Assembly: GCA_902801885.1 (NCBI GenBank)
Contig: CADCJX010000024.1
Coordinates: 1 to 37,285, forward strand
DNA: 37,285 bases
Source of the DNA: an uncultured Bacteroidia bacterium
Lineage (GTDB): Bacteria > Bacteroidota > Bacteroidia > Bacteroidales > UBA932
Direction: 5' to 3'
Shown here in pieces: positions 1 through 37,285 of this stretch. The notes under the pieces were generated by a model, which saw only the letters and a program-made list of their open reading frames with translations, made no database searches and was not told the origin of the DNA. Position 1 is the first letter of the stretch. Every line of letters starts with the position of its first letter. A program made the translations under genes and the position numbers.

Positions 1-126
1 CTTTTCAGGGCTGATGCTATACCCGATGCTGGAGCAGAACCTGCTCCCGTTCAGATAAATGGAAGTGTAGATCGGATGGTCGCCTTTCTTGTCCGCTCTT
101 GTGAAGAGATAGAAGGTTACAGCCAT
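1..126 (-). CDS. tyrosine integrase, N-terminal fragment (cut by window edge)
   Basis: Reading the minus strand from the ATG at 126 gives 42 codons without a stop to the window edge. The peptide starts MAVTFYLFTRADKKGDHPIY and contains YLNGSRFCSSIGYSISPEK. This is the usual opening of the Arm-DNA-binding domain of Bacteroidota tyrosine recombinases (phage, ICE and conjugative-transposon integrases); the catalytic R-H-R-Y domain would lie outside the window. The gene points the same way as the tRNA-Leu gene and starts 150 nt beyond its 3' end, the common arrangement for an integrase beside its tRNA attachment site. The family call rests on recognition of this short N-terminal stretch only. Whether the full gene is intact cannot be seen here. 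Confidence 0.75.
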   Translation of the reverse strand, partial: MAVTFYLFTRADKKGDHPIYTSIYLNGSRFCSSIGYSISPEK

Positions 127-192
127 AGCTTGTAAATTTTATTTCCAAGACAAAAATACAAGCTATTTTCCGAAATAGCAAGCACCAGCTAA

Positions 193-232
193 AAAAGTCT
201 AACAACAGCAACTCGCTAATTGTTAGACTTTT
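193..232. terminator. 13-bp perfect inverted repeat, probable bidirectional terminator
   Basis: The arms 193-205 and 220-232 are exact reverse complements (AAAAGTCTAACAA / TTGTTAGACTTTT) with a 14-nt loop. The outer A and T runs allow a U-tract in either direction. The repeat lies between the tRNA-Leu 3' end and the integrase start, so it could end tRNA transcription. The stem is GC-poor, so it would be a weak intrinsic terminator; a recombinase or regulator binding site is the alternative. Confidence 0.5.
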
Positions 233-276
233 CCAATCTTTAGAAATGCTTGAAAAACCTCAAAAACATCTCTAGG

Positions 277-300
277 TGCCCCGGGCGGGACTCGAACCCG
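277..300 (-). other. candidate attachment site (tRNA-Leu 3' end)
   Basis: The T-arm and acceptor end of the tRNA gene lie directly upstream of an integrase in the same orientation. Integrative elements of the tyrosine-recombinase type often recombine with such tRNA 3' ends and rebuild the tRNA. No second copy of the repeat is inside the window, so the core and the far end of the element cannot be defined. This is inference from context. Confidence 0.4.
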
Positions 301-327
301 CACGGCCGTTTCGGGCCAAGGGATTTT

Positions 328-598
328 CTTGCTACTATGGCTTTTGCCACCAGACGAATCCTATTGTTGATTCAAATCCGTTTGTAGTCTGGACTATTCC
401 TTCATCATGGACGATTAACAACCGTCTTTAGATGTGTCGTGTCTAGTCTCTGCACCTTCCTTCTTTCGAAGACTTGGCTCAAGATTACCATCGGCATGAT
501 CCGTTAAGGCTTCCTTGAATTTACGACATTCTACATCCCTCCTTTCGGAGAGTGCACTCATTTTGTTCTTCCTCGATAAAAATCGTAAGAACAATCCT
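328..598 (-). ncRNA. group I intron (IC3-like) in tRNA-Leu(UAA), 271 nt
   Basis: The conserved group I core is present in order on the minus strand. P element AATTCAAGGAAGCC is at 521-508 and Q element AATCTTGAGCCAAG at 486-473; together they form P4 (TTCAAG/CTTGAG). R element GTGCAGAGACTAGACACGAC is at 455-436 and S element AAGGAATAGTCCAGAC at 402-387, giving P7 (GACTA/TAGTC). P2 and P6 end in GAAA tetraloops, and P3 can form from TGTCGT/ACGACA. The 5' exon ends in U (599) and can pair with an internal guide at 559-554 to give the usual U-G at the splice site. The intron ends in G (328, omega-G). No homing endonuclease gene is inside. The R, Q and S motifs match my memory of the cyanobacterial tRNA-Leu intron closely, so self-splicing is likely but unproven. 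Confidence 0.92.
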
Positions 599-678
599 AA
601 GTCCCTCGTGTCTACCATTCCACCACCAGGGCGTGGGAACCGACAGCCATGCTGGCAGCAAAGCCGGCGGCAACGGTG

Positions 679-686
679 CAAAGTTA
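679..686 (-). promoter_or_regulatory. promoter -7 element for tRNA-Leu
   Basis: The minus strand reads TAACTTTG, which fits the Bacteroidota -7 consensus TAnnTTTG. It sits about 47 nt upstream of the tRNA 5' end. No clear -33 TTTG is seen about 20 nt further upstream, so only the -7 part is supported. Confidence 0.5.
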
Positions 687-709
687 ACAAAAAAGAGTTA
701 ATCTAAGCC

Positions 710-1102
710 TTACTCTTGCTCTTTCTTCGAATCGGTCTTGGCCTGGAAGCGGGCTACATTGACTACGAATCTCTCGTGGGTTCCTTCGCCTATGATGCCC
801 TTGCCGTCGCGGGCCACGACCCTGAAGACGAGCCTGCGTCCGTCTATCTCAATAAGTTCCGAGTCACACCAGACCTTCATTCCTTCCGGAGTGGCGCTGA
901 CATGGCTCACGTTGACATGGGTCCCAACGGTCTCGAAGCCTTGGTCAAGATAGGGCTGGACACTCAGACGGCAGGTCCTTTCCATCAACGTAATCATAAG
1001 CGGGGTGGCGAATACCCTCACGGTGCCGCTGCCGATGTGGCAGGCAAGAAGTTCAGGAGTGACTATTTCTTCCTGATAGCCTTTTATTCCTAGTTCGAGC
1101 AT
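710..1102 (-). CDS. FlK-like hotdog-fold acyl-CoA thioesterase
   Basis: This 130-aa protein has the size and layout of a single hotdog domain. Thr33, Glu41 and His67 sit in ATPLMITLMER and THVNVSHVS, with the same spacing as the catalytic Thr42, Glu50 and His76 of fluoroacetyl-CoA thioesterase FlK. That supports hydrolysis of an acyl-CoA or a related thioester in the cytoplasm. The real substrate is unlikely to be fluoroacetyl-CoA; family members in gut bacteria are mostly uncharacterised. The gene starts 44 nt after the stop of the sugar-isomerase-like gene on the same strand and probably shares its transcript. The gap between them holds a dispersed-repeat copy. The last residues are charged (TDSKKEQE). 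Confidence 0.75.
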   Translation of the reverse strand: MLELGIKGYQEEIVTPELLACHIGSGTVRVFATPLMITLMERTCRLSVQPYLDQGFETVGTHVNVSHVSATPEGMKVWCDSELIEIDGRRLVFRVVARDGKGIIGEGTHERFVVNVARFQAKTDSKKEQE

Positions 1103-1130
1103 ATTGATATATTCATTTCAGATTCTACTA

Positions 1131-1156
1131 AGATTCTTCGCTTCGCTCAGAATGAC
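1131..1156 (-). repeat. dispersed 26-nt repeat, copy 1
   Basis: The minus strand reads GTCATTCTGAGCGAAGCGAAGAATCT, differing from copy 2 (1780-1805) at one of 26 bases. It supplies the stop codon (TGA in CATTCTGAG) and the last residues of the 418-aa gene. This repeat type is familiar from many bacterial genomes, where it is often translated as HSERSEES; that statement is from memory. Confidence 0.7.
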
Positions 1157-2403
1157 AACAGCGCCTCAAGGTCGGAGGCAACATGGCCGGGAAGGATGAC
1201 ATGATGGTTTCCTATCGGGTTGGTCAGGAAATACGAGGCAGCCTCCCGGGGCAGTCTCAACACCACCTGCGTGCGGCAGAGGTCAGGCTTGGCCTCACAT
1301 CGAAGCAGTTCACCTTCGCATACGAAATGCATGGAAATGTCTCCGTTGACCTTGAAAACGGTGACCGGTCCGGAAGGAATATTCCCACGTATCCCTACTC
1401 CTATCCCCGATTCGAAATGGGTGTCCAGACTGTAACCGGAGACCATGTCGAGCGGAACGGTACAATGGGCGAAGACGATCTCCCCAGTCTCGGGATCGAT
1501 GCTGGAAGGATTGGCCTGGAAGCCGCTGAGACCCGTGACTGCGCGCCCGACCATCATGGATATCATCGTCGGGACATCTCCTTCGCATCCTGCCACAATA
1601 CCCTCTGAATTAAGCTTTGCCAGGGCATAGCAGCCAGTGTTGTGGACAGAGGTCAGAAGGTCGAAACAACGTATCGTGAGTCCGGAAAGGCCATAATCCG
1701 TCACAAGGGTCTTCAATGACCGGTAAAGGCGGTAGGCTCCGGGGATGGCCTGCTTGACGGCGGTGGGGATGGGGGAAGGAGATTCTTCGCTGCGCTCAGA
1801 ATGACAGTCATGCTCAGAATGACAGGAAGGGCCAACGACAACCTGCCAGGATTCCGGGACCTCGTCCTTCAGGGATGAATATTCCTCCAGAAGTTCTTCC
1901 ATTGGAATATACTGGAGGTTGATCCCAAGACGGTCAAAGATCGCCTCTTTGTCGAAGCCGCTGGATATAAGCCAGTCAGACGGATGGCCGACGATTCCGA
2001 GGGTGGTATATTCAAGGAAACGGCGGGAAGCTTCTATCCTGGAAAGAGAGTCCAGGCGGGAGCGGATGTAGGCCGGACTTCCATGAAGGATTTCGCCTCG
2101 GAGGCCCTCCTGGCGCAGGTAAGAAAGGATTTCCATCGAAGCGGCCAGCGAGTTGCTTTTCCCTGATGTCAAAAGCAGGATGGTTTGCCGAGAGAGTCCC
2201 TGCAAGGTTGGAAGCAGCTCCTTGAAAAGGCCTTCAGTACCTCCTGTGCGCACATATATCAACGACAGGTCAGTTCCGTAGTCTTCGTAGTTATCTCCTT
2301 TGAATGAATATTCAATACCCAGCGAGTCAAGGAATTCTTTCGTGACGGCGTCTACTGCGGCCTTGTCGTGGAGCGGGGAGGTCAGTGTAAAAATCGAAAT
2401 CAT
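1147..2403 (-). CDS. L-fucose/L-arabinose isomerase-like protein
   Basis: This 418-aa cytoplasmic protein has no signal peptide or membrane segment. The C-terminal half carries features of the fucose/arabinose isomerase superfamily: GCEGDVPTMISMM, a conserved ANPSSIDPETGEI-FAHCT stretch, HFESGIGVGIRG, and GNHHVILPGH near the end. In this family such Glu and His residues bind the catalytic metal, so an aldose-ketose isomerase or a related sugar-binding role is plausible. The true substrate cannot be told. Oddly, the middle of the protein (about residues 196-212) is HSEHDCHSERSEESPSP, encoded by an inserted dispersed repeat, and a second copy forms the C-terminus, so the natural C-terminus may have been changed. 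The family is usually longer where it is a true FucI (about 590 aa), so this is a short relative. Confidence 0.65.
   Translation of the reverse strand: MISIFTLTSPLHDKAAVDAVTKEFLDSLGIEYSFKGDNYEDYGTDLSLIYVRTGGTEGLFKELLPTLQGLSRQTILLLTSGKSNSLAASMEILSYLRQEGLRGEILHGSPAYIRSRLDSLSRIEASRRFLEYTTLGIVGHPSDWLISSGFDKEAIFDRLGINLQYIPMEELLEEYSSLKDEVPESWQVVVGPSCHSEHDCHSERSEESPSPIPTAVKQAIPGAYRLYRSLKTLVTDYGLSGLTIRCFDLLTSVHNTGCYALAKLNSEGIVAGCEGDVPTMISMMVGRAVTGLSGFQANPSSIDPETGEIVFAHCTVPLDMVSGYSLDTHFESGIGVGIRGNIPSGPVTVFKVNGDISMHFVCEGELLRCEAKPDLCRTQVVLRLPREAASYFLTNPIGNHHVILPGHVASDLEALLSF
1780..1826 (-). repeat. dispersed 26-nt repeat, copy 2, inserted in frame, plus partial duplicate
   Basis: Positions 1780-1805 match copy 1 at 25 of 26 bases. 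Directly beside it, GCTCAGAATGACA recurs at 1812-1824, a partial tandem duplication. The insert is read through in frame in the sugar-isomerase-like gene and encodes HSEHDCHSERSEES, a stretch that does not look like the conserved family sequence around it. Confidence 0.75.
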
Positions 2404-2413
2404 AGAGGTCGGA

Positions 2414-2445
2414 TTTGTCTGTAAAGTTACTATTTATTAACTTTA
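2414..2445 (+). promoter_or_regulatory. promoter for the 2470-6799 operon
   Basis: A TTTG at 2414-2417 is followed after exactly 20 nt by TAACTTTA at 2438-2445. This fits the Bacteroidota -33/-7 pattern except for the last base (A for G). The first start codon lies 25 nt downstream. Confidence 0.55.
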
Positions 2446-2469
2446 GTTCCTATTTAAACCTCATCCATC

Positions 2470-3420
2470 ATGAAGCCATCAAAGTTTTCCCTTATTCTCA
2501 CCGTAGCATTATCAGTTGCCTTCATATCAAGTTGTGGCACCGCCCGCAGAATGACAACCACTACCATGCAGGTCGGATCCTACAACCTCCGTTATGAGAA
2601 CAGGGGTGATTCCCTGAAGGGTAACGGCTGGGGCCAGCGCTGCCCGATAATGGCAAGTCAGATCCTCTTCCATGATTTTGAAATCTTCGGGACTCAAGAA
2701 GGAAAGTACAATGGCCTGGAGCAACTCAAGAGCATGCTTCCTGGCTATGAATATATAGGCATAGGAAGGAACGACGGAGAGAAAAAAGGAGAATATTCAG
2801 CGATATTCTACAAAACCGCTCTCTTCGATCTCCTGGACCATGGCGACTTCTGGCTCTCACAGACACCGGATGTACCTAGCATAGGCTGGGATGCTTCACA
2901 ACACAGGATCTGCACCTGGGGCCATTTCAGAGTAAAAGCCACAAAGCAGGAATTCTTCTATTTCAATCTCCACATGGACCATATCGGGGTGCAGGCAAGG
3001 ATGGAGAGCGCAAAACTGGTGGTCAGCAAGATCCGCGAAATCTGCAAAGGAGAACCCGTTATCCTGACAGGAGACTTCAATGTAGACCAGACTAATCCCA
3101 TCTATAACGTGTTTGTCGAAAGCGGCGTCCTTTCAGACAGCTATGAAATATGTGAAATCCGCTACGCCCTTGACGGCACTGCTAACGGCTTCGACCCCAA
3201 CAGTTTCACCAACAGCAGGATAGACCATGTGTTCGTGTCACCTGGATCAAGGGTACTCCGTTACGGTGTCTTGACAGACACCTACCGCACTATGACTCCC
3301 GAAGCACAGAAGTACGAGAACGGCAACTTCCCGAAGGAGATTTCATTCCAGGCCTACCAGGCCCGCACTCCATCCGACCACTTCCCCGTAAAGGTCATCC
3401 TCCAGCTGAAGAAGAAATAG
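2470..3420 (+). CDS. endonuclease/exonuclease/phosphatase-family lipoprotein
   Basis: This 316-aa protein begins with a lipoprotein signal (MKPSKFSLILTVALS, lipobox FISSC, Cys about residue 22), so it is probably anchored in the periplasm or at the cell surface. The rest is one EEP domain: a metal-binding Glu in FGTQEGKYNGL, FNLHMDHIG, the LTGDFNVDQTNP motif, SRIDHVFVS and the closing PSDHFPV. These correspond to the DNase I/exonuclease III/sphingomyelinase fold, with paired catalytic His and Asp. Exported Bacteroidota members of this family are generally annotated as phosphodiesterases or nucleases of unknown substrate. It is the first gene of a four-gene plus-strand run; the gap to the next gene is 57 nt. 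Confidence 0.85.
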   Translation: MKPSKFSLILTVALSVAFISSCGTARRMTTTTMQVGSYNLRYENRGDSLKGNGWGQRCPIMASQILFHDFEIFGTQEGKYNGLEQLKSMLPGYEYIGIGRNDGEKKGEYSAIFYKTALFDLLDHGDFWLSQTPDVPSIGWDASQHRICTWGHFRVKATKQEFFYFNLHMDHIGVQARMESAKLVVSKIREICKGEPVILTGDFNVDQTNPIYNVFVESGVLSDSYEICEIRYALDGTANGFDPNSFTNSRIDHVFVSPGSRVLRYGVLTDTYRTMTPEAQKYENGNFPKEISFQAYQARTPSDHFPVKVILQLKKK

Positions 3421-3477
3421 GTCCAAATCAAGAATAATCAAGAAGTTCGAAGAATAACAACAACTCTGTCTTTGGTG

Positions 3478-4896
3478 ATGGCCGTCCTGGCAGACAACTT
3501 AAGGAGCATCGGCAGGGGACTCGCCGAAAGCCTCAAGGATTATCCCCTTGAAGCTGTGCTTGGCATAACCTATTTCATCATATTCGCCATAGGGGGGAAG
3601 CCGGACATCCTCGTTTGGTTCTTCCCTCACTATGTCCTGCTCTACACCTTGCACAAGTTCAGCAGGAAGGGTAATGCGATGAAGATCCTTTACGTCCTGG
3701 CTTGGTTCCTCTGGATTCCACTGATCTTGTGGAAGCCCGAACTCCGAGGGTGGGACATAGGCATAGCTTACCTTCTCGCCCTGATACTCCTTATAATCGG
3801 AGAAAGGCCCCTGGGGAACGAAGAATATGGCAGGAATATCCTCGACATCGCCATTAAGGTTGCACTCGGCTTCCTTATCGGAGGCCTCCTGATGGGGATA
3901 GTGACCGCAATAATCGCTTCGGTCGGCTTCCTGTTCGACCTGGAACTTAGTGACAACTGGTTTACCCATCCAAATGCCTTCATCGCCACGATGGTGATCC
4001 CGCTGCTCTGCTGCTGGTCCGTGAGCCGTCCCCAGACAGACACCAGGGACAACAAGTTCATCCAGATTGCCATAGACTACATCCTGTCCCCTGCCTTGGT
4101 AATATACGCAGTTATCCTGTATGCCTACATTGCCAGGATCCTCTTCCGCTGGGAGTTACCGAATGGAGGTGTCGCCTACCTGGTACTTACCTTCACGGCT
4201 ATCGCCATGCTCTGCCACCTATTCCGTCTCCAACTGAGTAGCAGGCATTTCGATTGGTTCTACAAGGCCTTCCCTGTAATAGCCATACCTCCACTGATCC
4301 TGCTCTGGGCCGGGGTAATCCGCCGCATCACCGAATACGGCATCACCGAGACACGTTTCTACCTCCTGCTGCTGGCTGTCCTGGCCACAGTCTTCGTGGC
4401 GATGCTTCCCAAGGAACGGACCCGGAACTTCCAGCTGATGACCATTATATTCGCCATCACAGCATTCCTGTTCACCTTCATTCCCGGCATCCGGGCAAGG
4501 GATTTCGAAACCTATAGCCAGAAGAACAGACCTGTGGAGCAGGTTGAAGGACCCGAAGACGGTCTCACTGAAGCAGTCAAGGAGAGAATCTGGTCAGTTA
4601 AAGATATACAAGGACCGATAGACCTTGGTGAATATTCACAATTGGTTCCTGCTTCGGAGTACCATTACTACGAGGACTCCAGTAAATCGGTATTCTACAA
4701 GGATGAAAGCAGGGCCGAGATTCTCCTGGAATGCGACATAATCGGCAGGCTGCACGACAACGTGGAAGACCCGGCCGACAAGCTTGTCTACAGAAATGAC
4801 CGGTACATGGCGGTCTTCTCCAGGATAGACGACAAGGGAAGCGCCGGAGGCCCGGCCTTCACCACTTCTTATGTCATGCTCCTGCGCAAACCTTGA
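3478..4896 (+). CDS. DUF4153-family polytopic membrane protein
   Basis: The protein of about 472 aa has an N-terminal half of about ten hydrophobic segments (for example ILLIIGERP, GFLIGGLLMGIVTAIIA, LLLLAVLATVFVAML) up to about residue 340. A soluble, charged C-terminal region of about 130 aa follows (QKNRPVEQVEGPEDGL onward). The opening (AESLKDYPLEAVLGITYF) and overall plan fit the DUF4153 family of Bacteroidota, whose function is not established. I chose the ATG at 3478; in-frame TTG (3472) and GTG (3475) codons just before it are possible alternatives, and no Shine-Dalgarno sequence decides. It lies between two exported proteins in the same operon, suggesting a shared envelope role. Confidence 0.7.
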   Translation: MAVLADNLRSIGRGLAESLKDYPLEAVLGITYFIIFAIGGKPDILVWFFPHYVLLYTLHKFSRKGNAMKILYVLAWFLWIPLILWKPELRGWDIGIAYLLALILLIIGERPLGNEEYGRNILDIAIKVALGFLIGGLLMGIVTAIIASVGFLFDLELSDNWFTHPNAFIATMVIPLLCCWSVSRPQTDTRDNKFIQIAIDYILSPALVIYAVILYAYIARILFRWELPNGGVAYLVLTFTAIAMLCHLFRLQLSSRHFDWFYKAFPVIAIPPLILLWAGVIRRITEYGITETRFYLLLLAVLATVFVAMLPKERTRNFQLMTIIFAITAFLFTFIPGIRARDFETYSQKNRPVEQVEGPEDGLTEAVKERIWSVKDIQGPIDLGEYSQLVPASEYHYYEDSSKSVFYKDESRAEILLECDIIGRLHDNVEDPADKLVYRNDRYMAVFSRIDDKGSAGGPAFTTSYVMLLRKP

Positions 4897-4931
4897 CGAA
4901 TTAAGATATAAAGAATAAAACCTATAAATAG

Positions 4932-5816
4932 ATGAACCTTAGAAGTTTACTCACAGCGCTAGTTTGCGTCCTCAGTGTCACTCCGTCTGCTTTTTCACAA
5001 GACAATCCCAACCAGACGATCACTGCATCCCTGAATAACCTGACGTACACTCCGAGACCTCCCAAGAACAATGTTGGTTCTGTCATAGGAGAGATAGCAA
5101 CTGCTGTCCTGGCTGGCCAGACCTCCAAGGAGATGGTCGGATACGAAGGGGCCGTACGTGCTGCCGTGCTCAAGGGAATGTCACTCTCCTATCGAATCCG
5201 CGCGATTGACGGCCCCCTTTCTGAAGAGGAAATGAGCCAGCCTTTCACGGTCTATGTCGACGGTGATATCTCCAACATGACGACTACCAACAAGACCGAA
5301 GTCGAAACCTACGAGGAGAAAGGCAAGAAGAAAACCCGCTCGAGAACATATTTCCGCGGTCAGGTAGGTGTCTCGCTCCAAGTCAAGGACACGAGAAACG
5401 ATGTAGTCATCGCAAGCCCGACATTTAACATCTATGCATCTGACATGTCGTGGATAGAGACTGCCGAAGGGGCGATGAACAACGCCCTGAAGGCTTTGAC
5501 AGACAAAGTCAGGATAGCTTTCAATGATATGTTCCCCCTCACCGGCCACATAATCGAGAGGGCTGGGATAAAGAACGACAAGCAGAAGGAGGTCTACGTC
5601 GACCTTGGAACGGAGAACGGGATAGCCCCCGGCAACACGCTGTATGTCTACAGGATCAAAACTATCGCGGGGAAATACGCCAAGGAGCAGTTGGCAAAGC
5701 TCAAGGTGAAGAAAGTTGAAGGGGAAGAAATCTGCTTCTGCAAGGTAACATCACATGGCAAGGAGCTCATGGAAGCCCTGGATGCCGGTGACCAGCTGGT
5801 GATAATGACCAACTAG
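4932..5816 (+). CDS. exported protein of unknown function
   Basis: This 294-aa protein has a clear Sec signal peptide (MNLRSLLTALVCVLSVTPSAFS, cleavage about residue 22) and no lipobox. The mature N-terminal part (to about 190) has a Lys/Arg-rich turn EEKGKKKTRSRTYF inside what looks like beta-rich sequence. The C-terminal 90 residues (GHIIERAG..., VYVDLGTENGIAPGNTLYVYR) resemble the small beta domain at the end of FlgT-like and CsgG-linked exported proteins, in which a GxxxGxxxGxxxxVYR pattern recurs. I do not recognise a named family with certainty. It follows the DUF4153 gene by 35 nt and precedes the oxidoreductase by 14 nt, so it is cotranscribed with them. Confidence 0.7.
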   Translation: MNLRSLLTALVCVLSVTPSAFSQDNPNQTITASLNNLTYTPRPPKNNVGSVIGEIATAVLAGQTSKEMVGYEGAVRAAVLKGMSLSYRIRAIDGPLSEEEMSQPFTVYVDGDISNMTTTNKTEVETYEEKGKKKTRSRTYFRGQVGVSLQVKDTRNDVVIASPTFNIYASDMSWIETAEGAMNNALKALTDKVRIAFNDMFPLTGHIIERAGIKNDKQKEVYVDLGTENGIAPGNTLYVYRIKTIAGKYAKEQLAKLKVKKVEGEEICFCKVTSHGKELMEALDAGDQLVIMTN

Positions 5817-5830
5817 GCTTCGGTAAAGCT

Positions 5831-6799
5831 ATGAGAATAGGCATAATAGGCGCCGGGCACATTGGTGGTAAGATAGCGAGAACCATTGCACAGACAGGAT
5901 GCATGGAGTGCCTGGCCGTTGCATCAAGGACCAGGGAAAAGGCTGAATCTTTCGCAACCGAATTCGGAATCCCAAGGGCTTATGGATCTTATGCGGAACT
6001 GCTTGATGATCCTGATGTGGATCTGGTCTATGTAGCAACACCTCATTCACATCATTTCGATGTGACCATGGAAGCCCTAAGGAAGGGCAAGCCTTGCCTT
6101 GTTGAGAAGGCCTTCATGGCCAATGCTGCCCAGGCAAAAGCCGTCCTGGACCTGTCCAGGGAAAAGCAGGTCTTCGTAGCCGAGGCAATATGGACCCGTT
6201 ACCAGCCAGCAGCTGACATCATCCGCAGGCTGATCTCCTATGGAAAGGTAGGAAGGGTCAGGCAGATCAGTGCCACTCTTTCCTACAGCATAGAGCACAA
6301 GGACCGGATCATGAAACCGGAGCTTTGTGGAGGAGCCCTTCTCGACCTCGGAGTCTACGCCATCAATTTCGTCAGGATGGTCTGCCCGAATCCTATAGAA
6401 AGGATCAGCTCCCAATGCATCCTGTCAGACACCGGAGTAGACCTATCAGAATCTATCAGCATGGTGCTATCCGGAGGCATCCAAGCCAACATCCAGAGTT
6501 CAGCCTGCTGTGCAGGATACAATACGGCGGTAGTGGCCGGTTCCAAAGGCTACATGGTCATCGACAACGTCAACAATCCCAGGAGGATAAGCCTCTATGC
6601 AATCGGAGGCATATTCATGGAAGAAATCACCGTTCCTGACTGTATTTCAGGATATGAATATGAATTCGAAGCCTGCCGCGACGCTATCGCAGCAGGCCTC
6701 ATCGAACCGCCGCAGATGCCCCACGGCGAAATCCTGTTCATCATGGAATTGATGGACTCCCTCCGCAAGGAATGGGGAGTCCGTTATCCCATGGACTGA
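5831..6799 (+). CDS. Gfo/Idh/MocA-family NAD(P)-dependent oxidoreductase
   Basis: This 322-aa protein opens with the Rossmann motif GIIGAGHIGGKIA (residues 4-16). It continues with YVATPHSHHFD, the Gfo/Idh/MocA catalytic-lysine region LVEKAF (normally EKP; here Ala replaces Pro) and GGALLDLGVYAINFV. The arrangement is closest to the dihydrodiol/D-xylose dehydrogenase-type branch, in which MWTRF-like and GGALLDLG-type motifs occur (here IWTRYQPA). It probably oxidises or reduces a sugar or cyclitol in the cytoplasm. It is the last gene of the operon that starts at 2470 and stops 7 nt from a convergent gene. Confidence 0.85.
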   Translation: MRIGIIGAGHIGGKIARTIAQTGCMECLAVASRTREKAESFATEFGIPRAYGSYAELLDDPDVDLVYVATPHSHHFDVTMEALRKGKPCLVEKAFMANAAQAKAVLDLSREKQVFVAEAIWTRYQPAADIIRRLISYGKVGRVRQISATLSYSIEHKDRIMKPELCGGALLDLGVYAINFVRMVCPNPIERISSQCILSDTGVDLSESISMVLSGGIQANIQSSACCAGYNTAVVAGSKGYMVIDNVNNPRRISLYAIGGIFMEEITVPDCISGYEYEFEACRDAIAAGLIEPPQMPHGEILFIMELMDSLRKEWGVRYPMD

Positions 6800-6806
6800 T
6801 AAGCTA

Positions 6807-8744
6807 TTATTCGATATAGATATTCCTGAATGTCAGGGGACCGCCTTCGCTCTGTAAGGCGATGTATCCCTGTGTATATGATAGAGTGGCTTCGTTCTCA
6901 AGGCTTCCATTGATGTAGACGATCATCTTGTTGCCGCGGCAGATGATCTCTGCCCTGTTCCACTCTCCGTCAGGAAGTTCTATCGCCGCTCCCTGATGGA
7001 CTCTCTTTTTCATCGGGAACTTGACGGAAGGATCATAAGGGATCTCAGCGATCCTGGCGCCGCCCAAGGAGACGATATCTCCGGCATTGCCTGCCCAAAG
7101 CTGGCACTCGTAAGCAGTAGGCCAGACTTTGTCACCCTCCTGGATTCTCTGGAATATTCCGCTATTGGTAGGTTCTCCAATCCACTTCCACTCCACGTGA
7201 AGGGAATAGTCACCGTACTGGCGGGCTGTCCTGAGGTAGCCGTTGGGCTTACCGGAAACCACAATGCAACCATCCTCAACCTTGAAAACCGGCTCTTCTG
7301 ACTCGGACTCAGTCACCGGTACCCAGCCAGTCAGGTCCTTCCCGTTGAAAAGGACCGTCTTTCCTGCATCACCGAAGTTGTTGTAGATAACAGTAGGACG
7401 GGAGGCCCTGGTGCTCATCGAGGGGAACCACATGTCCTCAACCGTGAGTCCGCATTTGCGGGTCATGTCGATACTATACTCCAGCCTGCCGAAGTTCGCA
7501 TCAACGTTGTTCGTTCCGAAAGTGAACTTTATTCCGCGGCGCTTTGCCTCACGGATGATATATTCATTTGGAATAAGGTAACGGGCGCTGATCTCGAGAG
7601 CTATCCCGTATTTCTGCATCACGTCGAGCACCCTTGCGACCCTCTCCGGTGTCCACATCTGGTCGAAGCGGTCGTTCAGGAAATCAGGAAGGAAGAAGGC
7701 ATTGGCGAAGATGTCGGCCGGCTCGTTGGAGAGGATCTTTACAGTCTGGTCGACGATCAAGTCCATGTACTGCTGGTCGGTGAGGCCATCCTTCAGGACC
7801 TCTTCGTTGCGATAGATCCTTGAGATGCGGCCCTTATGGTCGACGATGGTCATCGCGTCGGTGAATAAATAGTCGAAGGTACCGAGAGCTTCAGATGAGA
7901 AGTCAGCGGTCCACTTCCTGCCTTCTCCCTGGACTCCGCGGAGGAAAGGAAGGTCCTTTACCTCGTCGAAATATTCATAGACCTCGTCATCGTTGGAAAG
8001 CATCCTGCCGACTCCGCCGGCTCCGGCATTGGGAGCAACGCCGTAGTTGATACCGTAGTTCATGCTCATCGCATGGGCCATTTCAGCAGTTAAGCCTCCC
8101 TTCAGGTGGACATGCCAGTCGATAACAGGGAAATCCTCCTGCTGGAGCTGGATAGCCCTGTCGGTTGACTCATCTATAGGAGGAAGCGTGTCACAGGGAT
8201 TCTTTGCATCTGCGCCAAGGCGCTCGATCTTAAGACCGCGGAAGCTGACTTTGCCTTTCTCTCCGGCAACGTTGATCGCACCGTGTCCAAGACGCATCTT
8301 CCCGTACTGGGGAAGTCTCCAAGGCTGGTCAGGCTCGGTGTAGCAGACAACATCTTCACCTTTGACCTTGACTGAGATGTTCTTCCCGCGCACTGCAATC
8401 TCGAGCGGAGTCCATTCTCCGTCCTCTTCGAGGGGACGATAAAGATTTCTCACATGAAGGAGGGAACCTGTCTTGAGGGTCCCGTCGATGGGTCCGCCAT
8501 GGATCAGAACCTTGTAGCCGCTACCATCTCCACCATCGTGGAAGGCAATCGTTGCCTGGGAACCTTCCTCTGCCAGGAATTCTCCCTGGAGGACAAAATT
8601 CTCGTAGTCGGCCTTCCCTATCCGTTGAGTCTGTCCCTCACCGATGGAAAAGTCGCCGATGCCGCATGACATGAATGCAGTTGCCGCAATCAAAATCACG
8701 GCCAGGCGCACCAAAGACGCCTTGATAGTGTTAATCCTGTTCAT
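6807..8744 (-). CDS. DUF1080 / HxH metallohydrolase-like / DUF1080 fusion lipoprotein
   Basis: The 645-aa protein starts at the ATG at 8744; a TTG 12 nt earlier is less likely because MNRINTIKASLVRLAVILI begins a normal lipoprotein signal ending AFMSC. Residues about 30-185 form a LamG-like DUF1080 domain (SGYKVLIHGG, RLGHGAINVAG). About residues 205-455 look like a PHP or amidohydrolase-type TIM barrel: DWHVHLKGG gives an N-terminal HxH, and LEISARYLIPNEY and FTFGTNNVDA follow. About residues 460-645 are a second, more canonical DUF1080 domain (VLFNGKDLTGW, NSGIFQRI, AYECQLW, ALQSEGGPLTFRNIYIE). DUF1080 proteins include 3-ketoglycoside hydrolases, so action on a modified sugar is plausible. 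Gene order offers no partner. I have not seen this three-part order before, but cannot check it. Confidence 0.8.
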   Translation of the reverse strand: MNRINTIKASLVRLAVILIAATAFMSCGIGDFSIGEGQTQRIGKADYENFVLQGEFLAEEGSQATIAFHDGGDGSGYKVLIHGGPIDGTLKTGSLLHVRNLYRPLEEDGEWTPLEIAVRGKNISVKVKGEDVVCYTEPDQPWRLPQYGKMRLGHGAINVAGEKGKVSFRGLKIERLGADAKNPCDTLPPIDESTDRAIQLQQEDFPVIDWHVHLKGGLTAEMAHAMSMNYGINYGVAPNAGAGGVGRMLSNDDEVYEYFDEVKDLPFLRGVQGEGRKWTADFSSEALGTFDYLFTDAMTIVDHKGRISRIYRNEEVLKDGLTDQQYMDLIVDQTVKILSNEPADIFANAFFLPDFLNDRFDQMWTPERVARVLDVMQKYGIALEISARYLIPNEYIIREAKRRGIKFTFGTNNVDANFGRLEYSIDMTRKCGLTVEDMWFPSMSTRASRPTVIYNNFGDAGKTVLFNGKDLTGWVPVTESESEEPVFKVEDGCIVVSGKPNGYLRTARQYGDYSLHVEWKWIGEPTNSGIFQRIQEGDKVWPTAYECQLWAGNAGDIVSLGGARIAEIPYDPSVKFPMKKRVHQGAAIELPDGEWNRAEIICRGNKMIVYINGSLENEATLSYTQGYIALQSEGGPLTFRNIYIE

Positions 8745-8808
8745 CGTAAAATACAACTGTGTCTCACAAAAATAAACAAAATCAGCTTACTATCACCATA
8801 AAAATGCG

Positions 8809-8816
8809 TATGTTTG
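8809..8816 (+). promoter_or_regulatory. promoter -7 element for the LOG-family gene
   Basis: TATGTTTG matches TAnnTTTG and lies 22 nt upstream of the ATG at 8839. A clear -33 element is not seen. The 94-nt gap between this gene and the divergent gene starting at 8744 also holds a minus-strand TATTTTTG (8774-8767), a likely -7 for the fusion lipoprotein. Confidence 0.5.
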
Positions 8817-8838
8817 TATTCAATCAAAAACTAATAAC

Positions 8839-9963
8839 ATGCCTTTCAACTCTTCTTACAAGGAGATAAAGACTCTCACCGACCTCCCTGCACCGGATGC
8901 CACCGGGCGAATCGATCACTATGTTTTCCAGTACATTGATTTCAAATCAGCTCCGCAGTATGTTGCCGCAAGACACAGGTTCACTGACTGCTGTTTCTTC
9001 GGCTGTGACATCCCGTCGGAGATGGAGGACGGAATAGGATCGTCATGCCTGGTGTTCCCCAGGATGGGAATGACCTACAATGTGTTCAGAAGCAACCTTT
9101 ACAACGGAGACTCCCTGTATGCAGGATATGATCCGGACAATGAGGACACTTTCACCTCATGCTTCGACCAGAGGGTCTATTCCGAATACATGGAAAAAGG
9201 CAAGCAGACAGGCAACATTAAGGAGACCCTTGCAAGGTCCCTTCACGACCATGCCATAGCTGATGCCATGGCTGATTTCCTCAGCAGGTTCGAAGAGCGC
9301 CAAGTCGTAGCAGTCATGGGTGGGCATGCTTTGAAAAGGACTGACGAGTCTTTCCGGAAGGTTGCCTACATAAGCAAGATTCTCTCTGAAAAAGGGAAGA
9401 TCATGGCTTCCGGCGGAGGCCCTGGTGCCATGGAAGCAACGCATTTCGGAGCCTGGATGGCCGGAAGGAAGATGGATGAATTCGACGACGCCCTCCAGAT
9501 GATCTCGATAGCGCCTACATTCAGGGACGCCGGTTGGCTCAAGTCAGCCTTTGACGTGCGCAAGAAATATCCACAGGAGAAATACCGGAGTCTCGGCATA
9601 CCCACATGGTTCTATGGCCATGAACCTGCCACTCCTTTTGCAACGGACATAGCCAAGTACTTCATGAACAGCGTCAGGGAAGACATCCTGCTTTCAGCTG
9701 CCAAGGGAGGAATAATCTATTCACCGGGTTCGGCCGGCACCCTTCAGGAAATCTTCCAGGATGCCGCCCAGAACCATTACCAGTCTTTAGGCTATCCAAG
9801 TCCCATGGTCTTCCTGGGCAAGGATTACTATTCAAAGGACGTCCCCGTCTTCCCGATGCTTGAGAACCTTCTCGAACAGGGATTCTACAAGAGCCTGCTC
9901 CTCTCGATCACGGACGATGCCGACGAGGCCATCTCCAACATCCTGTCTTTCACCGAGAATTAG
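8839..9963 (+). CDS. LOG-family (lysine decarboxylase-like) Rossmann protein
   Basis: This 374-aa protein contains GGGPGAMEA (about residue 194) and PGSAGTLQEIF (about 297). They correspond to the GGGxxGLM and PGGxGTxxE motifs of LOG-type cytokinin-activating 5'-monophosphate phosphoribohydrolases. The second motif has Ser in place of the second Gly. The protein is much longer than classical LOG (about 190-250 aa): it has about 140 extra N-terminal residues, rich in Cys and aromatic residues (FTDCCFFGCDIP), of unknown role. By family it may cleave nucleoside monophosphates at the N-glycosidic bond, but that is inference. It stands alone on the plus strand and its stop lies 2 nt from the convergent thrA stop. 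Confidence 0.75.
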   Translation: MPFNSSYKEIKTLTDLPAPDATGRIDHYVFQYIDFKSAPQYVAARHRFTDCCFFGCDIPSEMEDGIGSSCLVFPRMGMTYNVFRSNLYNGDSLYAGYDPDNEDTFTSCFDQRVYSEYMEKGKQTGNIKETLARSLHDHAIADAMADFLSRFEERQVVAVMGGHALKRTDESFRKVAYISKILSEKGKIMASGGGPGAMEATHFGAWMAGRKMDEFDDALQMISIAPTFRDAGWLKSAFDVRKKYPQEKYRSLGIPTWFYGHEPATPFATDIAKYFMNSVREDILLSAAKGGIIYSPGSAGTLQEIFQDAAQNHYQSLGYPSPMVFLGKDYYSKDVPVFPMLENLLEQGFYKSLLLSITDDADEAISNILSFTEN

Positions 9964-9965
9964 GA

Positions 9966-12350
9966 TCAGGAACAGGCAAGGATGTCTCCAAGCACTCCGC
10001 CGGCAGTCTGGCGTGCTCCTGCTCCCGCACCTTGGATAAGGAGCGGAGACTGGTAGTCTTCGGTCGTGATCACGGCCGCATTGTCCGTACCGCGAAGCCA
10101 ATAGAGAGGACTGTCAGGGCCCACTGTCTCAAGACGGCAGGCTGCCTTATAAGATGAGTCTTCAGCTATCGTGAGGGAAGCGATGTACCTTAGTTTCAAT
10201 CCCTTCCCGGAAGCCTCGGCATGGCGGCGGACAATCTCTTCGGCATCAGGAACCGGTTCCATGTCCACTTGGGATTCTTCCAGAGGAATTCCCGTCTGGC
10301 GTGAAAGGATCAGCAGTTTCCTGAGGACATCCCTTCCGCTCAGGTCAATCGACGGATCAGGTTCAGTGAAACCTTTCTGCCTGGCTTCCTCGACAATGTC
10401 TGCGAAAGGAAGGCTGCCGTCATAACGGTCGAAGATGTAGCCGAGGGTTCCTGAGATCACGGCCTCGATCTTCTGGATCCTGTCTCCACAGTTGAGTACC
10501 TTGTCGATAGTCTCAAGGATCGGCAGGGCAGCTCCAGCGGTAGTTTCGTAGCGGAGATCGACTCCTGCCTTAAGGGCTTGTGACTTGAGGGAACTGTACT
10601 GCTGGAACGAACTGGAGAAAGGTATCTTATTGCAGGTAACCACTGGGTAACCAGCCCTGAAAAGTTCCGGATAGCGGAAACCAAGTTCCTGGTTAGCTGT
10701 ACAGTCTACGAACACCGAGCCTTCGAGGTTCAATTCCAGCAAGGCATCGAAATAGGCGTTACCCTTCGCGCTCCTGCCGGATGAAAGAAGCTCATCTGCA
10801 TTTGAGGCGTCAATGCCTTCCGTGTCGATCACGAAGGTCCTGCTGTTGGAAAGGCCGCAGATACGTACATTCTTTCCGGTGCGGGCAGCAATTGCCTGCG
10901 CATTCTTCGAAATGATCTGGACCAGGGCCTTCCCTATGGTTCCATAACCGGCAATGAAGAGGTTTACGCTCTGGAGGGAAGCCTTGTCGAAGAATTCCCT
11001 ATGAACAGCACGGATAGCTTCCTGGACCCTATCTGAAGGGACGATTACGGTGATGTTCCTCTCCGAAGAGCCTTGTGCCGTAGCACGTATAGGAATGCTC
11101 CTCTTCCCAAGCGCAGCCAGCATCCTGCCCGTAGCCCCGCTGTGTCCTATGACATCGTTTCCGATAAGGCAGATGATGGAAAAACCTGTTTCTATCTTGA
11201 GAGGCTTCAACCTTCCAAGGGATATCTCGTAGGCGAAGCACCTGTCAGCCGCTTCCTTTGCCCTCTGGGCATCTTCGGTCGAAATGGCGATGCACATAGT
11301 GTGGACGGAAGAAGCCTGGGTGATAAGGATAATGTTGATTCCCTCCCTGGAAAGGGCGTCGAACAAACGCGATGAAAAGCCGGGGATGCCGACCATCCCG
11401 CTGCCTTCCAGTGAGATCAGTGCAATGTTGTCGGAATTGGATATTCCTGTGACGTCTTCCCTGTTCTGGGGAGGATACTTCTCCACCAGGGTTCCCGGAT
11501 CCTCAGGATCGAAAGTGTTCTTAACATAGATCGGAATGCCCTCTTCCACCACGGGCTGGATGGTCGGGGGATATATTACCTTTGCCCCGAAGTGCGAGAG
11601 TTCCTGGGCGGCAGTGTAGGAAATATTCCTTATAGTACGTGCTGAAGGGACAACCTTGGGATCCGCTGTCATGATTCCAGGCACATCCGTCCAGATTTCG
11701 ACCAGACGGGCCTTGATACCCACAGCCAGAAGTGACGCCGTGTAGTCGGAACCTCCGCGGCCGAGAGTGCTGACCCTGCCATGCTCGTCAGAAGCGATGA
11801 AACCCGGTACAATAAAGAGTGAAGTGTGATTGTCCACCGCTTCCCTGACATTGGAATATGTGGCCTCCTGATCGGCCTGCCCTGAACAGGTCCGGACTAT
11901 CTCCCTGGCATCAAGCCATTTGCAGCTGACCCCAAGGGAAGAAAACTTGGCTGTGACAATCTTTGTCAAGAACAGTTCACCATAGCTCTGGACAGCATCC
12001 AGGCTCGTACGGCTGATTTCCCGGAGCAGGAATACACCCCTCACTGTGTCGCTGAGTTGGTCGAACAGGCCATCCACTGCAGTGGTCACTTTATCTTGGA
12101 AAACTTCCGGAAGAAGTTCTTTGATGATCGAGTGGTGACGCTCCCTTAGTCCGGACAGAAGATCCCTGAAAGATTCGTCTCCTTCTGCCGCCCGGCGGCC
12201 TATCTCTATCAAGGTGTCGGTGCATCCCTTGATGGCCGAACAGACCATTATGGTCCTGTCCTGCTCCAATGCCTTCAAAACTATCTCTACCGCCCTGTCG
12301 ATCGAAGATGCCGATCCAACGGAAGAACCTCCGAATTTAAGTACTTGCAT
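9966..12350 (-). CDS. thrA: bifunctional aspartate kinase / homoserine dehydrogenase
   Basis: This 794-aa fusion catalyses the first and third steps from aspartate to homoserine. The kinase domain starts MQVLKFGGSSVGS and has TLGRGGSDYTASLLA (about residue 200) and VYPP-like KVIYPPTIQPVVE. ACT-type regulatory domains (about 310-455) include ISLEGSGMVGIPGFSSRLF, so feedback control by threonine or another end product is expected. The dehydrogenase begins near residue 465 with the nucleotide-binding LFIAGYGTIGKA and has TTAGAALPILETI (about 610) and GTLGYIFDRYDG. Length matches the ThrA/MetL family (about 810 aa). It is the last gene of metY-metX-thrA, 5 nt after metX, so here the homoserine feeds methionine; thrB and thrC are not adjacent. 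Confidence 0.95.
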   Translation of the reverse strand: MQVLKFGGSSVGSASSIDRAVEIVLKALEQDRTIMVCSAIKGCTDTLIEIGRRAAEGDESFRDLLSGLRERHHSIIKELLPEVFQDKVTTAVDGLFDQLSDTVRGVFLLREISRTSLDAVQSYGELFLTKIVTAKFSSLGVSCKWLDAREIVRTCSGQADQEATYSNVREAVDNHTSLFIVPGFIASDEHGRVSTLGRGGSDYTASLLAVGIKARLVEIWTDVPGIMTADPKVVPSARTIRNISYTAAQELSHFGAKVIYPPTIQPVVEEGIPIYVKNTFDPEDPGTLVEKYPPQNREDVTGISNSDNIALISLEGSGMVGIPGFSSRLFDALSREGINIILITQASSVHTMCIAISTEDAQRAKEAADRCFAYEISLGRLKPLKIETGFSIICLIGNDVIGHSGATGRMLAALGKRSIPIRATAQGSSERNITVIVPSDRVQEAIRAVHREFFDKASLQSVNLFIAGYGTIGKALVQIISKNAQAIAARTGKNVRICGLSNSRTFVIDTEGIDASNADELLSSGRSAKGNAYFDALLELNLEGSVFVDCTANQELGFRYPELFRAGYPVVTCNKIPFSSSFQQYSSLKSQALKAGVDLRYETTAGAALPILETIDKVLNCGDRIQKIEAVISGTLGYIFDRYDGSLPFADIVEEARQKGFTEPDPSIDLSGRDVLRKLLILSRQTGIPLEESQVDMEPVPDAEEIVRRHAEASGKGLKLRYIASLTIAEDSSYKAACRLETVGPDSPLYWLRGTDNAAVITTEDYQSPLLIQGAGAGARQTAGGVLGDILACS

Positions 12351-12355
12351 GCTTT

Positions 12356-13369
12356 CTAAAGACTGTCGATGATTGGTTTGATTATTTCTGTAAGCTGTCC
12401 GTTCTCAAGAAGGAAGCCATCGTGTCCGAAATCTGACGTAATCTCGTGATAGGAGGCCCCGGGGATAAGTGCGGCCATCTCCTTTACCTCCCTGACCGGA
12501 AATAGGCCATCCGATTCTATCCCTATGACCGTTGTTCCGGCCTTTACCTGCGACAAAGCAGCTGCCACTCCGCCACGCCTGCGCCCTACATTATGGCTGT
12601 CGATGGCGTCGCAGAGATAGTAGTAGGAATAGGCGTCGAAGTTCCTCCTGACGAGTTTCTCTCCCTGGTAGCGTTCGTAGGAAGCCGCCCTTTCTGCGAA
12701 CAAGGTGTCGTCATCGTATTCGGCTTGGGTGCGACGGTAACCTTCATAGCTCCTGTAGGAAATCAGCCCCTGGGCACGGGCGCATTTAAGGCCATCTTCT
12801 CCTCCGTGGAGGTCCTTGCATTCAAAGAAAGTCTGGTCTGCTGAAATGGCCATCCGCTGGGCTTCCGCCATGGCAGAGAACCAGGGAGAAACCCTTGGAG
12901 ATGTTGCGATAAGGATTGCATTCCTGACCACGTCAGGTTCCGTAACCGACCACTCCAAAGCCTGGAAACCGCCGATAGAACTTCCGATGAGCAAGTCAAC
13001 CGATTCTATTCCCAGCTCCTTCCGGACAAGGATGGAGGCCTTGACCATGTCCCTGACAGTGATCCTCGGAAACTTGAAAAAATAAGGCAAGCCTGTCGAA
13101 GGATCGACGGAAGAAGGTCCAGATGACCCATAAGGCGATCCGGGCACGTTCACACACACCACATAATACTTCTCCGTGTCAATGAGATTACCCGGACCGA
13201 CAAGCTGCGGCCACCAGTCCTCGACGTCACTGTTGGCCGTGAGGGCATGGCAGATCCAGACCACCTTCCCTTCCTTTACGGAAGAAGTGTGATAGACAAT
13301 CTCGATCTGCTCGAGGGATCCGCCCGCTTCAAACTCAAAAGGTCCTGCCTGGAGACTGTGCCTGATCAT
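12356..13369 (-). CDS. metX: homoserine O-acetyltransferase
   Basis: This 337-aa alpha/beta-hydrolase-fold enzyme transfers an acyl group, usually acetyl from acetyl-CoA, to homoserine. Visible catalytic elements are the nucleophile elbow LLIGSSIGGFQALEW (Ser about 131), Asp in GIESDGLFPV (about 286) and His in SDFGHDGFLLE (about 315). The early segments VWICHALTANSDVEDWW and VNVPGSPYGSSGPSS are typical of MetX. Acetyl versus succinyl preference in this family varies and cannot be settled by eye. It overlaps the metY stop by 4 nt (ATGA), indicating translational coupling, and is followed by thrA after 5 nt. MetX product is the direct substrate of MetY. Confidence 0.93.
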   Translation of the reverse strand: MIRHSLQAGPFEFEAGGSLEQIEIVYHTSSVKEGKVVWICHALTANSDVEDWWPQLVGPGNLIDTEKYYVVCVNVPGSPYGSSGPSSVDPSTGLPYFFKFPRITVRDMVKASILVRKELGIESVDLLIGSSIGGFQALEWSVTEPDVVRNAILIATSPRVSPWFSAMAEAQRMAISADQTFFECKDLHGGEDGLKCARAQGLISYRSYEGYRRTQAEYDDDTLFAERAASYERYQGEKLVRRNFDAYSYYYLCDAIDSHNVGRRRGGVAAALSQVKAGTTVIGIESDGLFPVREVKEMAALIPGASYHEITSDFGHDGFLLENGQLTEIIKPIIDSL

Positions 13370-14655
13370 CTCAAAGCTTCATTTATGGATCTGTCAAGGT
13401 CTGTGATTATGTCCCTGGGATCTTCCAGGCCGATACTGAGTCGCATCAGGTCAGGAGCGATTCCAGCTTCACGAAGCTGTTCGTCCGTGAGCTGACGGTG
13501 AGTGTGCGATGCAGGATGAAGGATGCATGTGTAGCAGTCGGCGACATGTGTTTCTATTGTCACAAGCCTGAGAGCATCCATGAACTTGTTGTCAACCTCC
13601 CTGCCTCCCTTGAGTGCAAAAGCCAGTACCCCGCATGATCCGTCCGGGAGGTATTTCTTCGCACGTTCATTTTCCTTGTCACCAGGAAGATCCGGATAGT
13701 GGACCCAGGCCACAGCAGGATGATTATTCAGGAATTCCGCCACCTTCAAGGCACTCTGCGCATGACGTTCCACACGAACATGCAAGGTCTGCAGGCCAAG
13801 GCCTAGATAGAATGCATTCTGCGGGCTCTGGATCGAACCGAAATCCCTCATCAACTGACTGGTGGCCTTTGTGATGTAAGCCAGTTTCCCGAACTTCTTG
13901 GTGTAGGTGAGGCCATGATAGGAAGGATCGGGAGTCGTAAGGCCGGGGAACTTGTCGGCATGGGCTTCCCAGTCGAAATTGCCGCTGTCTACGATAGCAC
14001 CGCCTACAGCCACTCCATGCCCATCCATGTACTTCGTCGTAGAATGTGTGACTATGTCAGCCCCCCATTCGAATGGACGGCAATGTACAGGAGTGGCAAA
14101 GGTGTTGTCGACGATAAGAGGGACTCCATTATCGTGAGCTATCTTCGCAAATTTCTCGATGTCAAGGACTTCGACTCCCGGATTGGAGATCGTCTCTCCG
14201 AACAGGAGTTTGGTCTCGGGACGGAAGGCGGCACGGGTCTCCTCTTCAGGAGCATTCTGGTCTATGAAGGTAACCTCTATCCCGAGTTTTCTCAAAGATG
14301 TACCAAGAAGGTTGAAGGTTCCGCCGTAGATGTTGCCGGCTGCAACGATGTGTCCTCCTGCCTCGCAGATGTTGACGCATGCAAAGAAGTTGGCCGCCTG
14401 GCCGGATGAAGTCAGCATGGCTGCCACACCGCCTTCGAGGGCGGCAATACGGGCTGCTACGGTGTCGTTGGTAGGATTCTGCAGACGGGTGTAGAAATAG
14501 CCGCTGTCCTCGAGGTCGAACAGACGTCCCATCTGGCCGCTTGTATCGTATTTGAAAGTAGTACTCTGAATGATCGGAATCTGGCGTGATTCTCCTTTGC
14601 CGGGATGGTAACCTGCCTGAACGCAGAGCGTACCGATATGCAATTTCTCGTCCAT
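13366..14655 (-). CDS. metY: O-acetylhomoserine sulfhydrylase (aminocarboxypropyltransferase)
   Basis: This 429-aa PLP enzyme of the Cys/Met metabolism family makes homocysteine from O-acetylhomoserine and sulfide. The start LHIGTLCVQAGYHPGKG and the PLP-lysine segment VTHSTTKYMDGHG (Lys about 206) are diagnostic, as are DNTFATPVHCRP, TSSGQAANFFA and the C-terminal SIGLEDPRDIITDL. The length fits MetY (about 430 aa) rather than MetB or MetZ (about 390 aa). It is the promoter-proximal gene of the metY-metX-thrA operon and is read divergently from an Lrp-family regulator. Its leader is only about a dozen nucleotides, so no riboswitch fits; control probably lies in the divergent region. Confidence 0.94.
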   Translation of the reverse strand: MDEKLHIGTLCVQAGYHPGKGESRQIPIIQSTTFKYDTSGQMGRLFDLEDSGYFYTRLQNPTNDTVAARIAALEGGVAAMLTSSGQAANFFACVNICEAGGHIVAAGNIYGGTFNLLGTSLRKLGIEVTFIDQNAPEEETRAAFRPETKLLFGETISNPGVEVLDIEKFAKIAHDNGVPLIVDNTFATPVHCRPFEWGADIVTHSTTKYMDGHGVAVGGAIVDSGNFDWEAHADKFPGLTTPDPSYHGLTYTKKFGKLAYITKATSQLMRDFGSIQSPQNAFYLGLGLQTLHVRVERHAQSALKVAEFLNNHPAVAWVHYPDLPGDKENERAKKYLPDGSCGVLAFALKGGREVDNKFMDALRLVTIETHVADCYTCILHPASHTHRQLTDEQLREAGIAPDLMRLSIGLEDPRDIITDLDRSINEALR

Positions 14656-14673
14656 TGGTCAATTGATTTGATG

Positions 14674-14704
14674 CAAAATTACTGTCATAAGAAATATTTT
14701 TCAA
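14674..14704 (-). promoter_or_regulatory. promoter of the metY-metX-thrA operon
   Basis: On the minus strand TTG (14704-14702) is followed after 20 nt by TAATTTTG (14681-14674), an excellent match to the Bacteroidota -33/-7 pattern. Transcription would start near 14667, about 12 nt before the metY ATG. Confidence 0.75.
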
Positions 14705-14730
14705 GTATTTTCAAAAACTTGGGAAATATT
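14693..14730. promoter_or_regulatory. 38-nt pseudo-palindrome, candidate Lrp-family operator
   Basis: The arms AATATTTTTCAAGT (14693-14706) and ACTTGGGAAATATT (14717-14730) pair at 12 of 14 positions, and the spacer ATTTTCAAAA is itself nearly symmetric. The element covers the -33 region of metY and ends 2 nt before the -7 box of the divergent regulator gene. AT-rich imperfect palindromes of this kind suit Lrp/AsnC dimers. Binding is inferred, not shown. Confidence 0.55.
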
Positions 14731-14732
14731 GC

Positions 14733-14740
14733 TAAATTTG
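14733..14740 (+). promoter_or_regulatory. promoter -7 element for the Lrp/AsnC-family gene
   Basis: TAAATTTG fits TAnnTTTG and stands 66 nt upstream of the ATG at 14807. No TTG is found at the ideal -33 distance, where the pseudo-palindrome lies instead, so activation or autoregulation by a bound protein is possible. Confidence 0.5.
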
Positions 14741-14806
14741 ACAAGTAAAATAGAATATGAATAAAAAATTAGCCCTTCAAAAGGCCTTTTAAAAGAATAA
14801 TTTTCC

Positions 14807-15274
14807 ATGAACCACACTTCCCTGGACGAGACTGACCTTAAACTCCTGAGGCTGCTTCAGGAAGACGCAAGGCTGACCACAAAGCAGCTTGCAGCGAAGG
14901 TGAACTTGTCAACCACTCCCGTCTTCGAACGCCTCAAGAGGCTGGAACGTGAAGGATACATCCAGAAATATGTAGCCATCCTGGATGCCGAAAAACTGAA
15001 TCTGGGATTTGAAGTTTTCTGCTCCGTAAAGCTGAAGCAGATGAGCCGCGACGTCGCACTTGCCTTCGTGGATATGATCAAGGACATCCCCCAGGTGACT
15101 GAATGCTACAACATCTCTGGCGAGTTCGACTACCTCCTGAAGATCCACGCTCCCGACATGAAAGACTACAACGAGTTCATAATCAACGTCCTCGGAACCG
15201 TGGACTCAATCGGTTCCATCCAGTCATCCTTCGTGATGAACGAGATAAAGCACAGTTACGGGCTCAACCTTTGA
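14807..15274 (+). CDS. Lrp/AsnC-family transcriptional regulator
   Basis: This 155-aa protein has the standard two-part plan. The N-terminal helix-turn-helix begins LDETDLKLLRLLQEDARLTT and includes KQLAAKVNLSTTPVFERLKR with the recognition helix. The C-terminal RAM ligand-binding domain (about residues 65-150) contains GFEVFCSVKL, VTECYNISGEFDYLLKI and the closing SSFVMNEIKHSYGLNL. It would bind DNA as dimers or octamers and sense an amino acid. Its position, divergent from metY-metX-thrA with a palindrome between, suggests control of methionine or aspartate-family synthesis, but the effector is unknown. Glycerate kinase follows after 4 nt, so the two are cotranscribed. Confidence 0.92.
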   Translation: MNHTSLDETDLKLLRLLQEDARLTTKQLAAKVNLSTTPVFERLKRLEREGYIQKYVAILDAEKLNLGFEVFCSVKLKQMSRDVALAFVDMIKDIPQVTECYNISGEFDYLLKIHAPDMKDYNEFIINVLGTVDSIGSIQSSFVMNEIKHSYGLNL

Positions 15275-15278
15275 CGGT

Positions 15279-16427
15279 ATGAAAAAGATAGTAATTGCAT
15301 CAGATTCGTTCAAGGGCTCGATCAGCTCGATGGAAATCGCCGGAATCGTGGCAGAGGCTGCATCGGAAGTGTTCCCTGAATGCGAGACGGTCCGCCTTGA
15401 AATGGCTGACGGCGGCGAGGGCACGACCGACGCTCTCTGCCGGGCCCTCGGAGGAGAAATGGTCAAATGCGAGGTGCATGGACCCTTCCGGGAGAAGGTG
15501 ATCTCTGAATATGCCATCGTGGATGTCCCTGGAGAAGGTCTTACAGCCGTGATTGAGATGTCCCAGGCCAGCGGTCTGCCACTTATTCCCACCGGCCTGC
15601 GTAACCCTATGCTTACAACCACCTTCGGTACCGGAGAATTGATTCTGGATGCTCTCGGGCGAGGTTGCAGGCATTTCCTGATCGGGATAGGAGGAAGTGC
15701 AACCAACGATGGAGGAACCGGAATGCTCGCCGCCCTTGGTTGGCGTTTCCTGGATTCAGATGGTAAAGAACTGCCTCCTGTCGGAGCCTCTCTTGAAAAG
15801 ATAGCGTCCGTCGATTCCTCCGGAAAGAATCCCGCCCTTAATGGCTGTACCTTCATAACCGCATGCGATGTGGACAATCCATTCTGCGGGCCCGACGGAG
15901 CGGCCTTCGTTTTCGGTCCGCAGAAGGGTGCCGGACCAGAGGAAGTCCAGCTGTTGGACAAGGGACTAGAATCTTTCGCCTCGGTTATTCAGGAAAGCAC
16001 AGGAACAAATGTCAAGGAGATCCCGGGCGCAGGGGCCGCAGGAGGTCTTGGAGGAGCTTTGATGGCCTTCTTGGGCTCCAGGCTGACCCCCGGAGCCGAG
16101 ATGGTCCTGGATGTGATCGGATTTGACTCCCTAGCAGAAGGTGCCGACCTGGTGATTACCGGAGAAGGCAAGATGGATGGTCAGACTCTCAAGGGCAAGG
16201 CTCCTCTATGCGTGCTCAAGCATGCATCAAAACTGGGTATTCCTACAATTGCAATAGCGGGGATGATTTCCGATCCTATCTTGTTGAAAGATCTCGGTTA
16301 CAAAGACATAATCTGCATAAACCCTCCCGGCTTGCCCACCGAGGAGGCCATGAATCCTGAGACCGCCCGCAGGAATCTCCACGACACAGCTGTCAGATTG
16401 ATGACCGGAATAAAAGAACATAATTAA
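15279..16427 (+). CDS. glycerate kinase (GarK/GlxK family)
   Basis: This 382-aa cytoplasmic enzyme phosphorylates D-glycerate with ATP, feeding glycolysis. Family landmarks are the start IVIASDSFKGSISSMEIA, the acidic MADGGEGTTDAL (about residue 46), the glycine-rich GIGGSATNDGGTGMLAALG (about 130-148), TACDVDNPFCGPDGAAFVFG and ITGEGKMDGQT. The length is normal for the family (370-380 aa). It sits directly behind the Lrp-family gene (4-nt gap) and ahead of a putative glycoside hydrolase (7 nt to the first ATG), an operon that does not correspond to any well-known glycerate pathway. No glyoxylate or tartronate genes are nearby. Confidence 0.92.
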   Translation: MKKIVIASDSFKGSISSMEIAGIVAEAASEVFPECETVRLEMADGGEGTTDALCRALGGEMVKCEVHGPFREKVISEYAIVDVPGEGLTAVIEMSQASGLPLIPTGLRNPMLTTTFGTGELILDALGRGCRHFLIGIGGSATNDGGTGMLAALGWRFLDSDGKELPPVGASLEKIASVDSSGKNPALNGCTFITACDVDNPFCGPDGAAFVFGPQKGAGPEEVQLLDKGLESFASVIQESTGTNVKEIPGAGAAGGLGGALMAFLGSRLTPGAEMVLDVIGFDSLAEGADLVITGEGKMDGQTLKGKAPLCVLKHASKLGIPTIAIAGMISDPILLKDLGYKDIICINPPGLPTEEAMNPETARRNLHDTAVRLMTGIKEHN

Positions 16428-16434
16428 TAATCAC

Positions 16435-18306
16435 ATGATAACCATGAAGTTGAAGTATTGCCTCCTGGCATTGGCCATCCTATCCTGCACGAACATCGTC
16501 ATTGGGCAGGAACGCCTCCGCCGGGACGAGAGTTTCCTTGGAATCCATTTTGATTTCCACGCCGGCGCCTCCGACAAGAACATCGGAGCCAACACCACCC
16601 CAAAGATGGTCGAGACCATCCTAGACATGGTACATCCCGATTACATCCAGATTGACTGCAAAGGACATCCCGGCTATTCAAGTTACCCTACGAAGGTCGG
16701 CAACCCGGCTCCCGGGGTGGTCACGGATCCTCTTGCCGTCTGGAGGAAGGTGACGGCCAGCCATGGTGTAGGTCTTTACATGCACTATTCAGGAGTCTGG
16801 GACGCCAGGGCCGTTGAACTTCATCCCAACTGGGCTGTAATTGGAAGCGACGGCAAACCCAGTGACAGGATCACCTCGGTTTTCAGCCCCTACTCCGACA
16901 GGCTGCTTATACCTCAACTCAAAGAACTCGCCGGCACCTACGGAGTCGATGGAGTGTGGGTAGACGGAGAGTGCTGGGCCACCACCTTGGACTACGGAGA
17001 AAGAGCCGTCAGGCTATTCAAGGAAAAGACCGGCGCCGACCATGCTCCCCTCTCTCCCGAAGACCCGCTTTGGTACGAATGGAAGCAGTTCAACCGTGAA
17101 GCCTTCAGGGAATATCTCAGGCACTACATCGCCGCTGTCAGGAATGAATATCCAGACTTCCAGATCTGCAGTAACTGGGCCTACACCCACCACATGTCCG
17201 AACCGGTCTCCGCTCCTGTCGATTTCCTGTCGGGAGATTATTCCGCATCGAACAGCGTCAACTCTGCACGTGTCGCTGCCCGTTACCTTTCTTCCCAGGG
17301 AATGCCTTGGGACCTGATGGCATGGAGTTTCGGTTACAAGGACGGAAAGTCGGTAGGTCAGAAACCATCGGTCCAGCTTATGAGGGAGGCTGCAGTCACC
17401 CTTTCGCAAGGAGGAGGCTTCCAAGCCTATTACACCCAGAACAGGGACGGGTCGTTCAACCTTGAGAAACTGAGTTCGATGGCTGACGTGGCCGTTTTCG
17501 CAAGGGCCAGGCAACAGTACTGCCATCACTCTGTCCAAATTCCGCAGGTAGCCGTGCTATTATCGACCTTCGACTATCAGCATCGCAACATACCAGGTAA
17601 CCCTGGAGCCCTCTTCCCCAACAACACAGGACGGGCGGCCGGTATCCTGCAGTGCCTCCTGGAATGCCAGTACAGTGTCGACCTGCTCGGGGAAGCTTCC
17701 CTGCAGCCGGACATGAGCAGATTCCCAGTCATCGTCATTCCCGAGTGCGACTCTCTGTCTCCTTTGTTCTGCGACGACCTGGTTGATTATGCCCGTAATG
17801 GAGGTTCATTGCTGGTGGTCGGGGAAAAGATGTCTTCACTCTTTTCCAGACTCTCCGGGGTCACTCTCCAAGAAGGCAGATGGTTCAGTGCCGCACTTGG
17901 AAAAGGAAAGATCGGCTTCATTCCGGAAGCGGTTTCCAATGACTACGAGAATGCCAGGAGGGATACAGAGATACGTTCAGGCATGAAAACCCTGGTAGCA
18001 GGAATGTTCTCCAACCCTGCGGCAGAGGTCATCTCGTCTCCTTTTGTGGATGTCTCGGTCAGGAAACTGAACGGAAGATTGCAGCTGCATCTTGTCAACA
18101 CTTCCGGGGACCACAGAAACGCAGCGCTGATCGAAAAAATAGATCCTGTCAGGAACTTGGAAATATCTATCAGATGCCCGGAGAAACCAGCCAGAATCGT
18201 CCGGCAGCCATACGGAAAAGCTATCCCTTTCCGTTACAAAGATGGGATAGCTTCCTTAAAACTGGATTCATTGGAGATCTACGACATTCTCGAAGTCATC
18301 CAATGA
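16435..18306 (+). CDS. exported putative glycoside hydrolase (TIM barrel with C-terminal GATase-like domain)
   Basis: This protein of up to 623 aa has a Sec signal peptide (MKLKYCLLALAILSC, ending near IVIG). An ATG at 16444 may be the real start because it gives a more usual N-terminus. Residues about 30-390 have the look of a TIM-barrel hydrolase: GIHFDFHAG at the first strand, HPDYIQIDCKGHPG, GLYMHYSGVWDA, and GVDGVWVDGECWAT with acidic residues in a typical active-site place. Residues about 395-530 (IPECDSLSPLFCDDLVDYA, GGSLLVVGEKMS) resemble the GATase/trimerisation domain of GH42 or alpha-fucosidase-like proteins, followed by a C-terminal beta region. I cannot assign a GH family. It is third in the Lrp-glycerate kinase operon and ends 15 nt from a convergent gene. 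Confidence 0.65.
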   Translation: MITMKLKYCLLALAILSCTNIVIGQERLRRDESFLGIHFDFHAGASDKNIGANTTPKMVETILDMVHPDYIQIDCKGHPGYSSYPTKVGNPAPGVVTDPLAVWRKVTASHGVGLYMHYSGVWDARAVELHPNWAVIGSDGKPSDRITSVFSPYSDRLLIPQLKELAGTYGVDGVWVDGECWATTLDYGERAVRLFKEKTGADHAPLSPEDPLWYEWKQFNREAFREYLRHYIAAVRNEYPDFQICSNWAYTHHMSEPVSAPVDFLSGDYSASNSVNSARVAARYLSSQGMPWDLMAWSFGYKDGKSVGQKPSVQLMREAAVTLSQGGGFQAYYTQNRDGSFNLEKLSSMADVAVFARARQQYCHHSVQIPQVAVLLSTFDYQHRNIPGNPGALFPNNTGRAAGILQCLLECQYSVDLLGEASLQPDMSRFPVIVIPECDSLSPLFCDDLVDYARNGGSLLVVGEKMSSLFSRLSGVTLQEGRWFSAALGKGKIGFIPEAVSNDYENARRDTEIRSGMKTLVAGMFSNPAAEVISSPFVDVSVRKLNGRLQLHLVNTSGDHRNAALIEKIDPVRNLEISIRCPEKPARIVRQPYGKAIPFRYKDGIASLKLDSLEIYDILEVIQ

Positions 18307-18321
18307 CAATTGGTCATCGAG

Positions 18322-19302
18322 TTATTTCGAGAGCGTAGCGATGAAATCGGCAACGATGGCGTCACGGTTGAAGTTCTGCCAGATGGTGATCTTGCGCTCG
18401 TTGTCAGGCCTCTCGACCCACTCTCCATCCTGGAAGACAGGAGCCGGTATCGTCACGGTCTCTGCCCAGTCCGGATTCTTCACTATGGCCACAGCTGACA
18501 TGTCGTAGAGGGAACGTACCAGTTCCTTGACATTGTCGAAAAGGTCCACGGAATAGTCGCCGAAACAAGTGAACTTTCCGCCATGGCGGCCGTCCACTGC
18601 CTCTTTGACCCTAGGTCCCAGGCCGGTGAAATGCTCATGTGCATATTCCCTTGCAACATTGACAGCCCATGTGCCGGAAGGATCGTTGGGGCGGACAACT
18701 GTTATCTCGAAAGGCACCTTGGTGTCAAGTACGTAATTGACTGAAGGGATGTCGTTGTCGAAATTGTATTCCCCTGGCTTGGGATAATTGGTTCCCAGCC
18801 AGACAAGACGGATCCTCTTCGCAATCGAAGGCTTCTTCGCAAGAGCAAGGGCAACATTGGTCAGCTTACCTACCGCAATGACAGTCAAGGGTTTCTTGGG
18901 CGAGTGCTTCCGGGCCTGGTCAATTATGAAATTCACGGCTGAGCAGCCATCGAATTCCTTCTTGTCGATCTCGGGAAGAATCTCTTCGAAAGAGCCGTCA
19001 GCTCCCTCATAGATCGGAGTCCCGGGCATACCTACCAAGGCAGTAACCCTCTTGGCCTCAAGGGTCTGGAGCTTGATATCTCCGCCGTTTCGGGTAGTAT
19101 TCGTAGTGAGACCGAGGGTGTTGAATACATCGTCATTGAGCAGCAGATATGCAATAGCATGCTGGTCGTCAATCTCATTGTTGGCATCTGTGTCGAAGAT
19201 CACGTCCACGCGGCCGTCATCTTTGGCACAGCCGGCGCACATAAGGGCAAGTACGGCCGCCGCCAGGATTTTCCCTATCGAAAGAAAAGATCTCATATTC
19301 AT
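18322..19302 (-). CDS. inosine-uridine-preferring nucleoside hydrolase, lipoprotein
   Basis: This 326-aa protein has a lipoprotein signal ending MCAGCAKDD (Cys about residue 25). Directly after it comes the calcium-binding signature DVIFDTDANNEIDDQHA of the IUNH family (DxDxxxDD). PLTVIAVGKLTNVALALAKK and VWLGTNYP are further family segments. These enzymes split ribonucleosides into ribose and base; family members with other furanosyl N-glycosides also exist. Export as a lipoprotein is unusual against the classical cytoplasmic enzymes but common in Bacteroidota glycan loci. It is the last gene of a three-gene minus-strand operon, 5 nt after the tandem esterase. The ATG at 19302 is used; a second in-frame ATG lies two codons later. 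Confidence 0.85.
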   Translation of the reverse strand: MNMRSFLSIGKILAAAVLALMCAGCAKDDGRVDVIFDTDANNEIDDQHAIAYLLLNDDVFNTLGLTTNTTRNGGDIKLQTLEAKRVTALVGMPGTPIYEGADGSFEEILPEIDKKEFDGCSAVNFIIDQARKHSPKKPLTVIAVGKLTNVALALAKKPSIAKRIRLVWLGTNYPKPGEYNFDNDIPSVNYVLDTKVPFEITVVRPNDPSGTWAVNVAREYAHEHFTGLGPRVKEAVDGRHGGKFTCFGDYSVDLFDNVKELVRSLYDMSAVAIVKNPDWAETVTIPAPVFQDGEWVERPDNERKITIWQNFNRDAIVADFIATLSK

Positions 19303-19307
19303 AAAGA

Positions 19308-21041
19308 TTACTGTTCCTTGATGAACGGCTGCAGGTATTCACCTATACGGTCGAGCCAGGTGTAGCTTCCGGTACCTGGAGAAGCCTCCCTCTGGAAGCA
19401 GTGAGGACGGAGTGCGAGAGTGTGGAGCTCGCACTGGATACCCATGGCACGCATCTTCTCCCATGTCTTGACGGAGTTCATCGAAGCCCAGCCGTCGGCA
19501 TCGCCGTGGATGAAAAGCATCGGAGCGGTGTCAAGGTCGAAGGAGAATTCAGGAACCAGGACGGCAGAGTCGTCATTGCCTCCGCCGGTATTGGGTTTTT
19601 CAGCACCATCCGTGAGAGAGTAAGCCGGATATATTCCTATACCCCACTGAACATTGCAAGGCAGCTTGTCGATATCGTCGATCGGATAGTAGGATTTGTG
19701 CTTGGAAGATGTCACACCCATGAGCGTCAGATGACCTCCGGCAGAGGATCCCATGATGCCGATGCGGTTGGGATCGAGACCGCGGCTTTCAGCTTCGCTC
19801 CTCACGATACGGATCGTCCTCTGAAGGTCCTGCCACGCAGTTGTGTGCTTTGACAGACCTGCAGGACGTGGTGTACGGTACTTCATTGTAACGACGGTAA
19901 CCCCCATCGCATTGAGATACCTCCTCGCGGGAGCAACCTCGAAACCGTCAGGGTCATTGCCGGTGTAGGAGCCTCCTGAATATATGATCTGGATGGCCTT
20001 GGTCTTAAGTTGGGCGGGAATATGCCACTCAATGTAGGGCTTGCACTGGTTAGGCTGCGGATCAGGCATCTTGCCCTCCGGCCATACATCCTCAACGATG
20101 TGCTCCGCCCTGTCTGCATCACTTGAAAACCTGTCCATGATGTTCACCGGCTCTGCAAGAGGACCGAGGAAACCCATCTGGGTCATGAATTCTATTCCGC
20201 GCTCGAGACCGAAGGCGCCATGGCCCTTGTTCGGATAAAGATGAAGTTCAGCAGGGATTCCCATCCTGCGGAGCTGCCTGTAGACAAGGGTTGAACCGTC
20301 CGGAGCATAGGGATCCTTCCCTCCATGATGAAGGCTCATGGGGCAGGTCTTCTCGTCGAACTTGAAGACTTCACTAAGCTTTACATCCGTCCCGTAACCT
20401 TCCCTGGTAGCAGGAATACCTGTCTCTCCATCAGTTGTCACATAAGCAGGGGCATTGACGATCGCCCAGTTGATGTGGCAAGGATACTCATCTATCTTGT
20501 CCACCGGTTTGTAAGCAGGTGTCTGTGAACTGGTTGCGAGAAGCAGGGCGAGATGGGATCCGGCAGACATGGAGATCGTTCCTATCTTCTCAGGATCGAA
20601 ACCACGCTTGGCAGCCTCGCTTCTGACCATTCTCACCGCCCTTTGTCCGTCTTCCCAGGCAGTCTGGTAAATTGGAAGACCCACCGGACGAGGAGTCCTG
20701 TACACGAAGTTGACGCACTGGACACCTCTCTTGGTCAGTTCCTTGTGCCAGGTGTCGATCAGTCCCACATCACAGCAATTCTGATAGCTTCCGCCGGAAA
20801 TAAGGATCATGCACGACCCGTTCCTGACAGAAGCATCCGGAGCCTCGAACCATTCCAGGTAAGCTACCCTGTGCTTGTCCGGATTGAAGCCTTCCTTGCC
20901 GGCTTCGTCTGTCATTGCGGCTATCTGGTGCTTCTGAGCATCAGGCATCTTGCCCTTGGGCCAAATTGACTCACGCTCCCATGCGGAGAGCTGAAGCGTG
21001 CTGATGAGGATAATCAGCAACGAACCTAGAAACTTTTTCAT
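19308..21041 (-). CDS. exported tandem alpha/beta-hydrolase (two esterase units)
   Basis: The chosen ATG at 21041 gives a 577-aa protein starting with a signal peptide, MKKFLGSLLIILISTLQLSA. It contains two homologous alpha/beta-hydrolase units, roughly residues 25-300 and 320-577. Each begins with a W(P)xGKMPD motif and has an SGGSY motif (ILISGGSYQN and IIYSGGSYTG) at the oxyanion region, a YRTPRPxGL segment, a nucleophile elbow (GTISMSAGSHLAL and GIMGSSAGGHLTL), an Asp (GGKDPYAPD and HGDADGWAS) and a His (NKGHGAF and LRPHCFQ). Both catalytic triads appear intact. The sequence resembles acetyl-xylan-esterase-like enzymes of polysaccharide loci, so removal of acetyl or other esters in the periplasm is likely. 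It lies between the GH36 gene (56-nt gap) and the nucleoside hydrolase (5 nt). Confidence 0.82.
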   Translation of the reverse strand: MKKFLGSLLIILISTLQLSAWERESIWPKGKMPDAQKHQIAAMTDEAGKEGFNPDKHRVAYLEWFEAPDASVRNGSCMILISGGSYQNCCDVGLIDTWHKELTKRGVQCVNFVYRTPRPVGLPIYQTAWEDGQRAVRMVRSEAAKRGFDPEKIGTISMSAGSHLALLLATSSQTPAYKPVDKIDEYPCHINWAIVNAPAYVTTDGETGIPATREGYGTDVKLSEVFKFDEKTCPMSLHHGGKDPYAPDGSTLVYRQLRRMGIPAELHLYPNKGHGAFGLERGIEFMTQMGFLGPLAEPVNIMDRFSSDADRAEHIVEDVWPEGKMPDPQPNQCKPYIEWHIPAQLKTKAIQIIYSGGSYTGNDPDGFEVAPARRYLNAMGVTVVTMKYRTPRPAGLSKHTTAWQDLQRTIRIVRSEAESRGLDPNRIGIMGSSAGGHLTLMGVTSSKHKSYYPIDDIDKLPCNVQWGIGIYPAYSLTDGAEKPNTGGGNDDSAVLVPEFSFDLDTAPMLFIHGDADGWASMNSVKTWEKMRAMGIQCELHTLALRPHCFQREASPGTGSYTWLDRIGEYLQPFIKEQ

Positions 21042-21097
21042 TGGAGTTGTTTTAATGTCTTTGCAATTTACTAAAAAATACCTTCCCATAAAAGAAA

Positions 21098-23221
21098 TCA
21101 TTCGACCGGAACGATGTGCCAGATGGCCGAAGACTTGGGTTCAGGAAGGACTATTTCCAGGCCGGAAGAAGATAACTCGGCCCCTGTCAATGTCTTGACT
21201 TCTCCGGTGTCCTCGTTGGTGAGGGAATATTTCCTATCTGGTTTCAGGAACTTGAGAACTGCCGTGTACGACGGCTCCTCGCATGTCTCCTGGCGGAAGG
21301 CCTGGAGCACCGCCTCGTCAGTCTCCCTGTCGTGCCAGGCGATAGCCGTCCAGGAAGAATCGTCATCATGACGATGCCAGGGCGTCAGGGGATACATGTC
21401 CTTTATGAGAAAATGATTGTACTTTTTCCATTCCCCGAAAGTCGCCCTTAGACGGTCGTAATCCATATGGACATCATGGGTGAAGACCTCAGAAATATTA
21501 TAGACAGGCAGCCACGAAGCCCTCGTGATGTAGAAGGTACTTCCTCCTTCCACTCCGGGCTCCAGTTCGCCCTTGGATTCCTTGGTGTTGGCACCATGGA
21601 AGGGAATCCAACGGCAATATGATGTAGTCATTGAAAGGCGCAGGGCCGTCGTGGTCCTGTCGGCATCGCTTCTCATGAAAGGAAGGCTGCGGCGCAAGGA
21701 CTCTATGTCGTTTCGGCCGCCTCCGGAAGCGCAGTTGTCAATGAAGGTACATTTGCCGTTCCTGGCGCAGAAGTCTATGATCCTGTCCCAAAGCTCATAA
21801 TGACCCTGGATGGCAAGGTTCTCGGTGATTCCTTTCCTGGGAAGTCCTGTCTTTTCAATCTCCTTGGCATCGAACCCTGTCCAAGCTTTGACCGGATTGG
21901 AATTATTATCCTCACGGAAAAGGTCCACCCCGTTTTCGCCCATCATCTTGGTTATCCTGCCAAGGGTCCATTCCAGGCAGTCATGGTTGCCAAGGTTGTT
22001 GGTATAACGGTTGCCCCGATTGAAGTCGGCCCATTCCGGGTTGTAGCCATAGTTCTTGGCAAGGTCTTCTACATCGCAAACGCTTTCCGGTTCGAACCAG
22101 ACCAGGACCTTCATGCCTTCCTTGTGGCAGGCTTCGTTCGACTCCAGGAACGTCTTGCCCGGCCATTTGAGGGTGTCCAACTCCCAGGTACCCACCGTTC
22201 CGTACCAATCCGAAGGGACAGTGTTGCCGCGAGGATCGAAATACCAACCCGCGTCAAACCATCTGAAATCCGGTTTTACATCCTCATAGACAAGACGTTC
22301 CAGGGTCCTTTTCCAGGTGTAGAAGCGTTCCGAGATGGAACCGTCGGAATTGGGCAGTCCTGTGTCGGAAGCGAAACATGTCGTCGAAAAAGGCTGGATC
22401 ATGTTACCTTCAGCATCGGCAGAAGGCATGTTGTATTTCAAGAACCACTCTCTCCAAAGATTGGTTGCGTCATCCCGGTCCCTTCCCTTGTAAGGCAGCA
22501 TCACGACAAGGGCCGAACGTACTTTTTCTCCCGGCATGATCACTGAATCAAAATCATTGCAGTTGCCAGCCTTCCAAAGGGTCTCTCCTCCTTCATTGCT
22601 GAACTCAGCCTGCCAGGTTCCAGCCCATCCAATCGCAAGGAGAGTTCCTCCGTCACCATGGACAAGGTCGAAATATGGGAAAACTATATGGGTGGCCCTT
22701 CCGTTGGAAGACACGAAGCTGACGAGGGTATCCTTCAATGGAGTCTGGTAGTCCGCGTACTTGTTGACGTGGTCTCCGAGGCAGCCGCGCAGTACCGCAT
22801 CACCGCCTTTGAAAGGAATGACGGCACTGTAAATATCCTTCAATTCCTTGCTTGGAGACGTTCCCTTGTTCTCCACCCAGACGGTGTACTCGGTCTCACC
22901 AAATTCTTTGTTGAATAAGGCATCTACCTTCAGTTCCACATCCCTGTCAAGGCTGAAAACCGCTTGGAGGATCTTTTCGGAAGCCGTCTCATTACAGGAA
23001 GCAGAGATCAGGTCGAGTCCTCCGAGACCATCATGCCTTTCTTCTCCATAGACAAATGAAACCGGAATCGAGGAAGGATCTTCAACCCAGCTGCCGAATA
23101 GGGCAGCTCCCCTGGGAATATCGGCACAAGGACGGTCCGTAGGAGAGACTTCAATCGAAGTACGTGAACACGCTGCCAGCAGGATGGCAAAGGCAGCAAT
23201 TACAACTGATACTCTGCTCAT
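21098..23221 (-). CDS. GH36 alpha-galactosidase-type lipoprotein
   Basis: This 707-aa protein starts at the ATG at 23221; the signal MSRVSVVIAAFAILLAACS gives a lipoprotein. After an N-terminal beta-sandwich (about residues 25-300) comes the TIM barrel with GH36 landmarks: RWFDAGWYFDPRGN, KVLVWFEPESV (about 372), the probable nucleophile Asp in DLFREDNNSNP (about 436) and the acid/base Asp region DNCASGGGRNDIESLRRS (about 499). A C-terminal beta domain ends the protein. GH36 enzymes release alpha-linked galactose (or GalNAc) from oligosaccharides. The nucleophile motif, EDNN rather than the common KWDMN type, hints at an altered specificity. It leads the three-gene minus-strand operon with the tandem esterase and nucleoside hydrolase, implying joint action on one glycan. 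Confidence 0.88.
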   Translation of the reverse strand: MSRVSVVIAAFAILLAACSRTSIEVSPTDRPCADIPRGAALFGSWVEDPSSIPVSFVYGEERHDGLGGLDLISASCNETASEKILQAVFSLDRDVELKVDALFNKEFGETEYTVWVENKGTSPSKELKDIYSAVIPFKGGDAVLRGCLGDHVNKYADYQTPLKDTLVSFVSSNGRATHIVFPYFDLVHGDGGTLLAIGWAGTWQAEFSNEGGETLWKAGNCNDFDSVIMPGEKVRSALVVMLPYKGRDRDDATNLWREWFLKYNMPSADAEGNMIQPFSTTCFASDTGLPNSDGSISERFYTWKRTLERLVYEDVKPDFRWFDAGWYFDPRGNTVPSDWYGTVGTWELDTLKWPGKTFLESNEACHKEGMKVLVWFEPESVCDVEDLAKNYGYNPEWADFNRGNRYTNNLGNHDCLEWTLGRITKMMGENGVDLFREDNNSNPVKAWTGFDAKEIEKTGLPRKGITENLAIQGHYELWDRIIDFCARNGKCTFIDNCASGGGRNDIESLRRSLPFMRSDADRTTTALRLSMTTSYCRWIPFHGANTKESKGELEPGVEGGSTFYITRASWLPVYNISEVFTHDVHMDYDRLRATFGEWKKYNHFLIKDMYPLTPWHRHDDDSSWTAIAWHDRETDEAVLQAFRQETCEEPSYTAVLKFLKPDRKYSLTNEDTGEVKTLTGAELSSSGLEIVLPEPKSSAIWHIVPVE

Positions 23222-23248
23222 TTTTTGGGAAATTAATACGCGGTTTAT

Positions 23249-23256
23249 CAAAGATA
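23249..23256 (-). promoter_or_regulatory. promoter -7 element for the GH36 operon
   Basis: The minus strand reads TATCTTTG, an exact TAnnTTTG match, 28 nt upstream of the ATG at 23221. No good -33 TTG is seen at the right distance. Confidence 0.55.
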
Positions 23257-23307
23257 ATCACTATTTTTAGAAGTTGACTTAATTCTTGATTCAAATTATT
23301 CAATGAA

Positions 23308-24165
23308 ATGAAACGGTTCCTTCCCCTGTCATTGGTCCTGCTCATGATGCCGGTCCTGTCCGCACATGCAGGCAAAATCGTAACTGACAGCCTCAAAAGC
23401 CGCGTACTCGGCGCCGAGGTAAAATACAACGTCTACCTTCCGGACGGTTTCGACAAAAGCGAGAAACAGTATCCAGTGGTCTATCTCCTGCATGGTCTCT
23501 ACGGCACCTACAAGGATTGGGATGCCAAAGGATGCGTGAAAGAAGTGGCTGATGAACTGATCGGTTCCGGCGAAGCCGACGAGATGGTCATAATCATGCC
23601 CAATGCAGGCCATCCCGATGCCCACAATGAGTGGAACGGCTATTTTAACATGCCGGGATGGAACTACGAAGACTTTTTCTTCCAGGAACTCATCCCAACG
23701 GCCGAAAAGAAATACCGCGGTATCGGTGACAAGGAGCATCGTGCCGTAATGGGCCTCTCGATGGGAGGAGGCGGAAGTACAGTCTACGCCCAAAGGCATC
23801 CTGACATGTTCTCAAGTTGCTATGCTATGAGCGCATGGCTTTATCAGGAGATCAGAGAGCCCAGTGAGGACACCAAGAAGGACAAGTTCTACTATGTCTG
23901 CAAGGCCGTGCACGACCATTCCGCACTGGCATTTGTCGACAATGCCGACGACGCCACCCTCGAAGCACTCCGCGGAGTCAGGTGGTTCTTTGATTGCGGA
24001 GACGATGATTTCCTGGTGGCCCTTTCCTTCGAACTCCACATGAAGATGAAGATGAAGAGAGTCAAGAGCGAACTCCGGGTCCGCAACGGAGTCCACAACT
24101 GGGAATATTGGCACTCCGCCCTCCGTACCGCCCTTCCCTTTGCCTCCCGCGGTTTCAGCAGATAA
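23308..24165 (+). CDS. exported esterase (esterase D / CE1-like)
   Basis: This 285-aa protein has a Sec signal peptide (MKRFLPLSLVLLMMPVLSAHA). It is one alpha/beta-hydrolase domain with VVYLLHGLYGTYKDW (oxyanion loop), the nucleophile elbow AVMGLSMGGGGS (Ser about 151), Asp in FDCGDDDFLV (about 230) and His in GVHNWEYWHSAL (about 264). This is the layout of the esterase D, S-formylglutathione hydrolase and CE1 feruloyl/acetyl esterase group. Export and the setting beside GH172 and GH36 genes favour de-esterification of plant or other polysaccharide. It is the first gene of a plus-strand run reading away from the GH36 operon; GH172 follows after 18 nt. Confidence 0.87.
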   Translation: MKRFLPLSLVLLMMPVLSAHAGKIVTDSLKSRVLGAEVKYNVYLPDGFDKSEKQYPVVYLLHGLYGTYKDWDAKGCVKEVADELIGSGEADEMVIIMPNAGHPDAHNEWNGYFNMPGWNYEDFFFQELIPTAEKKYRGIGDKEHRAVMGLSMGGGGSTVYAQRHPDMFSSCYAMSAWLYQEIREPSEDTKKDKFYYVCKAVHDHSALAFVDNADDATLEALRGVRWFFDCGDDDFLVALSFELHMKMKMKRVKSELRVRNGVHNWEYWHSALRTALPFASRGFSR

Positions 24166-24183
24166 TTTTTCAGAACAAGGAAT

Positions 24184-25347
24184 ATGAGAGCATCAAGACT
24201 TTTGGCCTCAATAGCAGCAGGCCTGTTCACATTAGCTGCTTCAGCCCAGAATTTCAACGGGCTGGACATGAATCTCGGAAATCTTTCCAGACTCTCGAAT
24301 GCCCAGACACGTTCGATCTCTCCTGAGAATTTCACTGGTGAAAAGGGCAAGGGAGGCATGGCCGTACCTGACGCCGACAACATCACCAGGAACGTCAACA
24401 ATGCTTCCAAAGCCGCCCGAGACCTGGGAGAGACATGGAAGGTCAATCCTTACATCTACATTGCCCCGGGAGAGACCGTCACCATCGCTGAGATCGACGG
24501 TCCTGGAGCCATCCAGCACATCTGGATGACCCCTACCGGAGTGTGGCGTTACACCATCATCAGAATCTACTGGGATGACGAACCTACCCCTTCGGTTGAA
24601 TGCCCGATCGCCGACTTCTTCTGCATGGGATGGAATGAATATGCCCCCGTGGTCTCCCTGCCTGTCTGTGTCAATCCCGGAAGGGCTTTCAACTGCTACT
24701 GGTCCATGCCTTTCCGCAAGAAATGCAAGATCACGATGGAGAACGTCAATGACAGCGAGGAGATGCATCTGTACTACCAGATCGATTACACCCTCACCGA
24801 AGTGCCTTCCGACGCAGCCTACTTCCACGCACAGTTCCGCCGCACCCGCTGGAACGAAGGTTCTGACTTCACCGTCATCGACGGAATCAAGGGCCAGGGA
24901 CATTACGTCGGAGTCTACCTCGCCTGGGGAGTCCACAACACAGGATGGTGGGGTGAAGGTGAAATCAAATTCTTCATCGACGGAGACAAGAAGTATCCCA
25001 CTATCTGCGGAACCGGAACGGAAGACTATTTCTGCGGATCCTACAATTTCGACATCGGAGGCAAGTACGTTCCGTTCTGCACCCCTTATGCCGGTCTCTG
25101 TCAGGTAATCCGGCCCGACGGGACCTACAAGTCCCAGCAGAGATTCGGATTGTACCGCTGGCACATCATGGATCCCGTACGTTTCCAGAAGGATCTGAAG
25201 ATCACTATCCAGGATCTTGGCTGGAGAAAGGACGGGAGATACCTGGCCCAGAACTCTGACATTGCAGCAACTGTGTTCTGGTACCAGACAGAACCGCATG
25301 CAAAATTCCCGACCTTCCCCTCATGGAGAGAGCTTGAAACATATTAA
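24184..25347 (+). CDS. GH172 (DUF2961) family exported glycoside hydrolase
   Basis: This 387-aa protein has a signal peptide ending LAASAQ (about residue 21). It carries the DUF2961 hallmarks: GPGAIQHIWMTP, IRIYWDDEPTPSVECPIADFF, the aromatic-rich GWNEYAPVVSLPV, NCYWSMPFRKKC, VHNTGWWGEGEIKFFIDGD and CGTGTEDYFCGSYNFD. The last of these holds a Glu I believe to be catalytic in characterised members. The family, now GH172, includes difructose dianhydride I synthase/hydrolase (alpha-D-fructofuranosidase) and D-arabinofuranosidases, so a furanoside substrate is likely. The length matches the catalytic module alone (about 390 aa). It starts 18 nt after the esterase and ends 3 nt before the next gene, so the group is one operon. 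Confidence 0.88.
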   Translation: MRASRLLASIAAGLFTLAASAQNFNGLDMNLGNLSRLSNAQTRSISPENFTGEKGKGGMAVPDADNITRNVNNASKAARDLGETWKVNPYIYIAPGETVTIAEIDGPGAIQHIWMTPTGVWRYTIIRIYWDDEPTPSVECPIADFFCMGWNEYAPVVSLPVCVNPGRAFNCYWSMPFRKKCKITMENVNDSEEMHLYYQIDYTLTEVPSDAAYFHAQFRRTRWNEGSDFTVIDGIKGQGHYVGVYLAWGVHNTGWWGEGEIKFFIDGDKKYPTICGTGTEDYFCGSYNFDIGGKYVPFCTPYAGLCQVIRPDGTYKSQQRFGLYRWHIMDPVRFQKDLKITIQDLGWRKDGRYLAQNSDIAATVFWYQTEPHAKFPTFPSWRELETY

Positions 25348-25350
25348 GAG

Positions 25351-25773
25351 ATGGCAAAGGTCTATGTAGCGTCAAGCTGGAGAAACGCCTACCAGCCGGA
25401 AGTGGTCAGACGACTCCTTGATGCCGGCCATGAGGTCTATGATTTCAGGAACCCGAAGGAGAATCCCGGAGGTTTCCACTGGTCTGACGTCCGCGAAGAC
25501 TGGCAGGATTGGAGCGTTGATGAATATATTCACAATCTCACCCATCCTGTCGCCGAAAAAGGCTTCAAGGCCGACCTGGACGCCATGCTATGGGCCGACA
25601 CCTGTGTGCTTGTCCTGCCATGCGGCAGGTCGGCCCACACCGAAGCCGGCTGGTTCGCCGGCCGCGGACTCAAAACGATAGTGTATATTCCTGAAAAACA
25701 GGAGCCCGAACTGATGTACAAGATTTTCGACAAGGTGGTCGGTTCGATCGAAGGAATCCTCGAAGCCATTTGA
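25351..25773 (+). CDS. nucleoside 2-deoxyribosyltransferase-like protein
   Basis: This 140-aa cytoplasmic protein opens with AKVYVASSWRNAYQPEVV and has DLDAMLWADTCVLVLPCGRSAHTEAG (about residues 73-98). The pattern, a start like VYVASSWRN and a closing GRSxHxEAG, is that of the nucleoside 2-deoxyribosyltransferase superfamily. The Glu in HTEAG corresponds to the catalytic Glu, and Asp in the middle would bind the sugar. The family includes base-exchange enzymes and nucleotide N-glycosidases such as RCL/DNPH1. Its actual substrate is not evident. It lies 3 nt after the GH172 gene and 16 nt before the next gene, so it shares their transcript; its link to the nucleoside hydrolase on the other strand is suggestive only. 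Confidence 0.75.
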   Translation: MAKVYVASSWRNAYQPEVVRRLLDAGHEVYDFRNPKENPGGFHWSDVREDWQDWSVDEYIHNLTHPVAEKGFKADLDAMLWADTCVLVLPCGRSAHTEAGWFAGRGLKTIVYIPEKQEPELMYKIFDKVVGSIEGILEAI

Positions 25774-25789
25774 GATAAAAACACGGATC

Positions 25790-26230
25790 ATGCGCGTCAG
25801 AAATGACAGATTGAGAAGCATGATGCTGATGCTGTTCATCGGCATCCTGCTTTTCAATTATGTGAATGCCACTATGTTCTGGCACAGCCACGTAGTGGAC
25901 GGACGCGTCATCACCCACTCCCACATCTTCTGGAAGAACCACATCACCGGCAGTTCGGACGGCGGCCACACCCAGGGCAGGAGGGCCTGGTCGTCCTACA
26001 AGGCCGCCCTGCTTGCCAGAGAAAAGTGCTCCGACCAGATGCTGGCGGACGCCAGGACAATCCTGGAAAGCCGCAAGGCTGCATATTCACAAGGAGACTC
26101 CTCCCTCCTGGACTACCTCCTGGCGGTAAGGGTCTACAACGACACAGCCGAAGCCTGCATCGGGGCCAAATCGGCCGTAATCACTGCCGCTGCGAGACTT
26201 CTTGCGGCAGTTGGTTGCGAGAGCCTTTAA
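25790..26230 (+). CDS. small chimeric protein: His-rich N-terminus joined to a TolC-like tail
   Basis: This 146-aa protein has an N-terminal membrane-spanning or signal segment (LRSMMLMLFIGILLFNYV). A His-rich stretch FWHSHVVDGRVITHSHIFWK and GGHTQG (to about residue 60) follows, of the type seen in small Bacteroidota metal-associated proteins. From about residue 65 the sequence changes: LADARTILESRKAAYSQGDS and LLDYLLAVRVYNDTAEACIG closely follow the C-terminal coiled-coil pattern of TolC/CusC outer-membrane efflux proteins (ExRxxAYxxGxxSLLDxLxAxRxYN), ending LLAAVG. A full TolC protein is about 420-480 aa, so only the final helices remain. It may have arisen by deletion, or be an independent protein that resembles TolC. 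Function is unknown. It is the last gene before the enolase promoter. Confidence 0.6.
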   Translation: MRVRNDRLRSMMLMLFIGILLFNYVNATMFWHSHVVDGRVITHSHIFWKNHITGSSDGGHTQGRRAWSSYKAALLAREKCSDQMLADARTILESRKAAYSQGDSSLLDYLLAVRVYNDTAEACIGAKSAVITAAARLLAAVGCESL

Positions 26231-26264
26231 TTTGAGGGGAATTAAGGAATAATTCTTATCTTTG
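26231..26264 (+). promoter_or_regulatory. enolase promoter
   Basis: TTTG at 26231-26234 and TATCTTTG at 26257-26264 are separated by 22 nt and match the Bacteroidota -33/-7 consensus. The start codon of eno is 39 nt downstream. Confidence 0.65.
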
Positions 26265-26300
26265 TGGGATAGTTGAAAACTACTTAATTATTTTTTATAA

Positions 26301-27611
<1,311 letters not shown>

Positions 27612-27626
27612 GGTCTTTGTGAATAT

Positions 27627-27661
27627 AAAAATAGCCGACCCTTCAAGGGCCGGCTATTTTT
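27627..27661. terminator. bidirectional intrinsic terminator between eno and aspA
   Basis: AAAAATAGCCGACCC (27627-27641) pairs with GGGCCGGCTATTTTT (27647-27661) at 14 of 15 positions with a 5-nt loop. T-runs on the plus side and A-runs on the minus side allow termination of eno (stop at 27611) and of the convergent aspA (stop at 27676). Confidence 0.9.
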
Positions 27662-27675
27662 GTTTTGGATCCTGA

Positions 27676-29067
27676 TTACCCGATCATATTCTCGGGATCG
27701 AGAGTCTTGTCAAGGTCTTCCTTGGTCATGATTCCTTGTTCGAGGACGATGTCGTAGACAGATCGGTTGGTCTCGAGAGCTTCTTTGGCTATCTTGGTAC
27801 TGGCCTTGTAACCTATGATAGGATTGAGGGCGGTGACGATGCCGATGCTGTTCTTGACCATGTCATAGCAGCGTTCCTTGTTGACGGTGATGCCTTCGAT
27901 GCACTCGGTACGGAGGGTATCCATAGCATTCGTCAGCCAGGTGATGCTCTCCATGATGGATTCAGCGATGACCGGTTCCATAACGTTGAGCTGGAGCTGT
28001 CCGGCTTCCGCAGCGAAGGACACGGTGGTGTCATTGCCAATGACCTTGAAGCAAACCTGGTTGGTAACCTCGGGAATGACAGGGTTGACCTTACCTGGCA
28101 TGATGGATGATCCGGGAGCCTTGGGAGGAAGGTTGATCTCCTTGAGACCGCAACGGGGACCGGAAGCCATGAGCCTGAGGTCGTTGCAAATCTTGGAAAG
28201 TTTCACGGCAAGCCTCTTCAGAGCTCCTGAATAGCTCACATAAGCACCAGTGTCAGGAGTTGCCTCGACAAGGTCGGGGGCAGCAATGAACCTCTCTCCT
28301 GTAAGTTCGGTAAGCTTCCTTGCACAAAGCTCGGCAAAGCCAGGCTTTGCATTGAGGCCGGTTCCGATAGCGGTTCCACCCATATTGATCTCATAGAGCA
28401 GGTTGACGTTCCTTTCAAGATTGAGGACTTCCTCTCCAAGGTTGGTTGCATAGGCATGGAATTCCTGGCCTGAAGTCATGGGGACTGCATCCTGAAGCTG
28501 TGTACGTCCCATCTTTATCACGTCCTTGAATTCGACACCCTTCTGCCTGAAGGCTTCGATAAGATCTTTCAGGCTCTTCTCAAGTTTCCTGTTCATGCGG
28601 ATGAACGCGTAGCGGAAAGCTGAAGGATAGGCGTCATTGGTCGACTGGGCGCAGTTGACATGATCATTGGGAGAGCAGAACTTGTACTCACCTTTCTCAT
28701 GGCCCATGATCTCGAGGGCGCGGTTGGCGATGACCTCGTTGGCGTTCATGTTGACCGAAGTGCCGGCGCCTCCCTGCATCATGTCCACAGGGAACTGGTC
28801 GTGGAACTTGCCGTCGATGATCTCACGGCATGCTGCAACTATGGCATCTGCAATCTCCGGATCAAGAGCGCCGAGTTCCTTGTTGGTCTCGGCTGCGGCC
28901 AGCTTGATGCACGCCATGGCGATGACATAGTCAGGATAGTCGCACATCCTTGTGTTGGAGATCTTGTAGTTGTTCAATGCCCTCTGCGTCTGAACGCCGT
29001 AGTAGGCATCGGCAGGAACCTGAAGTTCACCAAGCAGGTCCGACTCAATTCTGAAATTCTCTTTCAT
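27676..29067 (-). CDS. aspA: aspartate ammonia-lyase (aspartase)
   Basis: This 463-aa enzyme of the fumarase/aspartase superfamily splits aspartate to fumarate and ammonia. Diagnostic features are the start RIESDLLGELQVPADAYYG, GGAGTSVNMNANEVIANRAL, CAQSTNDAYPSAF, the superfamily signature GSSIMPGKVNP (about residue 320, catalytic Ser loop) and GYKASTKIAKEALETN. GTSVNMNANE and the length favour aspartase over class II fumarase (which has GTQxNMNxNE). In anaerobic Bacteroidota the product fumarate can serve as an electron acceptor. It lies 64 nt downstream of secDF with a hairpin between, so transcription may be by read-through or from a promoter within the secDF end. Confidence 0.92.
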   Translation of the reverse strand: MKENFRIESDLLGELQVPADAYYGVQTQRALNNYKISNTRMCDYPDYVIAMACIKLAAAETNKELGALDPEIADAIVAACREIIDGKFHDQFPVDMMQGGAGTSVNMNANEVIANRALEIMGHEKGEYKFCSPNDHVNCAQSTNDAYPSAFRYAFIRMNRKLEKSLKDLIEAFRQKGVEFKDVIKMGRTQLQDAVPMTSGQEFHAYATNLGEEVLNLERNVNLLYEINMGGTAIGTGLNAKPGFAELCARKLTELTGERFIAAPDLVEATPDTGAYVSYSGALKRLAVKLSKICNDLRLMASGPRCGLKEINLPPKAPGSSIMPGKVNPVIPEVTNQVCFKVIGNDTTVSFAAEAGQLQLNVMEPVIAESIMESITWLTNAMDTLRTECIEGITVNKERCYDMVKNSIGIVTALNPIIGYKASTKIAKEALETNRSVYDIVLEQGIMTKEDLDKTLDPENMIG

Positions 29068-29082
29068 GTTGTTGGTTATTAC

Positions 29083-29112
29083 AAAGCGCCGACTTTTGTG
29101 GGCCGGCGCTTT
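29083..29112 (-). terminator. hairpin between secDF and aspA
   Basis: AAAGCGCCGAC (29083-29093) pairs with GCCGGCGCTTT (29102-29112) at 10 of 11 positions plus one G-T. It lies just after the secDF stop on the minus strand and only 15 nt before the aspA start. No long U-tract follows on the minus strand (TTTGTAATAACC), so it may be an imperfect terminator, an attenuator or an mRNA-stabilising hairpin. Confidence 0.6.
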
Positions 29113-29131
29113 CAGTTATTAATAATGGTTT

Positions 29132-32100
29132 TTACTTCTTTGAGCTCTTCTTGGCAGGAGCTTCAGCAAGCTTCTTCTGACGGGAAACAGTGGCATCGTA
29201 CATCACCGGAGTTCCGATGAAGATGGATGCATAAGTACCGATGCAGATACCAAGGATGAGAGCAACTGCAAGACCCCTGATGGACTCACCTCCCCAGATC
29301 GCAATAGCGAGCATGGTAACGAGGGTGGAGACAGAGGTGTTGACCGTACGAGTGAGGGTTGCGTTCAAAGCCAGGTTAGTGTTGGTCTTGAGGTCGGTGT
29401 TCGGGTGCAGGGTCCTGTACTCACGGATACGGTCGAAGATAACCACGTTGTCGTTGATAGCGTAACCGATGATGGTAAGGATAGCCGCGATGAACGTCTG
29501 GTCAACGTCGAGGTTGAACGGCAGGATGCCGGAGAACAACGAGAAGAAACCGATGACGATGATTGCAGTGTGGGCCAGTGAGACGACACCACCGAGACCC
29601 CAAGTCCATCCCTTGAACCTGAAGGCTATGTAGGCGAAGATCACGAAGAGAGCAAGGATGACAGCAATGATAGCGTCACGCTTGATGTCATTTGCGATGG
29701 TAGGACCTACCTTGTCTGAGGAGATGATACCGTTGGCATTGTCGAGAGTCGACTTGAACTCGTCTATGGTGAGCTTTTCTGCGAAGAAAGGACTCAGGGC
29801 ATTGTAGAGCTTGCCTTCGACTTCGGCGTCAACATCGCTAGATTCCTCGTCGTTCTTGTACTGGGTAGTGATCTTCATCTGGCTCTCACCACCGAACTGC
29901 TTGACCTCGACGGCACCGTCGAATTCGGCGATGGCAGCCTGACGGATCTCTTCAGCAGTGACAGGCTTGTCGAAACGGACGACATAGGTACGGCCACCAG
30001 TGAAGTCGACACCATAGGTGAAGCCCTTGGTGAAGATGGAAACGAGGGAGATGAGGATCAGGGCTCCGGAAACAATGTAAGACCACTTGCGTGCTCCGAT
30101 GAAATCGAAGTGGGTGTTCTTCATGAAGTTCCTGGTAAGGCTGTTCTCGAAAGTGATGTTCTTTCCCTTCTTGATGCGGTCGTCGAAGATCAGACGGGTG
30201 ATGAAGATGGAAGTAAGAACAGAGGTGATGATACCGATGATCAACGTGGTGGCGAAGCCCTGGACAGGACCGGAACCGAAGATGAAGAGAACGATACCGG
30301 TAAGGAGGGTGGTGACCTGACCGTCGATGATGGCGGAATAAGCGTTCTTGTAACCGTCTGACACAGCCTTGCTCAGGCCCTTGCCGGCGGCAAGTTCCTC
30401 CTTGATACGTTCATAGATGATCACGTTCGCATCCACGGCCATACCCATGGTCAAGACGAGACCGGCTATACCCGGCAGAGTCAGGACCGCTCCGAATGAA
30501 ACGAGGACTCCGAAGAGGAGAAGCACGTTGCAGAGGAGGGCGATGTCAGCTGCTACACCAGCACCCTGATAGAAGAATATCATGTAGATGAGGACGAGCA
30601 GGAAGGCGATCAGGAAGGATATCATACCAGCCCTGATCGACTTGGCACCGAGGGAAGGTCCGACAACCTGCTCCTGGATGATGGTTGCAGGAGCGGGAAG
30701 CTTACCGGACTTAAGGACGTTCACAAGGTCGGTTGCCTCTTCAGGGGTGAAGTGACCGGTGATGGAGGACTGACCGCCAGTGATGGCGCTGTTGACATTA
30801 GGATAGGAATAGACCATACCGTCGAGGACGATGGCGATCTGCCTTCCTACGTTGTCGCCTGTCATTCGGGCCCAAATGTTGGCGCCCTCAGCATTCATGC
30901 TCATGGAGACTGAAGGTTCTCCGTTGGTGCCGTGGTCATAGACAACGCGGGCGTCGGTTACGACACCACCGTCGAGTTTGGCCTTGCCATCCCTGGAAGT
31001 GGACTTGATAGCCACGAGCTCGAAGACGTTATCAGCCTCGAACATCTCGGAAGGCTTGACGGACCACATCGGGCGGAACTCGGCAGGGAAGATCTCAGCT
31101 ACCTGAGGCATGGAGAGATACCTGTTGACCTTGGCAGTGTCGACTGCGGTAGCGAAACCGATGCAGGCATTGCCGGTGTACTGTGAAGGAGTCAGGACAG
31201 CAAAGAGAGGGTTCTGCTTCTTGTAAGCCTCGAGATCAGCTTCGGAAACCTGGTTCTGGGCAATCTCTGAAGCGAGGAGAGAGTCAGCGCTTTCGACTGC
31301 AGGGGCCTCGCTGGCTTCTCCGGCCACAGGCTCATCAGCAAGGATCTCTGCGAGTCTGGCGTTAGCCTCGGCAAGATAACCGGAAATCTCCTGGTTGGTG
31401 AAGGTCTCCCAGAATTCGAGGGATGCGGTACCCTGGAGGAGCTTCCTCACACGCTCAGGCTCCTTGACACCAGGGAGTTCGACGAGGATACGTCCGCTGT
31501 TTCCAAGTTTCTGGATCGAAGGCTGGGTGACACCGAAACGGTCGATACGGTTCCTGAGGACGTTGAATGAGTTTGCAACTGCACTCTCGGACTCAGCACG
31601 GATAACGTTGAGGACCTCTGCGTCGGTAGATTCAGGCTTGATCTTGTCCTTCATCTCGTAGGTACCGAAGATCTGGGCAAGCCTCTGTCCGCCACCGACT
31701 TCCTTCCATGCGTTACCGAAAAGGGTTATGAAATCATCCCTGGAGTTGACGCTGCGCTCCTTTGCAAGAGCAAGAGCCCTTGTGAATTCAGGAGTCGCGT
31801 TGTCACCGGAAAGGGCCTTGACAAGATCCTGGAGCTGAACCTGAAGCATGACGTTCATACCGCCCTTGAGGTCCAGACCGAGGTTGATTTCCTTGGCCTT
31901 GCAATCCTTGTAGGTGTTCCAGAGATAAACCTTCTGGGATGAAATTGAATCAATGTAGACCCTGTTCTGGTCTTTCCTGATAGAGTCCAGATAATAAGCC
32001 TGGTCCTCTGAGGCGATCTTGGAGAAAGATGAGGAGTTCATTGCGGCAACCGCAGCTTTCTCCGCAAACTTGTCTGCCTTCTTTTCCTGGATGGCCGTCA

Positions 32101-32179
32101 CCGCCGTGAAGGAAAGCTGCCACAGTGAAGCGATAGCTAGCAGGATGGCGACAAGCCTTATCCAACCTTTACTTTGCAT
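29132..32179 (-). CDS. secDF: protein translocase SecDF fusion
   Basis: This 1015-aa inner-membrane protein fuses SecD and SecF, the proton-driven accessory of the SecYEG translocon. The first membrane helix (WIRLVAILLAIASLWQLSFT) is followed by GLDLKGGMNVMLQVQL (about residue 103), the SecD signature. A large periplasmic region follows, with RNRIDRFGVTQPSIQ and the SecD region GQSSITGHFTPEEATDLVNV. Membrane helices with LTMGMAVDANVIIYERIKEE close SecD. SecF starts near residue 650 with FTKGFTYGVDFTGGRTYVV and ends with the helix set containing YAINDNVVIFDRIREYR. The C-terminus is Lys-rich. The length is normal for the Bacteroidota fusion. A minus-strand TAAATTTG at 32242-32235 is a plausible -7 box. 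Divergent from the PD40 gene. Confidence 0.97.
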   Translation of the reverse strand: MQSKGWIRLVAILLAIASLWQLSFTAVTAIQEKKADKFAEKAAVAAMNSSSFSKIASEDQAYYLDSIRKDQNRVYIDSISSQKVYLWNTYKDCKAKEINLGLDLKGGMNVMLQVQLQDLVKALSGDNATPEFTRALALAKERSVNSRDDFITLFGNAWKEVGGGQRLAQIFGTYEMKDKIKPESTDAEVLNVIRAESESAVANSFNVLRNRIDRFGVTQPSIQKLGNSGRILVELPGVKEPERVRKLLQGTASLEFWETFTNQEISGYLAEANARLAEILADEPVAGEASEAPAVESADSLLASEIAQNQVSEADLEAYKKQNPLFAVLTPSQYTGNACIGFATAVDTAKVNRYLSMPQVAEIFPAEFRPMWSVKPSEMFEADNVFELVAIKSTSRDGKAKLDGGVVTDARVVYDHGTNGEPSVSMSMNAEGANIWARMTGDNVGRQIAIVLDGMVYSYPNVNSAITGGQSSITGHFTPEEATDLVNVLKSGKLPAPATIIQEQVVGPSLGAKSIRAGMISFLIAFLLVLIYMIFFYQGAGVAADIALLCNVLLLFGVLVSFGAVLTLPGIAGLVLTMGMAVDANVIIYERIKEELAAGKGLSKAVSDGYKNAYSAIIDGQVTTLLTGIVLFIFGSGPVQGFATTLIIGIITSVLTSIFITRLIFDDRIKKGKNITFENSLTRNFMKNTHFDFIGARKWSYIVSGALILISLVSIFTKGFTYGVDFTGGRTYVVRFDKPVTAEEIRQAAIAEFDGAVEVKQFGGESQMKITTQYKNDEESSDVDAEVEGKLYNALSPFFAEKLTIDEFKSTLDNANGIISSDKVGPTIANDIKRDAIIAVILALFVIFAYIAFRFKGWTWGLGGVVSLAHTAIIVIGFFSLFSGILPFNLDVDQTFIAAILTIIGYAINDNVVIFDRIREYRTLHPNTDLKTNTNLALNATLTRTVNTSVSTLVTMLAIAIWGGESIRGLAVALILGICIGTYASIFIGTPVMYDATVSRQKKLAEAPAKKSSKK

Positions 32180-32234
32180 AACTTTTTACTTTATATTTTT
32201 ATTGTTTTAACTTTTGCGCATAAAAATAAGGGTA

Positions 32235-32242
32235 CAAATTTA
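32235..32242 (-). promoter_or_regulatory. promoter -7 element for secDF
   Basis: The minus strand reads TAAATTTG (TAnnTTTG) 56 nt upstream of the ATG. A -33 TTG is not evident. Confidence 0.45.
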
Positions 32243-32283
32243 GCATTTTTTTCTAAGAAAGAAATTATCTGCCAAGTATTTCT

Positions 32284-32291
32284 TATTTTTG
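32284..32291 (+). promoter_or_regulatory. promoter -7 element for the PD40/SPOR-like gene
   Basis: TATTTTTG matches TAnnTTTG, 28 nt upstream of the ATG at 32319. No matching -33 element is seen. Confidence 0.45.
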
Positions 32292-32318
32292 CAGACGCTT
32301 TGACCCCGTTTTTCCGGA

Positions 32319-34154
32319 ATGAAAAAGAAAGCTTTCTATATCCTCAGCATACTCTTCGCGGCATCATTCAGCATTTTGGATGCCAGCGCACAAACATCTA
32401 CGGACAGACTTCTTGCAAGGGCTGATTCCGCAAGGTTGCAATACGATTATCCTTCTGCAGCAAGGCTTTGCCAGGAAGCCGTAGATCAGGATTCAACAGC
32501 CAGGGCAAAGGCTGAAGACTTGCTTATCATGAGCCAGAACGGACTGCGGATGATGGACTTCTGCAGCCAGCCTACGGTGGTTGCAAAACAGACTTTCCCC
32601 CTGAAAGACTTTTTCCTGTTCTATCCCCTGAAGAACAACAGCTGGAGGAAGACTCCCAACCAGCTAGATTCCCTCGGTAAGGATGACCTAGCCGGTGCTG
32701 TCTACATCCCGGAAGGTGCCAAGGACATCTACTACTCAGCTGAGGATGAAGATGGGATCCGAAACATCTACAGGACATACCTCGCAGACTCGCTCTGGTC
32801 TGCACCCATGCTCATCAACGAGCAGATGACCAGCTCTTCCGACGAAATCTACCCGATGCTGTCTCCGGACGGAAAGTCCCTCTATTTCGCATCCAAGGGC
32901 CTTTATGGGATGGGTGGTTACGACCTTTACGTCTCCACCTGGAACCCTGAGACGAAGGACTGGGACGTACCCGTCAACATGGGATTCCCATATTCATCAC
33001 CCTACGATGACTTCCTGTTCATCAATTCCGAGGATGGACGCTACTCGATCTTCGCTTCCAACCGCGGATGTTCCAAGGACAGCGTCTGCATCTATGTCCT
33101 TGAATATGACGGGATGCCAGTACGCAAGGCGTTTTCAGACGTCGCTGAGCTCAGGCAACTGGCTGCGCTGGTCCCTGCAAACGACCCCACGAGGATAGAC
33201 AATGGTTCCGCTGTCGAAGACCAGGACCCGAAGAGCGAAGAAACACGTCTCTACATCGACAAGATCAAGGAAGTCCGCTCCCTCCGGGATTCAGTCTCAA
33301 GGTTCACCAGCAGTCTTGACAATCTCAGGAATGAATATTCATCAGCCTCGGACGAAAGGAAAGCCGAACTCTCGGCAACCATACAGGAGAAGGAACTCCT
33401 CCTTCCCGAACTGAACAAAACCCTGCAGGCCTCTGTCAAGGAACTTCAGGCCATAGAGATGGATTTCCTTTCCAAGGGAATAGTCATCGACGCATCGAAA
33501 CTCCAGGCCAAGGCTGACAAGGAAGTGGTCGGAGCAGCTTCCGGCTACACTTTCTCCCGCAACAGTTACGGCCCGGCACCTAAGCTTGCAATCAGGAAGC
33601 CTGTACGTAAGTTCGACTATTCATTCATGATCCTGCCTGAAGGAAGGTTCGCCGAGAACAACAGCCTTCCCGAAGGTCTGGTCTACCAGATCCGTATCTT
33701 CACCCAGTCCAGGAAGGCGACCATCCAGGACATCAAGGGTTTGAGCCCAGTCTTCGAAAGACAGTCCGGCAACAAGTTCATCTATTCAGTGGGAGTGTTC
33801 AGGTCCTACAAGGATGTCCTCGCCAACCTCAACAAGGTCAAGAAGCTTGGTTTCAGGACAGCCGAGATCACCGCTTGGAACGACGGCCAGGGCGTCAGCG
33901 TCGCCAATGCCAGGAAACTTGAGGAACTGAGGCTCTACACCGTCGTGATCTATCCCGAGAACGGTCAGTCTCTTGGAGAGGCCGTCATGACAACTATCCA
34001 TGAGCACTCTGACAAGGATCTGGTCAAGAGTGTCGAGAACGGTTCGGTGGTCTTCAAGGCAGGTCCTTTTGAAAACAAGGAAGAAGCCGAGGTACTCCTG
34101 AATGCTCTCAAGGCCCTCGGCTCGGTAAGTGTTTCCCTGGCAGAATCCGATTAA
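32319..34154 (+). CDS. exported PD40 beta-propeller protein with coiled coil and SPOR-like repeats
   Basis: This 611-aa protein has a signal peptide (MKKKAFYILSILFAASFS, ending near DASA). Residues about 27-75 look like a TPR-type helical pair (LARADSARLQYDYPSAARLCQEA). Residues about 120-275 hold PD40/TolB-type propeller blades, best seen in EIYPMLSPDGKSLYFASKG and SIFASNRGCSKDSVCIYVL. A charged coiled coil spans about 305-375. The last 170 residues contain two SPOR-like units (YQIRIFTQ... KFIYSVGVFRSYKDVLANL and YTVVIYP... SVVFKAGPFENKEEAEVLL), which suggests binding to peptidoglycan. The plan recalls Bacteroidota PorE/OmpA-type envelope proteins but lacks an OmpA domain. The exact role is unknown. 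Its TAA stop overlaps the stop of the convergent metallophosphoesterase. Confidence 0.75.
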   Translation: MKKKAFYILSILFAASFSILDASAQTSTDRLLARADSARLQYDYPSAARLCQEAVDQDSTARAKAEDLLIMSQNGLRMMDFCSQPTVVAKQTFPLKDFFLFYPLKNNSWRKTPNQLDSLGKDDLAGAVYIPEGAKDIYYSAEDEDGIRNIYRTYLADSLWSAPMLINEQMTSSSDEIYPMLSPDGKSLYFASKGLYGMGGYDLYVSTWNPETKDWDVPVNMGFPYSSPYDDFLFINSEDGRYSIFASNRGCSKDSVCIYVLEYDGMPVRKAFSDVAELRQLAALVPANDPTRIDNGSAVEDQDPKSEETRLYIDKIKEVRSLRDSVSRFTSSLDNLRNEYSSASDERKAELSATIQEKELLLPELNKTLQASVKELQAIEMDFLSKGIVIDASKLQAKADKEVVGAASGYTFSRNSYGPAPKLAIRKPVRKFDYSFMILPEGRFAENNSLPEGLVYQIRIFTQSRKATIQDIKGLSPVFERQSGNKFIYSVGVFRSYKDVLANLNKVKKLGFRTAEITAWNDGQGVSVANARKLEELRLYTVVIYPENGQSLGEAVMTTIHEHSDKDLVKSVENGSVVFKAGPFENKEEAEVLLNALKALGSVSVSLAESD

Positions 34155-35518
34155 CGTTTGCGCGGCGCGAAAGTGAAGGTGTCCTGAACCTTTCCGGTCA
34201 GGATGTTGTGAATCGTTATCTCCAACTTCCTGCCCCTGACTTCTCCTTCGATGACCGTCGGGAACCTGCCTTCTTTTAAGGGATCCATATCGGGACCTCC
34301 TCCCACTATCTGTGCCCAGTGCCTGTCACCGGCAGGGGCATCATAACGATAGATGTGCTGATGTGCCGTGATCACAAGCTGGCAGCCGGCCTTGTCGAGG
34401 ATCGGTCCCCAAAGCTGGGCACATGTACGCTGCCAGATCGCGAAATCATGCTTGTAACGGGGATCCTTGTCGGCCGGAGCGACATCGCCGGGATTTGCTG
34501 TCGGATCCGAATCGAAAAGCGGGATATGGCAGAACGCAACCAGGTATGGTGCCTTGGCTATCTCCTTACGCTTCAAGACATCCTTAAGCCAGGCGACCTG
34601 TGCCTTACGGTACTCTCCGCTGTTGAAAAGTCCGGCGAACAAAGGATTGGTGTCAAGCTTGTCCTCGGCAGTGTCAAGGCCGATAAGAGCGATGTCTCCC
34701 ATCCTGACCGCGAAATTCCTTCCCAGATCCCAGTCCCTGGGAGCTCTTTCTTCAGGCTGACGGAACATCCAGACCTTTTCCAGGTGGCGGTTGGCCATTC
34801 CTCTGGAATCGTGGTTCCCGGGGCAGAAAAGATACGGAATCTGTGAAGCATAGTCCTTCCTGCTGATCTGCGGATCAAGGAATATTCCCACCTGGCTTTC
34901 AATGGTCTCCTGTGTGTTGGAGGCGTCTCCGTTCCAGATAACGCAGGACGGCGAGAGACTTGCCACCTTTTCTATGGTGGGTTCAATGGCGTTCCAACGT
35001 ACATGGGTGTCGTTTATGACGCAGAACTTTGCCGTGCTGGCCGGACCTGCGGTAATGAAACTATATATTTTTGAATCCTCTTCATTGCCGAGGATCTTCA
35101 TGTCATAACCTCCGCCGTAATGGATCCGGTCCGCCCCGATCTTGTAGTAATATTTCGTCGAAGGCTTGAGGCCGGTGACGCGGATCTGGCTCACCTTGTC
35201 GCTCAGTTCTGTCAGACGGTAACCTCCGCATTTTACCTTACGGGCATCGCTCAGGTCAGGTTTTTCCCCGATGAGCACATAGCCGTTCGCCAGGTCGCTC
35301 ACGGCAAAGGCGACACCGATGGAAGTCTCGGCATAATTCTGCAGCATCGGCGCCGAAACGATCAGCTTGCCCTCACCTGCATCCTTAATGACATCCGTCT
35401 TACTGATATCTGTCTTCCTGAGCGAAGCGAAGGATCTCTCCGCCGCATTCACCGCATTCCCGGCACTTGCCGCCGCAACCAGCATTGCGGTATCCTTGAT
35501 GAACGCTCTTCTTTTCAT
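34151..35518 (-). CDS. Tat-exported calcineurin-type metallophosphoesterase
   Basis: This 455-aa protein begins KRRAFIKDTAMLVAAASAG, a twin-arginine (RRxFIK) signal. After a linker comes a fibronectin-like N-terminal domain (VRVTGLKPSTKYYYK-type, here ending STKYYYKIG) as in purple-acid-phosphatase relatives. The metallophosphoesterase domain follows, with metal-binding motifs NDTHVRWN (about 169), WNGDASN, PGNHDSRG (about 236), FCHIPLFD (about 331) and TAHQHIYRYD (about 386). The substrate is unknown; exported family members include phosphatases and phosphodiesterases. A dispersed-repeat copy encodes part of the linker after the signal (RSFASLRKT). It follows the thioredoxin gene by 18 nt, so the two share an operon. 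Confidence 0.87.
   Translation of the reverse strand: MKRRAFIKDTAMLVAAASAGNAVNAAERSFASLRKTDISKTDVIKDAGEGKLIVSAPMLQNYAETSIGVAFAVSDLANGYVLIGEKPDLSDARKVKCGGYRLTELSDKVSQIRVTGLKPSTKYYYKIGADRIHYGGGYDMKILGNEEDSKIYSFITAGPASTAKFCVINDTHVRWNAIEPTIEKVASLSPSCVIWNGDASNTQETIESQVGIFLDPQISRKDYASQIPYLFCPGNHDSRGMANRHLEKVWMFRQPEERAPRDWDLGRNFAVRMGDIALIGLDTAEDKLDTNPLFAGLFNSGEYRKAQVAWLKDVLKRKEIAKAPYLVAFCHIPLFDSDPTANPGDVAPADKDPRYKHDFAIWQRTCAQLWGPILDKAGCQLVITAHQHIYRYDAPAGDRHWAQIVGGGPDMDPLKEGRFPTVIEGEVRGRKLEITIHNILTGKVQDTFTFAPRKR
35411..35437 (+). repeat. dispersed repeat, variant copy 3, inside the metallophosphoesterase gene
   Basis: The 27-nt sequence shares the core CTGAGCGAAGCGAAG with copies 1 and 2 and ends GGATCT instead of GAATCT. 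It is read in frame on the minus strand in the non-conserved linker after the Tat signal. The ending fits a widespread variant of the same repeat type that is often translated as PERSEGS (from memory). Confidence 0.6.
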
Positions 35519-35536
35519 ATCATTCCGAATATATTT

Positions 35537-36031
35537 CTACTTGATTCCCAGATGCTTCTTGACAGCGGCACGGATTCCGTCGCCCCTCAGGTTGGTCTCC
35601 AGTATGGTTCCGTCAGGACCGACCAGGATTATGTAGGGAATATATTGGAATCCGTAGTCCTTCGGAACGGATTCGGGGACGCTGAGGATCTGGGTCCAGG
35701 GAATCTTAAGTTCATCTACAGCCTTGAGGGTATTCTCCGGCTTGTCCATGACAGGGGCTCCGACGATGTCGAACTTTTCGCCTCGGAATTCATAATATAT
35801 GTCCTTCATGTTCGGGATTTCTTCCCTGCAGGGGCCGCACCATGAGGCCCAGAAGTCCACTAGGATGTACTTCCCTTTCCCTACGTAATCGGACAATTTC
35901 ATCACTTTCCCGTCCGGCTGGACCGCTTCAAAGTCGATGTATTTCCCCGGCCTGGATGGTTTAGCCGGCTGCGCCGTCGCCGTCAGGCACAGAAGTGCCG
36001 CGGCAGCCAATAGGATGATTCTGCTTTTCAT
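35537..36031 (-). CDS. TlpA/ResA-like exported thioredoxin
   Basis: This 164-aa protein has a signal peptide (MKSRIILLAAAALLCLTATA). A thioredoxin fold of the AhpC/TSA-TlpA type follows, with active site WASWCGPCRE (Cys65 and Cys68) and the cis-proline region FQYIPYIILVGPDG. Such proteins reduce disulfides or cytochrome-c cysteines in the periplasm. It is short compared with the long DUF4369-containing Bacteroidota members, so it is the bare domain. It is the first gene of an operon with the metallophosphoesterase. The 212 nt upstream of it contain the palindromic element at 36072-36199. Confidence 0.9.
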   Translation of the reverse strand: MKSRIILLAAAALLCLTATAQPAKPSRPGKYIDFEAVQPDGKVMKLSDYVGKGKYILVDFWASWCGPCREEIPNMKDIYYEFRGEKFDIVGAPVMDKPENTLKAVDELKIPWTQILSVPESVPKDYGFQYIPYIILVGPDGTILETNLRGDGIRAAVKKHLGIK

Positions 36032-36071
36032 ATTTCTTTCTTTTCTCCTGCAATATACGAATAATACTTCA

Positions 36072-36199
36072 AAAAGGGGACTATAACCCCATGAACCACT
36101 GCCACCCTCGGCACGTTAAGAGGGGGGACCGGAGCGAAACGAAGTGAAGCGAACGGTGGGGCTGCAAAGCGGCGGTTCATGGGGTCATAGTCCCCTTTT
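36072..36199. repeat. 128-bp element with 26-bp terminal inverted repeats (candidate MITE)
   Basis: The left arm 36072-36097 and right arm 36174-36199 pair at 25 of 26 positions (single mismatch at A36085/C36186). The outer ends are AAAAGGGGACTAT and ATAGTCCCCTTTT. The arms enclose a 76-nt core that can fold further (CCACC at 36102-36106 with GGTGG at 36155-36159) and is rich in GCGAA steps. No coding frame of note is inside. It lies between the MBOAT and thioredoxin genes and could also end MBOAT transcription. Confidence 0.65.
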
Positions 36200-36243
36200 G
36201 AAAAGTGTATGAAAAAAGGAAAAACAGTCCTAACCTGGCCAGT

Positions 36244-37285
36244 CTAGAACTGGAAGTAGATGAAACTTTGGAGGTCTGCGGTCACGAACTGGCAGATGAT
36301 GAAGACTGCGACAAGGCAGACTACGGCCATCAGAACAAGCGGCATCTTTGCAAACCAGATCCGGTAACGTCTCTTGAAATCGTCCGGAAGCCAATGGATC
36401 AGCATGCCGATAAGGAACACCAGGATGATGGTCCTGTGCTGCCATGCCATCTGGGGCACCAGCGACCAGTCCCAGCTTCCACCAATCTGGTTCACCATAT
36501 TCTTCGCCGTACTCCATGCCTTCTCATTGGCCTCTGCCGGATCAAGGTTGGACCCACTGCGGAAGAAGAGTCGAGTGAAGGTTATGAATATGAAAGTCAT
36601 CAGCACGGCCCATGAATTCTTGATCCAATTGGAGAAACCGCCTTTGCGAACCTTGTGGAAGATTATCCCCACCAAGGCTCCGGCCAGGATGATCGCCGTC
36701 CACCAGAAGAAGAGGTTGAAGACCGGATAGTCATAGAAATACCTCAACGCCCCGAACGCACCCACGATCAGGACCATGATCAGCACCCGGAAATAGGCGT
36801 TGCAGCTGTGCCAGAAACGGTAGACCAGCATTCCGAGACCGTTCAGGCCGCCCCAGATCATAAAGTTCCAGCTGGCTCCGTGCCAGAGGCCACCCAGGAG
36901 CATAGTGTCCATCCTGTTGATGTCTGAGATCAATTCCTTGCGCCATGACTTCTTGAAAAGGATCAGTAGGGCCAGGACGGTCGTCAGGACCAACACGCTT
37001 CCGAAGACCCACAAGCTCCCGGCAAGTGCGGAAGCCAGGAAGGCTATTCCAAGGATGATCGCATAGGACCCTAAGGTGCCGTTACGATTGCCTCCTAGAG
37101 GAATATACAGATAGTCCCTGAGCCAGGTGGACAAGGAAATGTGCCACCTTCTCCAGAATTCGCCTGCATTCTTAGCCTTATACGGAGAATCGAAGTTCTT
37201 AGGCAGGTAGAATCCCATAAGCATGGCGACTCCTGTGGCAATGTCCGTGTAGCCTGAGAAGTCGGCATAGACCTGGAGTGAATAG
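36244..37285 (-). CDS. MBOAT-family O-acyltransferase (AlgI/DltB-like), 5' end outside window
   Basis: About 346 codons are visible; the frame runs on to the window edge with [20 protein letters not shown] before the first internal Met, so the true start lies outside. The visible part is a polytopic membrane protein with [20 protein letters not shown] and [10 protein letters not shown] and the catalytic-His segment [18 protein letters not shown]. These are hallmarks of AlgI/DltB-type MBOAT proteins that move acyl groups across the membrane onto polysaccharides. A full protein would be about 470-500 aa. No SGNH/AlgJ partner follows downstream; one could lie upstream outside the window. Confidence 0.92.

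Follow-up and report, generated by a model that had tools for sequence, protein, structure and literature searches.

A group I intron in the only detected tRNA-Leu(UAA) gene of an uncultured Bacteroidales bacterium: probable endonuclease-deleted member of a mobile lineage with relatives in viral contigs

The described systems closest to the locus reported here are group I introns of tRNA genes, namely the cyanobacterial-type introns of tRNA-Leu(UAA) and the Synechocystis tRNA-fMet intron, which has the ORF of the endonuclease I-Ssp6803I in P1. The excerpt of the 2007 paper cited here places I-Ssp6803I in the tRNA-fMet intron and counts about 35 group I introns then known in bacterial chromosomes (PMC1995217). 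In the sections of Edgell et al. (2011) cited here, the extension of an endonuclease ORF into the ribozyme core is called 'core creep'; five examples overlap the core by 0-81 nt, and the I-Ssp6803I ORF overlaps P1/P2 by 61 nt (Table 1, PMC3073962). For phages, an excerpt of a 2014 review states that all group I introns seen by then lay in protein-coding genes despite the many phage tRNA genes (PMC3984707). In the parts of two other papers cited here, introns of crAss-like phages are placed in core protein genes (PMC7886860) and every archaeal group I intron in an rRNA gene (PMC6125680).

Among the matches listed in a search of the open-access literature, judged by titles and the starts of abstracts, none concerned a tRNA-Leu gene of Bacteroidota split by an intron or a phage tRNA gene with a group I intron; subscription papers and preprints were outside the scope of that search. 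Nor was a description of the mobile, endonuclease-bearing, phage-borne forms of the lineage treated below found in the literature searched. We describe here a group I ribozyme in the only tRNA-Leu(UAA) gene detected in the genome of an uncultured Bacteroidales bacterium (UBA932) and read it, with a probability of about 0.85, as a copy from which the endonuclease has been deleted, in a mobile intron lineage that has phage-borne relatives and undergoes repeated invasion, decay and loss.

The window is the whole stretch of DNA that was analysed, 37,285 nucleotides of contig CADCJX010000024.1 (assembly GCA_902801885.1). On its minus strand, to which all feature coordinates below refer, ARAGORN in intron mode recognised a tRNA-Leu(UAA) gene at 632-275 (c[275,632]) split by a 271-nt group I intron at 598-328. 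The insertion point is after U34, between tRNA positions 34 and 35, so that the 5' exon (632-599) ends at U34; the 3' exon (327-275) does not encode the CCA. The splice junctions fall between GACTT and AGGATT on the 5' side and between GCAAG and AAAAT on the 3' side. Rfam model RF00028 matched 602-370 over its whole length (56.4 bits against a cut-off of 50, E = 6.9e-12), and our own model, R1, matched 561-383 with 196.5 bits, the window being one of the 19 training rows of R1. The fold of the intron RNA was more stable than those of all 200 dinucleotide shuffles (z = -3.79). In an alignment of 19 relatives, with the window as one row, 16 of the 44 predicted pairs had pair-keeping changes on both sides; by position these lie in what we take to be P2, P3, P4, P5, P6 and P8.

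Direct reading of the sequence located the remaining landmarks. The P1 loop (598-561) is a 38-nt stub made up of the 5' piece GTTCTT and TATCGAGGAAGAAC, the latter resembling the end of an HNH ORF found in relatives. The internal guide sequence GAGU (559-556), read as an invariant GAGT in the 19-row alignment, pairs with exon ACUU and provides the U.G pair at the 5' splice site. It is followed by the P2 hairpin with a GAAA cap (555-532), marked by covarying pairs, and by the 5' strand of P3 with P4, P5 and P6 and the P and Q elements (528-452; RF00028 and covariation, with helix names assigned by hand), P6 also having a GAAA cap. The R element GGTGCAGAGACTA, the 5' strand of P7, lies at 456-444 (sequence, RF00028 and alignment), and the S element GGAATAGTCC, the 3' strand of P7, at 400-391; the UAG of the latter is the frame's stop codon in part of the relatives. 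ARAGORN places the terminal intron G at 328. A vestige of an open frame, MSALSERRDVECRKFKEALTDHADGNLEPSLRKKEGAETRHDTSKDGC (561-418), matches the core-encoded tail of the relatives' HNH ORF on sequence comparison. By its core fold, its covariance match, the U.G pair next to the 5' splice site and the G that closes the intron, the window copy belongs to an established class of ribozymes, and its insertion site is an established one too. The initial annotation had given the host gene, coordinates and group I identity exactly, and the elements it had listed (P, Q, R, S, GAAA caps, terminal G and U-G pair) were recovered by sequence reading and covariation; the significant covariance-model match that it had looked to for support was found with RF00028.

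The window tRNA gene was missed by ARAGORN at its default settings and by the Rfam tRNA search, so that tRNA genes with such introns escape default annotation. The part of the tRNAscan-SE 2.0 paper cited here likewise describes that program as not meant for group I intron detection (PMC8450103). Directly 3' of the tRNA, window positions 1-126 hold the start of an integrase-like ORF on the minus strand (PF17293, Arm-DNA-bind_5, E = 1.5e-5), inside which the contig ends. The contigs of several relatives also end near this tRNA, which suggests an element integrated at the tRNA end.

The introns to which the window copy belongs, here called type A, are like the cyanobacterial-type tRNA-Leu(UAA) introns in host gene, U34 insertion, P1 pairing and overall core. 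They differ in the 5' strand of P7, the motif by which the two were sorted, which is GACTA in type A and GACTC in the cyanobacterial type; its pairing partner is the one we assume for P7. They also differ in length, the 65 parsed cyanobacterial-type introns being 220-465 nt long and the type-A introns with an intact ORF 705-752 nt. About 170 columns went into the intron trees, whose bootstraps are rough and unsettled and which have several long branches. The 99-row tree held 45 type-A introns after thinning and 25 of the 65 of cyanobacterial type, and the 72-row tree 14 of type A, 13 of those 65 and 28 viral introns; plastid introns were in neither tree. Cyanobacterial-type introns stood apart from type A in both, at 86/93 in the former and at 100/100 in the latter, where the long-branched L305 joined them. 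Descent from cyanobacterial introns was set aside on account of this separate branch. The likeness to the cyanobacterial and plastid intron that the initial annotation had drawn thus stood for the insertion site and did not extend to grouping with the cyanobacterial copies in the trees. One cyanobacterial-type tRNA-Leu intron (L143) came from a record titled as a Tatlockia MAG; it has the length and 5' sequence of L185 and L236 and is probably misbinned.

In many relatives about 500-530 nt separate the 5' splice site from the guide sequence, and this stretch encodes an HNH protein. Of 107 type-A copies parsed, 85 distinct ones were classed, and their P1-loop HNH ORF was intact in 22, decayed in 9, reduced to a stub in 4 (window included) and minimal in 50. 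The window copy has no intact endonuclease ORF, and its stub keeps scraps resembling both ends of the HNH insert. The HNH protein of the relatives is 183-209 residues long from the chosen Met, core-encoded tail included. The ORF of one relative (L094) matched Pfam PF01844 (E = 1.4e-5, 25.6 bits, curated cut-off 21.4), and the HNH ORF of the relatives matched PHROG 10822 (E = 4.3e-47). Foldseek against the PDB gave no match at E<=0.001, and searching the PDB by sequence produced a single match, at E = 0.12. A P1-extension stem (GTTCTT/AAGAAC against GCTCTT/AAGAGC) can be seen in the sequences but carries no weight here; the longest pairing was often a different stretch, and one covarying position was weak.

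The tail of the HNH ORF, LSALSEKRDVECRKFKEALTGNADGNLEPSL, is encoded inside the ribozyme, from the guide sequence through the Q/P6 region. I-Ssp6803I is a PD-(D/E)XK enzyme of a tRNA-fMet intron, whereas the ORF described here is of the HNH type in tRNA-Leu(UAA), and its overlap reaches Q/P6 or, in viral introns, the S element. Among distinct type-A introns, 83 of 84 keep the frame open up to a point no more than 20 nt from R, compared with 8 of 60 of cyanobacterial type and 2 of 9 others; conservation of the RNA may be a partial cause of this. Upstream of the guide, dN/dS (Nei-Gojobori) was 0.06-0.21 in the eight closest pairs, with a median of 0.086 over the 11 usable pairs of 231, the remainder being saturated or out of range. 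These low values make the ORF look selected. The lineage thus includes copies with an intact endonuclease ORF that looks selected, as expected of a mobile intron.

Two further lineages occupy the same site. Nine parsed type-B introns share the type-A junction, and three of them carry another HNH ORF in the P1 loop, the end of which overlaps the guide and P2. Two type-B introns from close host genomes, L280 (746 nt, with the ORF) and L281 (276 nt, lacking it), have cores that are identical by eye. Type C (L273 and L275) groups with L033 of another family (95/98, 99-row tree). In the HNH tree, the groups of lineages A and B differ; type-B HNH joins the free-standing L326 and L331 (96/95), and the viral L318, L320 and L322 join the free-standing L325 (97/92). 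These placements suggest that the HNH gene entered or left introns more than once. Bonocora and Shub reportedly proposed that free-standing endonucleases precede intron-borne ones.

Relatives were also found in viral contigs, the viral status of which rests on IMG/VR. A scan with one HNH protein yielded 32 loci, several of them mutual copies, and R1 detected introns in L317-L322 (114-145 bits), L337 (71 bits) and L329 (54.5 bits). Rfam at E<=0.01 gave no group I match in eight viral loci, in five of which R1 found introns. When ten neighbouring ORFs were compared with PHROG, the matches included a protease of phage type, methyltransferases, a ferredoxin and further HNH proteins, with no clear structural hallmark gene. 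A pattern scan of the viral contigs returned 72 stretches (45 distinct). Twenty-five of the distinct ones were parsed as tRNA introns, mostly of Leu(UAA), with some other anticodons where ARAGORN shifted the splice site; translations read by eye gave an HNH-like ORF on the sense strand in 15 of the 25, on the other strand in 1 and in none of the rest. Type A grouped with the viral introns L317, L320, L322, L444 and L429 in the 72-core tree (90/82). The nearest relatives of the window intron outside chromosomes thus appear to be introns of viral contigs, mostly in tRNA-Leu(UAA). Nine other viral introns (L410, L411, L421, L423, L433, L445, L448, L455 and L479) have a different HNH ORF located after R, which ends at the S-element UAG in six of them, and one viral contig (L441) has two intron matches on opposite strands.

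In four of the viral introns (L317, L318, L320 and L322), a single ORF, 277-285 codons long when counted from the chosen ATG, runs from the P1 loop through the core to the S-element UAG, so that only the stretch 3' of S lies outside it. Beyond R, this ORF adds a zinc-finger/HTH-like part in the P8 loop (domain names assigned by eye). Whereas the published examples of core creep overlap by 0-81 nt, the frame of these four introns crosses the core into a second part in P8. ARAGORN recognised tRNA-Leu(UAA) exons for three of the four (L317, L318 and L320) and none for L322; the ORF of viral L321 is shorter. The AlphaFold model of the L318 ORF (mean pLDDT 82.9, pTM 0.41) was confident for the HNH and C-terminal parts and low for the core-encoded residues 151-200, with block means of 42-67. 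A long frame open through the ribozyme by chance, with the P8 part a separate gene or not expressed, is an unlikely explanation that nonetheless deserves weight, since conservation of the core for RNA reasons would also keep a frame open, the viral protein is a prediction from sequence, and dN/dS after the core comes from one pair. Against chance, the frame is common to four distinct introns, and a comparable arrangement in two parts, with no ribozyme, is seen in the free-standing homologues L325, L333 and L330. The dN/dS after the core is 0.305 in that single pair (L318/L320), and the corresponding frame is open in just the 8 of 60 cyanobacterial-type introns noted above.

The intron ORF belongs to the sequence family of the PHROG 10822 HNH endonucleases, but most of the viral and phage relatives analysed stand alone next to tRNA-Leu genes, whereas the Bacteroidales copies are intron-borne. 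Of 21 distinct loci with a free-standing HNH gene, 15 came from viral contigs and 6 from annotated phages hand-picked from 224 matching records; the nearest tRNA called by ARAGORN was Leu in 17, compared with 23 Leu among the 80 other tRNAs there (p = 1e-6). The exceptions were L348, Dulem virus 42 (no tRNA), Enterococcus phage 113 and S-CRM01; for the last, ARAGORN calls Ile and the record annotates a tRNA-Leu beside the HNH gene. This HNH group accordingly seems likely to target tRNA-Leu genes. A rival reading is passive spread, in which the whole tRNA locus would have been moved by transduction or recombination with the HNH ORFs as passengers. The integrase-like ORF directly 3' of the window tRNA means that the locus may be a recombination site, and the 50 of 85 distinct type-A introns that have no ORF also speak for this reading; but the low dN/dS of the HNH ORF, the presence in one and the same loop of a different HNH group in each of lineages A and B, and the position of free-standing HNH relatives next to tRNA-Leu genes make such an origin rather improbable.

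At the level of the order RF00028 matched in 4 of 393 genomes, at that of the family in 71 of 398 and at that of the phylum in 30 of 395. Of the four matches in the order, one is the window itself and another is a Leu(UAA) intron of G245; the third, L032 of G255, lies in a tRNA-Ile gene whose anticodon was parsed as UAU. The fourth (L034 of G126, 27.7 bits) was rejected as a probable false positive, for it has no tRNA and reads as coding sequence. R1 at E<=0.1 had no match in L034, L117 or L119. Among the phylum matches, ARAGORN parsed Arg(UCU), Gln(CUG), Thr, Leu(CAA) and Leu(UAA) genes, among others, and several remained unparsed. Introns of 194-246 nt in tRNA-Arg(UCU) recur in other families of the phylum (L291, L294-L296, L299-L301 and L315).

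The family sample includes 161 genomes of one genus, presumably Cryptobacteroides, and 62 of these have a tRNA-Leu(UAA) intron, which is type A in 50 and of another type in 12 (10 B-like and 2 type C). Both exons were parsed in 57 of the 62 (46 of 50 type A and 11 of 12 others); one B-like case (G778, L279) is a model match only. An uninterrupted anticodon arm (<=3 mismatches in 30) was found in 84 genomes, of which 2 (G698 and G780) also have an intron, where MAG contamination may be the source; 17 genomes have neither. When R1 was run on 33 genus genomes of no-match or unclear status, it found introns in 15, 12 of these at 61-91 bits. Two further RF00028 matches in the genus, in G735 and on contig C33 of G710, are other introns. 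That contig (L053, L121 and L285-L287) has four group I matches, two of them parsed in tRNA-Gln(CUG), and G710 has its type-A intron elsewhere.

To compare intron and host histories, 59 genomes were screened for rpoB, of which 56 yielded it (G623, G662 and G680 lacked a match); G664 and G717, with split matches, were omitted, which left a tree of 54 genomes. The four intron states need 12 changes on this tree, against a minimum of 3 and a mean of 22.5 after shuffling, and none of 200 shuffles was as low. The states are therefore patchy yet clustered on the host tree, and the clustering indicates that much of the inheritance is vertical. In a Mantel test on 22 of the 23 type-A rows (G688, which has no full intron, was omitted), distances of the type-A core and of rpoB were uncorrelated (rho = -0.08, with 721 of 999 permutations as high). 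On the rpoB tree, the sister group of the window genome and G700, both of them with type A, consists of G599, G629 and G516, which have no intron. The initial annotation had left two options, lateral transfer or a distribution wider than recognised, and both have substance: the intron is common in the family by RF00028 and R1, and the uncorrelated distances are a sign of lateral spread.

Old vertical inheritance, with the intron present in the common ancestor of Cyanobacteria and Bacteroidota, kept here and mostly lost elsewhere, is very improbable. It would explain the same gene, same position and similar P1 in the 65 parsed cyanobacterial-type introns, as well as the detection by R1 of all five cyanobacterial-type loci tested (87-105 bits). 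Yet those introns form a branch of their own (100/100), joined there by L305, a long-branched intron from Bacteroidota; the order has its four matches in 393 genomes, the probable coding false positive and the tRNA-Ile intron included; intron and host distances are uncorrelated; and three lineages, A, B and C, occur at one site within one genus.

The Rfam tRNA search of the window's own genome gave 56 matches, and ARAGORN, applied to the loci and regions covering them, named Leu tRNAs with anticodons CAA, CAG, UAG and GAG and none with UAA besides the interrupted gene. A second intact copy, which the initial annotation had regarded as the sign of a pseudogene, was thus not found by either search. 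The assembly is 99.24% complete in 31 contigs, a degree of fragmentation that could hide a second tRNA-Leu(UAA). Because no other UAA Leu tRNA was found, the interrupted gene is probably the sole reader of UUA codons, and splicing would be required. That it is instead a pseudogene and the working gene is absent from the assembly is scarcely credible, for, despite the 31 contigs and the gene lying 275 bases from a contig end, the exons fold into a full tRNA-Leu cloverleaf (ARAGORN), completeness is 99.24%, and intron and uninterrupted gene are mutually exclusive in the genus except in G698 and G780.

In the mechanism that we propose, the precursor would fold and a guanosine would attack after U34 at the U.G pair in P1; the freed 5' exon would then attack after the terminal G, and the ligated tRNA would read UUA codons, all of this chemistry being deduced from the anatomy of the intron. 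The window copy would be an endonuclease-deleted descendant of a mobile lineage, in the mobile members of which the P1-loop HNH endonuclease would cut intron-less tRNA-Leu genes and repair would copy the intron in. Phages, which have related endonucleases and introns at tRNA-Leu genes, may be both the reservoir of the lineage and its vector. In the genus, introns with a full, decayed, stub or minimal ORF occur side by side with empty sites, which fits repeated invasion, decay and loss. Weighing against this reading are the clustering of intron states on the host tree, the 50 of 85 distinct type-A introns that lack an ORF, the 4 of 21 free-standing HNH loci where ARAGORN puts no tRNA-Leu next to the gene, and the lack of a PDB match in the fold search. 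A more specific proposal, for and against which we find the case evenly balanced, is that one mobile intron family, dedicated to tRNA-Leu(UAA), is common to phages and Bacteroidales and has its reservoir in the tRNA genes of phages. Its fullest form would be overprinted by its own endonuclease gene, with HNH in the P1 loop, the core as translated linker, a zinc-finger/HTH part in the P8 loop and the S-element UAG as stop, and the chromosomal copies, that of the window among them, would be successive reductions of it.

The viral tRNA-Leu introns run against the picture, given in the excerpt of the 2014 review cited above, of phage group I introns in protein genes only (PMC3984707), and the overlap of ORF and core renders 'core creep' testable. 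For the gut bacteria concerned, a presumably indispensable tRNA gene appears to be invaded by a selfish ribozyme that is worn down until the gene is freed again, with all stages present in one genus.
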